A DNA stretch of 64,000 bases. Source: Symbiodinium natans (lineage: Eukaryota; Sar; Dinophyceae; Suessiales; Symbiodiniaceae). The first letter of the stretch is position 1. Each line of letters opens with the position of its first letter. Both the position numbers and the translations under genes were made by a program. The stretch is from NCBI GenBank assembly GCA_905221605.1, contig CAJNDS010000413.1, positions 760,112 to 824,111 on the forward strand. The letters are read 5' to 3'. The notes beneath the pieces were generated by a model. The model had not been told where the DNA came from and searched no databases. It saw only the letters and a list, made by a program, of their open reading frames with translations. Positions 1 through 64,000 of this stretch are shown piece after piece.

Positions 1-9
1 TTAAGAGGG

Positions 10-66
10 AGTATCGTAGGGGGTACGATAATTTCCATGAAGGACTGTCAGTATACGGGGGAACAT
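10..66. mobile_element. Family G element, partial
   Basis: The arm ending in GTATACGGGGGAACATTCC resembles the right arm of the complete family G element at 49255-49351. Only one arm is recognisable. Confidence 0.35.
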
Positions 67-180
67 TCCAACCTATAACCTGTAACTCGCCCCGGTCCCT
101 AAAACCTAAACAATCACTGCAGCCCTCAGCTGGGCCTAGACCCCCATGAAACCCCAAACCCAAAACTCCGACAGAACCCT

Positions 181-292
181 AAACCTTAAATCCGAAACCC
201 TGAACCCTATACCCTAAAACATAAACCCTAAACCCTAAACCTTAAACCCTAAACCCTAAACCCTGAACCCTAAACCCTAAACCCTACACCCT
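181..292. repeat. Interstitial telomere-like array (CCCTAAA)n
   Basis: Degenerate then regular CCCTAAA units. It directly precedes the exon-like island at 302. Confidence 0.9.
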
Positions 293-301
293 ACGCCGCA
301 G

Positions 302-395
302 CTTTCGGGTTGGTGCCAAGGTTCTCGTCCAGCGAGCATCTGTTCTCGTCGACCAGTGCCAAGCGCCTCGGGCGGCCCTCACAACCCACAAGGGG
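302..395 (+). CDS. Putative internal exon, unknown protein
   Basis: Begins after CCGCAG and stays open as FRVGAKVLVQRASVLVDQC..., ending at GTTTAGGG, where a TTTAGGG array starts. Product not recognised. Confidence 0.45.
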
Positions 396-504
396 GTTTA
401 GGGTTTAGGGTTTAGGATTTAGGATTTAGGGTTTAGGGCTTAGGGTTTAGGGTTTAGGGCTTCGGGCTTTGGGTTTAGGGTTTAGGGTTCAGGAGTTCTT
501 ACAG

Positions 505-573
505 TGAAGAGGCAGAGTCGAGAGCAGCTCGCCGCCCTTGGGGGGCGTGGCGAACAAGCCCAGCCATGTCTGG
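505..573 (+). CDS. Putative internal exon, unknown protein
   Basis: Follows TTACAG and ends at GTTAGT. Reads KRQSREQLAALGGRGEQAQP. GC-rich and basic. Product not recognised. Confidence 0.45.
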
Positions 574-620
574 GTTAGTGCTTCTGAGCCTTAAAACGGC
601 TTGTTCATCTTGCGGACCAG

Positions 621-665
621 CTATGACATGTGGAACTCCCTCATGAATCACTCGGAACCAAGCCC
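621..665 (+). CDS. Putative short exon, unknown protein
   Basis: Follows GGACCAG and reads YDMWNSLMNHSEPS before running into CCCTAAA repeats. The 3' border is not clear. Confidence 0.35.
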
Positions 666-759
666 CAAACCCTAAACCCCAAACCCCAAACCCTAAACCC
701 TAAACCCTAAACCCCAAACCCTAAACCCAAACCCCAAACCCCAAACCCTAAACCCTCCC
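666..759. repeat. Interstitial telomere-like array
   Basis: Mixed CCCTAAA and CCCCAAA units. Confidence 0.9.
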
Positions 760-864
760 CTCCAAACCTACAGTATAGGATCCCCAAACCACAGGCCATC
801 CTCTCAGGCAGTTCTTGCGCAGTCCTGAACCTTTGTCTTTGATCCCCCCCGGGGAGGCTAGCAG

Positions 865-917
865 GCTCCTTCTGGTAAGGTTCCGTAGGAAGAAGCTCCG
901 CGACTGGAAGAACTCCC
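865..917 (+). CDS. Putative internal exon, basic peptide
   Basis: After CTAGCAG it reads LLLVRFRRKKLRDWKNS and stops at GTTTAGGG. An internal GTAAGG offers an alternative donor. Confidence 0.4.
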
Positions 918-1078
918 GTTTAGGGTTAGGGTTTAGGGTTTAGGGTTTCGGGTTTATAAGGGTTAAGGGTTTAGGGTTTATAGGGTTCCGTGACCCATTC
1001 GCCACAACAACGGGAGCACACTCCATTCTTAGGTAGATTACAAGGGGGAACCTGGTCCCTGAAACCGTCCCTGCCTAG

Positions 1079-1147
1079 GATCGGCTTCGCGGTGCCCATG
1101 TACTGGGTCATGGACGTGCCTTTGCAAGATGCCTCCAATCCTTGCGG
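1079..1147 (+). CDS. Putative internal exon, unknown protein
   Basis: After CCTAG it reads IGFAVPMYWVMDVPLQDASN and ends at a GT that opens a TTTAGGG array. Mostly hydrophobic. Confidence 0.5.
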
Positions 1148-1224
1148 GTTTAGGGTTAGGGTTTAGGGTCAGGGTTTAGGATTTAGGGTTTAGGGCTTGG
1201 GGTTTAGGATCATTTCGTTTTCAG

Positions 1225-1308
1225 TTCCTGAATGGGTGGGGGGTGGCTTGGGTGCGGGGGAAGCAAGTGGATATGTCGCTCGGCTCCATTGACATCACCT
1301 TTTCGTAG
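1225..1308 (+). CDS. Putative exon ending in TAG
   Basis: After TTTTCAG it reads FLNGWGVAWVRGKQVDMSLG... to a TAG at 1306-1308. It may be a 3' exon, or the true donor may lie inside. Confidence 0.4.
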   Translation, partial: FLNGWGVAWVRGKQVDMSLGSIDITFS

Positions 1309-1337
1309 CTTTTGTGCAGATGTCCCGCACAGTAGTC

Positions 1338-1487
1338 CAAAAGGTCCATGTACCGATATGGCTATACTTGGGCCTTAAAGGGGTTCCTATGTAGTAGCTT
1401 TAGGGCCCAAGTATACTTTGCAAGTGCTCCTTAAACCCTAAACCCTAAACCCTAGACCGTGTACCACGTAGGTACATGGACCCTTAT
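1338..1487. mobile_element. Family B inverted-repeat element with nested telomeric repeat
   Basis: Arms resemble CCAAAAGGTCCATGTACC and GGTACATGGACCC. The middle carries TATACTTGGGCC and its inverse GGCCCAAGTATA. CCCTAAA units are inserted before the right arm. Best family copy: 23415-23522. Confidence 0.6.
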
Positions 1488-1726
1488 AGGGCAATTGAAA
1501 AATGGATCATGGAGAGTCAGGGCTTTTGCGGCTTGCGGATCAGGCTCGGGTAGGGCCGTGTCGGCCTCCCCCAAGCTAGGGGCTTACGGTTTAGGGTCAC
1601 TGAAAAATTTACTTGGGCCCCCAATGCTGCGAAATGGGAACCTTTTAAGGCTCAAGTACATACAATATGAGAACATGGGCCCTAAACCCCAAACCCCAAA
1701 CCCTGAAAACCCTTTGAAATCTGCAG

Positions 1727-1799
1727 CAAGGTGACCATGAACGTGCTTCAGACGCCGCACCGTGCGCTTGTCTCGGACTTGGCTACAGTTGAGCAGCAG
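1727..1799 (+). CDS. Putative internal exon, unknown protein
   Basis: After TCTGCAG it reads KVTMNVLQTPHRALVSDLAT... with a donor at GAGCAGCAG/GTGCCC. The frame stays open to 1823. Looks soluble and helical. Confidence 0.5.
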
Positions 1800-1825
1800 G
1801 TGCCCATGCAGGCCCTTCAGCACCC

Positions 1826-1938
1826 TAAACCCTAATCCCTAAACCCTAGTCCCTAAACCCTAAACCCTAAACCCTAAACCCTAAACCCTAATCCCTAAAC
1901 CCTAAACCCTAAACCCTAGTCCCTAAACCCTAAACCCG
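1826..1938. repeat. Interstitial telomere-like array (CCCTAAA)n
   Basis: Near-regular 7-bp units with a few CCCTAAT and CCCTAGT variants. Confidence 0.9.
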
Positions 1939-2173
1939 AGACCCCAAGAGCCCTAAGCCCTAAACTAGGACCAAAAGTAGGCCTTTTATTCTCTTGTTTT
2001 TAAGGGCTTGGATTCCCTTAAAAGGCCCTTCAAGCCCGAACAAGGGCACCCGTTTATTCCTAGCTACAATGCTAAACCCCAAAACCTGAATCCTAAGCCC
2101 TGAACCAGAAGCCGCGTTTGAAAAACCTATCGTTGACACCCCAAACCCTCCCAACCCCCAAAATATCCCTTCG

Positions 2174-2193
2174 CCCCCCCCCCCCCCCCCCCC
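2174..2193. repeat. Poly-C run (20)
   Basis: Uninterrupted C tract between degenerate telomere repeat and an open frame. Confidence 0.9.
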
Positions 2194-2246
2194 AAGCCTG
2201 AACCTCCACCAAGACCTCTAACGCTGCTTTAGTTTTTTGGTATAAA

Positions 2247-2438
2247 ATGAGGTTCCCCAAGCAGGAACTTGCAATTAGCGAGCTTCAGGAAACAGGATGC
2301 CTTCAGCCTCTTGATGCTTTGTCTATAGTATCCTTAAGATGCTTCATCTTGATTTATTCTGTAAAACCCACAAGAAGTCTAGTTGTTTGGGCCCACACTG
2401 ACCAGATGCCGATGGCTCCGATGTTTATAAGTTGCTGA
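2247..2438 (+). CDS. Putative exon or small ORF, unknown protein
   Basis: Opens at ATG and runs 63 codons to TGA: MRFPKQELAISELQETGCLQ... with a hydrophobic middle. No repeats fall inside it. Could be an exon. Confidence 0.4.
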   Translation: MRFPKQELAISELQETGCLQPLDALSIVSLRCFILIYSVKPTRSLVVWAHTDQMPMAPMFISC

Positions 2439-2506
2439 CGGCTTCGGGGCCTTTTGGGTGTCATGCTTGAGCTGGGTTTAGGGTTAAGGGTTAGGGTTTA
2501 GGGTTG

Positions 2507-2620
2507 ATGGTTTCCGAAAATTGGGGAGGCGGAGGGGGGGGGGGTACCTTATTGGGGGCCTTATTGTAAGGGCATCCTACTATTTGGGTTTTTTTTGGGG
2601 GTCCTGTATTTTCGTAACCC
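2507..2620. mobile_element. Family F inverted-repeat element
   Basis: Left arm GGTTTCCGAAAATTGGGG and right arm TTTTCGTAACCC are inverse copies. The core has GGTACCTTATT and CTACTATTTGGG. At least seven relatives occur in the window. Confidence 0.6.
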
Positions 2621-2635
2621 ATATGACATCCGCAG

Positions 2636-2737
2636 CTCGATACAAACACTATTCTGGAGGTGGTGTTTGTCGTGATCATGTCGATCGGCAATTTCCTCGG
2701 CTACTCCATCATGCAGCTTCCTGACTGCCTCTACTAG
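2636..2737 (+). CDS. Putative exon with transmembrane helix, ends in TAG
   Basis: After ATCCGCAG it reads LDTNTILEVVFVVIMSIGNF..., then a hydrophobic tail and a TAG at 2735-2737. A probable single membrane span. One of the more convincing islands by peptide character. Confidence 0.55.
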   Translation, partial: LDTNTILEVVFVVIMSIGNFLGYSIMQLPDCLY

Positions 2738-2930
2738 AGTGTTGTTCTAGGGGTTTTGTTCTTGTGCGCTGCGCCGGGGGGGGGAGGGGGGGGTTGCTCA
2801 ACAAAGACAAAATCACAGCGTCTCGGGCTGCTGGTACCCAAGCCCGAAAAACGGAGGGCTGTGAGCTTAGTAGAGTTCGGGACTGAGAGTTTAGGGTTTC
2901 GGGTTTGGGCCCTTACCTTAAGAAACAAAG

Positions 2931-2999
2931 ATGCCCAGCAACGTCTTCTCGCATGCAACTTGGGAGCCCGCAGAACTTACAACTGTCCACAGCTCCAGG
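2931..2999 (+). CDS. Putative exon, unknown protein
   Basis: AAAG/ATG start, 23 codons MPSNVFSHATWEPAELTTVH..., ending at CCAGG/GTTTAGGG. The AG border makes an internal exon as likely as a first exon. Confidence 0.45.
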
Positions 3000-3121
3000 G
3001 TTTAGGGTTTAAGGTTTAGGGTTTAGGGTGTAGGGTGTAGGGTTTAGGGTTTAGGGGATAGCTCAAGGTGGGGGCTTCAGGCCATGTCACCTCGGGAGTG
3101 TTGATTCAGAGGGTCCCTTCG

Positions 3122-3125
3122 CAGC

Positions 3126-3197
<72 letters not shown>

Positions 3198-3222
3198 CGT
3201 AGTAGTCGTAGTAGTAGTAGTG

Positions 3223-3287
<65 letters not shown>

Positions 3288-3300
3288 GACTACTACGACG

Positions 3301-3351
<51 letters not shown>
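3122..3351. repeat. Long (TAG)n/(CTA)n trinucleotide inverted repeat
   Basis: About 95 bp of TAG/GTA units turn at TGACTAC (about 3220) into about 130 bp of ACT/CTA units, giving a very long potential hairpin. The CG-containing interruptions are not placed symmetrically. Confidence 0.95.
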
Positions 3352-3352
<1 letters not shown>

Positions 3353-3450
3353 TTAGTAATAATAAGAATAATAGTGTTTTTCTTCTTAAGGGCAATGTAG
3401 GGATTATATTTGTTCATTCTTTTGGGGTTCTTAAGCAAATAGGAGACTAG
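3351..3450. mobile_element. Family Q element tail
   Basis: TTCTTCTTAAGGGCAATGTAGGGATTAT...GGGGTTCTTAAGCAAATAG recurs near 3630-3700, 10990-11070 and 48590-48725, always beside low-complexity DNA. Confidence 0.55.
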
Positions 3451-3699
3451 GGAATCAGGTATCCACAGACCATCCCAAATGGGGCTTGTGGGGTAAGAGT
3501 ACTGCACATGGAACCTCGGGCCTTTGGCTTAGGAGGAGCGTTCAAGGTTACCCGGCTCTCTTGGAATTACTTCGCATCAACTATGTACGCCCCCCCGACC
3601 CCCCCAAACAAAAAGCGAACAGATTCTTCCTAACAAGGGCAATATAGGTCGTACTATCTATCATTTTTGTGGTGGTTCCTAAGCAAATAGTAGTCAAGG

Positions 3700-3790
3700 A
3701 TCTATGAGATACCCGTGGAGCACATGTTCACGCTCATGCTGACTCTTGGCCACGCAGAGGCTTGTGATACGTCAAGCGTGCGCAAGCGCG
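3700..3790 (+). CDS. Putative internal exon, unknown protein
   Basis: Reads YEIPVEHMFTLMLTLGHAEA... and stops at GCG/GTTTAGGG. Acceptor not certain. Confidence 0.45.
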
Positions 3791-3990
3791 GTTTAGGGTC
3801 TAGCGGTTTAGGGTTAAAGTTTAGGGTTTAGGGTTTATGTTCAGGGTTCAGGTTTCAAGTTGTTCCAAAGGGGGGGAGGTGTGCGCGCCTTCCTCTGAAG
3901 CACGAGAAGCGGAACAGCGAGTTTCGGCTGACGGGGGTCGTTTAAGCTCCTACCACTTTACCCTTTGTTGTTTTGGTTCAAAGTTCCCTT

Positions 3991-4084
3991 ACCCTAAGGG
4001 TCCATGTGCCTTATTATTGTGTGCTCGGGCCGTAAAGTCTTTAAGGCCCAAGTATACCCCATTTAGGTACATGGACCCTTAGGG
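3991..4084. mobile_element. Family B element
   Basis: ACCCTAAGGGTCCATG and CATGGACCCTTAGGG arms, with CTCGGGCC and GGCCCAAGTATA inside. Confidence 0.6.
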
Positions 4085-4494
4085 TTCTAAAGTGACCAAC
4101 CGGCCCTTATTATAGCATGGTTACTTGGCTAAGAAAAGAAAAGCAGCCTAAGGGTCTTGGAACAAAGGAAAGAGTATTCAGAACCCCTTTTACAGTTCCC
4201 AACCTCTCTCACCCCACGTGGGTAGTCTGAAAGAGGGTCCCTTTTGAGGGTCCTTTTAAAAAGATGCCGTACTACAAATTAGGACCCCGCATTCCCCCAA
4301 ACCCTAAACCACTTAGTCTAATTAGTCTAATTTTGAAAACTACCCACTCCTGTGATGCCCTGTAGTGCCCTGTTTTTTTGGGGTGGGGGGGGGGGGGTTA
4401 GGGATGGTTAGGGTTTAGGGTTGGGGGGGTTGAGGTCCCCTTTTTCAGCAAAAGAGGGCATCCTTGTTCAATCGTAATAGCATGCTCGAGTTCT

Positions 4495-4590
4495 CATAGC
4501 TCTCTGAGGATGATCTGCGCGCTGAATACGCTGTGCATCGCTGTCCAGTTCTCTGTAGCCAAGGAGGCAGCATGGCTCTTGCTTGTTTAG
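4495..4590 (+). CDS. Putative exon, membrane-like peptide, ends in TAG
   Basis: Reads SLRMICALNTLCIAVQFSVA... to a TAG at 4588. The minus strand is also open here, so orientation is a judgement. Confidence 0.35.
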   Translation, partial: HSSLRMICALNTLCIAVQFSVAKEAAWLLLV

Positions 4591-4835
4591 GGGTTCACGG
4601 TCGGGGATGCAAGCCGGCAGGGTCATCTGCAGGATCGGACAACTCAGCAAGTAGCTAGAAAATACGGTTAAAAGTGCCCCTAAGAAAAGGCTCTAACTCG
4701 GGTTCTCCTATGGTACCTTACTCAACAACCCCACGTACCAACCACTTGCCAAGTCCCTGATCCTCCAAGCAGGAGAAACCCGAAACCGGCATTCAGAGGA
4801 AGGTGCCATAGGCGCCCCTTCCAACGACGCCCCAG

Positions 4836-4990
4836 TGGGATGCGGCTTGTTAGGTGTGTGCATGGTTATATGGGGGTTGTTGAACATGATGGGTCCTTGT
4901 ATCAAAATGGGAGCCTCAGAAGTAACAAATTTGAGACCTTCCATGCGCAAGGAGTTTAATTTAAGGCTTAAGGCTGTTGTTGCCAGAGTC
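4836..4990 (+). CDS. Putative exon, frame ambiguous
   Basis: After CCCCAG two + frames are open: MRLVRCVHGYMGVVEHDGSL... (stop at 4957) and GCGLLGVCMVIWGLLNMMGP... (open past 5100). Coding character is clear, the frame is not. Confidence 0.4.
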
Positions 4991-5150
4991 ATGGTGCATC
5001 GCACCCAAAACCTAAACGAACTGGACACAAGCGTAACTAATCAGAAGGGGAGGGCACCCGGGCGGGGGTGGGGGGTGGGTTGCTGCCCTTTTCTCTCAGG
5101 GTTTTCTATGTCACACTGGGCAAATCTTGAACCCGAAGCCCGCAGTGCAA

Positions 5151-5370
5151 ACCCTAAACGCTAAACCCTAAACCCTAAACCCTAAACCCTAAACCCTAAA
5201 CCTAAAACCCTAAACCCTAAACCCTAAACCCTAAACCCTAAACCCTAAACCCTAAACCCTAAACCTAACCCTAAACCCTAAACCCTAAACCCTAAACCCT
5301 AAACCCTAAACCCTAAACCCTAAACCCTAAACCCTAAACCCTAAACCCTAAACCCTAAACCCTAAACCCT
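5151..5370. repeat. Long interstitial (CCCTAAA)n array, ~220 bp
   Basis: About 30 nearly perfect units, one of the longest arrays here. Confidence 0.97.
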
Positions 5371-5379
5371 CACCGAGAG

Positions 5380-5454
5380 CCAGGTTCCCCTGAAGAAGGG
5401 GGAGGATGCAGAGGGAGGCTGCTGCGCTCCAGCCACGCGGCTGCACCCTGCATG
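5380..5454 (+). CDS. Putative internal exon, unknown protein
   Basis: Leaves the CCCTAAA array at CACCGAGAG, reads QVPLKKGEDAEGGCCAPATR... and ends at a consensus GTAAGA. Confidence 0.5.
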
Positions 5455-5549
5455 GTAAGACCCGACCCAGAGAGCCCAATTTCGAGGTTTAGGGTTTAGG
5501 GTTTAGGGTTCAGGGTTTAGGGTTTAGGGTTTAGGGTTTAGGGTTTGGG

Positions 5550-5640
5550 GTAATAGGGGTACCTTATTCGGGTTCTTTTTTTAAGAGGATCTTACTACTT
5601 AGGGGGTCTTTTTTAGGGGTCCCCGATTAGCGTAAACTCC
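5550..5640. mobile_element. Family F element
   Basis: GGGGTACCTTATTCGGG... to GGGTCCCCGATTAGCGTAAACTCCC. Arms decayed. Confidence 0.45.
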
Positions 5641-5757
5641 CATATCCCTTGATTAGGGAATACTATACCGTGTACCTTAAATTGCCTTAAATCATATAGG
5701 GATCCTTCATCTGAAGGGTATATTCCTTATTCAAGGGGTATTGGGCTCTTTGGGACT
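5641..5757. mobile_element. Family C element
   Basis: Ends in TTCAAGGGGTATTGGGCTCTTTGGG with a central GGATCC, as in other C copies. The left arm is worn. Confidence 0.45.
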
Positions 5758-5971
5758 GTTCGGTTAGGTTCCCTTACAGTTTACAAGCCCCAATAACAAC
5801 CCCTAAACCCTGAACCCTGAACCCTGAACCCTAAACCCTAAACCAAAAACCCTAAACCCTAAACCCTAAACCCCAGCCCCATTTGCTCTTAGGTCACTCT
5901 AAGGGCTCTAGAGGCTGAAGACAGGTGGTGATGGAGGTCAGCAGCCAGGATGTGAGAAAGGAATGAAGAGT

Positions 5972-5988
5972 CCCCCCCCCCCCCCCCC
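5972..5988. repeat. Poly-C run
   Basis: 17 C followed by a C-rich tail. Confidence 0.9.
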
Positions 5989-6277
5989 ACCCCCCTTACC
6001 CCCAAAGATCCCAGCGGAAGGACCCCAAAACCCTAATCCCGAAACTTTAAACGCGAACCCGAGAAGCCTTTCACAAGCCCTGAAGCACACCGCAGCCTGA
6101 ACGGGTTTAGACTTTAGTATAGGCCATAAGGGTTTCGGCCCTAGGAATCCGAATCCTGCACCGCAGGTGCTTAGGGTTCGAGTGTTCGGGGTTTTGGGTT
6201 TTGGGCTTATTTTGGTGTACGAACCTGCACGCTGCCCTTATTTACCTAACTAAAACCTGTTGGGGTTCCCTGTTTAG

Positions 6278-6371
6278 GGGCTCGGTCAATTACCTGGAGT
6301 CTTGCGTGTTCTTCCGACTAACTTTGAGCAGTGACTACATACACAGCAACCAGAATTTTTCAAAAACATAA
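6278..6371 (+). CDS. Putative exon ending in TAA
   Basis: After GTTTAG it reads GSVNYLESCVFFRLTLSSDY... to a TAA at 6369-6371. Confidence 0.4.
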
Positions 6372-6426
6372 ATCCAGACCACAAGACAAACACCAATATC
6401 ATAGAGCCTGCCCAAAACCCCAACAG

Positions 6427-6500
6427 TAACTTTTGAAACCTCGAAGCTTAACCCCGCAAGTGCACCCGAAGCCCTAAGCCCCCAAAGCCCCAAATCCTAC
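6427..6500 (+). CDS. Putative exon interrupted by family D element
   Basis: After CCAACAG it reads TFETSKLNPASAPEALSP... and runs directly into the family D element. Confidence 0.35.
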
Positions 6501-6607
6501 GTTGGTAGTCCAGTGGTACCCTTTACCCCCTTTTTTAGGTTCTAAAGGTATCCGACCCCAAAAGGGTGCCCTTATTCTTATTATAATATGACTACTGGGC
6601 TACCAAG
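6501..6607. mobile_element. Family D element
   Basis: Arms GTTGGTAGTCCAGTGGTACC and TGACTACTGGGCTACCAAG. Flanks CTAC and CCAC match at 3 of 4 positions, a possible worn target duplication. Confidence 0.6.
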
Positions 6608-6627
6608 CCACTCTCAAAGGATTCAGA

Positions 6628-6835
6628 CTCGTACCCCCAAGGTTGCACCCCTAAAGGTTCCCCCTTAAGATACTCCTACTATGGCCCTTATATTCCCTTA
6701 GGGTTCCTTCTGAAAGGAACCCCAACACCCAAGATTAGAACCTTAAGGGATACTCCGCATATCGCCCTTATATTCCTTTAGAGAGCCTTTTAAAAAGGGA
6801 CCCCAACACCCAAGGGTATAACCTTAAGGGTCCAA
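6628..6835. mobile_element. Family O element with internal tandem duplication
   Basis: Contains two ~79-bp copies starting CCTTAAG at 6663 and 6741 and a third start at 6822. Each has CCCTTATATTCC and CCCCAACACCCAAG. The ends CGTACCCCCAAGGTTG and CAACCTTAAGGG recur at 31145. Confidence 0.55.
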
Positions 6836-6850
6836 TGGCTAAACCTGCAG

Positions 6851-6907
6851 GTCTTGAGCATCCTCTCATCCATCCGAGGCTCGCAGGGAGAAATTACTTT
6901 TCCTGCG
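6851..6907 (+). CDS. Putative internal exon, phase 0-0
   Basis: CTGCAG/ then 19 codons VLSILSSIRGSQGEITFPA, then GTTCAGGG. Both ends fall on codon boundaries. Confidence 0.5.
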
Positions 6908-7009
6908 GTTCAGGGTTTAGGGTTTTGGGTTGCCCAAAACCGAACCCTAATAAGCCCTAAGCCCTAAACCGTTCGATGCTACAGCCCCCAACCCGAAACC
7001 CCAGTATAG

Positions 7010-7115
7010 TTGGAGCCTGTCTTTTGTGGTTCGGGGGGCATGTTTGCTGCTGCCATCTCTGCACCTTCCTCGCTGGGAGGGTTTGGGGGGGCGGGCGGGG
7101 GTCGGGGGGGGGGGG
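7010..7115 (+). CDS. Putative exon, Gly/Ala-rich
   Basis: Reads EPVFCGSGGMFAAAISAPSS... and dissolves into a G-rich tract. Confidence 0.35.
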
Positions 7116-7205
7116 GGGTCCCTACTTACCTCTTTTACTCCTATGAGTCTTATGGTAGCCTTAACCCTAAACCTAAAAACCCTAAACCCTCAGCCCTAAA
7201 CCCTT

Positions 7206-7330
7206 ATGTGAGGCCCCAAGTGAGAAATCCTTTTGCGAGGCATGCCCTGCTTGCTCTACCACTTGGCTTTTGTCCAGTGCCTGGTGTGGAGCCATGGCAT
7301 GCACCACTGCTTGAGTGTTTACATAGGGTT
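7206..7330 (+). CDS. Putative exon, unknown protein
   Basis: Reads RPQVRNPFARHALLALPLGF..., open for 40 codons before degenerate TTTAGGG. Confidence 0.4.
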
Positions 7331-7360
7331 TGGGGTTTGGGGTTTAGGGTTTAGGGTTTA

Positions 7361-7487
7361 AGTGCTTATTGACCCAATTATAACTGTACTTATACCCCAA
7401 TTGTAACCACGTTAGGGTACTTCAGGGGCTTGTAACTGGGTTATAAGTACAGTTGAAACAGGCTTATAAGTACCATGAGCCCCCAAG
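7361..7487. mobile_element. Family A element
   Basis: GTGCTTATTGACCCAATTATAACTGTACTTAT and its inverse ...TTATAAGTACCATGAGCCCCCAAG. The exon-like island resumes directly at its terminal AAG. Confidence 0.6.
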
Positions 7488-7579
7488 CGCTGGCAATGTT
7501 GAGACCCGTCATTGTGGTGTTTATTGTTGTTCTTGATCTGCACGGCATAAAGAGAAATGCAGGCATCCCCAAAAGCTAG
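7488..7579 (+). CDS. Putative exon with transmembrane segment
   Basis: Begins at the right end of a family A element (CCAAG/). Reads LAMLRPVIVVFIVVLDLHGI..., then TAG. A strong hydrophobic span. Confidence 0.45.
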
Positions 7580-7820
7580 AACTACGCGCAGATGTCTAGG
7601 TAGGAAGCAGAAGTTCGTGGGTATGTGCACAGGCACGTGCCGTGTGTGTACACGATCTGTATGATACCCTAAGCCCCAAGGCGTGGACTGAATTCAGGCT
7701 GTCGGGGTGCAGGATCTAGCAATGGAGTTGGGCTTTAGGGTTTGTAGGGTCTTGGGGTTTCGGGATTCCACGCCCGAAGCCCGCAAACGGTCCGAAGCCT
7801 GAAAACAAAAGTAATACCAG

Positions 7821-7946
7821 GCGAGCTTTACTAATGAAGCCCATGTGAGGATCGGCAACACTGCCTGGCAGTACTACTCGGAGCAGTGGTTTGCAATCTC
7901 CGTCTACCAAGGCGAGAGCAAGTATTTTGCTCACGTGTGGATTCGT
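7821..7946 (+). CDS. Putative internal exon, phase 0-0
   Basis: ATACCAG/ then 42 codons ASFTNEAHVRIGNTAWQYYS..., then GTATGA. Both borders are consensus-like and the frame closes right after the donor. Confidence 0.6.
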
Positions 7947-7967
7947 GTATGACAGTTCGGTAGACGT

Positions 7968-8087
7968 GTATATCTATCTGTCTATCTATCTTTGTATGTA
8001 TGTATATATATATATATACACATGTATTTTATTTATATTGTTTAGTATGTATGTGCATGTATACATTTGTACAGTTATAAACACACG

Positions 8088-8124
<37 letters not shown>

Positions 8125-8320
8125 TATACATGTACACACTCCTTCGTTCATTCTCTATATGTTCGTACGTCTATAAATAAATGCATATATATATATATAT
8201 TTATTTATTTATGTATGTATGTATGTATGTATGTATGTATGTATGTATGCATGTATTTGTAAACCAAACGGTATATACACACATATATATGAATATATGT
8301 ACACATATTTATTTTAAGTA
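7968..8320. repeat. Microsatellite-rich intron (TATC, CA, TA, TATG)
   Basis: TCTATC, CACACA, TATATA and (TATG)n tracts fill about 350 bp. No coding signal. Confidence 0.95.
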
Positions 8321-8352
8321 ATGTTGATAATAGTATTAACTAAGACAAACAG

Positions 8353-8473
8353 CAATAACACCTGTCGGAAGTGTCGGCCAAGACGTACAGCCTTCGCCAG
8401 GAGCATGGGCTGGAGGACCCGAAAATACACCCATGTCAGTTTTGAAGAGACTTGGGGACGCAAGGCCCTTTAG
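8353..8473 (+). CDS. Putative exon, Cys/Arg-rich, ends in TAG
   Basis: After AAACAG it reads NNTCRKCRPRRTAFARSMGW... (C-x2-C) to a TAG at 8471. Confidence 0.5.
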
Positions 8474-8695
8474 GAAATTTGAGTTTCAGAGTCGTTCAGG
8501 GAGGGGGGTTCATGGGGGATGGGTACCTAGGGAACCTTAGGAAACCTTAGGGAGTAGCCCAAAACTCAAACACAGACGAGGTATACGACCATGCGACCTG
8601 AGGGTCCTAAACCCTAAACCTTAAACCTGAGCCTCAAGCTCTCTAACCCCTACACCCTTGATACCCCTAAACCCTAAGCACTCTACATTCGGCAG

Positions 8696-8760
8696 GTGAT
8701 CAGCACGCCGCTGATGGGTCGGAAGCCAAACTCAACTATGGGCGCGGCCCCTTGGATTGA
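8696..8760 (+). CDS. Putative exon, frame ambiguous
   Basis: After CGGCAG it reads DQHAADGSEAKLNYGRGPLD to TGA. A second frame, VISTPLMGRKPNSTMG..., is also open. Confidence 0.35.
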
Positions 8761-8901
8761 AAGCTATTAGGGTGTTCCTAAAGACTCCTCTGTAGTAGCT
8801 TTTGTATTTATAGAGCAGTATACCACAATCCCCTACAACCAGCCCTTACTATAGAGCCTTCTGGCTGAGACTGCCTTACCACAACACGAAACTGCGTTGC
8901 C

Positions 8902-9024
8902 ATGACCACATGCCGTGTCCACATTCTCCTTGTTGCTACACACCGTTTTTGTTCAATTAAATGTTTCACTTCTTGGTTTGCAGGGAGAACTCAAGAGTTT
9001 CTAGAACGTTGTAGCGTCAGATAG
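8902..9024 (+). CDS. Putative small ORF or exon, unknown protein
   Basis: ATG-to-TAG frame of 40 codons starting MTTCRVHILLVATHRFC. An internal TTTGCAG may be the true acceptor. Confidence 0.3.
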   Translation: MTTCRVHILLVATHRFCSIKCFTSWFAGRTQEFLERCSVR

Positions 9025-9180
9025 CGATCACCGCTCCCTCCTGGTAAGGCTCAGGCTTGTTCCAGAAAACACCTTGAGCCCTAGAGTTTACTGTTGAGTC
9101 TCGTTGGGTTGCGGGAGAGTAGCCCTAAAACCCTAAACTCTGAGCCGTAAAGTTTAGAAACCCTAAGCCCTAAGCCCTAA

Positions 9181-9248
9181 ACCCTAAACCCTAAACCCTA
9201 ACCCTAAGCCCTAAACCCTAAACCCTAAACCCTAAACCCTAAACCCTA
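9181..9248. repeat. Interstitial (CCCTAAA)n array
   Basis: About ten units before the exon at 9263. Confidence 0.9.
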
Positions 9249-9262
9249 GCTGAGGCGTGCAG

Positions 9263-9357
9263 GCCTTCTCCGAGGGTGGTCAGATGCGCTCGGGGTTCCA
9301 GCTTTTGGCAGCCCTGGCGCTTCTTTGCTTGCGATTTCGGGGGGGCCTTCGACTTTG
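9263..9357 (+). CDS. Putative internal exon with hydrophobic helix
   Basis: GTGCAG/ then AFSEGGQMRSGFQLLAALAL..., ending TTTG/GTTTAGGG. It is flanked by CCCTAAA on the left and TTTAGGG on the right, and its G/C-ending codons contrast with both flanks. Confidence 0.6.
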
Positions 9358-9448
9358 GTTTAGGGTTTAGGGTTTAGGGTTTAGGGTTTAGGGTTTAGGG
9401 TTTAGGGTTTAGGGTTTAGGGTTTAGGGTTTAGGGTTTAGGGTTTAGG
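9358..9448. repeat. Interstitial (TTTAGGG)n array
   Basis: About 13 perfect units. Its first GT would be the donor of the preceding exon. Confidence 0.95.
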
Positions 9449-9525
9449 GGTCTTTGCAGACTCTTGCAGCTTTATATCGGGCCTATAGGGTTTACTGTTC
9501 AGCGCTGACCTAATGTTTTTGAGCT

Positions 9526-9590
9526 AGTAGCCTTGCTCGTTGCGAGTGTGTTCGCAAGATGCAGAGTATCAAAGTTACTTCTTGGGGCTT
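9526..9590 (+). CDS. Putative exon, hydrophobic
   Basis: After GAGCTAG it reads ALLVASVFARCRVSKLLLG, then runs into a family I element. Confidence 0.35.
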
Positions 9591-9594
9591 ATCT

Positions 9595-9695
9595 TGGAAG
9601 CTCTTGTCACTTCGTAAGCCTACTTGTATCCCCTAGAAACCCTCTTAGTAACCCACCTTACTAAGCCTACTTACTAAGTCAAAAGGGCTTCCAAG
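9595..9695. mobile_element. Family I element
   Basis: CTTGGAAGCTC... and ...AGGGCTTCCAAG arms, with CCTACTTACTAAGTC inside. Relatives at 11438 and 27052. Confidence 0.6.
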
Positions 9696-9742
9696 AGAAT
9701 TCTGAAGGGGGGAATCCAGGGCTTAAGCCTCCCCAGTCGCAG

Positions 9743-9808
9743 GTCCCTCCGGGCTTTGCGTTCTCTAAGTTACCCTCTAGGTTGGTCTCGCAAAATGTAT
9801 CGACCAAA
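9743..9808 (+). CDS. Putative exon, unknown protein
   Basis: GTCGCAG/ then VPPGFAFSKLPSRLVSQNVS... A donor may lie at CTCTAG/GTTGGTC (9781). Confidence 0.45.
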
Positions 9809-9893
9809 GCCCTAAAACATAAACCCTAAACCCGGTCACATTCCGGGTAGGGCCTTGAAGCGAGACAAGAGCTTTTCCTGGAGGAAAGACCCT

Positions 9894-9990
9894 ATGGGAG
9901 TTTGCGAAACCAGGGGTACCCCATTTTAAGGGGATCCTGATTCTATTCTATTTGGGTATAAAAGGCCTACCCCTAGTTTGGGAAATATCC
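9894..9990. mobile_element. Family F element
   Basis: GGGAGTTTGCGAAACCAGGGGTACCCC, then GATCCTGATTCTATTTGGG as in the copy at 22153. Confidence 0.5.
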
Positions 9991-10070
9991 ATATTCCCCC
10001 AGCTTTGCATGGGATGTTTCTGATAATTCGGGCTTGACGGACCATGTCAATGCCACCCAGCACTAGCAAG

Positions 10071-10261
10071 GAGCATTCTCCATAGTCTTCGGCGCTGTGG
10101 GTCCCGAACCTAGGTGCCCACGTCAGGCCCCACATCCCGAAAAACTGCAAGGGACCTTCGGATATATAAAGGCGCCACGGTCATCCCCAAATCAAAAACA
10201 AGGAGAATCTGCAAGACCCTCAACCCCCTCCCCACATCATAAGACAAACAGCACATGCTAG
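10071..10261 (+). CDS. Putative exon, Pro/basic-rich, ends in TAG
   Basis: After GCAAG an open frame of 62 codons AFSIVFGAVGPEPRCPRQAP... to TAG. The minus strand is also open over part of it. Confidence 0.45.
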
Positions 10262-10293
10262 TAAGGGCGTGAAGTTGTTTCCTTACACTCCAG

Positions 10294-10413
10294 AATAACT
10301 TCCTACTGTGCCCACAAACAGCCCTTGAGCTTTTTAATTTTGTAAAGCCTGGGCCGATTGCTTGGGTTATTAGAAGCTGCAAAGTGTCGGGTTTCTTCAG
10401 AATACCTTTCTGA
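10294..10413 (+). CDS. Putative exon, unknown protein, ends in TGA
   Basis: CTCCAG/ then NNFLLCPQTALELFNFVKPG... to TGA at 10411. A competing minus frame (10110-10382) is treated as a shadow. Confidence 0.4.
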   Translation, partial: NNFLLCPQTALELFNFVKPGPIAWVIRSCKVSGFFRIPF

Positions 10414-10480
10414 ACAGTTCAGAAAGGTGCCATAAGTTGGGACAAAGTAGGTGGGGTTTAAGTGGGTCTTATGGTGTCAG

Positions 10481-10640
10481 ACCATCGGAGCCGAATCATG
10501 CGAGGATCATTGCTCTGCTGCTGGGCACACGGCTGCGCCCGCGCATGATGTATGCGCCGTGCCATCTGGTTGCACATTGGACCGGGCACTTGGCGACTTT
10601 TCGCGTTTACTGTTGCTAACTATCTGCTTTGGCCTTGGAA
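10481..10640 (+). CDS. Putative exon, Cys/His-rich
   Basis: GGTGTCAG/ then TIGAESCEDHCSAAGHTAAP..., 50 codons open. Scattered Cys/His, but no recognised finger spacing. Confidence 0.45.
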
Positions 10641-10725
10641 GAGTAGCCTCTAAACCCTAAACTCTAAACCCTAAACCCTAAACCCTTGCTGCCTGCTCGT
10701 GATCGGCTAGCTGATGTGCGCTGCG

Positions 10726-10728
<3 letters not shown>

Positions 10729-10779
<51 letters not shown>
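10729..10779. repeat. Poly-G run (51)
   Basis: Uninterrupted G, the longest homopolymer in the window. Prone to sequencing error. Confidence 0.95.
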
Positions 10780-10806
10780 CTGGACTTGCAGCTGATTCGT
10801 GTTCAG

Positions 10807-10938
10807 ACACATCTTCCTGTCCTGTCTTGTTGGTGATAAGCTTTTTGCAGAGCCCAGGAATGTAGTCTGGCCGGGGGTAGGATTGGACTTCTCATCAACG
10901 TGGTTCTGGTCTTCATGGACTACCATTTGTTCAAGAAT
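10807..10938 (+). CDS. Putative exon, unknown protein
   Basis: After GTTCAG it reads HIFLSCLVGDKLFAEPRNVV..., 43 codons, meeting poly-C and a family Q element. Confidence 0.45.
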
Positions 10939-10966
10939 CCCCCCCCCCCTCCGGAAAAAAAAAAAT

Positions 10967-10997
<31 letters not shown>

Positions 10998-11070
10998 TCT
11001 TCCTGATTAAGGGAAATATAGGGATTATTGTTTCTTTTGGGGGCTTTTTAAGCAAACAGTAGTAGAAGGG
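10939..11070. mobile_element. Family Q element with AT microsatellite
   Basis: Poly-C, poly-A and (TA)n, then TTCTTCCTGATTAAGGGAAATATAGGGATTATT...AAGCAAACAGTAGT as in the other Q copies. Confidence 0.55.
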
Positions 11071-11082
11071 TTTGGCAGACAG

Positions 11083-11160
11083 GCATATACGTCGGCGCTG
11101 TCGTGAGCTTTCTCGCTGGATACGTGGTCGGCCACAACTCCACTTTCGCCCCGCGGTCGC
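11083..11160 (+). CDS. Putative exon with transmembrane segment
   Basis: GCAGACAG/ then IYVGAVVSFLAGYVVGHNST... entering a CCCTAAA array. A clear hydrophobic helix. The 3' splice border is not obvious. Confidence 0.55.
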
Positions 11161-11283
11161 ACCCTAAACCCTAAACCCTAAACCCTAAACCCTAAACCCT
11201 AAACCCTAAACCCTAAACCCTAAACCCTAAACCCTAAACCCTAAACCCTAAACCCTAAACCCTAAACCCTAAACCCTAAACCC
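11161..11283. repeat. Interstitial (CCCTAAA)n array
   Basis: About 17 perfect units. Confidence 0.97.
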
Positions 11284-11315
11284 TTCAATAAACGCCGCAA
11301 CCTTCAATAACTGGG

Positions 11316-11417
11316 TTTTGGAGTACTGTACTTTAATACTTTTTTTGGTTCTGGGTTCCTACTATAGCTACTTGTACCTAAAAAGTATATACTTTTTTTC
11401 CAGGGTCTACTCCAAAG
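11316..11417. mobile_element. Element U (single copy, inverted ends)
   Basis: TTTTGGAGTA and TACTCCAAAG ends, with TTTAATACTTTTTTT and AAAAAGTATATAC inside. ATAAACGCCG occurs on both sides (11288 and 11423). Confidence 0.4.
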
Positions 11418-11437
11418 GTGGGATAAACGCCGGTTGG

Positions 11438-11557
11438 AAGTTGGAAGCCCTTTTGACTTAGTAAGTAAGTAGGGCTGGCAAGGTGAGTTCTGGGGATTGT
11501 CACAGGGTTTCTAGGGGATACTAGGTAGACTTATACTAAGTCAAGCGAGCTTCCGAA
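11438..11557. mobile_element. Family I element
   Basis: TTGGAAGCCCTTTTGACTTAGTAAGTAAGTAGG to ACTAAGTCAAGCGAGCTTCC. Confidence 0.55.
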
Positions 11558-11664
11558 TAGGATAGCACGAGGGTCCAAAGTCAGAAATTCACAAACTAAA
11601 CGTGTCGAAGACCGGCTCCGCCCTTGGACTAGTCACGTAGTCTTCGGATTTTAAACCTAGGCAG

Positions 11665-11740
11665 GCCTTCGGGGTACTGTATCTTATATTTTCCTTTATT
11701 GGACTGAAGAGGATCATTTTCAGGAATAGTTGTCAGAGGC
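11665..11740 (+). CDS. Putative exon with transmembrane segment
   Basis: AGGCAG/ then AFGVLYLIFSFIGLKRIIFR... before degenerate TTTAGGG. Donor uncertain. Confidence 0.45.
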
Positions 11741-11792
11741 TTAGGGTTTTTAGGGTTCAGGTTTTTGGGTTGTAAGGGCCCTCCCAGAACAG

Positions 11793-11884
11793 GGTTCCCT
11801 TGTGTGTCTCCGTGAAATCCTTACAAGCCTCCAGAGTGACTCAGGACCAGGAGAGAGCTTGGAGCTTCAAGGGCAAGGATTGGG
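11793..11884 (+). CDS. Putative internal exon, unknown protein
   Basis: CAGAACAG/ then VPLCVSVKSLQASRVTQDQE..., ending GATTGGG/GTTTAGGG. Confidence 0.5.
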
Positions 11885-11984
11885 GTTTAGGGCTTAGGGT
11901 TTAATTAGGGTTTAGGGTTTAGGGTTTGGGGTTTGGGGTTTGGGGTTTAGGGTTTTGGGGTTTAGGGTTTAGGGTTTAGGGCAG

Positions 11985-12079
11985 CTGCAACACATAGCCC
12001 GAGGCAGCATGATCTCCGACAGGCTCAGGTGTTCAGCTATCTCGCTATCTGCGCCCATTTCCGAGGGAGCTTCGCGAAA
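11985..12079 (+). CDS. Putative internal exon, ends phase 0
   Basis: GGCAG/ then ATHSPRQHDLRQAQVFSYLA..., ending GCGAAA/GTAAGC. The same frame stays open to 12346 if unspliced. Confidence 0.5.
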
Positions 12080-12151
12080 GTAAGCTCAAGGCACCCTTTC
12101 ATCAACGTCAAGAATCTTCCCAAAGAATGGACCCCCCCCTTGAACCACAAG

Positions 12152-12258
12152 ATGGGTCCATGTGCCCATAGAGTATATACTTGGGCCCTGAGGCTGCGAC
12201 ATAGGGAACCCTTTAAGGCCCAAGTACATACCATACAGGCACACATGGACCCTTTGGG
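12152..12258. mobile_element. Family B element
   Basis: GATGGGTCCATGTGCCCATAGAGTATATACTTGGGCCC with the inverse GGCCCAAGTACATACC...CATGGACCCTTTGGG. Confidence 0.7.
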
Positions 12259-12460
12259 CCACTGGTTCTCACGCCCCAAAATCCCAAGCCAGAAGTCTTC
12301 TCTTGTATGCCCTCGGGGGGAAGCCATCTCCTCACCCAAACTCTAGAACCCTAGAAAACCCTCCCTGGGCCCCTGTAGATAGGGGCCTCAGTGTACCTGG
12401 GGTATTTGGGTCTAGGTATAATGCCCTAGAAACCCCTGTAGAAGCCCGACACCCCAAACC

Positions 12461-12549
12461 CTAAACCCTAAACCCTAAACCCTAAACCCTAAACCCTAAA
12501 CCCTAAACCCTAAACCCTAAACCCTAAACCCTAAACCCTAAACCCTAAC
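12461..12549. repeat. Interstitial (CCCTAAA)n array
   Basis: About 12 perfect units. Confidence 0.95.
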
Positions 12550-12558
12550 CCACAACAG

Positions 12559-12636
12559 GCCATCCTGGTCTTTGTGACCTCGATCATGCCCGAGACTGGC
12601 TCCTTTGCCATCCCTTTCGGGCGCCTGGGCAGCAGG
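12559..12636 (+). CDS. Putative internal exon, phase 0-0
   Basis: CACAACAG/ then 26 codons AILVFVTSIMPETGSFAIPF..., ending at G/GTTTGGGG. Sharp borders with repeats on both sides. Confidence 0.6.
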
Positions 12637-12800
12637 GTTTGGGGTTTCCGGTTTAGGTCTCAGGGTTCAGGGTTCAGGGTTTAGGGGTTCAGGGTTCGGG
12701 GTTCAGGGTTTAGGAGTTCAGGGTTCAGGGGGTTCAAAGTCCAGGGTTTAGGGCTCATTAGGGTTTAGGGTTTAGGGCTCATTAGGGCTTAGGGTTCAGG
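12637..12800. repeat. Variant TTTAGGG/TTCAGGG array
   Basis: Degenerate units dominated by TTCAGGG. Confidence 0.85.
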
Positions 12801-12843
12801 CTTTGCTGTAGGGTGTCGGGTTCAGGGGCTGTCATGTTTCTAG

Positions 12844-12948
12844 GCCTATGAAGTGTCGAAGCTCTCAGCAACGCTTTGGAGCTGCGGGTTTATGAATCTG
12901 TGCATATCTAAGGGTAGTTGCTCCCTTCCCTCCTTGGAAGGGTTCTGA
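12844..12948 (+). CDS. Putative exon ending in TGA
   Basis: TTTCTAG/ then AYEVSKLSATLWSCGFMNLC... to TGA at 12946. Confidence 0.45.
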   Translation, partial: AYEVSKLSATLWSCGFMNLCISKGSCSLPSLEGF

Positions 12949-12964
12949 GACCTGGGGCTGTATG

Positions 12965-13030
12965 CTGTATAGGGTATATAAGGGGCATATACGGGGTCCC
13001 CTTTTAAGGGCCCATGTAACTCACCTTAGA
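12965..13030. mobile_element. Family K element
   Basis: GCTGTATAGGGTATATAAGGGGCATATACGGGGTCCCC...GGGCCCATGTAACT, nearly the same as 28426-28505. Confidence 0.55.
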
Positions 13031-13166
13031 TCAAACCATCCTCCGCTCCTGCGCGTTGGTTTTGGTACCAACAAGCAGGTGCACCCCAGCCCCACAAGCG
13101 ATGCCACGAAGATCCCTGAAGCCTGAGCGCGCGCCATCTGAATTTCGCATGACCCTCTGGGGTTAA
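13030..13166 (+). CDS. Putative exon, basic/Pro-rich, ends in TAA
   Basis: Reads QTILRSCALVLVPTSRCTPA... for 44 codons to TAA. An internal AAGCAG could be the acceptor. Confidence 0.4.
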
Positions 13167-13216
13167 AGGGTTTAGGGTTTTAGGGTGTTAGCTTTTTACG
13201 GCCTTTTCGGGGTCCC

Positions 13217-13301
13217 CTAAACCCTAAACCCTAAACCCTAAACCCTAAACCCTAAACCCTAAACCCTAAACCCTAAACCCTAAACCCTAAACCCTAAACC
13301 C
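13217..13301. repeat. Interstitial (CCCTAAA)n array
   Basis: About 12 units. Confidence 0.95.
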
Positions 13302-13323
13302 GGCATCGACACCTCTGGCCCGA

Positions 13324-13400
13324 GCCGACCGCGAGGCTTGTCGCCACGCTGAACAAGCGTGCAGAGCAGGAGGGCAAGCAGGCGACTCCTGGGACGCTGG
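13324..13400 (+). CDS. Putative internal exon, unknown protein
   Basis: CCGAG/ then PTARLVATLNKRAEQEGKQA..., ending CTGG/GTTTTGG at a family P element. Confidence 0.5.
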
Positions 13401-13533
13401 GTTTTGGGGGGGATGTTTTTTGGGTCCTTGTTGGTGATAATTTTACATGTTTTTCCATAATTAAATTCCCAGTTTCAGGAATAAGCATGACCATTTTCAA
13501 TATTACCCCAACAAGGAAGTAGTTTTGGGACCC
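13401..13533. mobile_element. Family P element
   Basis: GGGTCCTTGTTGGTGATAATTT...CCCCAACAAGGAAGTAGTTTTGGGACC. Relative at 19152. Confidence 0.6.
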
Positions 13534-13587
13534 TAAACCCTAAACCCTAAACCGTAAACCCTAACCACAGGGCTTGCACTCCAAATG

Positions 13588-13690
13588 TGCGCAGTCTCCT
13601 GGCGCCAGTTTGGGACTCGGTGGAGCGAATGTGGCGGAACTGGTCGCATGCTGCGCATAGCCTTTTCTACGATGCCTTTTGGCCCCTTTA
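13588..13690 (+). CDS. Putative exon, unknown protein
   Basis: Reads LLAPVWDSVERMWRNWSHAA..., open beyond 13800. A second + frame is also open. Confidence 0.4.
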
Positions 13691-13818
13691 TAAACGTGCT
13701 ACAAGAACCCCCAAAACCCTATTCTCATTATTAGGGCCTCTATATTATTTGTTTTTTTGCTTGGTCTTTGCGCGCGAAAGCACGAGAATGTCGCAACAGC
13801 GGAAGATTTGGTAAACTT

Positions 13819-13911
13819 CCCTAAGGGTCCAGGTACCTAGAGTATATACTTGGGCCTTAACAGCTCATACATGCGAACCCTTTAAAGCCCAAGTAGATAC
13901 CCGTGGATCCT
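13819..13911. mobile_element. Family B element, worn
   Basis: CCCTAAGGGTCCAGGTACCTAGAGTATATACTTGGGCC and AAGCCCAAGTAGATACC. Confidence 0.5.
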
Positions 13912-14171
13912 GCGGGCTTGACATAGCACCCTTAAAGTGGAGACGAAGTTCCACGGTTTTTTGGGTCCGAGTCCGAAAAACACTGAGCCCATAACCCGAT
14001 TCGCCCAAAACCCGCCACCTAAAGTCTCCGATGTCGTGTCTTTCTTGGGTGCCTTGAAGTAGACTGGGCCTCACGCCTTCGACCCTGCTGCATACCCGGT
14101 GCCGAAGCTTCAAAACACAGCCCCTCATTCTCTGTGCAGTCGAAGGCTTAGTCTGTCTACGCTTCCGGCAG

Positions 14172-14392
14172 GCTGCATCGGGGGGCGGCACCCCTTCTAC
14201 GTGAACCCGAAACCCGAAGCCCTGCGTCCCCTCATGCTTTCGTGTGCAATGGCAAAGAAGGTGAGCACGGCTCTGCAAATGGCCCTCCTGAACTGCTGTG
14301 TGACAGTGGGCCAGCAGGTCTGTCATATGGCCCCTGGGTCTTCAAGAGCTGGGTTGCTTGCTGAGGAAGTTCGGTGGCCATCATACGGACAG
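14172..14392 (+). CDS. Putative exon, unknown protein
   Basis: After CCGGCAG it reads CIGGRHPFYVNPKPEALRPL..., then a helical stretch, about 73 codons, up to a family D element. The minus strand is also open. Confidence 0.45.
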
Positions 14393-14397
14393 CATGT

Positions 14398-14508
14398 CTA
14401 GGATGCCCAGTAGTACCCTTATTCCCTTTTTTTGGGGGGTTTAGGTTCCCTTATAAACCCCTTTAAGCAAAAAAGTGCGCCCTCTTTTAGCCTAGGTTAC
14501 TAGCCTAG
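14398..14508. mobile_element. Family D element
   Basis: CTAGGATGCCCAGTAGTACCC and GGTTACTAGCCTAG arms. The flanks ATGT and TTGT match at 3 of 4 positions. Confidence 0.65.
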
Positions 14509-14515
14509 TTGTTGA

Positions 14516-14631
14516 TAGTTATCCATCGTTATAAGCACACTCGTAGTATCCACGATGAAAAGTCTCCACAGGATACTGTACTAATGACTACGTGTCCATG
14601 TTATGGTACTTTGCACTCCAAGTGTCCTTAA
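14516..14631 (+). CDS. Putative exon ending in TAA
   Basis: Begins beside the family D right arm. Reads LLIVIHRYKHTRSIHDEKSP... to TAA. Confidence 0.4.
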
Positions 14632-14826
14632 CAGCAACTCAGAGAAGCCTAGGGCTTAGGGCTCAGGGTTTAGGGTCTAAGCTTTGGGGTTTAGGGTTTA
14701 AGGTTTGGGTTTAGGGTTTAAGGTTAAGTGTTTAGGGTTCAGGGTTCAGGGTTTAGGGTTCAGGGTTTAGGGTTCAGGGTTCAGGGTTCAGGGTTCAGGG
14801 TTTTGGGCCCCGGGTTCGCCCTACAG

Positions 14827-14936
14827 CCGCAAAGGTGCTTGCCATCATCGAGCAGCATCTGCCGCTGACGGCAGCCCTGCCGTGCGTCTTCCTCTTCGCC
14901 GCAGTGGTGCCTCGCCTGCTTTTTTTCTTTACATGG
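14827..14936 (+). CDS. Putative internal exon with transmembrane helix
   Basis: CCTACAG/ then AKVLAIIEQHLPLTAALPCV..., a strongly hydrophobic C-half, ending TGG/GTACTT on a codon boundary. Confidence 0.6.
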
Positions 14937-14987
14937 GTACTTATAAGGTGGTTTAGGGTCTAGGGTCTAGGGTTTAGGGCTTATGTA

Positions 14988-15108
14988 CTTGGAGGTTCAT
15001 GGATACTGATTGCCACAGTTAGAAGTCTACTTAGAACCTACTTAGGGGACTTTAGGGGGCTTAGAAGTGGAGTTATAATTACGGTCATAAGTACCCTGAA
15101 CCTCCAAG
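14988..15108. mobile_element. Family A element flanked by TA
   Basis: TA/CTTGGAGGTTCATGG...CCTGAACCTCCAAG/TA. The TA on both sides suggests a Tc1/mariner-type target. Confidence 0.7.
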
Positions 15109-15270
15109 TATGGTCAGTTCTCTACATTAGGGATCCCTTCTGGGAACCCTAAATGAGAGAGGGCCTGCCTTACAATAAGAATCATATATGGACATTGGAC
15201 GTGTCGTTACAATTTGTCTTTGTTCACATGGGATCATTCAAGCTTACCGTGTAGGTGAAGGAGAGTGTAG

Positions 15271-15320
15271 GATTTATCTGGTTGCTCGCCGACGCATGTC
15301 CTCTCTGAGAAGGCACATAG
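15271..15320 (+). CDS. Putative internal exon, phase 0 to 2
   Basis: AGTGTAG/ then DLSGCSPTHVLSEKAH, ending ATAG/GTTAGC. Its phase fits the exon at 15440. Confidence 0.45.
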
Positions 15321-15439
15321 GTTAGCCTATTCGATAGGGCTTTGAGCTAGGCTAGGTTCGCCCAAAAAGCAACACTTGCCGGTTCACGGGTCGATGGTTC
15401 AAGGCATAGGGATATAGTGTAGACATCAGACTACCAAAG

Positions 15440-15584
15440 CACGTCTGAATACTTTGTGGAATGCGAGGTCGAATATAAAACCTCGTTCCGGCAACCTAAA
15501 CCGCATTCCTCAGCATTCTTCGTTTGCTATGAATACCGCAACTCGAGTACTCGAATCCCTGGGCCGCCAACAGAATATTCCTAG
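15440..15584 (+). CDS. Putative exon ending in TAG, unknown protein
   Basis: CCAAAG/ then TSEYFVECEVEYKTSFRQPK..., 48 codons to TAG. It accepts the 2-nt overhang left by the exon at 15271-15320 (119-nt intron). Confidence 0.5.
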
Positions 15585-15599
15585 ACTCTGGGGGTGGCT

Positions 15600-15740
15600 A
15601 TACGCCCCCTTAATATGTGGTCCCCTATGTCCTTTTTCGGGGTCTGAGGTATGGGCTGGGTTGTGTACGGCCTTTCGGAGGATACAAGGGGTCCACGATT
15701 AAGGGCCCATACTAAGGGACCATGTATCTACCCTAAGGTA
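15600..15740. mobile_element. Family K-like element
   Basis: Ends with TTAAGGGCCCATACTAAGGGACCATGTA, as at 28426 and 62764. The left arm is worn. Confidence 0.4.
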
Positions 15741-16189
15741 AAACATTGAGCTTCCTTCAACACTACAGATTTAAAGATCTTCCACAAGAGCTGCCCCAGA
15801 GGTTAAAACCAATTCCCTCACCATGATTTTCTTTCCTACAGAGCTTCCTTACATAGTCAGAATCGCTGGCTGACTATTTGTGGGTTGGATTGCCCTGCAA
15901 AAAACCGATTGTAAGGAAGAACTTCATCGTGATGAGTTCTGGCGGGTGAGTGGTGGGGGGGGGAGAGGGGGCGGAGGGGCAAGCTTGATTCATTTGATTC
16001 GGGGAGAAGTTTTTGTGAGCATCTTGAATCTTGAAGCTTGGATCCTGGCTTGATTCAAAGACTGAATCAACTGAATCAAGCCCCCCGCCCATGTTCCCTC
16101 CCCCCGCCCGGCTTGATTCAAAAACCAAATCAAAGCGAATCAAATCAATCAAGCTTGCCACACCCCTCACCCCCACCCCCGCCGCCACC

Positions 16190-16203
16190 CCCCCCCCCCC
16201 CCC
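16190..16203. repeat. Poly-C tract
   Basis: C-rich run inside a GATTCA-rich, repeat-like stretch (15990-16160). Confidence 0.7.
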
Positions 16204-16466
16204 ACCCACCGCAACGATGTTCTTCCTTACGGTGGGCCTCGCTGAAATCATGTTCGCGTGTTTTTTGGGTGCAATGTACATATATATATATATAGATATA
16301 TATGCACTTGTTTTTTGTATTGATTTGTGTATTCATGTATATACACATAAACTTCTTGTTTCCTTTACGCATTTACTCATCTTCGTTTAGTTGGATAAAA
16401 GGTATGCTTTAAGGGTTTAGGGTTTAGGGTTTAGGGTTTAGGGTTTAGGGTTTAGGGTTTAGGGTA

Positions 16467-16527
16467 ATGGCATGGGCTCCGCGTGTCAAAGCTGCTAAAC
16501 CCTTCCGTTCTGCCCTGGCCACCCATG
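16467..16527 (+). CDS. Putative exon split by family C element
   Basis: Reads MAWAPRVKAAKPFRSALATH up to the left arm of the family C element. Confidence 0.45.
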
Positions 16528-16528
16528 G

Positions 16529-16695
16529 AGCCCAATACCCCTCAGCTAAGAAAATACCTGAAATCAGCAGGGTTTAGGGTTTAGGGATGAGGGTTCCTTT
16601 ATAGTTTAAGGTATATATTCCGTGATACCCCCTGTAACTAAGGAATATACCTTAAATCATAATATTTTAATTCAGGTGTATAAAGGGCTCTCTTG
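16529..16695. mobile_element. Family C element with nested telomeric repeat
   Basis: AGCCCAATACCCCTCAGC and GTGTATAAAGGGCTCTCT arms. TTTAGGG units sit inside at 16569-16588. Confidence 0.6.
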
Positions 16696-16700
16696 CCAAG

Positions 16701-16785
16701 GCCTACACTCTCGGCGGAACATCCGCGCTGTGCTTGGACGACAAGCCCCCGGGCGAGGCCCCCGCTGGCTTGGGAACTGGGCATG
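16701..16785 (+). CDS. Putative exon, downstream of family C insertion
   Basis: TTGCCAAG/ then AYTLGGTSALCLDDKPPGEA... ending near GCATGG/GGGGTTT. Likely continues the island at 16467. Confidence 0.5.
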
Positions 16786-17116
16786 GGGGGTTTCGGGTTT
16801 CGAAACCCTACACCCTAAACCCTAAGTCCTAAATGCCACTGAGCCTAACACAAACAAGTATGCCTAAACCCTAAACCCTAAACACGAATCCCGTTTCAGG
16901 GATTTTTTTGGGCTTAGGTCCAGCCTTAGGGTCTGGGACCTGTTGCTGCGCCTCGTTCTTCAGAGGTTTAGAATTTAGGGTTTAGGGTTTAGGGTTAGAG
17001 ACTCTTTGGGCTTCTTAGGGCTTTGTGATTTTAGGCTTCGGGTAGTGGGGGTTAAGGTCTAAACCCTATGTTTTTTTTTCAACAGGCCTTTGGGGCTTTG
17101 GCTAACTTAAGCTTCA

Positions 17117-17190
17117 GTGACTAGAGAATCCTTGTTCGGAGTCTCTCTGTGCCCCTCCTGCCTCTGTGTTACTCTGCAAGTCTGTGTGTG
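17117..17190 (+). CDS. Putative exon, Cys-rich, ends in TGA
   Basis: GCTTCAG/ then TRESLFGVSLCPSCLCVTLQ... to TGA. Partly TCTGTG microsatellite-like, so doubtful. Confidence 0.25.
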
Positions 17191-17249
17191 ACTGTCTCGT
17201 TATGTGTCTCAGTGTGTCTCTGTATACCCAGAGGGCCAGTTCCCCTTCA

Positions 17250-17364
17250 TCATATAAGGAAGCTGGAAGATACCTTCACGTATATTAAAGATCCCTACAT
17301 ATTTTAAGGCATGTTCCCTAATTAGGGTAGTATTGGGCCCTAATTGGGGTAGTATTGGGCTCTC
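17250..17364. mobile_element. Family C element
   Basis: ATACCTTCACG...TTTAAGGCATGTTCCCTAATTAGGG..TATTGGGCTCTCTCGG. Its last ~25 bp is doubled. Confidence 0.5.
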
Positions 17365-17379
17365 TCGGTAGGACTCGAG

Positions 17380-17436
17380 CGAGTGGTCCGGTACGGAGGA
17401 GTCGATCTCGGCAGCCTGGCTCCCACAACGTCTAAG
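17380..17436 (+). CDS. Putative internal exon, phase 0-0
   Basis: GACTCGAG/ then 19 codons RVVRYGGVDLGSLAPTTSK, then GTTATT. Confidence 0.5.
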
Positions 17437-17652
17437 GTTATTGATGCTTGCAGAGTAGGGTTTAGGGTTAGGGTTTAGGGTTTAGGGTTTAGGGATAACC
17501 TCAATTCGGGTCCATTCTCAGTTGTGCCTACTTGCTAAGGCCCCCGATCCTCCAAGCATCTCCAAGCAGGCTCTCTTCTGCGGGAGTCTGAGTAGTCCTC
17601 TGTTATGAAACATAAGAAAGAATAGGCCAACTTGCAAACCTACCTCCTTCAG

Positions 17653-17745
17653 ATCAGGGCTTTCGGGCTAGCGTTGCAAGGCTTGGGAAGCCTACGAAGA
17701 CTGACTTCGACGAAATGGAGTGTGAACCGACCGTGTCGAGAACTC
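17653..17745 (+). CDS. Putative exon, unknown protein
   Basis: CTTCAG/ then QGFRASVARLGKPTKTDFDE... entering CCCTAAA repeats. Acidic and polar, clearly protein-like. Confidence 0.5.
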
Positions 17746-17946
17746 TAAGCCCTATAAACCCTAAACCCATAACCCTAATAAATCCTAAACCCTACACCCT
17801 AAACCCCTAAACCCAGTCTAAAGAGCTACTACTGTACTCCCCCGATCCTCCAAGGAGTAATGAAGCCTCGGAGAGGTTAAAGCCAGAGCCCTAAGCCCTG
17901 AACCCTAAAACCTAAACCCCAAGGGTTTAGGGTTTAGGGTGTTGCA

Positions 17947-18150
17947 GTGGTCAGCTGTACGCGCTTGTGTGCAGACATGCCCAGCCCAAGACCACCCGAA
18001 CACTACTCAAAACGAGCCAAACCAGAGCCAGCCAAACCAAAGCCAGCCCACATCCAAACACTTTTGCACTCAACGCTGTACTTCGGACTAACATCTAGCA
18101 CGCTTCCTGATGTCATGGAGCCTGATGCCTTGTTGCAAGGTGACATCTGA
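17947..18150 (+). CDS. Putative exon with KPEPAKPKPA repeat
   Basis: 67-codon frame to TGA with a Lys-Pro-Ala linker (KRAKPEPAKPKPAHIQ), then LHSTLYFGLTSSTLPDVMEP. Confidence 0.4.
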   Translation: MVSCTRLCADMPSPRPPEHYSKRAKPEPAKPKPAHIQTLLHSTLYFGLTSSTLPDVMEPDALLQGDI

Positions 18151-18216
18151 GAATATGCACTGGAAAAGATGCTAGATTTCGAGCTTTCAACAGAAAACTA
18201 GGTTTTGTGTCGGGGA

Positions 18217-18515
18217 AAGTTTTTGCCGGAGGGCCTTCTCAGCAGTTCCATTCTCGACGTCGGGGTGTCCTTGTTGCTCTAGACACGCCTTGTGAAAGTC
18301 ATGTCTAGAAGCCTGCAAGAGCCAAATTAGCGTTTGCGTTGGGGGGTGTCTTCGGCCGGAGGGCCTTCTTCGCATTGTTTCTATTCTCGACGTCGGGGTG
18401 TCATGGTGTTGCTATAAACAGGCCTTGTGAAAGTCATGTCTAGAAGCTTGCCAGAGCCAAATCAGCGTTTGCGTTGGGGCGTGTCTTCGGCCGGAGGGCC
18501 TTCTCATTGTTGTCT
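18217..18515. repeat. ~139-bp tandem repeat, about 2.2 copies
   Basis: GCCGGAGGGCCTTCT...TTCTCGACGTCGGGGTGTC...GTGAAAGTCATGTCTAGAAGC...TTTGCGTTGGGG occurs twice in tandem, with a partial third copy. Confidence 0.85.
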
Positions 18516-18586
18516 TCTCTACACGACCTTGACGCCTCCCAGGGGCTTCCAGGGGCCTCTCAGGGGCGCGAAAACCTCAAAAATGG

Positions 18587-18817
18587 GTGTGGAAGCAAAC
18601 AACAGCAATTTTTGAGGCTCAACTGCCTAAAGGGCCCCGGCCGCAGTCGGCACAGCCTCCACGGGAAAGGAGGCCTCGAGGGGGCCACACCATACCAGGA
18701 GAGTTTAGGGTTATTGCGGTTGGCAGGCTCTGCAGCTCAGCAGAGCCTGCCATGGTCTCGCTGGCGCTCGACGCGCCCGCCTACCCACAGAACGAAAGAA
18801 ATGACGGCCGGCTTTAG
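18587..18817 (+). CDS. Putative exon, basic/Pro-rich, ends in TAG
   Basis: 76-codon frame (KGPRPQSAQPPRERRPRGGH..., later AMVSLALDAPAYPQNERN). It contains a perfect 13-bp-arm hairpin at 18720-18751. Confidence 0.45.
   Translation: MWKQTTAIFEAQLPKGPRPQSAQPPRERRPRGGHTIPGEFRVIAVGRLCSSAEPAMVSLALDAPAYPQNERNDGRL
18720..18751. repeat. Perfect hairpin, 13-bp arms
   Basis: TGGCAGGCTCTGC and GCAGAGCCTGCCA separated by AGCTCA. Confidence 0.9.
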
Positions 18818-18900
18818 GGTTCAGGGTTCAGGGTTCAGGGTTCAGGGTTCAGGGTTCAGGGTTCAGGGTTCAGGGTTCAGGGTTTAGGGTTTAGGGTTTA
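18818..18900. repeat. TTCAGGG array grading into TTTAGGG
   Basis: Nine or so TTCAGGG units, then TTTAGGG. Confidence 0.95.
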
Positions 18901-18923
18901 GGGTTTCGGGCCCTAAACCCCAG

Positions 18924-18971
18924 AAGCAGCTGAGGAGTGAGGGCACGCATCTCCTTCGGATGGGCGCTTGA
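18924..18971 (+). CDS. Putative short exon ending in TGA
   Basis: CCCCAG/ then KQLRSEGTHLLRMGA to TGA. Confidence 0.3.
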   Translation, partial: KQLRSEGTHLLRMGA

Positions 18972-19020
18972 CATCGATCGAAGGAGGCATGTTCCTTTCC
19001 TAAAGCGTCCAAACACCCAT

Positions 19021-19128
19021 ACCTGGAGGTTTCATTGTACCTAACTGTACTTATACCCATATTCAGGGGCTCAGAAGTGGGTTATAAGTACAGTTCTACT
19101 TGGTTAATAATTACCATGAACCTCCAAT
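19021..19128. mobile_element. Family A element
   Basis: CTGGAGGTTTCATTGTACC...TTACCATGAACCTCCA. Confidence 0.6.
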
Positions 19129-19151
19129 TAAGATGGTGTATGCACACCTTT

Positions 19152-19260
19152 TCTGGGTCCTTGTTGGTGAGCAATTTGCACTTTGCCAAAAACAAATTCC
19201 CAATAAGGACTAAACATGATAATTGTCGATATACTCCAACAAGGAATCAGTTTTGGGGTC
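19152..19260. mobile_element. Family P element
   Basis: TCTGGGTCCTTGTTGGTGAGCAATTT...ACTCCAACAAGGAATCAGTTTTGGGG, matching 13401-13533 end to end. Confidence 0.65.
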
Positions 19261-19269
19261 AGCGAAGCA

Positions 19270-19529
19270 GGAGGTGCAAGCTATGACAGAAGGGTAGTTC
19301 TGATACCTGGACGACAAACGCTATATAAGGGACGGAATAATTATAAATAGTATTCTCTTACGGACCCTTTTATGGCTATACTATAATAACCCCCAAAACC
19401 CCATTCTAATTCTTGAGGCCCTTGTCTTATGTGCCCTGCACTGAAACCCAAAATCTCCGAACCCTAAACTCCAAAGTCCGACAAACATCATGAGGTCCCT
19501 AGGCTCGCCTTTCTCCAAACTTTGCCTGT
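19270..19529. other. No gene seen
   Basis: AT-richer DNA with an element-like piece (CCCCCAAAACCCCATTCTAATTCTTGAGGCCC) that also occurs at about 13700-13740. Confidence 0.5.
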
Positions 19530-19624
19530 TGGGGGTTTCCCTACATTAGGGATCCTTATAATATGAGGGAATCCTATTGTTTGCGGGCGAAAATCCGGGG
19601 GCCTCTTGTTTTCGCAAACCCCCT
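19530..19624. mobile_element. Family F element
   Basis: GGGGTTTCCCTACATTAGGGATCC...CCTCTTGTTTTCGCAAACCCCC. Confidence 0.5.
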
Positions 19625-19650
19625 GTTGAGAAAAAGCGACCCAAGTTTTA

Positions 19651-19758
19651 CTTGGAGGCTCATGGTACTTATAACCACAGGTAGAAGTCTACTTATAACC
19701 TGCTGAGGGGACTTAGGAGGCTTAGAAGTAGAGGTTATAAGTACCATGAATCTCCCAG
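19651..19758. mobile_element. Family A element flanked by TA
   Basis: TA/CTTGGAGGCTCATGGTACTTATAACC...GGTTATAAGTACCATGAATCTCCCAG/TA. Confidence 0.7.
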
Positions 19759-19764
19759 TAAGTA

Positions 19765-19882
19765 CCCAAAGGATCCATGTACCTGTATAGTCTGTATAGT
19801 ATATGCTTGGGCCCTACAGCTACTAGATAGGAACCCCTCTAAGGCCCAAGTATATACCATATAGGTACATGGACCCTTTGGG
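19765..19882. mobile_element. Family B element
   Basis: CCCAAAGGATCCATGTACC...GGTACATGGACCCTTTGGG, only 6 bp from the adjacent family A element. Confidence 0.75.
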
Positions 19883-19886
19883 GCAG

Positions 19887-20012
19887 GGTTCCTGGGACGG
19901 TGCCCTCATGACCTTTCAGAGCTCGACAGGCCGGCTCCACTCAGAGCTGGGCGCCTCCACCCCGGGGCCGTCTTGTGCATCTCCAGCTTCTCTTAATTCG
20001 GCGAAGCCCTGG
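19887..20012 (+). CDS. Putative exon beside family B element
   Basis: GGGGCAG/ then WDGALMTFQSSTGRLHSELG... entering CCCTAAA. Ser/Thr-rich. Confidence 0.5.
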
Positions 20013-20486
20013 ACCCTAAACCCTATAAACCCTAAACCCCTAGCCCTAAACCCTAAACCCTAAACCCTAAACCCTAAACCCTAAACCCTAAACCAAAAAC
20101 CCCTAGCCCTCAACCCTAAATCCCTGAGCCCTGGACCTCCGACTTAAGCCCAAACCGAAACATCCCAAGCTTTAAGCAGGAATCCGGGCGTAGGGTTTGA
20201 GGGCTTAGGGAGTTTAGTGTTTGGGTTACGCAATGCCAAGTTCCACTCGGAGGCTTCCAGTTTCCAGTGGTCGACTTAAATCTGCAGGAAGAGTCGCGTT
20301 AACCCCACCCGTGTTTTCGTTAGTTGCCGGTTCCTAAACTCTAAACCCTAAACCCTGAGGATGCAGGCTACAGAGTTTAGGGTCTAGGGAAGCTGCCTCA
20401 CCAAATCCTCACTGAGATGTGTGCGTGTGGGGCGGCGGGCGATCTTAGTTAGTGGGCCCCTTTTTGTGGGGGAGATACCCTAACCC

Positions 20487-20596
20487 TTACAAGGGTCCAT
20501 GTACCCATATGGCATATACTTGGGTCCGAAAGCTACTTCATGGGACCCCCTTTTAAGGCCCAAGTACATACTCTATGGGCACGTGGACCCTGGGGG
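20487..20596. mobile_element. Family B element
   Basis: AAGGGTCCATGTACCCATATGGCATATACTTGGGTCC with the inverse CCCAAGTACATACTCTATGGGCACGTGGACCC. Confidence 0.65.
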
Positions 20597-20685
20597 TAAG
20601 CTCGAAGTGTTTGTTCCGGAGCCTCTCTGTCAAAAAGGCGTGAGACAAGCTCATGGATGCTTTAGGCGTGTCTCAACATCAGGTG

Positions 20686-20712
20686 CCCCCCCCCCCCCCC
20701 CCCCCCCCCCCC
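20686..20712. repeat. Poly-C run (27)
   Basis: Uninterrupted C. Confidence 0.9.
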
Positions 20713-20814
20713 GACAGATTGCCACCACAGTGTCCGTTGTAGAGGGTTTAGGGTTTAGGGTTTAGGCTGAGGGGGATAAGGGGTTTCCGATCTGAGACAC
20801 ATGTTACTTGGCAG

Positions 20815-20900
20815 CTTCCTCTCAATCACTGAGAAAGCCTGCCACAAGTCCACAAGAAGTTTAAGGGACCGGCCAGCTCGTTCCACCAAAAGCGAGTCTC
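20815..20900 (+). CDS. Putative exon, basic
   Basis: TTGGCAG/ then FLSITEKACHKSTRSLRDRP... ending at CTCAGG/GTTTAGGG. Confidence 0.45.
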
Positions 20901-21001
20901 AGGGTTTAGGGTTTAGGGTTTAGGGTTACTGCTCAGGGTTGGTCGAGGGTTCGAGTAGAATCCCTCAACCCTACAGTAGCCCCATAAAGTTTGTCGTTCA
21001 G

Positions 21002-21132
21002 GGTTTTGAGTTGGGGTCTGTATCTTTGGACAATGCAGCGCTTCGGTCGCTGCCGATCGCCATTAATTCTACCATATACCGCTTATCGATGCCTTTGCCA
21101 AAAATTGGCGCCATGATCCCTTCCTACCCTTA
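21002..21132 (+). CDS. Putative exon ending in TAG
   Basis: CGTTCAG/ then GFELGSVSLDNAALRSLPIA..., 43 codons to TAG. The frame is open upstream to 20939. Confidence 0.5.
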
Positions 21133-21188
21133 GGTATCCCTTAACAACAGGAATTGCAGAAAACTCACAGAACAGCTGCCCTGCCTAG

Positions 21189-21316
21189 GATTTCCTCGCC
21201 GAAGTTGTCCTTTACGCAGCTTTACCGTGGCTTCAGTTGTAGTACACACACAGACACGACTAAGGCCATTCAGGTTTTCGGCTGTATAGTCCCTTCGCGC
21301 AGTGGTTACCCTCAAT
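21189..21316 (+). CDS. Putative exon ending in TAA
   Basis: GCCTAG/ then ISSPKLSFTQLYRGFSCSTH..., 42 codons to TAA. A second frame (DFLAEVVLYAALPWLQL) is open for its first half. Confidence 0.4.
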
Positions 21317-21772
21317 AAAGGCCGACTGCTGGGAGTAATTCTTTATATCTGGGTGTCTTGCAGGTACTTGGGCGGTTGGTTTAAGCGGTCATTTAGGTTC
21401 TAGGGTTCGCGCAAGGTAATCTGTGCCTCGGAGATTTCAAAGCAAGAGCTACACAGACTACAGGGCGCTTCCTGTTTTCAATGTTACCTTGAACCGGAAC
21501 CCTAACCCGCAGCCGCTCTAGCAAAACACACACACACACACAAGGCTTGACGTTTTTTTAAGGTGAAGTCGGCAGAACCCCTGAGCCCTCAGCCCTCGAC
21601 CCTAGATTTGCTGTCTCAGAATACGGCATGGAGACATAAATGGGATGATCACGCTAGGAGCCGCTGCATCCCACAGTAGGGTTTTGGGTCTAGGGTCTAG
21701 GGTTTAGGCCCTAAACCCTAAACTTTGGGGTTTAGGGTTTAGGGTTTGTGGTTTAGGATTTCGGGTTTGCAG

Positions 21773-21967
21773 CAGCTGACAGTTGCAGCGATGACCGATG
21801 CAGCTACCAAGAACCCACAGGCTACTGGGTTTAAGATTTCGGATTTCAGAAGCACCCAGAAGCGACACCCCGCGAAAAAGCCATCCGCAGCTTTTGCAGC
21901 CGGGTATGACCAGCCTCTCCACCTTGCAAGCCAAACCTTTTTCAACCTGACCCTAAGCCTACCCTGA
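21773..21967 (+). CDS. Putative exon, 64 codons, ends in TGA
   Basis: TTTGCAG/ then QLTVAAMTDAATKNPQATGF..., later AAFAAGYDQPLHLASQTF, to TGA at 21965. Long and typical of a soluble protein. A degenerate TTTAGGG tract precedes it. Confidence 0.55.
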   Translation, partial: QLTVAAMTDAATKNPQATGFKISDFRSTQKRHPAKKPSAAFAAGYDQPLHLASQTFFNLTLSLP

Positions 21968-22152
21968 GCATCCCTGAACCCTGAACTACACGCTAAACCC
22001 CAAGCAACCTTGGGCCATCAGCCTAAAACCACTGAAGCCCTGAACCCTCAGCCCCTGAAACCATCATACTAAGCCACTCAACCGCTAGACCGCAGCAACC
22101 CCTGAACCCCTGAAGCACATAAACACTGAAACCCTGAACCCTAACACACCCT

Positions 22153-22250
22153 GGGGGTTTCCGAAGAAAGGGGTGTCCGGGGTACCTTTTTTGGGGTCCC
22201 CTTAAAGGGATTTGATTCTATTTGGTACCCCCTGTTTTGGTAAATGCCCA
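22153..22250. mobile_element. Family F element
   Basis: GGGGGTTTCCGAAGAAAGGGG...GGTACCCCCTGTTTTGGTAAATGCCC. Confidence 0.5.
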
Positions 22251-22312
22251 CCCTGAACTGCTTGGCCATGTCTGCCCCTCCAACAGCGAGGCGGAGGGGC
22301 TTACTTTTGTGT

Positions 22313-22349
22313 CGTTGTAAGGACTGTTAGTATAAGGGGGAAAATCCCA
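22313..22349. mobile_element. Family G half-element
   Basis: GTAAGGACTGTTAGTATAAGGGGGAAAATCCC matches one arm of the element at 49255. Confidence 0.4.
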
Positions 22350-22397
22350 AGGTGGGCCCTTTAGGAGCTACATCGCATGCGTCCGCTCCCGTTTCAG

Positions 22398-22428
22398 ACG
22401 ACATGCTTGAAGCCCCGCTTACCTGCAG
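22398..22428 (+). CDS. Putative micro-exon
   Basis: GTTTCAG/ then DDMLEAPLTC, then GTTACA. It abuts a family M element. Confidence 0.3.
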
Positions 22429-22437
22429 GTTACACTT

Positions 22438-22555
22438 TACAGTAAACGCCAGAAAGTTGGAACATCATTATCCTAATAACCCTTTGAAGGAGAGTAAAGG
22501 GAAACCCTGCACTTGTCATCCTAAACCCATGTTCCAACTTTCTGGAATTCACTAT
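22438..22555. mobile_element. Family M element
   Basis: ACAGTAAACGCCAGAAAGTTGGAAC and GTTCCAACTTTCTGGAATTCACTAT arms. Relative at 54887. Confidence 0.65.
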
Positions 22556-22700
22556 AGTACCACCCCCTCCCCCCACCCACGATGCCGCCGAGCTGCATTG
22601 GATTGTCTTTCTCTTAAGCTGTCGCCCGAGATGCTTAGGGTTTAGGGTTTAGGGTTTAGGGTTTAGGGTTTAGGGTTTAGGGTTTAGGGTTGCCCCCAAG

Positions 22701-22898
22701 AGACTACTTTATAAGAAATGCTGCCTGCGTGAGCCAGCGTCCGAGTTGGCCTCTAGCCCCGATTTCCTTGCCATGCATCATCACGTATCCGTGGGTTTGG
22801 CACTAGCTGTAGTTCGTTGTCATTCATGCGCTGCCTGCAAGAAACGTTTTGTTCAAACATCAGATCGAAGAGCTTGGTTTGCAACAGTTGCGGTTTGA
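22701..22898 (+). CDS. Putative exon, 65 codons with C-x2-C pair, ends in TGA
   Basis: GCCCCCAAG/ then LLYKKCCLREPASELASSPD..., a hydrophobic helix, then CHSCAACKKRFVQ, to TGA at 22896. No repeats inside. The Cys pair is a possible half zinc site. Confidence 0.55.
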   Translation, partial: RLLYKKCCLREPASELASSPDFLAMHHHVSVGLALAVVRCHSCAACKKRFVQTSDRRAWFATVAV

Positions 22899-22937
22899 AC
22901 AATTGTCTCTTTGAGAGCTTGCTGACACTTTAACTAG

Positions 22938-23042
22938 GAGGTCAGAAAGGCAGCCCAATGCCGATAGCAACACGCAGGCCGCGTTTGGACATGCTAAATC
23001 ATTGGTGCTTCCTAGTGTCGTGTGTCGCAGACGTGAACCACT
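22938..23042 (+). CDS. Putative exon, unknown protein
   Basis: AACTAG/ then RSERQPNADSNTQAAFGHAK..., ending CACT/GTTTAGGG. Confidence 0.5.
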
Positions 23043-23078
23043 GTTTAGGGTTTAGGGTTTAGGGTTTAGTTTGTAAAG

Positions 23079-23173
23079 CTGGTCAAGCAGGCGGCGCACT
23101 GGCCAGTTCGAGTCGGCTTGGCTCCAAGCGTTGCTGTTGGCGGCTGGGTAGCTCTGCCAAGTGTTTTGTGGAG
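23079..23173 (+). CDS. Putative exon, hydrophobic
   Basis: TTGTAAAG/ then LVKQAAHWPVRVGLAPSVAV... between two TTTAGGG blocks. Confidence 0.5.
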
Positions 23174-23414
23174 TAGGGTTTAGGGTTTAGGGTGAAGTTG
23201 TTCATGTATGGGGTGATGAGGGACCCTGGTCACCCATCGCGTCCAACATCATCTTGCAGGCCTAATGACGAAAGCCTCCGGTTTAGGGTTCGCCCCCGTT
23301 GAAGTCTGCCCATGGAACCCCAGATACACCTCTGAATCAATGAAGAGACCTTACTATCATACTCAGGATTTCGATGCAGCGTTTATGTTCAGCATTTTTC
23401 TCAATACAGGGTAA

Positions 23415-23522
23415 CCCAAAGGATCCATGTACCTGCATAGTATATACTTGGGCCCTAAAGCTACTATATAGGAATCCCTTTAAGGCCCAAGTATATACTA
23501 TATGGTACATGGATCCTTTGGG
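23415..23522. mobile_element. Family B element, intact, TAA duplication
   Basis: CCCAAAGGATCCATGTACCT and AGGTACATGGATCCTTTGGG-type ends, 108 bp, with TAA on both sides (23412-23414, 23523-23525). Best copy of the family. Confidence 0.85.
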
Positions 23523-23607
23523 TAAAAAGGCTCAGGGATCCGAGTGTGCCAGGTGTGCGGCTTGTGTGCCTGCGTTCGCCTTCGGGTGTGGACCTCATGA
23601 CCCTGCC

Positions 23608-23733
23608 TGGTTTAGCGTTAGGTTTAGGGTTTAGGGTTTAGGGTTTAGGGTTTAGGGTTTAGGGTTTAGGGTTTAGGGTTTAGGGTTTAGGGTTTAGGGT
23701 TTAGGGTTTAGGGTTTAGGGTTTAGGGTTTAGG
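23608..23733. repeat. Interstitial (TTTAGGG)n array
   Basis: About 17 perfect units. Confidence 0.97.
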
Positions 23734-23747
23734 GGCATTATTTTCAG

Positions 23748-23829
23748 GGCAATGCGTTCGCTGTACGATATGTGTGGCCTGACGACCGAAGATGAACAAT
23801 CACGTTTGAGTCGCATGACCGGGTCCTAG
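23748..23829 (+). CDS. Putative exon, ends in TAG
   Basis: ATTTTCAG/ then AMRSLYDMCGLTTEDEQSRL... to TAG. Confidence 0.5.
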
Positions 23830-23837
23830 CCGGGCCC

Positions 23838-23903
23838 TATACCAACATATTTTTCATCTCAGGCCCCTTTGAGAATGAAAGGCGGTTCCACGGAACTTCT
23901 GAC
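23838..23903 (+). CDS. Putative exon before CCCTAAA array
   Basis: Reads PYTNIFFISGPFENERRFHG..., ending near TCTGACCC where CCCTAAA begins. An internal CTCAG is an alternative acceptor. Confidence 0.4.
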
Positions 23904-24002
23904 CCTAAACCCTAAACCCTAAACCCTAAACCCTAAACCCTAGAGTGCTCAGAGTCTGATACCAACCTTGAAGCCTCTAAGCTCGGAAGGGCAAAATCGC
24001 CA

Positions 24003-24018
24003 CCCCCCCCCCCCCCCC
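24003..24018. repeat. Poly-C run
   Basis: C run after a short open island (SDTNLEASKLGRAKS, 23949-24000). Confidence 0.8.
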
Positions 24019-24029
24019 GGATTCCGAAC

Positions 24030-24160
24030 AACATATAAAGCAGGGTTTACATTACTTGTTTTGGTGAGTGTATATGAGGTTCCTTTTTTAATATCGGTGA
24101 GTGTATGTATTTGGTGTCCTTTTAGGGGGTACAAGAAATTTCAACCCTACTTCATAATAT
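24030..24160. mobile_element. Family N element
   Basis: CATATAAAGCAGGGTTTACATTAC...GGTGAGTGTATATGAGGTTCC...GGGGGTACAAGAAATTTCAACCCTACTTCAT. Relatives at 26838 and 29689. Confidence 0.6.
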
Positions 24161-24171
24161 AGCTATATTCG

Positions 24172-24255
24172 GCATATGGGGCAGAGGCAGTTATGACGCT
24201 TTGGGGCGTCCAGATACACCATATTCCCCCAGCGCCCGACAGACTCCGCTCCTAA
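24172..24255 (+). CDS. Putative exon ending in TAA
   Basis: Reads YGAEAVMTLWGVQIHHIPPA... to TAA. The minus strand is also open. Confidence 0.35.
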   Translation, partial: AYGAEAVMTLWGVQIHHIPPAPDRLRS

Positions 24256-24642
24256 ACACCGAGCGCACCCAAAACAGAGGTCTTCTGCCAAGCTCTTAAC
24301 AAGAGCGCCACAGGTGCCCCATCCGGGTTTGGGGTTCAGGGGCAAAGTTTGGGTTTAGGGGTTGGGGTTTGGGGCTTTTGACTGATTGAGGGGGCTAGGC
24401 TTTAGGGACAAGGGTTTCGGGTTTTAGGGTGTAGGGATGTGTAGGGTTTAGGGGCCAGGAGTGGGGTTTACTGTTTGAGGTAGTAGGTCCTCTTGAGTTG
24501 TCATCATGATGGCATGGTATGGGGCCGGGAAGAGGTGGCAACGTGCGCTTCGCACAGGTGCGGCAAAGGTTCTTCCAGAACACCATCGCATCTCGGCACA
24601 AGAGATCCCCTGATACAAACTGTTCTGAGCGACCTGAAGCCT

Positions 24643-24775
24643 GCAAGGAGGCTTCCCCTTACCATACTAACCATAGCTAAGGGACTTATAACACCTTATA
24701 ACCTAACTTAGGATCCTTATAACCTCGTTTAGGGCCCTTATCACTCTACTTATAACTAGGGGGGGCCCCTCCTTG
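24643..24775. mobile_element. Family E element
   Basis: CAAGGAGGCTTCCCC...ACTAGGGGGGGCCCCTCCTTG, with a GGATCCTTATAACC core. Six copies in the window. Confidence 0.7.
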
Positions 24776-24979
24776 TAGACTGTTTTTTTTCAGGGTTCTA
24801 TAGGGAGAAACCTGTAGTCTTTGCCCCTGGCTCGAGCTGCAAGTCTTGGGTTGAGACACCTCTGAACAGGTTGCCGAAACCCTTATAACCCTAAAACTTT
24901 AAACTCTAAACCCTTATAAGCCTTAAAACTTATAACCTTAGAACCCTAACCCTAAGCCCTAAACCCAGGAACCAGCCAG

Positions 24980-25131
24980 ATGCCTGACTGAGGCTGATAG
25001 CGACTACATGAAACGCCAGTTCTTCGTCGCAGAAACACTCCATGCACCGCGCTCAGATGCCCTCTGCCACGCAACACAACTGGCAAACCCGGCGCCCGCA
25101 TGGTGCAGCGCGACAATCCCTAAACCCTACC
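24980..25131 (+). CDS. Putative exon, about 50 codons
   Basis: CAGCCAG/ then [20 protein letters not shown]..., open to the repeat border near 25131. Confidence 0.5.
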
Positions 25132-25182
25132 GTGAACCCAATATCCCAAGATACAAGCGCACACCTTGAGCCCCAAGTGTGT

Positions 25183-25352
25183 CTCTGTGTCTCTGTGTCT
25201 CTGTGTCTCTGTGTCTCTGTGTCTCTGTGTCTCTGTGTCTCTGTGTCTCTGTGTCTCTGTGTCTCTGTGTCTCTGTGTCTCTGTGTCTCTGTGTCTCTGT
25301 GTCTCTGTGTCTCTGTGTCTCTGTGTCTGTGTGTGTGTGTGTGTGTGTCTGT

Positions 25353-25391
<39 letters not shown>

Positions 25392-25475
25392 TGTGTCTGT
25401 GTCTGTTGTCTGTGTCTCTGTGTGTGTGTGTGTGTGTCTGTGTCTCTGTGTCTCTGTGTCTCTGTGTCTCTGTGT

Positions 25476-25507
<32 letters not shown>

Positions 25508-25530
25508 CTGTGTGTGTGTGTGTGTTTGTG
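25183..25530. repeat. (CTCTGTGT)n minisatellite and GT-rich tract
   Basis: About 18 perfect 8-bp units to 25328, then imperfect (GT)n, then a second CTCTGTGT block. Confidence 0.97.
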
Positions 25531-25561
25531 TGACTCAACAAGGGGTATTTCCTCTCCCCAG

Positions 25562-25628
25562 GTGCTCCTACCTTCTGCCAAGAAAGGCAAGAATCTCAAG
25601 GCTTCTTGGAGGGGGGGCGCAGGGGGGT
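25562..25628 (+). CDS. Putative exon, basic then Gly-rich
   Basis: CCCCAG/ then [19 protein letters not shown], followed by a G-rich tract. Confidence 0.4.
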
Positions 25629-25859
25629 TGACAAGGGTTCTGGGGTTCTGCCGGTTCTGGCTTCAGGTTCCCCCTGAATACAGTTGAGGCTGTAGAGTTT
25701 GGCTTGTGAGGGTGCTTGAGCACTTTGAGGCTTTGGTATCGACTTGGCATTTGGGTTTTGGTCGACTCTGGGTCGCCCGGTGGGTTCTCATTGTCCTCCG
25801 GCTGCTCTGACTTGAGTTCCGCGCGGCTTACGCCGATCCCACTTAGACATACATATACA

Positions 25860-25977
25860 CAGATTCGTATAGATACATCTTATATATATATATGTGTGTG
25901 TATTTATGTATATACAAATATACAAAATATATATATATATATATAATATCTGTTTAAATCTTTATGTACTTATGGTT

Positions 25978-26010
<33 letters not shown>
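25860..26010. repeat. AT/CA microsatellites
   Basis: TATATA, GTGTGT and CACACA tracts without coding signal. Confidence 0.9.
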
Positions 26011-26028
26011 GATTCAGCCCCGGCGGGC

Positions 26029-26090
26029 CCCCCCCCCCCCCCCCCCTCCCCCCCCCCCCCCCCCCCCCAATGGTACCCCCCCCCCCCCCC
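26029..26090. repeat. C-rich homopolymer block
   Basis: Three poly-C runs. CCCCCCCCCCTGTGGTGTGGTTGGGGGTTGG occurs again at 26272. Confidence 0.9.
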
Positions 26091-26106
26091 TGTGGTGTGG
26101 TTGGGG

Positions 26107-26465
26107 GTTGGTTTTAGGGTTTTAGGGTTTAGGGTTTAGGGTTTAGGGTTTTAGGGTTTAGGGTTTAGGGTTTAGGGTTTAGGGTTTAGGGTTTAGGGTT
26201 TAGGGTTTAGGGTTTAGGGTTTAGGGTTTAGGGTTTAGGGTTTTCCCCGCGGATGGGGTACTAAGATGATCCCCCCCCCCCTGTGGTGTGGTTGGGGGTT
26301 GGTTTTAGGGTTAGGGTTTAGGGTTCAGGGTTTTAGGGTTTAGGGTTTAAGGTTTAAGACTTAAGGTTTAGGGTTTAGGGTTAGGGGGTTTTAGGGTTTA
26401 GGGTTTAGGGTTTAGGGTTTACGGTTTAGGGTTTAGGGTTTAGGTTTAGGGTTTAGGGTTAGGGA
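26107..26465. repeat. Two TTTAGGG arrays in ~150-bp tandem copies
   Basis: Two blocks each begin with poly-C then TGTGGTGTGGTTGGGGGTTGGTTTTAGGG, indicating a tandem duplication that includes telomeric repeats. Confidence 0.85.
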
Positions 26466-26598
26466 CCGTAGAGTAGGCTTGGGGGGGGGGGGGGGGGGAT
26501 AACAAGGGGGGGGCCCAGGACGCTCGACGCTGAACCATATATATATATATATTGAGAGAGAGAGAGAGAGAGATCCGTTTCCTCATTTTCGCCTGCAG

Positions 26599-26743
26599 CT
26601 TGACACCAAGACCGACCAATACCTTTGGCTGGATCCCCCTCCCTCTGCCATGCTGCCCTCGTGGCTGATGGGAGGCAGTCGAGCTCGAGCCTGCCGACGG
26701 AAGGCCCACAGTGCTGGGCTTCTTGTGAATGGGTCTTGGGCTG
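26599..26743 (+). CDS. Putative internal exon, 48 codons
   Basis: GCCTGCAG/ then LDTKTDQYLWLDPPPSAMLP..., later SRARACRRKAHSAGLLVNGS, ending GCTG/GTTAAG. Confidence 0.55.
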
Positions 26744-26837
26744 GTTAAGAGTATGGAATGTGGGATCTTGCAAGGGGAGGATGTTGGCAATTGTCTAGTC
26801 TCCTATATGATTGAGTCGGGATTTTTGAGGGTCCCTA

Positions 26838-26942
26838 CATGAAGTAGGGTGTACGTTGCTTGTGTCCCTCTAAGTTAAGCACCAATATGGAAAAAGAGCC
26901 CTATATACACTCACCAATAGCCGTAGTATTGACCCTGCTTCG
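26838..26942. mobile_element. Family N element, inverted
   Basis: ACATGAAGTAGGGTGTACG...CACTCACCAATAG...ACCCTGCTTCG. Opposite orientation to 29689. Confidence 0.55.
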
Positions 26943-27051
26943 TTTAACTTGACCTACTTAGAGGACTCAGGGGGCTTATAAGTGCACATGGTTTGTACGC
27001 ACCCATGAACCTCCAGTTAGATTCCTTAATTAAGGGGTATACCTGGAAGCC

Positions 27052-27149
27052 CTTTCGAGCCAGCAAATCTATTTCCACCTAGAACCCTTTAATAATCCCC
27101 ATAACCCAACTTACTAAGCCTACTTACTAAGTCAAAAAGGGCTTCCAAG
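27052..27149. mobile_element. Family I element
   Basis: CTGGAAGCCCTTTCGAGC...TACTAAGTCAAAAAGGGCTTCCAAG. Confidence 0.6.
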
Positions 27150-27407
27150 TATGCCCCCCAAAATGCTTTAGTAAGGTTTAGAGTGTCATGGTTTAGGGTT
27201 TAGGATTTAGGGTTCAGTATTTAGGGTTTAGGGTGTTAGGGTGTTCGGGCGTTGGGGTGTGGGATTTTTGCGTGCATCCTTGCGGGCAGTCCCGAACCAG
27301 GGCGTGCACCTGGAACCCCCCCCCCTCCCAAATTGTGGTTCATTGTTTGGAGTGAATTATTTGCGGCTTTTCTTGTATGAACTTTATGATTAGTAGGCCG
27401 TACCTAG

Positions 27408-27464
27408 GCTCAGCAAACTCAAGTGTATGTAGACCCAATGACCAGGAACTTTATGTTTTCCAGG
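27408..27464 (+). CDS. Putative internal exon, phase 0-0
   Basis: TACCTAG/ then 19 codons AQQTQVYVDPMTRNFMFSR, then GTGTGG. Confidence 0.5.
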
Positions 27465-27505
27465 GTGTGGCCCCTAACCCTAAACCCTAAACCTTTGGCC
27501 CATAG

Positions 27506-27575
27506 GAACTTGCTAGGCGCATTTAACGGCTATATCTCCACCTCGAGGCTCCTACGTAGAACCTTTTTGAGGTAG
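27506..27575 (+). CDS. Putative exon ending in TAG
   Basis: CCATAG/ then NLLGAFNGYISTSRLLRRTF... to TAG. Confidence 0.4.
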
Positions 27576-27774
27576 TTGTCTAGAGTCCTCGATTATTTTA
27601 GCCGACAAGTAACCTGCAATCCCTAATATCTAGCCGCCCAGGAATTGGGGAGGCTCCTTGATCCCCTAATCAGAGCTGGGGGGAGGGGCCACCCTTGCTG
27701 TGCTGTAGGGTTAGGGTTGAGGTGTGTTGAGGGTTCATAGGGTTTAGGCTTTAGGGTTTTAGAGTTTGGAGTAG

Positions 27775-27951
27775 CTTGTAACCGGCACCCCCATGTTCTC
27801 ATACGTACAGAACTACAACGCACCCTCACAGACTCTACTTGCACACAGGGAGACACTTATTAGGGATGTTTGGTTCTTTTCTTCGCCAGTATGGATGCCT
27901 TTCGGAAAGCATACCCCCAAGAGCAACGCACGCTTCCCTTGGTTTCACTCT
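27775..27951 (+). CDS. Putative exon, about 59 codons
   Basis: GGAGTAG/ then LVTGTPMFSYVQNYNAPSQT..., later DVWFFSSPVWMPFGKHTP, entering CCCTAAA. An in-frame TAA follows at 27958. Confidence 0.55.
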
Positions 27952-28024
27952 AAACCCTAAACCCTCACCCCCAAACCCTAAACCCTAAACCCTAAACCCT
28001 TTCAAAGGGTGGGGGTTTGGGCAG

Positions 28025-28118
28025 AACGGTGAGGTACATGGGCTTCCTGAAGCCTGGTGCAGACCAAAGGGATAACATGAGGTGGTCGCACCCTGAGCAG
28101 ATCTTCGGGAGAATTCCG
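28025..28118 (+). CDS. Putative internal exon, unknown protein
   Basis: GGGCAG/ then TVRYMGFLKPGADQRDNMRW... ending CCG/GTTAGA. Confidence 0.6.
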
Positions 28119-28301
28119 GTTAGAGGGTCAGGGTTTAGGGTTTGGGTTCAGGGTTTAGGGTTTAGGGCTTAGGGCTGAGGGCTTTGGGCTTAGGGTTTAG
28201 GGTTTAGGGTTTAGGGTTTAGGGTTAGGGTCTAGGGTCTAGTCTAGGGTTTAGGGCCAGGGTTTAGGGTCTAGGGTTTAGGGGGTTTCAATCCTTCTCCA
28301 G

Positions 28302-28425
28302 GCTCCAGGGCCAGAAAATTCGATCTCTACGCGAGCCCTGCAACAATTGGCGGTTCGGGGCTTCTGAGGAATCCGCCTGTTACGCCTCAGCAGCATCAGC
28401 ATCACGTTGCAATGTTTGTCTACGG
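28302..28425 (+). CDS. Putative internal exon, unknown protein
   Basis: TTCTCCAG/ then LQGQKIRSLREPCNNWRFGA... ending CTACGG/GTTGTA at a family K element. Confidence 0.55.
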
Positions 28426-28505
28426 GTTGTATAGGGTATATAAGGGGCATATATGGGGTCCCCGTTTAAGGGCCCGTATCAAGGGACCATGTAACTACAC
28501 TAAGA
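28426..28505. mobile_element. Family K element
   Basis: GTTGTATAGGGTATATAAGGGGCATATATGGGG...GGGCCCGTATCAAGGGACCATGTAACTACACT. Confidence 0.55.
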
Positions 28506-28654
28506 GTTTGAACGCCCCAGCAGCATGAGCAGTGTACGATGTAGGCTCGCTGATTGAAAACATGCTCTCTGTTTTGCCTGAGGGGATTTTATCCAAAGGG
28601 CCCATTTCCCCTAAACTACGGGCTAGACCTCAATTTGTATAGGGGTCCTTGATA

Positions 28655-28775
28655 CTAGGAGGGGCCCCCTTGCTGTACTAACTATAGTTAAGGGACTTAT
28701 AACCTAATTTAGGATCCTTATAACCTAGTTTAGGGTCCTTATAACTCTACTTATAGCTACGGGGTCCCCTCCTTG
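28655..28775. mobile_element. Family E element
   Basis: CTAGGAGGGGCCCCCTTGCTGTACTAACTATAG...GGTCCCCTCCTTG. Confidence 0.7.
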
Positions 28776-28785
28776 TGTGAAGCTT

Positions 28786-28864
28786 GCATACAGCATGTCC
28801 TCTAAGAGTCACATCTTGGGGTCGGCGGATCAAAGGGCAGGTCTTCGGACTTCAACCCGAACCA
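28786..28864 (+). CDS. Putative exon between E and C elements
   Basis: Reads SSKSHILGSADQRAGLRTST... up to the family C element. Confidence 0.35.
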
Positions 28865-28953
28865 ATAAGGAGTATGCCTTAAAGTATATGGAGGATCCTT
28901 AAATGTTTTTTTTTTTTACGGCGCATTTCTTCTTCATGTAAGGGGTATAGAGG
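28864..28953. mobile_element. Family C element with poly-T
   Basis: GTATGCCTTAAAGTATATGGAGGATCCTTAA...GGGGTATAGAGGGCTCTCTGGG. Confidence 0.5.
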
Positions 28954-28956
28954 GCT

Positions 28957-29064
28957 CTCTGGGAAGCTATCAAGTATCAGTCTGAAAGCTGGCAGACGGT
29001 TGCTGTTGCCTGCATCCCCTTCAGGTTTCTTGACGAGTACATCGCTGTTGGTGCTTTGCCTGCA
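28957..29064 (+). CDS. Putative internal exon following family C element
   Basis: CTGGGAAG/ (last base pairs of the C element) then IKYQSESWQTVAVACIPFRF... ending GCAG/GTATAG. Confidence 0.6.
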
Positions 29065-29266
29065 GGTATAGGATCCCAATGGACTTGAAAAGTCCGCAGT
29101 TTGCTTAAAGGAGGAAGGGTTTTTGGAAATTAGGACTTGAAGGCTTGAGGATTTAGGACTTTCGGGGGGGGGGGGTTAGACTTGTGGTTGTTGGGGTTTG
29201 GGATTTGGGCTTCCGGTACGACTCAGGATTTAAGATTCATGTTGTGCCGTGCTCCTATTCTCTCAG

Positions 29267-29397
29267 CTGTTGTGCTGACGGAAAAAGGGAGTTCGAAGCG
29301 GACCAATAATCACACCTTAACGAGCAAAAGGTTCACACGCCCACGAATTGCTTTCGCTCGCCAAGGCGCTGCTTTCGTTTGGAAGTTTGTTTTGCAG
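29267..29397 (+). CDS. Putative internal exon, basic
   Basis: TTCTCTCAG/ then VVLTEKGSSKRTNNHTLTSK..., later QGAAFVWKFVLQ, then GTTGTC. Confidence 0.55.
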
Positions 29398-29540
29398 GTT
29401 GTCACCCACGAAAAGTCGCTTAAACCCTAAACCCTAGCCCTAAACCCGAAACCCTAGCCCTAAACCCTAAACCCTAAACCCTAAACCCTGATTAAGGAGG
29501 TTACTCTCGGCGAAGCTAGCTACTAAGAGCGAGGCCACAG

Positions 29541-29604
29541 CTTCTGGGAAGCTGGCATGGAGAGCAACGAGGTTGTCAAGAAGCTCAAGGGAGAGGCACG
29601 CACC
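29541..29604 (+). CDS. Putative internal exon, helical
   Basis: GGCCACAG/ then FWEAGMESNEVVKKLKGEAR..., ending CACCG/GTTTTTGGG at a TTTTTGGG/TTTAGGG array. Confidence 0.6.
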
Positions 29605-29688
29605 GGTTTTTGGGTTTTTGGGTTTTTGGGTTTTTGGGTTTAGGGTTTAGGGTTTAGGGTTTAGGGTTTAGGGTTTAGGGTTGGGGGG

Positions 29689-29812
29689 CTATATGAAACA
29701 GGGTGTGTATTCCTGTTCTTGGTGAGTGTATACAAGGTTCCTTTCTTTAATATTGGTGAGGTATATACCGGGTGTCCTTTTGGGGGTACAAGAAATATAT
29801 ACCCTACTTCAT
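29689..29812. mobile_element. Family N element, intact
   Basis: TATATGAAACAGGGTGTG...TATACCCTACTTCATA, directly abutting a family E element. Confidence 0.7.
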
Positions 29813-29935
29813 ACAAGGAGAGGCCCCTCTAGTTATAAGTAGAGTTCTAAGGACCCTAAATTTGGATATAAGGATCCTAAATTAGGTTATAAGTCCCTTT
29901 GCTCTCGTTAGTATAGTAAGGGGGGCCCCTCCTTG
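29813..29935. mobile_element. Family E element flanked by TA
   Basis: TA/CAAGGAGAGGCCCCTCTAG...GGGCCCCTCCTTG/TA. Confidence 0.75.
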
Positions 29936-29975
29936 TATGTCAGAAGCCTTAAGAGGAGCTTGCGAGCTTGCACAG

Positions 29976-30080
29976 GGGTGGAGTACAGCGATGCCTCAGC
30001 CAATCAGCCAGCTGCATCGATTGACTTGCTGGCTTTCGGGCCGACATTTGGCTCAATGCATGCCAGGCTTCGCAACATGG
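29976..30080 (+). CDS. Putative internal exon, unknown protein
   Basis: TTGCACAG/ then VEYSDASANQPAASIDLLAF..., ending ACATGG/GTTTAGGG. Confidence 0.6.
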
Positions 30081-30111
30081 GTTTAGGGTTTAGTGTTTAG
30101 GGTTTAGGGTA

Positions 30112-30219
30112 CAGGACGGGCCCCCTACTATAGTTAAGGGATTTAACCTAATTAGGATCCTTATCATCTATTTTTGGGTCCTTATAACTCTACTTGTAAT
30201 TAGGGGGGGCCCCTCCTTG
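30112..30219. mobile_element. Family E element flanked by TA
   Basis: TA/CAGGACGGGCCCCC...GGGCCCCTCCTTG/TA. Confidence 0.7.
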
Positions 30220-30265
30220 TATGTGTTTAGAGGGAACCAGGGTACGAAAGAGCCCTCGGGCACAG

Positions 30266-30354
30266 TAGATGTACACCATCACGCTGAGCTGCTTTTCCAA
30301 GACACGTCGCCCGAACCTCAGCACCCCACGCCAAACTGCGCTAGCTGCAACTGA
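30266..30354 (+). CDS. Putative exon ending in TGA
   Basis: GGGCACAG/ then DVHHHAELLFQDTSPEPQHP... to TGA. Confidence 0.45.
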
Positions 30355-30383
30355 ACCAAGCAAGCAGTCAAACTAAAGAGTAG

Positions 30384-30467
30384 GAAGCCAGTCGATGCTT
30401 TCCTGCCGCGGCCTTTCATGCCTGTCACAAAGACTTTCACAATTGCGAGAGCCCGCAGACCTCCAGG
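30384..30467 (+). CDS. Putative internal exon, basic/Pro-rich
   Basis: AGAGTAG/ then KPVDAFLPRPFMPVTKTFTI... ending CCAGG/GTATGG. Confidence 0.5.
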
Positions 30468-30687
30468 GTATGGGGAGATAGGGTTTAGGGTTTAGGGGAT
30501 AGAACAGTCTTTACGGTAGGTTACGGCTTGGTGTTGTGGCTTGCGCAGCAGTTGGTGCTTTTAGGTTCACACTGTGTGCGTGTTTGCGCACATCCTCCAT
30601 GGAATACTTGGGCCCCAAGTTGGAGTTGCCGATCTAATCCCTTTAGGCTCATGTACCCGAAACCCTGAACCCTACAAACTTCACCTT

Positions 30688-30786
30688 TTGGGAGTTTACG
30701 AAAATACGGGACCCCATATGGACCCCAAATAGTAGGACTCCCTTAAACAAGGACCCCAAGAAGGTATCCCTAATTCGGAAACCCTA
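30688..30786. mobile_element. Family F element, inverted
   Basis: TTTGGGAGTTTACGAAAATACGGGACC...AGAAGGTATCCCTAATTCGGAAACCC. Confidence 0.6.
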
Positions 30787-30897
30787 AACCCGAAACCCTA
30801 AACCCTAAAACCTAAAACCCTAACCCTAAACCCCGAACCCTAAACCCTAAACCCTAAACCCCGTGGGTCCTTTAGGTTCATTCCGACCTCCCTGCAG

Positions 30898-30991
30898 CTG
30901 AGGCTCAACAGATGGAGCGCGACATTCGACGCCAGTTTCCCACCTCTAGGCCGAAAGACATGCCCTCGAGTATGCTGGTACTGAAGAATGG
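30898..30991 (+). CDS. Putative internal exon, unknown protein
   Basis: CCTGCAG/ then AEAQQMERDIRRQFPTSRPK..., ending AATG/GTTTAGGG. Strongly protein-like charge pattern. Confidence 0.6.
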
Positions 30992-31144
30992 GTTTAGGGT
31001 ACTAGGGTCTAGGGTTTAGGTTTTAGGGTTTAGGGTTTAGGGTGTAAGGTTATGAGCCGAGATGTGTCGTGAAGCCCAAACCCTGAAACTCCCGGTTTAG
31101 GGTTTGGGGTTGCAGGTTTTTCGGCTACTATTTCAAGGGATGAA

Positions 31145-31215
31145 GACTCGTACCCTTAAGGTTGTACCCCTAAAGGGTCTCCAAAGTCCAAGGGTACAAC
31201 CTTAAGGGTCCAAAG
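31145..31215. mobile_element. Family O element
   Basis: ACTCGTACCCTTAAGGTTGTACCCCTAAAGG with the inverse AAGGGTACAACCTTAAGGG. Confidence 0.55.
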
Positions 31216-31227
31216 TAGAACCCCCAG

Positions 31228-31337
31228 ACGGTTGTCTATTGGTTTTGTGGCTTTGGGTTACAGGGCCCATGCGGGTTTTGGGCTGCCAGGGTCGTTTCAT
31301 GGGCCCTGGGTGTGGTTCCTAACCTCCTTTATCAAGG
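31228..31337 (+). CDS. Putative internal exon with membrane segments
   Basis: CCCCCAG/ then TVVYWFCGFGLQGPCGFWAA..., later SWALGVVPNLLYQ, ending CAAG/GGTTTAGGG. Confidence 0.5.
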
Positions 31338-31386
31338 GTTTAGGGTTTAGGGTTTAGGGTTTAGGGTTTAGGGTTCTGATGTGAGG

Positions 31387-31470
31387 GCCATTTAATTTGT
31401 AGAGGGCATATACCGGGTATACAAGAGGCGCCCCTTGGTCCAGACCAAGGGACCATGCAACTACCCTTAG
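31387..31470. mobile_element. Family K element, worn
   Basis: GAGGGCATATACCGGGTATACAAG...AGGGACCATGCAACTACCCTTAG. Confidence 0.4.
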
Positions 31471-31498
31471 AGTGACCGACCCCTGTGCTTGCAATCCT

Positions 31499-31641
31499 GG
31501 GTTCCCCTACCACCCCCCTCTATACTACCTCCCCTAGGTTCCCTCCTTAACTAAGGTGATTTAGGGATAATTATGCCTAATTGTGGTTACTAAAGAGGGG
31601 AACCTAGAGGAGGTGGAGTAGAGGGGGGTAGTAGGGAACCC
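31499..31641. mobile_element. Family H element, long inverted repeat
   Basis: Arms of about 45 bp: GGGTTCCCCTACCACCCCCCTCTATACTACC and its inverse, ending GGGGGGTAGTAGGGAACCC. Relative at 36478. Confidence 0.75.
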
Positions 31642-31654
31642 TCAGTGTAAGCAG

Positions 31655-31720
31655 GCCGGCTGGTCGAGGCAGGATCCTGGCGCAATGTTGCTGTCCGGCA
31701 GAAAGCGTTCCAAGGAACAG
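31655..31720 (+). CDS. Putative internal exon, phase 0-0, consensus donor
   Basis: AAGCAG/ then 22 codons AGWSRQDPGAMLLSGRKRSK..., then GTGAGC. Confidence 0.6.
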
Positions 31721-31739
31721 GTGAGCACCTGTACTAGTA

Positions 31740-31846
31740 CCCAAAGGGCCCAAGGTGCCCTAATTTTGAGGAATAGGCCTTTAAATCATATGAAGATTCC
31801 CTATAATGTGGAGGTCTATTCCTGAACTAAGGGGTGTTGCCCCCAG
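31740..31846. mobile_element. Family C-like element
   Basis: CCCTAATTTTGAGGAATAGGCCTTTAAATCATATGAAGATTCCC...GTCTATTCCTGAACTAAGGGG. Confidence 0.4.
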
Positions 31847-32407
31847 TTGTAGTCCCTGTTTCTTCTTCATTGTTACTTTTTCTTGTTTGGGGGGGGGGGG
31901 GGGGGCGCTTCATAATTGGACAACAGCTGAGCTACAATTTGGGGTCTAGGTACCTGGTGCAACGAGTAATTAAGATTGCAAGTGGTTGTCCACCAAGAAT
32001 ATGTGCGTTTGTGCATGTGTGTGTGGCCACATTGTCGATTACGTTGCCTGCAACTGCTGTAAACTCTAAACCATAAACCCCAAACCCTAACCCTAAGCAG
32101 CAAATAGGCGCCTGCTTTTGACCAGAATGCTGCATGAGGGGGACAACCTCGAACTAAATTCCCTTAGTAAGGGCCCTTAAATGGGGACCGCCATTTTATT
32201 CCTTGTATACCGTGCAAGACCCAAAGGCCCCACACTGTAGAACCCTTCAAAGAAGGTAAGGGACCATATTCAGGGCCCATGACACTGCCCTTCGACTTAA
32301 GCCTTATAAACCCCAGCCCTTAAAACCCCCTAAACCCTAAAAACCCCTCAGCCCGCCTTGCAACAAATCCTAAACCCCAAAAACCCTAAACCCTCTAAGC
32401 CCTTGCC

Positions 32408-32468
32408 AAGGCTGCGCAGCTTCAAGGACCCATGCTCAGCGTTGGATCGACTTACGTACTGGTTCCTA
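32408..32468 (+). CDS. Putative exon interrupted by family E element
   Basis: GCCAAG/ then LRSFKDPCSALDRLTYWFLV, running straight into the family E element. Confidence 0.45.
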
Positions 32469-32470
32469 GT

Positions 32471-32590
32471 AGGAGGGGCCCCCCTAGTTATAAGTAGAGT
32501 TCTAAGGACCCTAAAGTTGGTTTTAGGGATCCTAAATTAGGTTATAAGTCCCTTAACCATAGTTACTATAGTAAGGGGGGCCCTTCCTTG
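32471..32590. mobile_element. Family E element
   Basis: GGAGGGGCCCCCCTAG...AAGGGGGGCCCTTCCTTG. Confidence 0.7.
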
Positions 32591-32655
32591 TAGTATAGGG
32601 AATGACGGAATCTAGGTGCCCCCTATACAGGGTTTAGGATTTACGGTTTAGGGAT

Positions 32656-32763
32656 TAGGGTTTCCGAAATTAGGGGGTGCCTTCTTGGGGTCCTTACTTA
32701 GTATGAGGGAATCTCATCATTTGGGGGACTATACTTCGGGTCCCTCATTTTCGTAATCCCCCA
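32656..32763. mobile_element. Family F element
   Basis: GGGTTTCCGAAATTAGGGGGTGCC...GGTCCCTCATTTTCGTAATCCCC. Confidence 0.65.
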
Positions 32764-32959
32764 CATAGATATTATACACCCTGTGAAGGGATGACATATG
32801 AGGATATGGGGTACCTAAATCCTTGATTCCCTACCTAGGTCTGTTCTTGTTGGGGCGACTAGGGTGCTAGGACTTTAGGGTGTATGGTTTTGGGGGAACC
32901 CTAAACCCTAAACCCTAAACCCTAGAGGGGTTTGGTTTTTTTGCCTTAGGGGTGAAGCC

Positions 32960-33110
32960 GTGGACCCCGATTCCGTGCGCAGATGCGGCTTAGCAGGATT
33001 AGCCCCAGGATTCGACGCCTCCTGTTGCCACAGTCCAAGAATGAGCCGTCTCATCCCTCATAGGGCTTCGAGGCTAGTGGGTCTGACAGGGTATCCCAAG
33101 AGTGGCCTAG
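32960..33110 (+). CDS. Putative exon, unknown protein
   Basis: Reads VDPDSVRRCGLAGLAPGFDA..., open to 33166. Confidence 0.45.
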
Positions 33111-33220
33111 GAACCAAAAAGGGGCTCACTAAAGAAACCTTAGCCCTAGAAAAGGGGAGCCCCTAAAGAAGCCTGAACTGTGATCCTGCAAGCCCCAACA
33201 CACTAAACCCTATCAGCCCC

Positions 33221-33248
33221 CCCCACAAAAAAAAAAAAAAAAAACTAA

Positions 33249-33288
<40 letters not shown>
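33221..33288. repeat. Poly-A and (AAT)n tract
   Basis: CCCCCC, 17 A, then (TAA/AAT)n. Confidence 0.95.
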
Positions 33289-33427
33289 TAAGCCCCAAAC
33301 ACGGCCCAAGAACGCCATCACTCAAAGCCTAAACCCTGCCCCCGAAACCCTAAACGCAAAACTCCTAAGCCCTAAACCCGAACTCTAAACCCTAAGCACT
33401 CAACCCTTAGCCTTAACCCCTAATCCT

Positions 33428-33548
33428 AGGTAGGATGAGGGGGACCCTTAAAAGGGAACCCTTCTGAACCCTCTTCTGGCTCTCTTAAACAGGGACCTGA
33501 TTCAGAGGGTCTATATCCCCAAGGTTCCCCCTCATCCTATCCTCTACC
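33428..33548. mobile_element. Element S, inverted ends
   Basis: GGTAGGATGAGGGGGACC and GGTTCCCCCTCATCCTATCC arms enclose about 80 bp. Confidence 0.6.
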
Positions 33549-33562
33549 TAAGCCCTAAATCC

Positions 33563-33650
33563 GATTCTGGCCAAGGCCATGGGCCTCTTCGTGTTCTTTC
33601 TGTGTGTCGCCGGGGCCTCGTTTGGGCCCGCAGGCCTTTTCCATGCGGGG
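33563..33650 (+). CDS. Putative internal exon with membrane helix, ends phase 0
   Basis: Reads ILAKAMGLFVFFLCVAGASF..., ending GCGGGG/GTTTAGGG on a codon boundary, so it joins the exon at 34072 in frame. The hydrophobic run resembles a signal or membrane segment. Confidence 0.6.
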
Positions 33651-34071
33651 GTTTAGGGTTTAGGGTTTAGGGTTCATATTGAAGGTTCCTACAGGAAGGA
33701 TTCCAGCATTCTGGCGTATAGTATGGAGCCCTTTCTTTTTCGGAAATTCCGGTTTCTGAACTTACATAAACCTTTCTGACCTCTTCACCACAAATGGCCT
33801 CATATATGCCCAAACCCTGAACCCTGAACCCTGAACCCTGAACCCTAAACCCTAAACCCTAAACCCTAAACCCTAAACCCTAAACCCTAAAGCCCAGCCT
33901 TGGCCCTAGAACCCCGAACCCTAAAATCCTAAATAACCTCGTCAATCCCAAGCCGCAAGCCCACTTCCCAAAGAGGCAAGGGTTTAGGGTTTAGGGTTTA
34001 GGGTTTAGGGTTTAGGGTTTAGGGTTTACGGTTCAGGGTTCAGGGTTTAGGGTTTAGGGTTTAGGGTTTAG
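33651..34071. other. Putative telomeric-repeat intron
   Basis: Begins GTTTAGGG, contains CCCTAAA and TTTAGGG arrays (notably 33825-33892 and 33978-34071) and ends TTTAG. Confidence 0.5.
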
Positions 34072-34149
34072 GCTTCTGTGAAGGCCATCTACACACTCAT
34101 CATGTTCTTCAGCGGCCCTTGGCAGATGCCCTTGGAGAGCCAGGATGGG
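34072..34149 (+). CDS. Putative internal exon, phase 0-0, membrane-like
   Basis: TTTAG/ then 26 codons ASVKAIYTLIMFFSGPWQMP..., then GTTCGG. The acceptor is a TTTAGGG unit itself. Confidence 0.6.
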
Positions 34150-34595
34150 GTTCGGGCAGTTGTTGGGGGGGTATTGGGATTTAGGGTTTGGGGTTTAGGG
34201 TTTAGGGTTTAGGGTTTAGGGTTTAGGGTTTGGGGTTTAGGGTTTAGGGTTTAGGGTTAAATTAGGGTTTAGGGTTTAGGGTGTTGGGGTTTAGGTTTGC
34301 TAGCCAGGTAGACCCTTTGGGATATGTTGTGTTTTCCCTCGTTGGGTTGAAGAGGACCACACTTAGGGTTAAGGGTTTGGGGTTGTGTCTTTTTCGCTGG
34401 CGGGGCGTTGGGGGGAGGGGGGTGACAGCCACTGAGGGTGCTGTGCGAGAGTTGGCTTTTCACAGGGGACCATCGTAGCCCCAGTACTCGGACTTTCCTG
34501 CAGTGAGCTCCTAAATCCGAAGCCCTAAAACCGCTAAACCCGAAACCCTAAACCCATACCCTCGCCCCCAAAACCCTAAAACCCACACCTTGCTT

Positions 34596-34659
34596 GCGCG
34601 CACCCGGAGGAAGACACCGGGCCCGTGGAGAGGCAGAAGCGTCCAGCGTTAGTTTGAAG
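34596..34659 (+). CDS. Putative exon, ends phase 0
   Basis: Reads GGRHRARGEAEASSVSLK and ends AAG/GTTTAGGG. Its end resembles part of the next exon. Confidence 0.45.
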
Positions 34660-34700
34660 GTTTAGGGTTTAGGGTTTAGGGTTTAGGGTTTAGGGTTTAG

Positions 34701-34823
34701 GGCTTGGAGGCCAAAAAGAAGAGGGCCTCCAGCGTTGGCTTCAAGACTCAGCAGCGCCTGTTGTTCTGCGAGGCATGCAGCAGGTTCGAAAGCCAGCAAA
34801 CGCGCAGTGGATGTACTAGAATC
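34701..34823 (+). CDS. Putative exon, Lys-rich then C-x2-C
   Basis: TTTAG/ then GLEAKKKRASSVGFKTQQRL..., later CEACSRFESQQ. Phase 0 matches the exon at 34596. ASSVGFK echoes ASSVSLK across the repeat. Confidence 0.55.
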
Positions 34824-34851
34824 GCGAGATAAGACTCACGTAAAGTGACGG

Positions 34852-34950
34852 GTTGTGCCAAGAGCTACTCAAGTATCCCCAAGGCCGCCATCTCAGCTTC
34901 CGAAAGGAACTTGCAGTAGAGGTTGGACATGATGCTAAGAATGCTAGGCG
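34852..34950 (+). CDS. Putative exon up to family C element
   Basis: Reads CQELLKYPQGRHLSFRKELA..., open to the element at 34956. A minus frame is also open. Confidence 0.45.
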
Positions 34951-34955
34951 AGACC

Positions 34956-35050
34956 CAGAGAGCCCAATACTCCTTAACTAAGGAATATACCTTAATAATA
35001 AAGCGATCCTTAAGATGATTGAAGGAATATTCCTTAATCAATTGGGGAGT
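34956..35050. mobile_element. Family C element
   Basis: AGAGAGCCCAATACTCCTTAACTAAGGAATATACCTTAA...GGAATATTCCTTAATCAATTGGGG. Confidence 0.65.
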
Positions 35051-35147
35051 GGCGTATAGCGACAAACCCTGCCATGTCCCTAAACCCTAAACCCTAAACC
35101 CTAAACCCTAAACCCTAAACCCTAAACCCTAAACCCACCGATTCCAG

Positions 35148-35207
35148 GCACTACACAGGTGCCCTGCGCGCCGCAAGCGTGGTCAACGAGGCGGTCCGTG
35201 GCTTCCT
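35148..35207 (+). CDS. Putative internal exon, consensus donor
   Basis: GATTCCAG/ then HYTGALRAASVVNEAVRGF, then GTAAGT. It sits between CCCTAAA and TTTAGGG arrays. Confidence 0.65.
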
Positions 35208-35276
35208 GTAAGTCGACCCGGTTTAGGGTTTAGGGTTTAGGGTTTAGGGTTTAGGACATATGGTTTTGAGTTCAGG

Positions 35277-35390
35277 GTAGCTATGCACTCGAGGATGCTA
35301 CAGGAACGAGGCTCCAGTGTGCGAATTGCCTCATCCTCCCAGGAAGCCGTTCGGCTTGCCAGGTTCAGGGCTTTTTCTTTCTTGCAAACC
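35277..35390 (+). CDS. Putative exon, unknown protein
   Basis: GTTCAG/ then VAMHSRMLQERGSSVRIASS..., later EAVRLARFRAFSFL. A donor may lie at GCCAG/GTTCAG. Confidence 0.55.
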
Positions 35391-35400
35391 CTAAACCCTG

Positions 35401-35490
35401 CCCAAAGGCTCCAATGTAGTTCATGTTTGGGTTAGTTATAGGGGATTCTAGTACACTACCCCAAGAAGGTACTACACAGGAGCCTTTGGG
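35401..35490. mobile_element. Family L element
   Basis: CCCAAAGGCTCCAATGTAGTTC and inverse ...GTACTACACAGGAGCCTTTGGG. Relative at 45457. Confidence 0.75.
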
Positions 35491-35525
35491 TAGGCCCTAA
35501 GCCCTAGACCACCCGAACAAGCACG

Positions 35526-35600
35526 CATGCCGTCATCTTCCCCCAACGACTCAGGCAGACAGGATGCAGATGGAAGGGCCAAGTCCACAGAACTACCCGA
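35526..35600 (+). CDS. Putative exon up to family C element
   Basis: Reads ARMPSSSPNDSGRQDADGRA... and meets the element at GAAGAGCCC. Ser/Asp-rich. Confidence 0.45.
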
Positions 35601-35716
35601 AGAGCCCACTACCCCTTAATCGAAATTAAGGAAATTTCCTTAAATCATATGACGGATCCTTTTGTAATTGAAGGTAAATTTCCTATGCTAAGGTTTCTTT
35701 TACTTTTGCTCTCTGG
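35601..35716. mobile_element. Family C element
   Basis: AGAGCCCACTACCCCTTAATCG...GGATCC...TTTGCTCTCTGGG. Confidence 0.6.
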
Positions 35717-35863
35717 GTACAACTGCACTGTCTTCTTTTGCTCCACTTCACGGGTGTAAGAGGATCGTACCAGGCTGTTTGTTTCGCATGGTGGGGTAAC
35801 CTTGTAGAAAGAAAGGACAGATCTACCCAAGAGTTAATGTACAACTCCCTTGTTCAAGGGTGA
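35717..35863 (+). CDS. Putative exon, 48 codons to TGA
   Basis: Starts at the right edge of the family C element. Reads VQLHCLLLLHFTGVRGSYQA..., later NLVERKDRSTQELMYNSL. The frame crosses no repeat. Confidence 0.5.
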   Translation, partial: VQLHCLLLLHFTGVRGSYQAVCFAWWGNLVERKDRSTQELMYNSLVQG

Positions 35864-36323
35864 ATAGGTTACTCTGCGGTTCTGCCTCGGAGGCACCAGC
35901 CCCCCCCCCCTATAGGAGGGTCTTTGGAACCTTGAGGTACACCCAGATTTCTGCACCCTGAACCCTAAAGCCCAAGCCTTCAACCCTAAACCCTCAACCC
36001 CGAACTCAACCCGACACCCGAGCCCTGAACCCTGAAAGCTAAACCCTGAACCCTCAAGCCTAAGCCCAAATTGAACTCTCAACCTCGCACCCCAAAAACC
36101 CAAGCTTAGAGTCCTCAACCCCGAACCCTGAACCCCAAAACCTCCACCCTGAACCTCAAGCCCCCAAACCCTCAACCCGCGGGTCAAGGCCAACGCCTCA
36201 TCCCTGAACCCCAAACCCTGAGCCCTCAACTCTAAACCCTCAACCCTGAAGCCTCAAACCCTAAACCCTAAACCCTAAACCCTAAACCCGAAACCCCCAG
36301 AGTGGCAAACCTGAATCTTTCAG

Positions 36324-36398
36324 GTGGCCCCCACCTCGCAAGACCTTACCGATGAGGAGGAGCAGTGGCAAGGGGGGAGCTTGGGCCGCAGGACTTAG
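36324..36398 (+). CDS. Putative exon, acidic, ends in TAG
   Basis: TTTCAG/ then VAPTSQDLTDEEEQWQGGSL... to TAG. Confidence 0.5.
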   Translation: MAPTSQDLTDEEEQWQGGSLGRRT

Positions 36399-36477
36399 AA
36401 GTTCAGGGTTTTGGGTTCAGGGTTTATGGTTTAGGGTTTAGGGCAAGGTTTAGGGGTTTGGGTTTAGGAGTTATCAA

Positions 36478-36616
36478 GGGTTCCCCTACTACCCCTCTAT
36501 ACTACCCCCCCTCCCCCCTAATTAAGGCTATTTAGGGCTAATTAAGCTTAGTTAAGGGTATTTAAGGGGGGAGCCTAGGGGGGGGGGGAGTATAGAGGGG
36601 GGTAGTAGGGGAACCC
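36478..36616. mobile_element. Family H element, long inverted repeat
   Basis: GGGTTCCCCTACTACCCCTCTATACTACC and inverse ...AGTATAGAGGGGGGTAGTAGGGGAACCC. Confidence 0.8.
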
Positions 36617-36804
36617 ATAAAGTTAGGGGTTTAGGATGTAGGTGTGTAGCTCGATTCAGAACACATGGTATCCCAAGACCTCATCTTCACGCATGGTCCC
36701 TATACCACCTGCATCTGACTACCCATACCAAATCCCAACCTCTAAAAGCCTATGCAAGCCCTAGTGCCGAGAATCCTGAGCTCCAGACCTACGAAAGCCT
36801 ATAT

Positions 36805-36918
36805 CTAGGATGCCCAGTAGCACCCTTATCCCTTTTCTTGGGGGGTTAGGTTCCCTCATAAAACCCCTTGAAGCAAAAAGAGGCACCTTTTCAAATCCTA
36901 GCTTACTAGGCAACCTAG
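36805..36918. mobile_element. Family D element with ATAT duplication
   Basis: ATAT/CTAGGATGCCCAGTAGCACCC...TTACTAGGCAACCTAG/ATAT. Confidence 0.75.
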
Positions 36919-37130
36919 ATATCATCAACCTTTCAAAAGGGTACCCTAAAAGTTGGGGGGGGAGGGGGGTGGGGGGAGAGGCGTAGGTCAGCCCCTCCAC
37001 CCTGAGCCCTAAAAACCCGAACTTTGCCCAACAAAAACAAAAAACTCAAACCTAAAGCCCAAACCCTAAACCCTAAACACCCCCAGAGGAGGCATCGACC
37101 ACAGGAATTGTGCCGGGGAGCCCATGGGCT

Positions 37131-37287
37131 TGGGGTTTAGGGTTTAGGCTTAGGGCTTAGGGCTTGGGGCTTGGGGCTTAGGGCTTAGGGCTTAGGGCTT
37201 GGGGCTTAGGGCTTAGGGCTTAGGGCTTAGGGCTTAGGGCTTAGGGGTTAGGGTTTAGGGTTTAGGGTTTAGGGTTTAGGGTTTAGG
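37131..37287. repeat. CTTAGGG/CTTGGGG variant array grading into TTTAGGG
   Basis: About 15 units of GGGCTTA/GGGCTTG, then perfect TTTAGGG. Confidence 0.95.
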
Positions 37288-37689
37288 ACGCGGCGCATGA
37301 AGCGGGAAGAGCGGGACCCTCCCGAAAGTTGAGTTGGGTAGTTGCGGGGTCGGATGGCTTCCTCGACTGTGTGGACATGCTGACTTGCACACGCCCCCCA
37401 CCCCCCCGACCCCCCCCCCCCTCCCGTCCGAAAGTATCATGGCTTCGGTCTCGAACCACAAACCTCAGACCCGTAAACTTAAGGCCCAGGCATTGCAACC
37501 CCAAACCTCAAACCCTCACCCCCCGCCCTCGCCACAAACCCTAAACCCCAAACCCCCGCATGCAAACCCCCAAGCCCCAAACCCTAAACTTTTAAAGCCC
37601 GGGCCCTTATTCCCTTCTTTTACGGTTTAGGCTCCCTTATAAGCCCCTTTAACCCAAAAAGCCGCCCTGTTACTCTTGGAAACCCGGCC

Positions 37690-38549
37690 TCACCAAGAGA
37701 CTTTGACGTATTCCATGCACCTTCCAGAGGCACTTCCGGATGTTTTCAAGCTCTCCAGTTCATCTAGGCCCTAAACCCTAAACCCTCAACCCTAAACCCT
37801 AAACCCTAAACCCTGTTCAGGGGGTTCGGGGTGCGATTTTCGGACCCAAGTAGAGTCCTACGTCTAAAGAGATTTCATCCAACTGGACCCTAAATTGCCC
37901 AGGGTTTTCGGGGGGCTTTAGGGCTTGTTTATGGTTTAGCGTTTTTGGTTTTAGGGTTTTGGGGTTTTGGGAGGGTTTGTGGACTTTGTAAAGCTAACAG
38001 GGATTGCGTATGCTGTATAGGGTTTGGAGGGATTGTATGGGTTATGATGCTTATAGGGTCTACAGAACTCCGGCTTGACCCCATAAACCCTAAATAGGGT
38101 TTAGGGTTTAGGGTTTAGGATTTAAGGCAAAACCTTAAACCCTGCGCATGGGGTTTCTGGGCTGCAGGCGCGGGCTTCATCGACTAGGCTTATAGGAGTT
38201 TTACAGGGTCCACCAGGCTTAGATAAGGCTTCCAGGGCTTGTGGTGTTTGCAGGTGTTTTTTTGGTTTTTGTTAGCACAGTGTTTCGGGCTTAGGCGAAA
38301 ACCCCACCGTTGCTTCAAGCTTGGGGGTTGAGCTGGATGTCGCGAGTGTTCGGTTCAGCCTTAAACCCTGAATCCTGAGCCGTATAAACCCCAAACCCCA
38401 AACCCCAAACCCTAAACCCTAAACCCTAGACCCTAGAACCCCTGAACCGCCCTGCCCAGGTCGGTGCAACCTTGGCTGGCGGAGGTGCCTCAGAAGCTGC
38501 GCCCTGAGCCATGAACCCCAAACCCCAAGCCCTAAACGCCAAACCCTAA
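37690..38549. other. No gene seen; degenerate telomeric repeats
   Basis: Scattered CCCTAAA/TTTAGGG derivatives and GC-rich filler up to the gap. A short open stretch at 37329-37400 (SDGFLDCVDMLTCT) lies upstream. Confidence 0.5.
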
Positions 38550-38649
38550 NNNNNNNNNNNNNNNNNNNNNNNNNNNNNNNNNNNNNNNNNNNNNNNNNNN
38601 NNNNNNNNNNNNNNNNNNNNNNNNNNNNNNNNNNNNNNNNNNNNNNNNN
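38550..38649. other. Assembly gap (100 N)
   Basis: Exactly 100 N, the usual placeholder for a gap of unknown size. Confidence 1.
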
Positions 38650-39425
38650 TGGGAAGTCCGGCACCGCAGTGCACGCAAAGGGACGGCCGGCAGAGGTCAC
38701 AGACTTGGAAACCCAGCCGAAACCAGCCCCAACCACAAGGTCAGAGGCCGCCCTGGCAACTCGCGCTGTTCTGGCTTCATGTGAAGCTTGTGGCAACCGC
38801 TGCGTTTCTAGCATGCTGATAAAGGCGGACTTCCAGCCAGATCCTGGCGTGAGGAGCCACTGAGTAAAATCATCCCGCTCGTATGCAGCGCAGAGGCTTG
38901 CTTCCTGCAACGCGGCAACTGCAGTGCCATCAGCAAAACAGAAGCCCAAAGAGGAGGCGGCCTTGCACGCAACGCGCTATGCAACGTGCCTTTATCTGCA
39001 CAGGCTCGGGAAAGCAGGCGGACAAGGAAAACTGCGCTTTGCAAAGACTTCGCGCAGTTGGGAATACGGCGGGCTTGATCCTTAGGCATGCCTGCGAGCA
39101 CAGCCGCAGAAAGGGCTGAATTGCAGGGCGCAAGGATGTCAAGCTCAGTGGCAGTCAGCAAGGACCATGCACCAGACCCGAAAGAAGAAAACACACTGAA
39201 CACTGTGCTGCCAATATTGCAGTAAACATGCCGTCTGTTCTTTGAGAAGATGCCTGCAGCTGTGGCAAACCGAGCACTCAACTCAAGTTTCGAAGAGCCA
39301 GGAGGGTCAACAATGCCGCCAAGAGAATTGTAAGCCGGACACACCCGTTGTTTTGTTTCACTTTGGGGGGGATGGGGGTGGTGGGGTGCACGTCGCGTGT
39401 CCGTGATTTTGAGAGAACCTGGCAA
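38650..39425 (-). pseudogene. LINE-type retrotransposon fragment, RT C-terminal part
   Basis: Minus-strand frame with SLGGIVDPPGSSKLELSARF...IFSKNRRHVY...GSGAWSLLTATELDIL. This matches the pattern of non-LTR reverse transcriptases after the palm: a YLG-like motif, then 'ARFATAAGIF..NRR', then 'G.GAW.LT..E...L'. Near 38950 the coding signal shifts to another minus frame (CFADGTAVAALQEASLCAAY...), indicating a frameshift, and it runs into the gap. Family assignment is from motif memory, not a search. Confidence 0.55.
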
Positions 39426-39599
39426 GTAGTCCTTCCACCCCAGTCTGTGTGAATCTCACAGACACCAAGGCGATGCCCAAAACCCCAAACCCTAAGCCCT
39501 ACTCCCGGTTTGGGGCTTTGCATGCGGTTCTCATGGATGTCGCTGCCGAGTAAAAGCAACAGTGGCCAGATGTACGCTGCAAAGTTAGCAGAGACGTGA

Positions 39600-39791
39600 T
39601 CATTTCTTTAGGTGTAGGGAGATACGGCCTGCTAGGACGGCATTGGGTAAAACCCATTGGCTCATGATCCCTTGCAGGTCGGTTGCGCTGTTCTCCAAGC
39701 GCCCGATCATCGTGGTAGCGCAGAGCTTGGGATCAGAATCAGGTTTTAAACGCATGCCTGCATGTTTGAACACATGCATGCATGCATGCAT
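39600..39791 (-). pseudogene. LINE RT palm remnant
   Basis: Minus frame KLCATTMIGRLENSATDLQG...MSQWV...ISLHLKK resembles the RT stretch from the catalytic Asp-Asp box through the 'LhlKK' motif. The Asp pair appears as ATT, so it would be inactive. It lies directly upstream (minus strand) of the part at 38650-39425. Confidence 0.5.
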
Positions 39792-40100
39792 GCAACTTTC
39801 GTGTTTTCATGTATACATATGCGCTGAGTATGAGTCTGAGAGTATGATAGAATCTGTATGTACGGATAAAGAAAGCGCGCGCACACACACACACACATGT
39901 ATATGTATATGTATATGAATATGTACATGTATATGTATGTGTATATGCATATGCATATGCATATGCATATGCATATGTGTATGTATGTGTATTTGTATTT
40001 GTATATGTGTATGTATGTATAAAAGTATAAATACGTTATTTATCTATGCACATATTATATATATATATATATATACATATACATAGTTTCACATATGTAT
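39770..40100. repeat. Microsatellites (CATG, CA, TATG, ATGCAT)
   Basis: CATGCATGCATG, CACACACA, (TATGCA)n and (TA)n tracts without coding signal. Confidence 0.95.
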
Positions 40101-40364
40101 ATATGTATACACATGACTTATGTGTTCAATTGCATGCACATTCAAAAGGCGTTGTTGCATATCTGCAATTAATTATATATATTCTGAGCAAACATCTTGT
40201 CAGATACCCGTTAATTATTAAACCCTAAAGCGCCAGCCCTCCAAGCCCCAACGTTGTTCTTTCCAGGCCCCACGCTCTCCCTTCACCCTGAACCCTAAGC
40301 CCTAAACCCTAAACCCCACACCCGAAGCCCTAAACCCTAAACCCTAAACCCTAAACCCTCTCAG

Positions 40365-40442
40365 GTGTGTGACTTGACCTTCCGGCCACCTGCTCTCTGG
40401 GCACGCTTCACGAACGTCCTCGTCTACAAGTGCTGGCCTTAG
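40365..40442 (+). CDS. Putative exon ending in TAG
   Basis: CTCTCAG/ then VCDLTFRPPALWARFTNVLV... to TAG at 40440. Confidence 0.5.
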   Translation: MCDLTFRPPALWARFTNVLVYKCWP

Positions 40443-40456
40443 GTTCCCTCCCTTTG

Positions 40457-40533
40457 GGTTTAGGGTTTAGGGTTTAGGGTTTAGGGTTTAGGGTTTAGGG
40501 TTTAGGGTTTAGGGTTTAGGGTTTAGGGTTTAG
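40457..40533. repeat. Interstitial (TTTAGGG)n array
   Basis: About 11 perfect units. Confidence 0.95.
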
Positions 40534-40558
40534 GGGCGTGACTTCAGGGTTTAGGGGC

Positions 40559-40672
40559 CTTGGTAGCCCAGTGGTACCCTTTCCCCCTTTTTTTGGTTAT
40601 GGGTTCCCTTATAAAAATTTCCAACCCAAAAAAAGGGCGCCCTTACTATGATATGGTTACTGGGCTACCAAG
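40559..40672. mobile_element. Family D element, long perfect arms
   Basis: CTTGGTAGCCCAGTGGTACCC...GGTTACTGGGCTACCAAG. Confidence 0.75.
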
Positions 40673-41148
40673 GCGGGGGGATTGGGGGGTCTACGGGTTT
40701 CGGGTTTAGGGTTCAGGGTTTAGGGGGTTCACCCTTAGGTTCCCTACCTTTCGACCTTTCTCATGGGACTCCACCTGGGAGCCGTATGGGGACCATACTA
40801 GGAGAAGTTTCGGCACCTCTTAGGGGTGCATCCTTATGGATTCGAGTATGACTCCCTTGACAAGTCATTTCGGGACTTTAGGCCTTAGGGTTTATAGGGG
40901 TTGTATTGGTTTAGGCTTTGGGGTTGGGGTTTTGGGGGCTTGGAGTTTAGGGTGTCATGTGGGTGAATGCCTCTCATGTTGTCACCTACAACGATTGCTC
41001 GAACTCGCGAATGACATCAAAGTCGGGCCTCGAGCGTCCTCAGTCCCTAAACCCTCAGCCCTAAACCCTAAACCCTAAACCCTAAACCCTAAACCCTAAA
41101 CCCTAAACCCTATTCAATAAACCCAGGGATCGTCATCTCTCATCACAG

Positions 41149-41206
41149 GATGCTCCCTGGCATGAACTATCCTGTCTCCTTCAACTTCAACAAGGCGGCC
41201 GCCCGG
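41149..41206 (+). CDS. Putative internal exon
   Basis: CATCACAG/ then MLPGMNYPVSFNFNKAAAR, ending CCCGG/GTTTAGG. Confidence 0.55.
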
Positions 41207-41507
41207 GTTTAGGCTTTAGGCTTTAGGGTTTAGGGTGTTTGGGGGTTTAGGGGACTGCTAGGTCGACCCTACACTAGCAGTCTTTCCGCAAGGCTCGTGT
41301 AGATTGGCTTCAAACATACAACTTAGCTAGTGCTACCTACTCATAGCAATTAAATGTTCAAAATATTCAAGTCCTACGTCCCAAATTGAACAGCCCTTGC
41401 AAGGTTTGCTGTTTCAATCCAAGTGCTTCAGTTCAAGGACGTTGTGTGGCGGACCTGTTTTTTTTCTGTTGCGACGCCAGCGCTGGGGTTCAGGGTTTCG
41501 GGTTTAG

Positions 41508-41539
41508 AGAGTAAAACTCGGAGCTCTCGCATGCGCACG
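41508..41539 (+). CDS. Putative micro-exon, ends phase 0
   Basis: TTTAG/ then SKTRSSRMRT, then consensus GTAAGA. The implied intron to 41577 is only 37 nt, which is doubtful. Confidence 0.3.
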
Positions 41540-41576
41540 GTAAGAATGTATAGTCAGCTGACCCTGCACAGCACAG

Positions 41577-41990
41577 CTCAAATCAGCCACCCACCGGACC
41601 GGCAAGAAGGGCCGCGCCCAAACAGAGCGCCATGGTGTTCACTCCGACTCTCAAGTACAATGTGAGCCCTTGGCTGTTGACGATGACAATTCTGCCTTTC
41701 GTCGCGCAGCCGATTTGGTGCTTTGCGATATCGACAAGTTGGTCAAGTTGGAGCTCACACACCGGGAGCCAGGACCTGTTCGCGGCGACACTATTTATGC
41801 TGCCTTTGGGCAGCTTGCTCTCAGGGGCTTTTCTGGTCTATCAAAGTTACATGAAGGGCAGCGTGTGTCAAGTTTGCTTCCCGGCATTCTTTCCGCACGT
41901 GGACCATCCGCTGCACTTCTTAGATCGGCGTCGCTGGTGCTGGACCCCTCTTGGTGGCATCCTGCTTGCCTTCTTGGGGTTCCTCTGTGA
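41577..41990 (+). CDS. Putative large exon, 137 open codons
   Basis: GCACAG/ then LKSATHRTGKKGRAQTERHG..., later AADLVLCDIDKLVKLELTHR, open to TGA at 41988. This is the longest non-repetitive open stretch that starts at an AG. The true 3' end is probably a donor such as TTG/GTGGCA near 41950. An overlapping membrane-like frame (41632-42081) is taken as a shadow, but it is not excluded. Confidence 0.55.
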   Translation, partial: LKSATHRTGKKGRAQTERHGVHSDSQVQCEPLAVDDDNSAFRRAADLVLCDIDKLVKLELTHREPGPVRGDTIYAAFGQLALRGFSGLSKLHEGQRVSSLLPGILSARGPSAALLRSASLVLDPSWWHPACLLGVPL

Positions 41991-42042
41991 CGGTCCGCAG
42001 TTTGCCTTTAGCCTACTCCCTGGCACCCACATACGGGAGAGC

Positions 42043-42244
42043 CTTGGGCACCAAACGAACCCTAAATTTTGGGGGTCCTAGACCCCATTATACGATTATA
42101 ATCCTATGAAGGTAAAAAACCACATATATATATGTGTACATAAAAGTATATTTATATACCCTATACTACTATAATTCCATTAAGGTATGTATTTGTTTTT
42201 CTATATAACCATAAACCCTTTTAGGGTTCATTTTGGTCCCCGAG
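42043..42244. mobile_element. Element R, ~200 bp inverted repeat
   Basis: CTTGGGCACCAAACGAACCCTAAA and inverse TTAGGGTTCATTTTGGTCCCCGAG. The centre holds a TATATA hairpin. A half-copy lies at 47139-47220. Confidence 0.7.
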
Positions 42245-42302
42245 GGGTTCCTATGACCAGCTGGCTGCCGCGTTCAAGACCAAGAGCGATCGCCTCTTCG
42301 AA
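42245..42302 (+). CDS. Exon of 41577-44111 gene model, ends phase 0
   Basis: Directly after element R (CCCGAG/). Reads SYDQLAAAFKTKSDRLFE. Ends at GAA, with GTGGAA as donor of the 56-bp telomeric intron. Confidence 0.6.
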
Positions 42303-42358
42303 GTGGAAGGCCTTTCGTTTAGTAATTTAGGGTTTAGGGTTTAGGGTTTAGGGTTTAG
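42303..42358. other. 56-bp telomeric-repeat intron with flanking direct repeat
   Basis: Starts GTGGAAGGCC, continues as TTTAGGG units and ends TTTAG. GAAGTGGAAGGCCT (42300-42313) and GAAGCGGAAGGCCT (42359-42372) flank it. Removal leaves an open frame. Confidence 0.55.
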
Positions 42359-42415
42359 GAAGCGGAAGGCCTGCTCGACCTCAGCCGCGTCACCAGCTCC
42401 ACCTTCTGCACGTGT
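42359..42415 (+). CDS. Exon of 41577-44111 gene model, phase 0-0
   Basis: 19 codons EAEGLLDLSRVTSSTFCTC, bordered by the telomeric intron and the family D insertion. Confidence 0.6.
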
Positions 42416-42419
42416 GACA

Positions 42420-42642
42420 CTTGGCAGCCCAGAGGTACCGTTGCCCTTGCTTTTTTTTGGTTCAGGGCTTAGGGTTGAGGGTTTAGTTTAGGGTTGAGGG
42501 TTTAGGGTCGAGGTTTAGGGTTTAGGGTTGAGGTTTAAGGTTTAGGGTTTAGGGTTTTGGTTACGGGCTCCCTTGTAGCAATAACCAAACCCCCCCAAAA
42601 AGGGGGCCCTCATTGTAATGTGGCTACTACTGGGCTACCAAG
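42420..42642. mobile_element. Family D element forming an intron, GACA duplication
   Basis: GACA/CTTGGCAGCCCAGAGGTACC...CTACTACTGGGCTACCAAG/GACA. Its middle is swollen by TTTAGGG/TTGAGGG units (42463-42553). Removing 42416-42642 (a GA...AG intron) joins TGT to GACACC with no change to the coding sequence. Confidence 0.8.
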
Positions 42643-43088
42643 GACACCTGCCTGTCGGTACATTGCCTGCCGCTTGCACCCCTCACGCAAGGAACGCAGG
42701 TGAAAAACATCACAGAGGCGTCCTCACGCTTGTTGCGTGGGGCCGGAGGCGGCGGAGGCGGCGGAGGCGGTGGTGGAGGCTTTGGTGGCTCTCGTGACTC
42801 CGAGTCTATCTGTGATGAGACGTGTGTGTATGCTGCTCCGATAGTCCCGGTGCAGCGGGCCGACTGCCCAATAGCGTTCGCGGTTCACAAAGACACGCCT
42901 CCATTCTCCGCAGCTCAGCTGGTGTCTGGAACCGCAAACTACGGGTGGTGGGGCGGACCATTCCAAGAATACGCCTACCGCTCCGCAGTGGATCGCCTCG
43001 CCTCCAAAGACATTTGCGGGGAAAGGCCGCTGATATACACTCTGGACCCGCAATCTGGTCGTTGGTGGTTTCTCTTCATGGTTCCGAG
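42643..43088 (+). CDS. Exon of 41577-44111 gene model, about 148 codons
   Basis: Continues in frame after the D element: DTCLSVHCLPLAPLTQGTQ, then a poly-Gly linker (42735-42780), then CPIAFAVHKDTPPFSAAQLV..., later NYGWWGGPFQEYAYRSAVDR. Ends CCGAG/GTAGGC. If that donor is used it leaves 2 nt, which does not fit the next exon's phase, so a small exon or another donor may be missing. Confidence 0.65.
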
Positions 43089-43226
43089 GTAGGCGCTTGG
43101 GATAATTTTATGTGTACTTCCCTTGTTGGGTTTGAGAGGACCATATGTAGGAACATGTTTAGGGTTTAGGGTGTAGGGTGTAGGGTTTAGGGTTTAGGGG
43201 TTAGGGTTTAGGGGGGGTGTCTTCAG

Positions 43227-43348
43227 CGGGTTTTTTTGAAGGGCCATCTAAGGTTCTTCTGGCTCTGACTTGCTTGCCATGCTCCTGGGCCCTTGCTGCC
43301 ACTATCCTGTGGAGCCGTGGGTGGAATGACACTGACTCTTTAGATGGG
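43227..43348 (+). CDS. Exon of 41577-44111 gene model
   Basis: GTCTTCAG/ then GFFEGPSKVLLALTCLPCSW..., ending DSLDG at GTAACA on a codon boundary, which suits the exon at 43501. Hydrophobic. Confidence 0.5.
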
Positions 43349-43500
43349 GTAACATGTTCTTCATGTTTAAGGGTACTTATAAGCAGAAGACAGAGTCATA
43401 GTGTGGGGTAACATGTGTTTTTCAGGTTTAAGGGTACTTAAACTCAATCAGGAATAGGAATATATTTTTTCAAAACACAATCCCCAACCATGAACTCTAG

Positions 43501-43653
43501 GACAAGTTCCCGGGCTTCCTGGACTATGGGGCACAGCATGAGCGACATGAGGCTGCCGAGAAGTGGTTTCGCTCTGCCACCTTTGATGGCCCAATCAAGA
43601 TCTGTCTTTGTGAGGAGGTGGCAGACAAGGCATTGCCGACGAAACAAGACCTG
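43501..43653 (+). CDS. Exon of 41577-44111 gene model, phase 0-0
   Basis: CTCTAG/ then 51 codons DKFPGFLDYGAQHERHEAAE..., later GPIKICLCEEVADKALPTKQ, ending CTG/GTGAAT. It has no ATG, so simple ORF searches miss it. Confidence 0.65.
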
Positions 43654-43841
43654 GTGAATGTAGCATGATACAGCCCCGTCTTTCGAAACTTCGCTTCGAG
43701 GTCACTATTTCCATTGTAGTTCAGCGTAGCCTGCAGGTGATCTCATGTAGAGGTAAGCGCGCTGTTGCCAAGCAACGTTGTGCATGATTGGCCATGGCAC
43801 TGTTTACAAGCACGCCCTGCGTGTCTGCGCGGTCGTGTCAG

Positions 43842-44111
43842 GAATCAATCGCTGAGAAGACTGAGCCAAGCCTTGCTTCGTGGTTCGGGTTTTCTGCTAC
43901 GTATGACCAAGTCCCAGCAGTCCAAGAGCGTGAGCATGAGCTGCGTGGGTTTTATGGCACGTCGCTGTTGCTACACCTGCGGCGATGCGTCGCGGAGCAC
44001 TTGCGACTGGATCTCAAGTGCATCGGCCTTAGACGTGGCCAAAGCGTGCTGGCGATCGAGTCCGATTTCCGGACGCTGGACGAGTTGCTAGGCAGGCCCT
44101 TGCATCTTTGA
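43842..44111 (+). CDS. Terminal exon of 41577-44111 gene model
   Basis: CGTGTCAG/ then ESIAEKTEPSLASWFGFSAT..., later LDLKCIGLRRGQSVLAIESD, 89 codons to TGA at 44109. Joins 43653 in phase 0 through a 188-nt GT...AG intron. Product not recognised. Confidence 0.65.
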   Translation, partial: ESIAEKTEPSLASWFGFSATYDQVPAVQEREHELRGFYGTSLLLHLRRCVAEHLRLDLKCIGLRRGQSVLAIESDFRTLDELLGRPLHL

Positions 44112-44330
44112 CTTTAAGGGGCCTAAACCCTAAACCCTGCACCCTAGATCCTAAACCCGCTGTTTTGAATCCTAAATACTAAAGCCCTAAACCCTATGAG
44201 GTCCTGCATCCTTTTTTGTCTTTAGGCTTCTGTTTAGGATCCTCTAAAACATCCTATCGGGCTTATCCCTAAAATGTTCAAGATATGGGAGTTTCCGAAA
44301 GTAAGGGTACCATGACCATATCCAACCGAG

Positions 44331-44487
44331 GTTGGAGATCACGAGCGGCACTCGCATCTCAGCATTTCACATGTCCGACCGGGCCACTGGCGACCTGAAA
44401 TCGATCATTTGCAGTCTTTCTTGTTACACACTATCATTGTCATATAATGTTTGCTTTACCTTGTACTGCATTATAGTATATGATTAA
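44331..44487 (+). CDS. Putative exon, second half AT-rich, ends in TAA
   Basis: ACCGAG/ then LEITSGTRISAFHMSDRATG..., 51 codons to TAA. Followed by AT-rich DNA to 44580 that may be 3' UTR or intergenic. Confidence 0.45.
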
Positions 44488-44622
44488 ATTTCATGATTCA
44501 TTTGATTGGACTATTACTTTCTTAGGTTATTGGGTTCTTAGATTATTCAATTCAAGTCTAGTCATTTTATATTAAGTCGCCGTTGAGGGTTGAGGGCTTA
44601 CAAGGCTGAAAAGGTTTTCCTA

Positions 44623-44713
44623 AACCCTAAACCCTAAACCCTAAACCCTAAACCCTAAACCCTAAACCCTAAACCCTAAACCCTAAACCCTAAACCCTAA
44701 ACCCTAAACCCTG
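44623..44713. repeat. Interstitial (CCCTAAA)n array
   Basis: About 13 perfect units. Confidence 0.97.
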
Positions 44714-44935
44714 CTCAGCGGGGTTAAGCTAGGGTTTTGCGGGCTTTCGGACCTACCTACCACAAGCCGAAGGAGAGCCTCGCAGAATCTGAGAGGGTCC
44801 GGGTAAATTCTAAACCCGGAAACCTAACAGCCCCACAAATCTCGCTAAACCTCTTAAACAACCCTAAGCCCTAAACCCTAAACCCTAAACCCTAAACCCT
44901 AAACCCTAAACCCTAACCCCAATCCTAGAGGTCTC

Positions 44936-45027
44936 GCCATGGCGGAGAAGCCTCCCCGGCCACTTCGAAGAGAGCGCCTTCGACATGTGCGAAGGACATC
45001 AGGATGCTCGCACGCGCAGTGGCATTA
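44936..45027 (+). CDS. Putative exon, three frames open
   Basis: CCTAG/ to ACG/GTTGAGGG. Candidate readings include LPGHFEESAFDMCEGHQDAR and MAEKPPRPLRRERLRHVRR. Exon likely, frame unknown. Confidence 0.45.
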
Positions 45028-45232
45028 CGGTTGAGGGTTTAGGGTTTAGGGTTTAGGGTTATTCCTGGGGGTTTTCAGGATTATAGGGATTGGGAGTAAT
45101 TTTTGTACAGGGATATAGGATCCCTGAGAAACCTCGTTCAAACCCAAGACCCAAAACCCTAGGCCGAAACCCTAAACTCTTTTTCCCAGGTTACCGACAC
45201 AAACAGCCTAAACCCTAAACCGTAAACCCTAA

Positions 45233-45315
45233 ACCCTAAACCCTAAACCCTAAACCCTAAACCCTAAACCCTAAACCCTAAACCCTAAACCCTAAACCCT
45301 AAACCCTAAACCCTA
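45233..45315. repeat. Interstitial (CCCTAAA)n array
   Basis: About 12 perfect units. Confidence 0.95.
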
Positions 45316-45329
45316 GCCCTATACCCAAG

Positions 45330-45406
45330 GATGTCGCACGGGTGCGGCAATGCTACCACATCGAGCGGGGTGAGCTCCAGAGGGTTGTCGCGCCTTGTAT
45401 TGACTG
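45330..45406 (+). CDS. Putative internal exon, unknown protein
   Basis: ACCCAAG/ then DVARVRQCYHIERGELQRVV..., ending GACTG/GTTTAGGG. Confidence 0.6.
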
Positions 45407-45456
45407 GTTTAGGGTTTAGGGTTTCGGGTTTATGGTTTAGGGTTGACCGTACTTTA

Positions 45457-45546
45457 CCCCAAGGCTCCAATGTAGTTCCTTTTTGGGCTAGTTGTAGGGG
45501 ATTCTAGTATACTACCCCAAGAGGTACTACATATGAGCCTTGGGGG
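45457..45546. mobile_element. Family L element
   Basis: CCCCAAGGCTCCAATGTAGTTCC...GGTACTACATATGAGCCTTGGGG. Confidence 0.75.
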
Positions 45547-45773
45547 TAGGGTTCATGGTTCAAAACATAGACCCAAGACCTTATGTAAGAAGGCCTGTGG
45601 GGCCAAACACCCTTAAACAAGAGTTCTTGGAGTCTTAGGGTGAGGGTTCATGAGGGTTTAGGGTTAGGGTTTAGGGTTTGGGGTTTAGGGTTTAGGGTTT
45701 AGGGTTTAGGGTGTAGGGTTTAGGGTTTAGGGTTGTTTGCAGGTTTTGTAATCTGCGGCCTTGGGACGGACAG

Positions 45774-45829
45774 CTAATTTGTCACGCTACGCGGGCCGCC
45801 TCGCCCGGGCCAAGGCCCGCGCAGAGGAA
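45774..45829 (+). CDS. Putative exon, Arg/Ala-rich helix
   Basis: GGACAG/ then NLSRYAGRLARAKARAEEK entering CCCTAAA units. Continues well into the island at 45886 (KEGGKVEAS). Confidence 0.5.
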
Positions 45830-45885
45830 AAGCCCTAAACCCTAAGCCCTAAGCCCTAAGCCCTAAACCCTAAACCCTAAACCAG

Positions 45886-46015
45886 GAAGGAGGGTGGGAA
45901 GGTGGAGGCCAGTCCCTTCGAGCGGACGCAGGGCAATGGCGGTTGGGGGTTGGGCCCGGGGTGCCCGAGGCCTCGGCGGATTGTCATCTTGAAGGGGCTC
46001 CAGGACCAGCTTGGC
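45886..46015 (+). CDS. Putative exon up to family C element
   Basis: AACCAG/ then KEGGKVEASPFERTQGNGGW..., later RRIVILKGLQDQLG, to the element at 46018. Confidence 0.55.
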
Positions 46016-46017
46016 CC

Positions 46018-46125
46018 AGAGAGCCCAATACTCCTTAATTAAGGAATATACCTTAAATTCCTTAAGGGATCCTGAATATGATTTAAGGAATATTCCTTAA
46101 TTAAGGGGTATTGGGCCCCTTTGGG
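46018..46125. mobile_element. Family C element, reference copy
   Basis: CAGAGAGCCCAATACTCCTTAATTAAGGAATATACCTTAAAT...GGATCC...GGAATATTCCTTAATTAAGGGGTATTGGGCCCCTTTGGG, nearly symmetrical. Confidence 0.8.
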
Positions 46126-46132
46126 AGGTGAG

Positions 46133-46209
46133 GTGAGAGAACCAAAGCAACTTATGTGACACTTCTCAAGGCCCCAAACTGCGCTACACCAGGACGGCTA
46201 ATCACAGGG
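46133..46209 (+). CDS. Putative internal exon after family C element
   Basis: GTGAG/ then ERTKATYVTLLKAPNCATPG..., ending ACAGG/GTGAGG. Confidence 0.5.
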
Positions 46210-46310
46210 GTGAGGGTTTAGGGTTTAGGGTTTAGGGTTTAGGGTTTAGGGTTTAGGGTGGAGCCCATCCTGGTCTCTCCCAAAATGCCGTAGAGTTTTT
46301 TGTAGGTCAG

Positions 46311-46402
46311 GGAAGCCGCTCGTGCTATCCAGCAACCCAGGCAGATCCTGCGGTTTACGGGGCGTCTTACAATGAGGGCTGGGTTCCTCGGTCTTTTATA
46401 TA
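46311..46402 (+). CDS. Putative exon, basic
   Basis: GGTCAG/ then EAARAIQQPRQILRFTGRLT..., open beyond 46402. Confidence 0.45.
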
Positions 46403-46456
46403 AGACTTGTTTTTTGTTTTGACTTTTTTGCTTGGCGGGAATCAAAGTTACCACAG

Positions 46457-46646
46457 CTGATTGAAGATATCCGAACAGATGATTCGGATTTGAGGATTAG
46501 AGGGGTTGGCTTGAGGAAGCTGCGCACGCACAAGGTCTGTGATGCCTGCCAGGAGCGATTTTCGAGCTCGTGGCTGATGAATCGTTGCGTGACATGCCGC
46601 CTGGACTTCTGCAACCAGTGTGTGCGGGCGGCAACAGCACCCGCAG
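46457..46646 (+). CDS. Putative exon with multi-Cys zinc-finger pattern
   Basis: CCACAG/ then LIEDIRTDDSDLRIRGVGLR..., then CDACQERFSSSWLMNRC-VTC-RLDFC-NQC: three C-x2-C pairs with RING/ZZ/FYVE-like spacing. Ends GCAG/GTGCAA. The finger class cannot be fixed by eye. Minus frames over this region are shadows. Confidence 0.6.
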
Positions 46647-47036
46647 GTGCAATGTAGGGCTTGTAAAGTGCTGTGAGGCAACTCATGGCTGTCCCTCATC
46701 AGAGTGGCGGGTGTTTATTTTATATAGGCTTAGGGACCTTTTGAGGTGCGAACCTCCCCCCCACGTCCCGCTTGTACACTTCTTGCGGCTGGGGGGGCGA
46801 TAGTCCCAAGCCCGGCAGCGTTGCTCCAATGTTGGGTTCTTAAGGCCCCCCCCGCAACCTAGACATGCTAATCTTAAACCCTTGAAGGCTAAGGACCCTA
46901 AACCAGCCCTTTAGGCCCTAAGCCCCCTAAACCCCCTAACCCCCTAAACCCCCTAAACCCCCTAAACCTCCTAAACTCTAAACCCTAAACCCTGAACCCT
47001 AAACCCTAAACCCTGAACCCTGAACCCAACAACTAC

Positions 47037-47129
47037 GCAATTCCGACTGACCACGATTCCTTCGGTCCTAAGCGAGACCCCCGGTGTTGTGGCCTTTCAT
47101 GTGCGCCACAGGAGCGCACCAAGTAAGCC
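47037..47129 (+). CDS. Putative exon, consensus donor
   Basis: Reads QFRLTTIPSVLSETPGVVAF..., ending CACCAA/GTAAGC. A second frame is open, and there is no clear AG upstream. Confidence 0.4.
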
Positions 47130-47281
47130 ACAGACCTCTTGGGGACCAAATGAACCCTAAAAGGGTTTTACAAGGGGATTCTCGGGAATATCCGGGATTG
47201 TAGGGGTTCTAGGGGTAACAGACAACTACCCTAAACCCTAGACCCTAAACCCTAAACCCTAAACCCTAAACCCATGTACAG

Positions 47282-47321
47282 GGCTCATGTGGTCCCCAAG
47301 GCAGAGAAGGGGTGCTTGCGC
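47282..47321 (+). CDS. Putative micro-exon, consensus donor
   Basis: TGTACAG/ then AHVVPKAEKGCLR, then GTAAGG. Confidence 0.45.
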
Positions 47322-47463
47322 GTAAGGACTTTCCCCTGTTACTGAGGGGCAGAAGCACGCTCGGCCTTCAGAAGAAAACCCTAACCCCTAAACCCTAAAC
47401 ATCATGTGTTGTGCATGTGCGTTCGTCTGGATTTAGGGTGTTGGATGAGAGGCCCTAACCCTA

Positions 47464-47519
47464 AACCCTAAACCCTAAACCCTAAACCCTAAACCCTAAA
47501 CCCTAAACCCTAAACCCTC
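47464..47519. repeat. Interstitial (CCCTAAA)n array
   Basis: About 8 units. Confidence 0.95.
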
Positions 47520-47534
47520 AGGCCTAAACCCTCA

Positions 47535-47597
47535 GGCTCCAGATGCCAGGCAGGCTTCCAGAGACCGGCTCAGGTGTACGCCATTAAAGACGAACCA
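47535..47597 (+). CDS. Putative exon, unknown protein
   Basis: After CTCAG it reads SRCQAGFQRPAQVYAIKDEP, ending CCAGG/GTTTAGGG. Confidence 0.45.
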
Positions 47598-47662
47598 GGG
47601 TTTAGGGTTTAGGGTTTAAGGTTTAGGGCTAACCCTGAACCCTGAACCCAAACCAACTGCAG

Positions 47663-47761
47663 CTAGTGAAGTCTTCAAGCCACCACGAAACGAGCGGCCA
47701 GATTCGCAGCATGATCGCAGCGCGCGTGGCCGGCAGCGAGCCCAGCCAGCTACAGCGAGCA
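47663..47761 (+). CDS. Putative exon, two frames open
   Basis: ACTGCAG/ then LVKSSSHHETSGQIRSMIAA... or SEVFKPPRNERPDSQHDRSA... Ends where TTTAGGG starts. Confidence 0.45.
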
Positions 47762-47896
47762 TTTAGGGTTTAGGGTGGTTTAGGGTTTTGGGTTTAGGGT
47801 TTAGGGTTTCGGGGGCATCTATGCTCTCAAGTTTAACTGGGGTGTAGGGTTTAGGGTTTAGGGCTTAGGAGCTAAACGCACAGCCTGGTACTGTGG

Positions 47897-48005
47897 ATGC
47901 TTAGTAGTATCCTTATTCCCATCTTGCGGGGGGGATTTAGGTTCCCGTATAAACCCCTTTAAGCAAAAACGGGCACCCTTTTAAAGCCGAGGTTACTGGG
48001 CAACC
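47897..48005. mobile_element. Family D element, worn left arm
   Basis: GGATGCTTAGTAGTATCC...GGTTACTGGGCAACCGAG. Confidence 0.6.
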
Positions 48006-48007
48006 GA

Positions 48008-48055
48008 GTACACGGGGCCCACAGATTGGGATGGTTTTGGCACAATGACAACTGA
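48008..48055 (+). CDS. Putative micro-exon between D and A elements
   Basis: Reads TGPTDWDGFGTMTTD. The next island (48184) continues DGWLGEMAK. Confidence 0.4.
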   Translation, partial: VHGAHRLGWFWHNDN

Positions 48056-48181
48056 TTGGAGGTTCATGGCATGTCTTTACCAATTAGAACTGTACTTATA
48101 GCCACCTGGTAAGCTCCTTAAGAGCCCAATATGGCTATAAGTACAGTTATGATTGGTTAATAAGTACCATGAACCTACCAC
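48056..48181. mobile_element. Family A element
   Basis: TTGGAGGTTCATGGCATG...TAAGTACCATGAACCTACCA. Confidence 0.6.
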
Positions 48182-48183
48182 TG

Positions 48184-48300
48184 GAGGATGGCTGGCTCGG
48201 GGAAATGGCGAAGCCCGAATCGCTACCTAAACCTGTCAGCCGAGCAGGCGCCTTGCCCACCTTTGCCCCCCTTTGCCCCCCTTTGCCCACCTTGCCCCCC
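48184..48300 (+). CDS. Putative exon, Pro-rich end
   Basis: CTGGAG/ then DGWLGEMAKPESLPKPVSRA..., followed by CTTTGCCCCC repeats. A second frame (MAGSGKWRSPNRYLNLSAEQ) is open. Confidence 0.4.
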
Positions 48301-48564
48301 TAACCCCAGAAGGAACTTCAAAACCACCCTGCAGAACGAGGTTCAAAGCCACCCTGCAGTGAAATGTACCCTAAACCCTAAAACCCTAAACCCTAAACCC
48401 TAAACCCTAAACCCTAAACCCTAAACCCTAAACCCTAAAACCTAAAACCCAGCCCAACCGAGAAGATCAAGCCCAACCCCCTCTTTCGAAGAGCAAAATC
48501 ATTGCCCAACAATTACCCATCATTTGCTCTCGAGCACCCCCCAAAACATGAAACATAGCAAGCT

Positions 48565-48725
48565 GCCTTATATGGGTAGTATAGGGATTATCCATCCTTA
48601 TAAGGGCAATATTGGGGTCATTATTACATGTTTTTATTTTTATGTATTTGATCATTTTTATATTTATCTCTTTTTTTAGGGGGGGTGGGGGGGGGGGGGT
48701 GGGGGCGGGGGTTCTTAAGCAAATA
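48565..48725. mobile_element. Family Q element with poly-G
   Basis: GGGTAGTATAGGGATTAT...AAGGGCAATATTGGGG...poly-G...GGGGTTCTTAAGCAAATAG. Confidence 0.5.
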
Positions 48726-48750
48726 GGGTCGATCGGGAACCCTCACGCAA

Positions 48751-48902
48751 AGAGCCAATGCCCCTTAATTAAGGCATGTTCGTCAATTAAGGCATATTCC
48801 TCAAATCAGGCAGATTCCTTACATCAGATTAAGGGCCCCTTTACATTTTAAGGTATATTCCCTTAAACCCTAAGCCCTGAACCCTAGGGGTGTTGGGCTC
48901 TT
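48751..48902. mobile_element. Family C element with nested repeats
   Basis: AGAGCCAATGCCCCTTAATTAAGG...TTAAACCCTAAGCCC...GGGGTGTTGGGCTCTT. Confidence 0.55.
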
Positions 48903-48903
48903 C

Positions 48904-48931
48904 AGGGGCTCACTGGGCCCCTGGGCAGTTG
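48904..48931 (+). CDS. Exon fragment left of telomeric insertion
   Basis: CTTCAG region then GSLGPWAV. With the insertion collapsed, the frame reads GSLGPWAVGVQLDVDQLVAP. Confidence 0.5.
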
Positions 48932-48937
48932 GAGTGC

Positions 48938-49013
48938 CCTAAACCCTAAACCGTAAACCCTAGACCCCAAGCCCTTAACCCTAAACCCTAAATCCTAAAC
49001 CCTCAGTTGGAGT
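48938..49013. repeat. Telomeric insertion with 12-bp target duplication
   Basis: CCCTAAA-type block (76 bp) flanked by CAGTTGGAGTGC at 48926-48937 and 49014-49025, 12 of 12 identical. Confidence 0.8.
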
Positions 49014-49016
49014 GCA

Positions 49017-49087
49017 ACTCGACGTGGACCAGCTGGTGGCGCCCTTCATTGACCGAGTCTTTCCAGCTGCCAGGCTGGTTGGGCCCT
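49017..49087 (+). CDS. Exon fragment right of telomeric insertion
   Basis: CCTCAG/ then GVQLDVDQLVAPFIDRVFPA..., a donor possible at CTG/GTTGGG. Confidence 0.55.
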
Positions 49088-49254
49088 GCACCCTAAACCC
49101 TAAACCCTCTGGTTTAGGGTTTAGGGTTTAGGGTTAGGGTTTAGGGTTTAAGGTTAAGGGTTTAGGGTTTAGGGTCTAAGGTCTAGGGTTTAGGGTTTCG
49201 GGTTCAGGGTTTACGGTTTAGGTTGGGGCTTGAGGCCCCACACCGTAAACTTGG

Positions 49255-49351
49255 GATGTTCCCCCTTATACTAACAGCTCCTTTAATCGGCACTAGGGGA
49301 GGGGGTACCTAAAATCCCGATTAAGGAGCTGTTAATATAAGGGGGAACATC
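49255..49351. mobile_element. Family G element, near-perfect inverted repeat
   Basis: GATGTTCCCCCTTATACTAACAGCTCC and inverse GGAGCTGTTAATATAAGGGGGAACATC. Confidence 0.85.
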
Positions 49352-49709
49352 TCAACCCTAAAAACCCAAAACCCTCTAGCTTTGGGTTTCGGGGTTGAAT
49401 GGTTTTGATGCTCTTGGGTTCGAGGGTTTAGGGCTTAGGGTTTATAGTAGGGCTTAGGCCTGAGGGTTTAGGGTTTAGGGGCGTGTAGAGCTTCAGGAGT
49501 TTGAGAGTGTTTTGCGTTAGGCCTGGAAACCAAGGTTTCGGTTTCGGGGTTAGGGGATATAGCTCTCCAGCCGGAGGGTCCAGTGTATATCCTGGTCAGG
49601 CTGTTTGTATATTGAGTTTTTAGGGTCTTTGGGTTGGGGAACTGGGCGGGGGGGGGGAGAACCCTAGACCCTAAACCCCGGCCCCTGGGAACTCGTTTGC
49701 AGCTTCCAG

Positions 49710-49811
49710 GGGGTTCATGGGGACGGGCCGACTGCCTCAGGTTTGGAGTAATCTTCCATATGTGCGGCTCCCTTGACAGGCAGCCCTATAAAGGGCCTTT
49801 CAAAGGGACTG
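49710..49811 (+). CDS. Putative exon, unknown protein
   Basis: TTCCAG/ then SWGRADCLRFGVIFHMCGSL..., entering CCCTAAA. Confidence 0.5.
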
Positions 49812-49850
49812 CAACCCTAAACCCGAAACCCTAAACCCTATACCCGAAAG

Positions 49851-49907
49851 AGCGCGCCAGGCAGCAGACGACCCGCAACTACCCCTTTCCCTTGATGTGG
49901 CCTGGCT
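49851..49907 (+). CDS. Putative internal exon, consensus donor
   Basis: CGAAAG/ then ARQAADDPQLPLSLDVAW, then GTAAGA. Confidence 0.6.
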
Positions 49908-50100
49908 GTAAGATGTAGGCTGGATGCTGAAGTCGTTCAGGGTTCAGGGTTCAGGGCTTAGGGTTTAGGGTTTAGGGTTTAGGGTTCATATGGCATTCTA
50001 GAATGTTGTAAAAGCCCCCAAAGGGCCCCATAGTTTAGAAGATGTGCTTGTTTTGTAACTTGGTTAAGGGTTTAGGGTTTAGGGAGTTTAGGGATTTTAG

Positions 50101-50219
50101 GGTTGCCTGAAGATGGCGTTCGCAACTGCGCAGTTGCACTTGGAGGTCTGGTGGTAGGAGGCAATGAATCCGTCGGGTCTCCGCGGTGCAACCGACATAC
50201 TTACTTCGCCTTTAGTTGA
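50101..50219 (+). CDS. Putative exon ending in TGA
   Basis: TTTTAG/ then LPEDGVRNCAVALGGLVVGG... to TGA at 50217. Confidence 0.55.
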
Positions 50220-50464
50220 ACTTTAGACTTTTTGGGTTTCCTTATGTAGTAGGAATATTAAAGTTTAACCTTTTTTCCCCTTGGTTGGTTATTGGAGGAG
50301 TAATTAAGCATAATTTGCGACGTGCTCTGTTGCAACGTCGACATCGGTCTCGGAATCTGCATTGCTGCACACTTGTTGAGGTACCTGTGGCGTCGAGGAA
50401 TTTGAATTCGTTCTTGCCACCCATGGTGCTTGGGTTCCTCTACATCCCCCTTGGGGATGATTGT

Positions 50465-50543
50465 TTATTTGGCTTATATAAAGCCCAAGAGGACATATTT
50501 GTTTTATTAAGGTTCGAAGGGGAGTATAGTCCTTGTGTGGCAG
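50465..50543. mobile_element. Family T repeat segment
   Basis: TATATAAAGCCCAAGAGGACATATTTG...AAGGTTCGAAGGGGAGTATAG recurs at 54805-54867. The + frame 50216-50551 and minus frames here may be shadows. Confidence 0.45.
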
Positions 50544-50618
50544 CAGGGTGAACTCGACAGAGTGGTACCTGTCGTTGTGAAGCCGAAGGTCTCGGCGAGG
50601 GTAGCCAAATCCACATGA
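50544..50618 (+). CDS. Putative terminal exon
   Basis: GTGGCAG/ then QGELDRVVPVVVKPKVSARV... to TGA at 50616. Basic C-terminus. Confidence 0.5.
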   Translation, partial: QGELDRVVPVVVKPKVSARVAKST

Positions 50619-51139
50619 GCATGCCGAACTTGACCTACTTCTCAGTGTCAACAACCCTGAACCACCAAAATGTCCTACAAGCGTAGAGAGAGTCCATACT
50701 GAACCCTACAAGCTTAAACCCCAAAAGTGCTAGGAACCTTAAACTCGTGAACCTCTCAGCCCGCCAACCTCCCGTGGTTCCTAAGGCCTGTCCACTGGAT
50801 GGCGCGAGACACGCGCCCGCGCAGACCTGAGCAACGACCCTAAACCCTGAACCCCACAAGCCTACGCCTGTGCTTGAAGAGTGTTGACATCTTCTTGCAA
50901 TCCCATGAAGCCTTTTAATAACCCACAAGCAAGCCCTTATAAATCTAAGGGGCTGCGTTTTCGGAAGGATCCAGAAAAGTGGTCTCGGGTAGTCTAGATC
51001 GATGTTTGCACAGCGCACATGTAGTCCGAGGTCAACTTCCAGATTTAGGGTTTAGGGTTTAGGGTTTAGGGTTTAGGGTTTCAAGTCTGCAGAAACAAGC
51101 CATCGTTAATCCCTGATCCCTTACCGTCATCTACAGCCT

Positions 51140-51296
51140 ACTACGTACCCCTTTTCTTCAGGAATGTACCTGAAATTGTTACAGGGATAAGGAATCAATA
51201 TGATTTAAGGCATTTTCCCTAAAAGCCCTAAACCCTATAGACCCTAAACCCTAAACCCTAAACCCTGCAATGAAGGGGTATTGAGCTCTTTGGCTC
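51140..51296. mobile_element. Family C element with nested telomeric repeat
   Basis: Worn left arm; CCCTAAA block at about 51228-51268; right arm GAAGGGGTATTGAGCTCTTTGG. Confidence 0.5.
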
Positions 51297-51298
51297 AG

Positions 51299-51370
51299 GG
51301 GAGAGATGTTCTATGAGTACCGCCTGAGATTGTGGCCGCACGAGCATGGGGCAAGGCGGACCCTACCGCG
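51299..51370 (+). CDS. Putative internal exon
   Basis: GGCTCAG/ then EMFYEYRLRLWPHEHGARRT..., ending CCGCG/GTTTAGGG. Confidence 0.6.
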
Positions 51371-51445
51371 GTTTAGGGTTTAGGGTTTAGGGTTTAGGGT
51401 TTAGGATGTAGGGTTTAGGGTTGGGGGGGTGGTGGGGGAGGCGAC

Positions 51446-51515
51446 CCTGAAACCTAAAGGGTTCCCTGCGTAGTAGCCTCAGGGCCCAAGTATATACTCT
51501 AGGTACATGGGCCCT
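51446..51515. mobile_element. Family B half-element
   Basis: GTAGCCTCAGGGCCCAAGTATATACTCTAGGTACATGGGCCCTTAGG. Confidence 0.5.
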
Positions 51516-51766
51516 TAGGGATATACCCTAACTTGCGTTTAGGGTTTGTAGGGTTTAGGGTTTAGGGTTTACTTCGGGTACAGGGTTTCGTAAATCCCGA
51601 CGTGTAGGTATGGTCACCTCTAGATGCTCGAAGCAGCTGTGTCAGTTCAGGGTTTACAGGGTATGTAGGGTTTGTAGGGTTCGTAGGGTTTAGGGTTTAG
51701 GGTTTAGGGTTTACATGGCTCTTCCGCTTCATCATGGGTTGATGCGGCTTGTGGCAGTTTTCTTAG

Positions 51767-51808
51767 TTTGAGGTTCGCTTCCGGCTTGGGAACGTCGAGG
51801 AAGCCTCA
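51767..51808 (+). CDS. Putative short exon
   Basis: TTCTTAG/ then FEVRFRLGNVEEASL before CCCTAAA variants. Confidence 0.45.
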
Positions 51809-51809
51809 C

Positions 51810-52363
51810 TAAAACCCTCAACCCTAAACCCTAAAAACCCTAAAACCCTAAAAACCCTAAAAACCCTAAAAACCCTAAAACCCTAAAACCCGAAAGCCCT
51901 AAACACCCTAAAGCCCTAAAACCCTGAAACCCTGAAACCCTAAAACCCTAAAACCCAAAAAAAACTAAAAACCCTAAAACCCTAAAACCCATAAATCCCT
52001 GAAAACCCTAAAAACCCTAAAACCCTGAAACCCCTAAAACCCTAAAAACCCTAAAACCCTAAAACCCCAAAAACCCTAAAACCCTAATCAAACCCTAAAC
52101 CCTAAAAACCCTAAAACCCTAAACCCCAAAAAACCCTAAATCCCTAATCAAACCCTGAACCCTAAAACCCTAAAAACCCCTAAAACCCAAAAAACCCTAA
52201 AACCCTAATCAAACCCTAAACCCTAAAACCCCAAAAAACCCTAAAACCCTAATCAAACCCTAAACCCTAAAAACCCCTAAAACCCTAATCAAACCCAAAA
52301 ACCCCTAAAACCCCTAAAACCCTAATCAAACCCAAAAACCCCTAAAACCCCTAAAACCCCAAA
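51810..52363. repeat. Variant telomeric array (CCCTAAAA etc.) with higher-order units
   Basis: 8-9-bp units CCCTAAAA and CCCTAAAAA predominate. A longer unit containing CCCTAATCAAACCCTAAACCCTAAAA recurs about six times from 52080 to 52340. No gene. Confidence 0.95.
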
Positions 52364-52391
52364 AAGGATTCAGGGCATCCTCCCGTCACAG

Positions 52392-52488
52392 CTGGGCTGA
52401 GAGAAGGGGCTTTAAACACGCTGCACGCAGGGCCATGGCAGGGTTGAGGCCCCCTTGGGGCCTAGACCGCGACATCTTGAGCAATAGC
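52392..52488 (+). CDS. Putative exon, Arg-rich
   Basis: GTCACAG/ then WAERRGFKHAARRAMAGLRP..., open to the CCCTAAA border. Confidence 0.5.
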
Positions 52489-52567
52489 CCTAAACCCCAA
52501 ACCCCAAACCCCCTAAACCCCAAACCCCAAACCCTAAACCCTAAACCCTAAACACACCTCATTTCAG

Positions 52568-52663
52568 GTGGTGCCACGCCCACCCCACATGGACCTACTG
52601 GGCGCTGCTCTTCCTCTCCGACGTGCTCCTCAAACGATATCTGGCCCGGATTCCTCGGATGTC
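52568..52663 (+). CDS. Putative internal exon, aromatic
   Basis: ATTTCAG/ then WCHAHPTWTYWALLFLSDVL..., ending GTC/GTGTTT. Confidence 0.6.
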
Positions 52664-52757
52664 GTGTTTAGGGTCTAGGGTTTCTATGGTTTAGGTTTTA
52701 GGGTTTGGAGGGTATGGTCGGGCCTAGAGCCCGATCAGAGACGTTTAGGTGATGCAG

Positions 52758-52790
52758 GTTGCAAAGAGCGTTTCGATGGGGTTCTTGGCA
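52758..52790 (+). CDS. Putative micro-exon left of family A element
   Basis: GATGCAG/ then VAKSVSMGFLA. Confidence 0.4.
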
Positions 52791-52914
52791 CTTGTTACCC
52801 CAATTGTAACTGTACTTATGACCCATGTTAGGGCACTTCAGGGCCGTACGTAAAAGTTGGTTATATTGAAAGTACTGTCATAGCTGGGTTAGAATTACCA
52901 TGAACCTCCAAGTA
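52791..52914. mobile_element. Family A element
   Basis: CTTGTTACCCCAATTGTAACTGTACTTATG...TTACCATGAACCTCCAAGTA. GGGGTTCTTG(G/A)CA lies on both sides, but the left copy could also be a mutated arm. Confidence 0.6.
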
Positions 52915-52928
52915 GGGGTTCTTGACAG

Positions 52929-52992
52929 GGATGCTACAAAGACGTGGCTGCACGGGGCTGTGAGCTTTGAGGAGGGCTTGGCCGTTTTTCGG
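52929..52992 (+). CDS. Putative internal exon right of family A element
   Basis: CTTGACAG/ then DATKTWLHGAVSFEEGLAVF..., ending TTCGG/GTGTAGG. Confidence 0.6.
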
Positions 52993-52999
52993 GTGTAGG

Positions 53000-54115
53000 G
53001 TTTCGTGCCTAGAGTTGTAGGATTCTTAGGGTCTTAACAGCTCTGCACGGTTGGACGCTCCCCTCCTTAAAACTTTAAAAAAACCTCCCCAGGTTCTATT
53101 TGGAGACTGGCCGATACCCTTAACCCTTACCCTGAGCCTCTGAGGACGATGATGTCTAAGGTTTTTGGGCCCAAAGGCCTGCGTTTATGAGGTTGTTGGT
53201 CTATTTTCGAGCGTAAGGGTTAAACCGAAATTTCTCAGTGTTCTGATTGGTATTGAATTCTGCGCCATGCAGCACAAAATCATGACAACCCCCCCCCCCC
53301 CCTCCCGGCCCCCTCAATAGCCCTAAGAAACCCGCAACCCTTTGAACCCTAACCGTTCAAAATCCCTTCAGGCTTAGTAGGGTGCAGACTCTTCACCCTA
53401 AACCCCAAACCCCAAACCCTAAACCCTAAACCCGAAACCCCAAACCCTAAACCCTAAACCCTTAAAATCAATGTCAAATCCCGAGCCCTTCCCAAGCCCA
53501 ACTTCCTCAGTCCCTGACTCATGGCACGGAGCCCTAAACCCTAAACCCTAAACCCTGAACCCTAAACCCTAAACCCTAAACCGAAGTCGCGGTTTCCTTT
53601 TTCAGGGGATGAGGGAGCAAGGGATCTTCTATTCCCCTATTCTTTACCATCTAAGGGATTGCGTAGGGTACCTAGAATTCCTTCATTCCCTACCATCTGA
53701 GGGCGGGTACTTGGTCCCTCAGTTTGGTCCCTTACCTTCTTGAAAGGATTCTGACGTATGGGCCCTATCGGATTTTCTGGGGTAATTCGATGAAAGGGGT
53801 CTATGAGAGTTCCCCAATAAAGGGCCACACGAAAGCACCCTAAACCCTAAACCCTAAACCCTAAACCCTAGCATCCCTAGGATGGACAAAATCTCCCAAA
53901 CCCCGAATTGAGCCCATAAACCTCTCATCCCTGACCCCCGAACCCCGAAAACCCTCAACCCATACGCCCTGAGCTGAGATACGAAGAGCCCGCAAGTTAA
54001 ACCCCAGACTTGAACCCCTCTAAACCTTATAGACCCTAAACCCTAAGCCTCAAGCCCCAAACCCTAAACCCTGAACCCTGAACCCTAAACCCTAAACCCT
54101 AAACCCTAAACCCTA
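53000..54115. other. No confident gene; degenerate repeats
   Basis: Telomeric derivatives, a poly-C run (about 53289-53302) and an unassigned element-like stretch with CCCTACCATCTGAGGG (53620-53825). Confidence 0.5.
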
Positions 54116-54120
54116 AACAG

Positions 54121-54203
54121 CGGAGACTTCTGAGAGGTCGGGCTGACAAAGCCCAGGGCCATGACAGCTGGCCGGCTATGGTCTCTGCGCCCCGGCTTAG
54201 AAT
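54121..54203 (+). CDS. Putative internal exon, consensus donor
   Basis: CTAAACAG/ then RRLLRGRADKAQGHDSWPAM..., then GTAAGG. Confidence 0.55.
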
Positions 54204-54306
54204 GTAAGGGTTTCGGGTTTACCCTAAACCCTAAGGGTTTAGGGTTTAGGGTTTAGGTTTAAGGGTTTAAGGGTTTAGGGTTCCCTTTCTAAACCCCAAG
54301 TCCCAG

Positions 54307-54365
54307 GCCATGAGGGCCAAGCTCCGCACACTCGGCGCCCCAAACCCGAAACAGCCTTCTCAACT
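54307..54365 (+). CDS. Putative exon interrupted by family D element
   Basis: GTCCCAG/ then AMRAKLRTLGAPNPKQPSQL, ending in the D arm CTAGGATGCCCAG. Confidence 0.45.
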
Positions 54366-54481
54366 AGGATGCCCAGTGGTACCCTTATTCCCTCTTTTGG
54401 AAGGTCATAAGGTTACCATATGAGCCCGGTTGAAGGCAGAAACAAGTGCACCCTTTTATCCTAGGTTACTGGGCAGCCTAA
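54366..54481. mobile_element. Family D element
   Basis: CTAGGATGCCCAGTGGTACCC...GGTTACTGGGCAGCCTA. No clear flanking duplication. Confidence 0.65.
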
Positions 54482-54700
54482 AGACTTACAGTCCTTAATG
54501 GGGATTGCCAATACCCCCCCTATGTTAATCCCTGTTAAGGATTTCTAGTATAGCCTCAGTAGCTGAATGGGCACACTTTACACTTTTGGGGGGTACTCTC
54601 ATCTCCTATAGGACTGAAAGTGTACACCTCTTTTTGGGGGGGCTTCTGAACTCAGCAACTCAGTAACGGGGAACATCCTTAGGGCGACCTAGTCGAGGGT

Positions 54701-54780
54701 CGCGCACCGGAGGTCCAACCTGCTTCCCATCGACGCAGCGAGCGTCATCCAAGACAAGCAGGCGGCATCACTCCCATGTC
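54701..54780 (+). CDS. Putative exon, unknown protein
   Basis: Reads VAHRRSNLLPIDAASVIQDK..., open to 54790. Acceptor TCGAG. Confidence 0.45.
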
Positions 54781-54804
54781 ACCCCTTTGGATTTATCTTT
54801 TCCT

Positions 54805-54867
54805 TTTGTTCATGTAAAACCCAAGAGGATATTATGTTTATTCAGGTTCCAAGGGGAGTGTAGACTC
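54805..54867. mobile_element. Family T repeat segment
   Basis: AAACCCAAGAGGATATTATG...AGGTTCCAAGGGGAGTGTAG, related to 50465-50543. Confidence 0.45.
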
Positions 54868-54886
54868 TTGAAACCCCTACAGTAAA

Positions 54887-54990
54887 CTCCAGGAAGTTGG
54901 GAACATGGCTTAAGGATGATGAGTGCTGGGATAGTACTCCTGTTGGGGTATTCGGTTAAGGATGTTCCAACTTGTTGGAGTTTATTGTCA
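54887..54990. mobile_element. Family M element
   Basis: ACAGTAAACTCCAGGAAGTTGGGAAC and GTTCCAACTTGTTGGAGTTTATTGT arms. Confidence 0.7.
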
Positions 54991-55084
54991 ACCCTCCCCC
55001 CCCTCCATGCCTAAAAGCACCGAAGCCTAAGCCGGAGGTAGTAAACCCCCACGAGGATTTGGGCGTTTTTTGTTCGGGTTGCAG

Positions 55085-55147
55085 GGATCCTCAATCATCC
55101 TCAATGCTTCAGAGCCCCCAGATACTCAGCTAACAGCCAGTCTATAA
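55085..55147 (+). CDS. Putative exon ending in TAA
   Basis: GTTGCAG/ then GSSIILNASEPPDTQLTAS to TAA. Confidence 0.45.
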   Translation, partial: GSSIILNASEPPDTQLTASL

Positions 55148-55389
55148 CTCCCGGCTTATCCTAAGACCCTAAGCTTTCCAAGAAGGCTCAACAAGCTTTT
55201 TTGCAGGTGTACTTACCTGTTGAAGGTCTTCTCGAGGGTTTGAATGTGAGTTTTCTGGGCCAGGGTTCATGTCGGAGCCTTTGCGTGGCGTTTGGGGGTT
55301 TGGGGTACATAGAGGGCCCTCATTCCCTCGTTCCCTGCTAAGAACCAGCCAGAGAAGTGAGGGGCAGAGAGAGGGAGGCTTTTGGCTAA

Positions 55390-55600
55390 AGGGCGTAGAG
55401 TTTAGGGTTTAGGGTTTAGGGTTTAGGGTTAGGGTTTAGGGTTTAGGGTTTAGGGTTTAGGGTTTAGGGTTTAGGGTTTAGGGTTTAGGGTTTAGGGTTT
55501 AGGGTTTAGGGGTTAGGGTTTAGGTTAGTTTAGGGTTTAGGGTTTAGGGTTTAGGGTTTAGGTTTAGGGTTTAGGGTTAGGGTTTAGGGTTTAGGGTTGA
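55390..55600. repeat. Interstitial (TTTAGGG)n array, ~210 bp
   Basis: Near-perfect units with occasional TTAGGG and TTAG slips. Confidence 0.97.
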
Positions 55601-55685
55601 GGGGCGTGCAGAGGGGGGGGGGGGGGTTGACGAGTTGAGGGGCTAAGGGTTTCAGAGAGAGACTTGAAATAAAGGTTTTGGCACC

Positions 55686-55788
55686 CAAAGAGCCCAATAC
55701 CCCTTAGATACCAAATATACCTACAACTATCAAGGACCCTACAGAATTTGGGGGACATTCCTTAGTTCAGGGTGTTAGGGCTCTTGGG
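55686..55788. mobile_element. Family C element
   Basis: CAAAGAGCCCAATACCCCTTAG...GTTAGGGCTCTTGG. Confidence 0.6.
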
Positions 55789-55883
55789 GTAATTATAGGT
55801 GAAACTCTAAAACCCTAAACCCTCAACCCGAAACCCTAAGCCCCAAACCCTAAACCCTAAACCCTAAACCCTCAACCCGACAG

Positions 55884-55937
55884 GCCCGTCACTTCAGCTC
55901 CTTCAAGCTGGAGGGCTACATGCTCGAGGACGGCTTT
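55884..55937 (+). CDS. Putative internal micro-exon, phase 0-0
   Basis: CCGACAG/ then 18 codons ARHFSSFKLEGYMLEDGF, then GTGGGT, with CCCTAAA on both sides. High G/C third positions. Confidence 0.65.
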
Positions 55938-55972
55938 GTGGGTAGACCCTAAACCCTAAACCCTAAACCCTA

Positions 55973-56112
55973 CTTGGAGGTTCATGGTACATATGAACCA
56001 ATTCTAGCTGTACTTAGCGCTTTCCTTACAACCATATTGGGGCACTTAAGCGGCTTATAAGTGGGTTATAAGGACAGTTATAATTGGTTAACAAGTACCA
56101 TGAACCTCCAAG
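55973..56112. mobile_element. Family A element
   Basis: TA/CTTGGAGGTTCATGGTACATATGAACC...TTAACAAGTACCATGAACCTCCAAG. Confidence 0.7.
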
Positions 56113-56182
56113 CAAACTTTCGTGAGGCTGCTAAGTAATCTGTAAAGAAGAAGCAACCTGGATGTACAGGCGTCGAGGCACT

Positions 56183-56842
56183 CTAAGAACTTAGAAGGTG
56201 TTGAGTTGTTTGTATGCAGTCGCTGTCGAGCGTTTCTTCTACGGCTCCACGGACCTGGCATCTGGTAGTCAGATACATTAGGGAGGGCGGGGCTGCAATG
56301 GGGGGTATGTAACCATGGCTACCTACTCCCCCATGGAATGCCTCCCTTAGGGACCCTAAAATATACTGGCAATTCAGAGAGCACCACTGCGCGGTTGGCC
56401 GACGGTATGGCGCGGCTGACCCTAAACCCTTCAAATGCAAGCACCCATGTGCTCCTTGCCATACCAGAGCTCCAACACCAATAAAGTAGATCTCATGGCC
56501 TCGAGAGTAGATGTTGTCACTTGCTCTAAATGGGGGTCCCTCGTTAAACATGTTAAATCAGCGGCAGTCTTTGGTATGAAAAGCCTTAGTGGCTTCTATG
56601 GGTCCATGAGGTGTCAACATATTCACCATCAGATGTTTATTTTTCTCCAAGCTAGCCTTGCTCAAAGCGTATGTCTCCCTGATAGGAAATCGCTTGGCCA
56701 CAAGTGGACCCCCAAGTTCGATGGTTTTGACGGTATCCCGCCGTATTAGTTTCCTTATTTTGTCTGGATTCGCAAGCAGCCTGAAGCGGCTACTCATTGT
56801 TACTTGTCGACAGGTCGCGGCCTCAGACACACAGTGCAGCAA
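56183..56842 (-). pseudogene. Unrecognised minus-strand coding frame with in-frame TGA
   Basis: One minus frame is open for 94 codons (SRFRLLANPDKIRKLIRR..., LEKNKHLMVNMLTPHGPI), has a single TGA at 56558-56560, then continues in the same frame for about 120 codons (NEGPPFRASDNIYSRGHEIY, ALVWQGAHGCLHLKG). No telomeric repeats or elements interrupt it. It could be a decayed inserted gene. Product not recognised. Confidence 0.45.
56220..56304 (+). CDS. Putative internal exon, consensus donor
   Basis: GTATGCAG/ then SLSSVSSTAPRTWHLVVRYI..., ending GGGGG/TATGT. It overlaps the tail of the minus frame above, and one of the two calls is wrong. Confidence 0.45.
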
Positions 56843-57064
56843 AAAAAATGGGGATCCCTTTTGGGGTTGCTATTCTAAGGCGGCTCTTAGTATTTAGGGT
56901 TGCCAAACAAGGGTTCATAATTTTTGAGAACTGACCATACTTGGAGGTTCATGGTACTCATTGACCAATTAGAACCCACTTCTATATAGGCCTCTTAAGT
57001 GCCCTAATATGGTTATAAGTGCAGTTCTAAGTACAGTTCTAAACCCCAAACCTTAAACCCTTAT

Positions 57065-57190
57065 AAGTACAAGGAGGGGCCCCCTGATTATACTAACTAT
57101 AGTTAAACGACTTATAACCTAGTTTAGGATCCTTATAACCTAATTTAGGGTCCTTATAACTCTACTTATAACTAGGGGGGGGGGGGGGCC
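57065..57190. mobile_element. Family E element nested in A
   Basis: TACAAGGAGGGGCCCCCTGATTATACTAAC...ACTTATAACTAGGGGGG. The right arm is replaced by a G run. Confidence 0.7.
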
Positions 57191-57193
57191 TTC

Positions 57194-57304
57194 CCCAAAG
57201 GATCCATGAACCTGTATGTTATATACTTGCGCCCTAAAAAGCTGCTATCTAGGAACCCCTTTAAGGCCCAAGTATATACTATATAGGTACATGGATCCTT
57301 TGGG
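57194..57304. mobile_element. Family B element nested in A
   Basis: CCCAAAGGATCCATGAACC...GGTACATGGATCCTTTGGG. Confidence 0.8.
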
Positions 57305-57342
57305 AAGTACAGCAACTGCCATGAACCTCCAAGTATGTGCAG

Positions 57343-57390
57343 GATGAGGACATGCTCAACGTGGAGCTCTGGATGGCAAACGCGACGAAG
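57343..57390 (+). CDS. Putative internal micro-exon with GC donor
   Basis: TGTGCAG/ then 16 codons DEDMLNVELWMANATK, then GCAAGTG. Its phase 0 suits the exon at 55884-55937. The acceptor lies 9 bp from the end of the nested A element. Confidence 0.65.
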
Positions 57391-57399
57391 GCAAGTGAT

Positions 57400-57715
57400 C
57401 TGTTTAGGGTTCCGGGTTCAGTGTTCAGGGTTTAGGGTTTAGGGTTTGGGGTTTAGGGTTTACGGTTTAGGGTTTAGGGTTTAGGGTTTAGGGCTACTCT
57501 GGAGTAGGCCTCGTTTCCTTCTGTTATGGTTGGGGTGCTCTTAGAATCCCCTTAAGACCAAGAAGGGTACCCTTGTTCTTCCTAGGTTTCTTCTGGGTCT
57601 AGGCCATAGTGCTGAGTTGCAATGTCATCTTTGGCGTATATTTTGGGGCTAGGATTTAGAGTTCAGGGTTTGGGGTTTGGGGTTTAGGGTTTAGGGTTCA
57701 GGGTTTAGGGTTCAC
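57400..57715. other. No gene seen; degenerate TTTAGGG
   Basis: Degenerate array, then filler with a worn family D-like piece (57525-57605). Confidence 0.5.
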
Positions 57716-57728
57716 GGTTGTTTCGCAG

Positions 57729-57822
57729 CACGTGTAGACCACGGCAACAGGGACGTGGGGAGGTTGATCTAATCTGCACTTCACGTTTGTCAACCTACAT
57801 AAAAACTATAAGTCATGCCTCG
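57729..57822 (+). CDS. Putative internal exon
   Basis: TTCGCAG/ then TCRPRQQGRGEVDLICTSRL..., ending TCGG/GTAACC. The frame is open to 57915. Confidence 0.5.
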
Positions 57823-58070
57823 GGTAACCTAACACATGCACTTTCATTGCTGGGTATGTCTCCTCATTCGCGACAAGGTTCCTCTGGGTATACGGGGCCC
57901 ATAGTTTTAGACTAGTTGGCTGAAGTTCCAAACCCTCCAACCTCGTAGGTGTTGACCGATAGGTGTACCTGGACCCCACTTGCAGCTTTCCTTTACCCCA
58001 ATCCCCGTAATCTGTGAAACTTCAACCCTATAGCTCAACCCTTTGGGGTTAGGGTCCCTACTTGGAGGTT

Positions 58071-58165
58071 CATGGGTACTTATGACCACAGTTATCAAGT
58101 GATCAGTCTACTTATAACCTACTTCGGGGACTTAGGGGGCTTATAAGCACACTTGTAATTAGGGT
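58071..58165. mobile_element. Family A element, right arm lost
   Basis: TA/CTTGGAGGTTCATGGGTACTTATGACC...CTTATAAGCACACTTGTAATTAG. Confidence 0.5.
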
Positions 58166-58173
58166 CCACGCAG

Positions 58174-58341
58174 GCAGAGTTTGAGCTTGAGGGCCGGGTC
58201 AGGTTATCTCGGGTAACCCGGACCGGCCACATTTTTTGCAGCTGTCAGTCCCACGATACTGGGTTCTTGTGCATGAAATTGGGACACCATAACAGGGCTA
58301 GTTATAAATTCTCTGGTATGTTCTTGCGATGGTATCTCGAG
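58174..58341 (+). CDS. Putative internal exon, 56 codons, phase 0-0
   Basis: ACGCAG/ then AEFELEGRVRLSRVTRTGHI..., later FLCMKLGHHNRASYKFSGMF, ending CTCGAG/GTAGGG. The sequence is Cys/His-containing, uninterrupted and has consensus borders. Confidence 0.65.
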
Positions 58342-58485
58342 GTAGGGTGTAAAGTCGTACAAACCCTCCTAAACCACTGCAATATGAACCCTACACCCTA
58401 TATAAACCCCCTGAACCCCTTCAAAATTTAGAAGCTGTATCCCAGTGGAGGGGTCCTTCTACCGGACACAAGGGAGCCCCCGCCA

Positions 58486-58504
58486 ACCCCCCCCCCCCCC
58501 CCCC
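58486..58504. repeat. Poly-C run
   Basis: About 19 C. Confidence 0.85.
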
Positions 58505-58512
58505 GGTGCTTT

Positions 58513-58836
58513 TTGAGGGTTGCGGGTTTCGGGTTCGCAGGGAATGGTATACGCACTTATAGCCCAGGTTCGGGCTCTCACAGGTCTACTATCTTACAAC
58601 CAGGGGTAGTTTTTCAAGGCATTCTCTGTGGGTGTGCTACTTTCCGAGCCCTGTCTCTACCTGAATCCCATTTCTCGGTAGAATCTCATGGGTTTGGAGG
58701 CTGTAGGGCTTTGAGTCCAATCTTTCTTGCTAGGTCTCCAGTGATACACTCGGCATTTGGGGGAACTTATTCTGGCTATGGGGCCTCTCTGAAAACGCAA
58801 AACGCTCTCCGTTATCCTTCACCATCTTGTAGTTGA
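58513..58836 (+). CDS. Putative exon, 107-codon frame to TGA
   Basis: Ser/Gly-rich frame (GNGIRTYSPGSGSHRSTILQ...). A second frame after TTCGCAG reads MVYALIAQVRALTGLLSYN. Which one is coding is unclear. Confidence 0.4.
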   Translation: MRVAGFGFAGNGIRTYSPGSGSHRSTILQPGVVFQGILCGCATFRALSLPESHFSVESHGFGGCRALSPIFLARSPVIHSAFGGTYSGYGASLKTQNALRYPSPSCS

Positions 58837-58904
58837 AGGTGACAGAGGAAACATAATCTAATCCCTCCACCTAGTACCCGAAATTTAGGGTTTAGGGTTT
58901 AGGG

Positions 58905-59063
58905 TTTTCAAACCTGTTGCCGAAGCCCCTGAAGCACAAGTAGGCTTGGTGCAAGTTCGACCTCGAGCAGGGGGCCCGGTTCGAGAGAGACACTCTGGGT
59001 TTAGGGTCTTCGGAGGTTCGCCCCACCTTGGCTTTCCTCCCCGAACCCGCAATGAGGCCAAAG
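58905..59063 (+). CDS. Putative exon, consensus donor GTAAGT
   Basis: Reads PVAEAPEAQVGLVQVRPRAG..., later FPPRTRNEAK, then GTAAGTAG. A TTTAGGG-like unit lies inside the open frame. Confidence 0.5.
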
Positions 59064-59175
59064 TAAGTAGTTCAGGCTTATGATGGCTCATGCCTGGGTT
59101 CGTTGGGCCTTGCTTGTGGGTAGTTAAAGGTGGGGGCGGTATGGGGTCGGGATTTTATGAAGAAAGCAACCCAGC

Positions 59176-59424
59176 CCTGAACCCTAAACCCCAAAACCCC
59201 AAAACCCCCAAAACGCCCAAACCCCCAAAACGCCCAAAACCCCCAAAACGCCCAAACCCCCAAAACGCCCAAACCCCCAAAACGCCCAAACCCCCAAACC
59301 CCCAAACCCCCAAACCCCAAACCCCCAAACCCCCAAACCCCCAAACCCCCAAACCCCCAAACCCCCAAACCCCCAAACCCCCAAACCCCCAAACCCCCAA
59401 ACCCCCAAACCCCAAACCCCAAAC
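59176..59424. repeat. CCCCAAA/CCCCCAAAACGC variant array
   Basis: About 7 units with AACGCC, then about 17 units CCCCCAAA. A derived telomere-like array. Confidence 0.95.
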
Positions 59425-59425
59425 C

Positions 59426-59500
59426 ATGACCTGTCGACCCAAGAGCCCATGTTTGGTTCTCCCGTAAGAGAGCCCAGAGAGAGGGCGCCCCCGAAGCCCT
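59426..59500 (+). CDS. Putative exon after CCCCAAA array
   Basis: Reads NHDLSTQEPMFGSP with GTAAGA next. The frame also stays open as VREPRERAPPKPC. Confidence 0.4.
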
Positions 59501-59666
59501 GCATCCTAACCCTGAACCCTCAGAAGGGGCGTAGGGTTTAGGGTTTAGGGTTTAGGGTTTAGGGCTAGCGCTCTTTTGTTGCGGCTATCTGTATCTTGTT
59601 TTTGGGGGTTCTGAACACCACAGAAACAGCGGCAACACCACCGAGAAGGACCAAGTTGGGGTCCCA

Positions 59667-59774
59667 CTTGGAGGGTCCGGGGACTTAGTAAGTAGATAGC
59701 AAGTAGACTTATAAGTACCCTAGAAGGGACCCTAATTCTAGATGACTACTTGCTAAGTCCTCCGACCCTCCAAG
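59667..59774. mobile_element. Family J element
   Basis: CTTGGAGGGTCCGGGGACTTAGTAAGTAG...CTACTTGCTAAGTCCTCCGACCCTCCAAG. Half-copies near 4720-4775 and 17520-17575. Confidence 0.75.
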
Positions 59775-59776
59775 CA

Positions 59777-59890
59777 GTGGTACGTACCCAAAGCCCAAAC
59801 CCCTTGACCAAGGCATCTTCCTTGTATCGGGCTCTCTGGGTACCCTGTTCGCGCCTTGTTGCTTGGTTCAAGGTTTCCCTGATAGGTTTA
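59777..59890 (+). CDS. Putative exon right after family J element
   Basis: CAAGCAG region then VVRTQSPNPLTKASSLYRAL..., later SRLVAWFKVSLIG. Confidence 0.5.
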
Positions 59891-59949
59891 GAGTTTAGGG
59901 TTTTTAGGGTTTTAACCAACCCAGAAAAGGCTGCCCTTACTAGAATATG

Positions 59950-60010
59950 GTGAGTCCACGCGCCAAGGCCCGACACCTACCTCAACAGGCCACAGAAATT
60001 GGAAAACTCC
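59950..60010 (+). CDS. Putative exon before poly-G
   Basis: Reads SPRAKARHLPQQATEIGKLR and ends in a G run. An internal CAACAG may be the acceptor. Confidence 0.4.
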
Positions 60011-60029
60011 GGGGGGGGGGGGGGGGGGG
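60011..60029. repeat. Poly-G run (19), then (TG)n
   Basis: G19, then a GT-rich microsatellite to about 60115. Confidence 0.95.
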
Positions 60030-60382
60030 TAATTATTAATGTTTGTTTTTGGTGTTGGTTGGTGTGTGTGTGTGTGTGTGTGTGTTTGTTTTTGTGTTGG
60101 GGGTTGTGGTTTTGTTTTTGGCGGGTGGTGCCGGTCGTAACTCTCAATTCGGGCACTTATCACCAAACAGGAAAGGGTTTAGGGTTTGGGGTTTAGGGTT
60201 TAAGGTTTAAGGTTTTGGGTAGGGTTCAGCGTTTAGGGTTGGGGGGGGGGCGGGGGGGCCTCTGGCTCAGCCTTCGTTCTGTAATCCCTTAGCCCTTAAA
60301 AACGCTGAAGACCTGGAAGGTACTGGCTCTCCGCTCGTCTCTATGCCGATCCCAGGCGGGTCTGGATCTTCGCTGAAAGTTC

Positions 60383-60459
60383 AGGGAATCTAAAATGGGT
60401 GGCTCTCAAAGTAGACGGACAGGACCGGAACTACGAATTGTTCCTGTCATTAGATGATT
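60383..60459 (+). CDS. Putative exon ending in TGA
   Basis: GTTCAG/ then ESKMGGSQSRRTGPELRIVP... to TGA. Just upstream another frame reads EDLEGTGSPLVSMPIPGGSG. Confidence 0.4.
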
Positions 60460-60540
60460 TGTTTTGGGGGTTCGAGTTCCTACACCTAAACGCTAAACCC
60501 GAAACCCTAACATAGGAGAGGCGCTAGGCTTGGAGTTTAG

Positions 60541-60576
60541 GCTGAGCGCCCAAAATACCGAGGAGTCGTTAATGAC
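60541..60576 (+). CDS. Putative micro-exon before family C element
   Basis: GTTTAG/ then AERPKYRGVVND up to the element arm CCCAGAAGCCC. Confidence 0.4.
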
Positions 60577-60695
60577 CCAGAAGCCCAGTACCCTTCAACT
60601 AAGGGTTCTACCTCACCTTATATAGGAATCCCTATCACGATCTAAGTTGATCTAAGGTATCTTCCTTACTTAAGGGGGGTGTTGGGCTCTTTGGG
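60577..60695. mobile_element. Family C element
   Basis: CCAGAAGCCCAGTACCCTTC...GGGTGTTGGGCTCTTTGG. Confidence 0.65.
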
Positions 60696-60752
60696 GATAG
60701 AAGTGTTGGGATGCCCTAAACCTTAGGGGATTGGATTCTCTGAGTTTCGCAG

Positions 60753-61026
60753 GTGGTATCCGGACGGGGTGCCCATCATGTTCCTCTCGCTTCACAACAC
60801 CAAGGACAGCTGCCCTGGCAGAATTGGCATGCCTAGTCTTGATCTACATGACATGTGGTCTGCATTTTGTGTATGGATCGTCAAAAATGGCCAGTGGCTG
60901 CATATATTGGGTGTCCTTTTGCAGATACTTGCAGTAAGAACCCTACTTGATTTCCTCGGCCCCTTTGGTCCCCCGACGGCCGAATGGGACGCAATTCAGA
61001 TTCGTTGCAAAGGGTGTACGACCTAA
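60753..61026 (+). CDS. Putative exon, about 91 codons, membrane-like middle
   Basis: TTCGCAG/ then WYPDGVPIMFLSLHNTKDSC..., later SAFCVWIVKNGQWLHILGVL. A consensus donor GTAAGA lies at 60935. Unspliced, the frame runs to a stop at 61024. Confidence 0.55.
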
Positions 61027-61044
61027 GTTATGGGGCCCTTTGGT

Positions 61045-61150
61045 GTTCAGGGTACGAAAAATGGTGCCTCGAAGCCTCAAAAACAAAGACGTGCTCAGCT
61101 TTGAATGCGAACAGACCGGAGGATTTCGAGGCGACGGACAGGCGCGGGCC
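61045..61150 (+). CDS. Putative exon, two frames open
   Basis: GTTCAG/ with VRKMVPRSLKNKDVLSFECE... or YEKWCLEASKTKTCSALNAN..., running into TTTGGGG repeats at 61158. Confidence 0.45.
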
Positions 61151-61157
61151 TTTTTTT

Positions 61158-61240
61158 TCGGTTTGGGGTTTGGGGTTTTGGGTTTGGGGTTTGGGGTTTA
61201 GGGTTCGGGGTTTGGGGTTTGGGGTTTAGGGCTTGGGCTG
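61158..61240. repeat. TTTGGGG-type variant array
   Basis: GGTTTGGGGTTTGGGG units grading into TTTAGGG. Confidence 0.9.
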
Positions 61241-61258
61241 TAGGATTTAGGGTTGCAG

Positions 61259-61308
61259 CACCCAGACGACATTGATGTCGTCCGTACCCATGAATGGACC
61301 CTTAGCTG
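61259..61308 (+). CDS. Putative exon ending in TGA
   Basis: GTTGCAG/ then HPDDIDVVRTHEWTLS to TGA. Confidence 0.4.
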
Positions 61309-61417
61309 AGGACAGTGGTTTCTAGGATGAGTGAGCTTATCTTTGGCTGGCTAGGGGCCAAATCTTGAGGAACATGGTTGTCTTGGGCGCCATCCTTGCA
61401 GGGGCTGGTAAATCTTA

Positions 61418-61512
61418 GTAGTAGAGTAGGTATCCTTTAACCTTTTTGGGTTAATATATTCCCCTTATAATCCCAAAGGTTAACCTTTAAAACCCCTAGG
61501 TACTGGACAACT
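61418..61512. mobile_element. Family D-like element, divergent
   Basis: TAGTAGAGTAGGTATCCTTTAACC...GGTTAACCTTTAAAACCCCTAGGTACTGGACAACTAAG. Confidence 0.4.
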
Positions 61513-61517
61513 AAGAA

Positions 61518-61580
61518 ATCCGCTTCTTAAGTTCAAAGAGCGGTGGAAGATTTCTCCGGGCCAAGGAGGTTGGACAGTAT
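61518..61580 (+). CDS. Putative exon, basic
   Basis: After ACTAAG it reads IRFLSSKSGGRFLRAKEVGQ..., ending at a TTTAGGG array. Confidence 0.5.
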
Positions 61581-61930
61581 AGGGTTTAGGGTTTAGGGTT
61601 TAGGGTTTAGGGTTTAGGGTTTAGGGTTTAGAGCATCCTTGTTGGCCCTGTGGTACCCTTTGCCTGTAGGTTCCCTTATCCAGCTAGCCCATATTACAAT
61701 TCGTTCACTGGGCTTGGCGAGCCCAAACCTTGACCCCTTCAGTTCCCTGGAACCCTGAAGAGGATAACTTAGCCTATTGGGGTCATTCCTAGATGCCCTT
61801 AAGGGGATCTGCCTTTTGAATCCTCCAAGGAGTCTGGGCTATCAATCCTAAGCCCTAAGACCTAAACCCTAAACCCTAAGACCTAAACCCTAAACCCTAA
61901 ACCCTAAACCTTAAACCCTAAACCTACCGC

Positions 61931-62017
61931 TCCGAGGCTTCTCACGATCTTGGCCCGCTGTTCTGAGCCGGACTTCGTGAACCGCAGCCGCTGCTCCTCG
62001 CCGAAGCCTCAGGATGG
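61931..62017 (+). CDS. Putative exon interrupted by family D element
   Basis: Reads APRLLTILARCSEPDFVNRS..., running to the D insertion. The left ATGG duplication is at 62014. Confidence 0.5.
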
Positions 62018-62176
62018 CAAGGATGCCCAGTAGTGCCCTCGTTCCCTTTTGTGGGGGGTTTAGGGTTTAGGGGGTTTAGGGTTTAGGGTTTAGGGTTTAG
62101 TGTTTAGGGTTTAGGGTTTAGGGTTTAGGTTCCCTGATAAGCCCCTTAAGCAATCCTAGGTTGCTGGGCAACCTAG
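62018..62176. mobile_element. Family D element with ATGG duplication and nested TTTAGGG
   Basis: ATGG/CAAGGATGCCCAGTAGTGCCC...GGTTGCTGGGCAACCTAG/ATGG. TTTAGGG units expand its middle at about 62056-62130. Confidence 0.8.
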
Positions 62177-62216
62177 ATGGCCACAGAGCCCTGAACAGCC
62201 CTAAAGAAAGGAGTGC

Positions 62217-62401
62217 CCGAAGAGGTTCATACCCCTCAACTGAGGAATATCCCTTAAATCATACTGAGGATCCCTTGAGAATTTAAGGTGTATTCCTTAA
62301 TGCAGGTGTATTGGGCTCTCTGGGTATACCTGAATTGATATGAAGGGTCCCTATAGTAGGTAAGGCATATTCCTTAACTGACGGGGTAGTGGGCTCTTTG
62401 G
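62217..62401. mobile_element. Family C element plus tandem half-copy
   Basis: CCCGAAGAGGTTCATACCCC...GTATTGGGCTCTCTGGG, then a second GGTCCC...TAGTGGGCTCTTTGG half. Confidence 0.6.
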
Positions 62402-62626
62402 TTCGGCAAATGGCCGGAGCTGGGGTTGGTGGGGGGGTCAGGGAGCGGCGTCAAGGGTTCCAGCCAAAGGAAGCTTGCAGAAGCGAGGATGGACTGCTGT
62501 GCCCTGTGAACTAGCAAACTCTAAACTCTAAACCCTAAACCCTAAACCCTAAACCCTAACCCCTAACCCCTAAACCCTAAATCCTAAACCCTAAACCCTA
62601 CACCCTAAACCCTAACCCCAAGCAGC

Positions 62627-62728
62627 CGTGAATCTTCAATCCACCCTCAGAGCCGTGACGTCCGCCTGGACAGAGTTTAATCACCGCTGGCTTCGTTTTC
62701 CCAAAAATCTCAAAGATCAAGGAGCATA
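62627..62728 (+). CDS. Putative exon ending in TAA
   Basis: AAGCAG/ region then VNLQSTLRAVTSAWTEFNHR..., later FPKNLKDQGA, to TAA. Confidence 0.45.
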
Positions 62729-62763
62729 ACAAATCCAATCTCCGAAAGCCCTGAACTCTTAGG

Positions 62764-62885
62764 GTGGTTACATGGTCCCGTACTATGGGCCCTTCAAAGG
62801 GGACCTCTTATGTACTGTACCCCTTAGATACCCTCTACAAATTAAGGGCCCATACTTCAGAAACTTTAACGGAGGTAAGTGAAAC
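62764..62885. mobile_element. Family K-like element
   Basis: GTGGTTACATGGTCCCGTACTATGGGCCC...TTAAGGGCCCATACTT. Confidence 0.4.
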
Positions 62886-63128
62886 TGCCCTTATAAACGC
62901 CGAACCCTGGCCCAGACCCGGAGGATCCAAAAAGCAGAGCCTCCCAACTAGAATGCCCTGTACTGCTCTTTGGGTCCTTCTTAGGAACCCCCCTGTACAG
63001 GGATCTACTTTTTGAATCCTTTCAGGGGTCTGGGAGGCCTCGCGAACAGCGGGTTCCTGGCCAGTGCCTGACCACAAGCTTCTTGTTGGGACCCCTTGAA
63101 CACACTGGTTGCCGGGGGCGCGCTACAG

Positions 63129-63287
63129 AATTAGTGAAATAGCAAGCAGAGTCAAGAACCGGGGGGTGGAAAGGGACCACATCAACTGTTTGATTCGGCC
63201 GATATTTGCCTTCCGGCAAAAAAGACAGTTTCCGGCAAACCGCGCAAATCGGGATGCAGCATTAGGGCTTCTTTCCCCCCTCTAAAC
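63129..63287 (+). CDS. Putative exon, basic, about 52 codons to stop
   Basis: CTACAG/ then ISEIASRVKNRGVERDHINC..., later PIFAFRQKRQFPANRANRDA. Stop near 63285. Confidence 0.55.
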
Positions 63288-63460
63288 AAGCCGGCCTGCA
63301 CCTTTTCTGGCCATCCTTGTAATTTGAGTCTGGGGTTAGGGTTTGGGGCTTCGGGTTTGGGGTTAGGTCCCGGGCAAACCCAAAACCCAAAACCCTAAAT
63401 CCCCTAAAGCGGGGGGCTGCATGCCCGAGGAACCTGCGCCACCTGCCTCACGCGTGTCAG

Positions 63461-63504
63461 CCGGACTCAAAGCACGAGAAGGAGGCCATCGCCGGGCCAG
63501 GGAG
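63461..63504 (+). CDS. Putative micro-exon
   Basis: GTGTCAG/ then PDSKHEKEAIAGPG, ending GGAG/GTTTAGGG. An overlapping ATG frame (MPEEPAPPASRVSAGLKARE) is also open. Confidence 0.45.
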
Positions 63505-63658
63505 GTTTAGGGTTTAGGGTTTAGGGATTAGAGTTGCGGGATCTACAAGTAAAGCCTTACAACCCGCAACCCTAAACCCTTGCCGGTTCAGCTTACTCCT
63601 TCCATGCACCCCGCTAGTTCCTTCTTTGTGGGTATCTAATGTGGTATTTGGGCTCCAG

Positions 63659-63786
63659 GGAGGGGGTGTTTTACAAGGCCCGTTCTTTCTTACACTTTCT
63701 CTCGGGTATGGGAAGATTATGAGGCGTTTAGGGTTGAGCGCTTGGGACACTAGTGGCGTTGAGAGACCAGTGCGAACCAGGGCTTG
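63659..63786 (+). CDS. Putative exon ending in TGA
   Basis: CTCCAG/ then GGGVLQGPFFLTLSLGYGKI..., 40+ codons to TGA. Confidence 0.5.
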
Positions 63787-63829
63787 AGATCACGAATAAC
63801 TCCTTTTCGTGGGTATAAGGTCCCCTGTG

Positions 63830-63910
63830 ACATATATATATATATATGTACATATAATATTATATATATTTATTTATTTATTCATTTATTTATGTATTTA
63901 TATATATATA
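63830..63910. repeat. AT-rich microsatellite (TA, TTTA)
   Basis: (TA)n and (TTTA)n tracts. Confidence 0.95.
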
Positions 63911-63952
63911 GTATGCTGATTACCAACACTGAAAGTCGGTACCTCCATTCAG

Positions 63953-64000
63953 GGTGTTACTGCGTAGACTATGACAGTGTGGTGCCTAGGATCTCCGGGT
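63953..64000 (+). CDS. Putative exon, truncated by window end
   Basis: ATTCAG/ then CYCVDYDSVVPRISG to the last base. Confidence 0.45.

Follow-up and report, generated by a model that had tools for sequence, protein, structure and literature searches.

Has a repeat that lies inside a coding region broken the gene, or does it leave the transcript as an intron? This question is raised by a window of 64,000 nucleotides (the whole stretch of DNA that was analysed) from Symbiodinium natans, in which a 223-bp element with inverted ends, called element D here, separates two coding stretches (Table 1). The preliminary description of this DNA had read D as an introner, a transposon that creates a spliceable intron on insertion, and had placed GACA on both sides of 42420-42642; these coordinates proved exact and the target duplication is perfect (4/4 bp). 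D starts with CTTGGCAGCCCAG and ends with CTGGGCTACCAAG, and its terminal inverted repeats of 18 nt are 83% complementary. When D is left unspliced, the reading frame runs into a TAG within the element. When 42416-42642 is taken out, TGT is followed by GAC ACC TGC and the frame is open up to 43089, which confirms the frame restoration claimed earlier. Judged from the DNA, the excision of D would take place by splicing at 42415/42643. Scanning the whole window for inverted arms of 14 nt with 4-bp repeats gave 79 pairs, which are of low complexity for the most part, so the scan by itself would not prove D. Predicted RNA folding of D was no better than that of shuffles (z -0.57), and a special RNA fold for D is not supported; a strong predicted fold (z -4.44) was obtained for the copy of the same family at 40559.

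Table 1. Features of the host gene, element D and the related copies in the window.
Feature	Position	Strand	Remark
Third window copy of the family, 107 bp	6501..6607	+	91% to consensus over 99 positions
Second window copy of the family, 114 bp	40559..40672	+	94.5% to consensus; outside recognised exons
Host gene, first recognised coding exon	41632..42038	+	ATG at 41632; putative limits
Putative intron 1, GA...AG	42039..42244	+	Gap-free match to P0009
Putative exon 2	42245..42309	+	Match to P0009
Putative intron 2, GC...AG	42310..42368	+	Gap-free match to P0009
Putative exon 3, directly upstream of D	42369..42415	+	Match to P0009
Left GACA of the 4-bp target duplication	42416..42419	+	First two bases GA, putative 5' splice site
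Element D, introner/MITE-like with inverted ends, 223 bp	42420..42642	+	Final AG, putative 3' splice site
Left terminal inverted repeat of D	42420..42437	+	
TTTAGGG-like (telomere-type) repeat block in D	42464..42556 (limits approximate)	+	Not in family consensus; alignment to consensus
Right terminal inverted repeat of D	42625..42642	+	
Right GACA, start of downstream exon	42643..42646	+	AG/G acceptor context
Exon 4, directly downstream of D	42643..43088	+	Putative end AG/GTAGGC
Later coding stretch, same gene	43908..44087	+	Best tblastn E 2e-8
Last recognised coding stretch, cysteine-rich C-terminus of homologs	46535..46645	+	Best tblastn E 2e-5

The exact position of the junction was approached from two sides. 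Five placements were tested for D, and the DNA after removal is identical in all of them because the GACA direct repeat spans the junction; only the first placement, GA...AG/G, agrees with the splice sites of Symbiodiniaceae, for which Table 2 of PMC10666404 gives GA donors in 17-20% and AGG acceptors in 96-97% of introns. In addition, 470 G[TCA]-AG pairs around D were scored against P0009, an ortholog of 384 aa obtained in a second search. An open frame was left by 17 of these pairs and the best score, 200, belonged to GA 42416 with AG 42642 (runner-up 182). The GA 5' splice site of the preliminary description is of a donor class in use in Symbiodiniaceae and lies in the best-scoring pair. 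The protein stays the same when the two ends are displaced in parallel by as many as 8 bases; the exact nucleotide is therefore fixed by the splice-site rule and not by protein evidence alone. The pairing of GT 42436 with AG 42642, which had been named as an alternative, shifts the frame and meets a stop. Removal of D at still other sites, e.g., from GT 42440 or GC 42443 to AG 42642, would lengthen the protein by 8 or 9 residues in frame; of the other 469 pairs, 16 in all leave the frame open. Nevertheless, we consider this highly improbable, as all 16 score below 42416/42642 against P0009 and the next five best pairs add junction residues which change a cysteine spacing kept in 9 aligned homologs.

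Homologous proteins were compared across the junction. Used as a protein query against the genome, the joined flanks hit L010, a distant paralog (32% identity over the matched stretch) whose 482-aa frame runs without interruption in the same genome. With L010 as query, 8 proteins were retrieved including itself (P0001); one of them is an unnamed Durusdinium trenchii product, designated 'Ubiquitin-like domain-containing' in another source. The D junction is placed after the first cysteine of a C-x4-C-x4-C motif and before the second, and the motif has the same spacing in 8/8 homologs (L010/P0001 and seven more) as in the window protein after removal of D. P0009 is 54% identical in alignment and matches the spliced window protein gap-free from SLLPG to the third cysteine with 34/55 residues identical, and this stretch crosses D as well as the putative introns 1 and 2.

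On the + strand, the tblastn matches of the homologs follow one another in order between 41641 and 46645, the ones near 43253 (E 0.14) and 43516 (E 0.01) being weak. The 149 codons open after D still match homologs. The host gene carrying D is a real gene of dinoflagellate type; a Pfam search with two of its frames found no family. Two details of the preliminary description had to be amended. Position 42359, given as a codon start, is in frame but lies probably within intron 2, because P0009 aligns gap-free without that segment. Likewise, the frame of the 148-codon exon is open downstream as described, but the exon ends probably at 43088 before a GT and not at the stop 43090-43092, because homology goes on in later stretches to ~46645. 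Intron 1 has imperfect inverted ends of its own together with its GA...AG pattern, and it is possibly an older introner from another family. In putative intron 2, a pair of short, nearly identical direct repeats encloses TTTAGGG repeats.

D belongs to a large repeat family. In the genome (759 Mb, 2,543 contigs), the consensus 5' 20-mer of the family, whose end sequence is CTTGGTAGCCCAG, occurs exactly 1,746 times (905 + 841), while a reversed control 20-mer occurs 0 + 0 times. The element is thereby more than a chance arrangement. D itself as query gave 53 matches, many of them to its TTTAGGG-like part. The family was sampled with 100 listed copies from contigs C1-C102 only, distributed over 97 loci (L017-L113), and the 3' end was recognised in 75 of them. 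Among these 75 copies, perfect 4-bp flanking duplications were found in 31 against 0.73 expected on shuffling; for other lengths the counts were 4 (2 bp, 5.3 expected), 1 (5 bp) and 0 (3 and 6-9 bp). The longest of them has 378 bp and therefore none could hold a transposase, which points to a MITE-like, non-autonomous family. A 112-bp consensus was built from 57 copies of 95-130 bp and two window copies, and the median identity of copies to it is 91%. D is 90% identical to this consensus over 111 aligned positions and has ~100 bp of extra TTTAGGG-like repeats in the middle. Being ~10% diverged, which is typical of the sampled copies (median 9%), D is not brand new.

Telomere-type repeats, TTTAGGG or CCCTAAA, were observed inside 17/75 copies with a 3' end; the loci with such repeats inside element copies, besides D, include L104, L066, L067, L069, L080 and L109. 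A related inverted-end family with ends CTAGG... is also present in the window, with copies at 36805-36918, which has ATAT on both sides, and at 54364-54481.

The search for D's element at other intron-like positions, proposed in the preliminary description, found a second case. Thirteen copies in 12 loci were selected for reading because they had a repeat starting with G or a long frame nearby. In L104, the copy interrupts a PPR gene with target GCTA and the pattern GC...AG/G, and the joined flanks match all 50 positions of Pfam PPR_2 (1-50; E 1.5e-8), with the junction inside the match. Removing the L104 copy from the sequence restores the PPR repeat in register. This case bears on another explanation of D, in which an old intron was invaded later by the element and the duplication stands at the exon edges by accident. 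Many copies do lie outside recognised exons, as such an invasion would have it. The direct repeat, however, coincides with both exon edges, and the element plus one repeat makes up the whole intron at D and likewise in L104, so that we give this explanation hardly any credence.

Further copies are readable as introns by eye only, namely those in L041 (GAGT), L042 (GTGG/GTGA) and L088 (GCTG/GCTC) and two in L053 (GCGA/GTTA and GTAC/GTAC). In L053 (892-1342), two same-orientation copies flank a 56-nt stretch which reads as one exon. The joined pieces of L041 and L053 gave no Pfam match. In L094 (991-1106), the target TTTC is preceded by G and the 3' end is CTAGG instead of CCAAG, and thus the AG is moved by one base; by its reading frame, GT...AG/GTTTC would restore continuity there, and the joined pieces again had no Pfam match. 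Coding continuity is ambiguous in L030, and none that is clear was seen by eye in L029, L062, L095 and L106.

D and six other copies read fit G[TCA]-AG/G, the copies having been picked partly for their G start. A left repeat with G[TCA] and a right repeat with G are found in just 12/75 copies, so that making introns is not obligatory for the family. Joined flanks open for at least 40 codons on each side were obtained for 13 copies against 7.9 in swapped controls, a slight excess, and the 12 G-type copies had joined-flank open frames of marginally greater length (p 0.0496). Of the 1,746 copies, 579 (33%) have G at position -4, compared with 28% in nearby flanks as given by the local base composition of 100 sampled copies (p 1.7e-6). 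In the 100-copy sample, G was counted 34 times at -4, 36 at -6 and 37 at -11, and the excess at -4 is therefore not clearly specific, since -6 and -11 are equally G-rich. The excess is weakly suggestive of a minority of copies kept as introns.

As few of the 75 copies were assignable to exons, an ordinary MITE insertion might have broken the host gene copy, with D remaining unspliced in a young pseudogene. A possible failed intron is indeed seen in L087 (852-1900), where an RCC1-repeat gene holds a copy flanked by CAAT/CGAT, a repeat of the non-G type, and the best repeat-continuing downstream frame of this gene, read by eye, has stops. For D, on the contrary, 149 codons are open after the element, homology is kept and further coding stretches continue in order up to 46645; moreover, its ~10% divergence does not suit a recent arrival and the GACA duplication starts with a donor in use among Symbiodiniaceae. 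A broken gene is thus unlikely in our estimate, if somewhat less so than the other two alternatives, and D as a spliced element is the reading followed below.

The orientation of the copies shows a pattern that was less expected. Neighbouring listed copies on one contig are co-oriented in 59/65 pairs, and orientation switches at the scale of hundreds of kb. In the 97 loci surveyed, the longest frame runs with the element in 9/9 loci having one of at least 200 aa, in 15/21 at a threshold of 150 aa and in 24/43 at 120 aa; among all frames with a length of 150 aa or more, 21 have the direction of the element and 12 the opposite one. A Pfam scan for orientation covered 14 frames in 13 loci. The matched frames run with the element in 7/7 cases (L087, L042, L059, L104, L062, L067 and L088, the last with a match below the cut-off, yet counted). 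As to the frames without a Pfam match, those in L029, L109, L030 and L094 run with the element and that in L058 against it, and L113 contributes two frames, as both of its strands are open. Compared by eye with listed copies, kinase matches were on the same strand in 5/5 pairs within 50 kb and in 4/4 at 160-480 kb, and in 0/8 at 630-1,000 kb, a dependence on distance which fits co-oriented blocks. Co-oriented clusters of dinoflagellate genes are described in PMC11453091. Taken together, the copies probably lie mostly in sense, in a sample which is small and whose pairs are not independent; selection or an insertion bias may be responsible. It is conceivable, though we lean against it, that the family is orientation-locked, with almost all copies, in exons or elsewhere, in sense with the gene block around them, so that insertion or survival is set by transcription direction genome-wide and introns are the fraction with a 4-bp target starting with G[T/C/A]. 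Among the titles listed on orientation or unidirectional arrangement of such elements, none concerned an orientation-locked family, by which absence from print is not proven.

MITEs in general are short, have inverted ends and a target duplication, and occur in many copies. Unlike these, at least two copies of the present family (D and L104) sit in a coding exon exactly as an intron, and the copies are co-oriented. With high confidence, we regard D as a non-autonomous MITE-like element that acts as an introner, with the GACA duplication supplying the GA donor. This interpretation, already that of the preliminary description, finds support in the contiguous homologs, in the mobile family with 4-bp duplications and in the L104 copy. 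In the proposed course of events, D would have been moved by a transposase encoded elsewhere and inserted in sense orientation into an exon, whereby the 4-bp target GACA was duplicated. A GA 5' splice site would then be contributed by the left GACA and the AG 3' splice site by ...CCAAG, with which the element ends, and the right GACA would give, with its first base G, the AG/G context usual in Symbiodiniaceae; splicing would take out 227 nt and bring back the pre-insertion coding sequence. The D case would represent gain by insertion rather than loss in relatives.

Similar elements have been documented. Introners of Symbiodinium microadriaticum have a 4-bp target duplication and terminal inverted repeats, with the 3' splice site in the element and the 5' splice site from the duplication (Gozashti et al. 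2022, PMC9860276, legend of Fig. 2B). On this published description, D resembles them in the duplication, the inverted ends and the division of splice sites between element and duplication; its GA donor and TTTAGGG block are differences. Introner families in five dinoflagellate genomes were reported by Roy et al. (2023, Curr Biol), as summarized in PMC11453091, and on that description they share with D the gain of introns by mobile elements in dinoflagellates, in many families. The introner elements of Amoebophrya (Farhat et al. 2021) carry, at the intron edges, inverted repeats (8-20 nt) and direct repeats (3-5 nt), and both repeats of D are within these ranges. According to PMC7789003 they lack a clear splice signature, unlike D and the exonic copies read, which fit G[TCA]-AG/G and were partly picked for that. 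Dinoflagellate introners are also treated in PMC10666404 and PMC10522408.

D matches the Symbiodinium-type introner in being multicopy, in its 4-bp duplication and inverted repeats, in its insertion in coding sequence, removal of which brings back the protein, and, at the sequence level, in the splice-site split. As this arrangement has already been published in PMC9860276, in the legend cited, the phenomenon is not new, and the sequence evidence suggests a clear, not unprecedented instance of mobile DNA making a new intron. D is a clean single-locus case of how a transposon may become an intron, in which an uninterrupted paralog and an ortholog back the coding continuity. With its size and its mixed G and non-G targets in one genome, the family would allow one to test quantitatively which insertions turn into introns and which do not. 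Should the orientation lock be true, intron gain would be the by-product of a transcription-coupled transposon.
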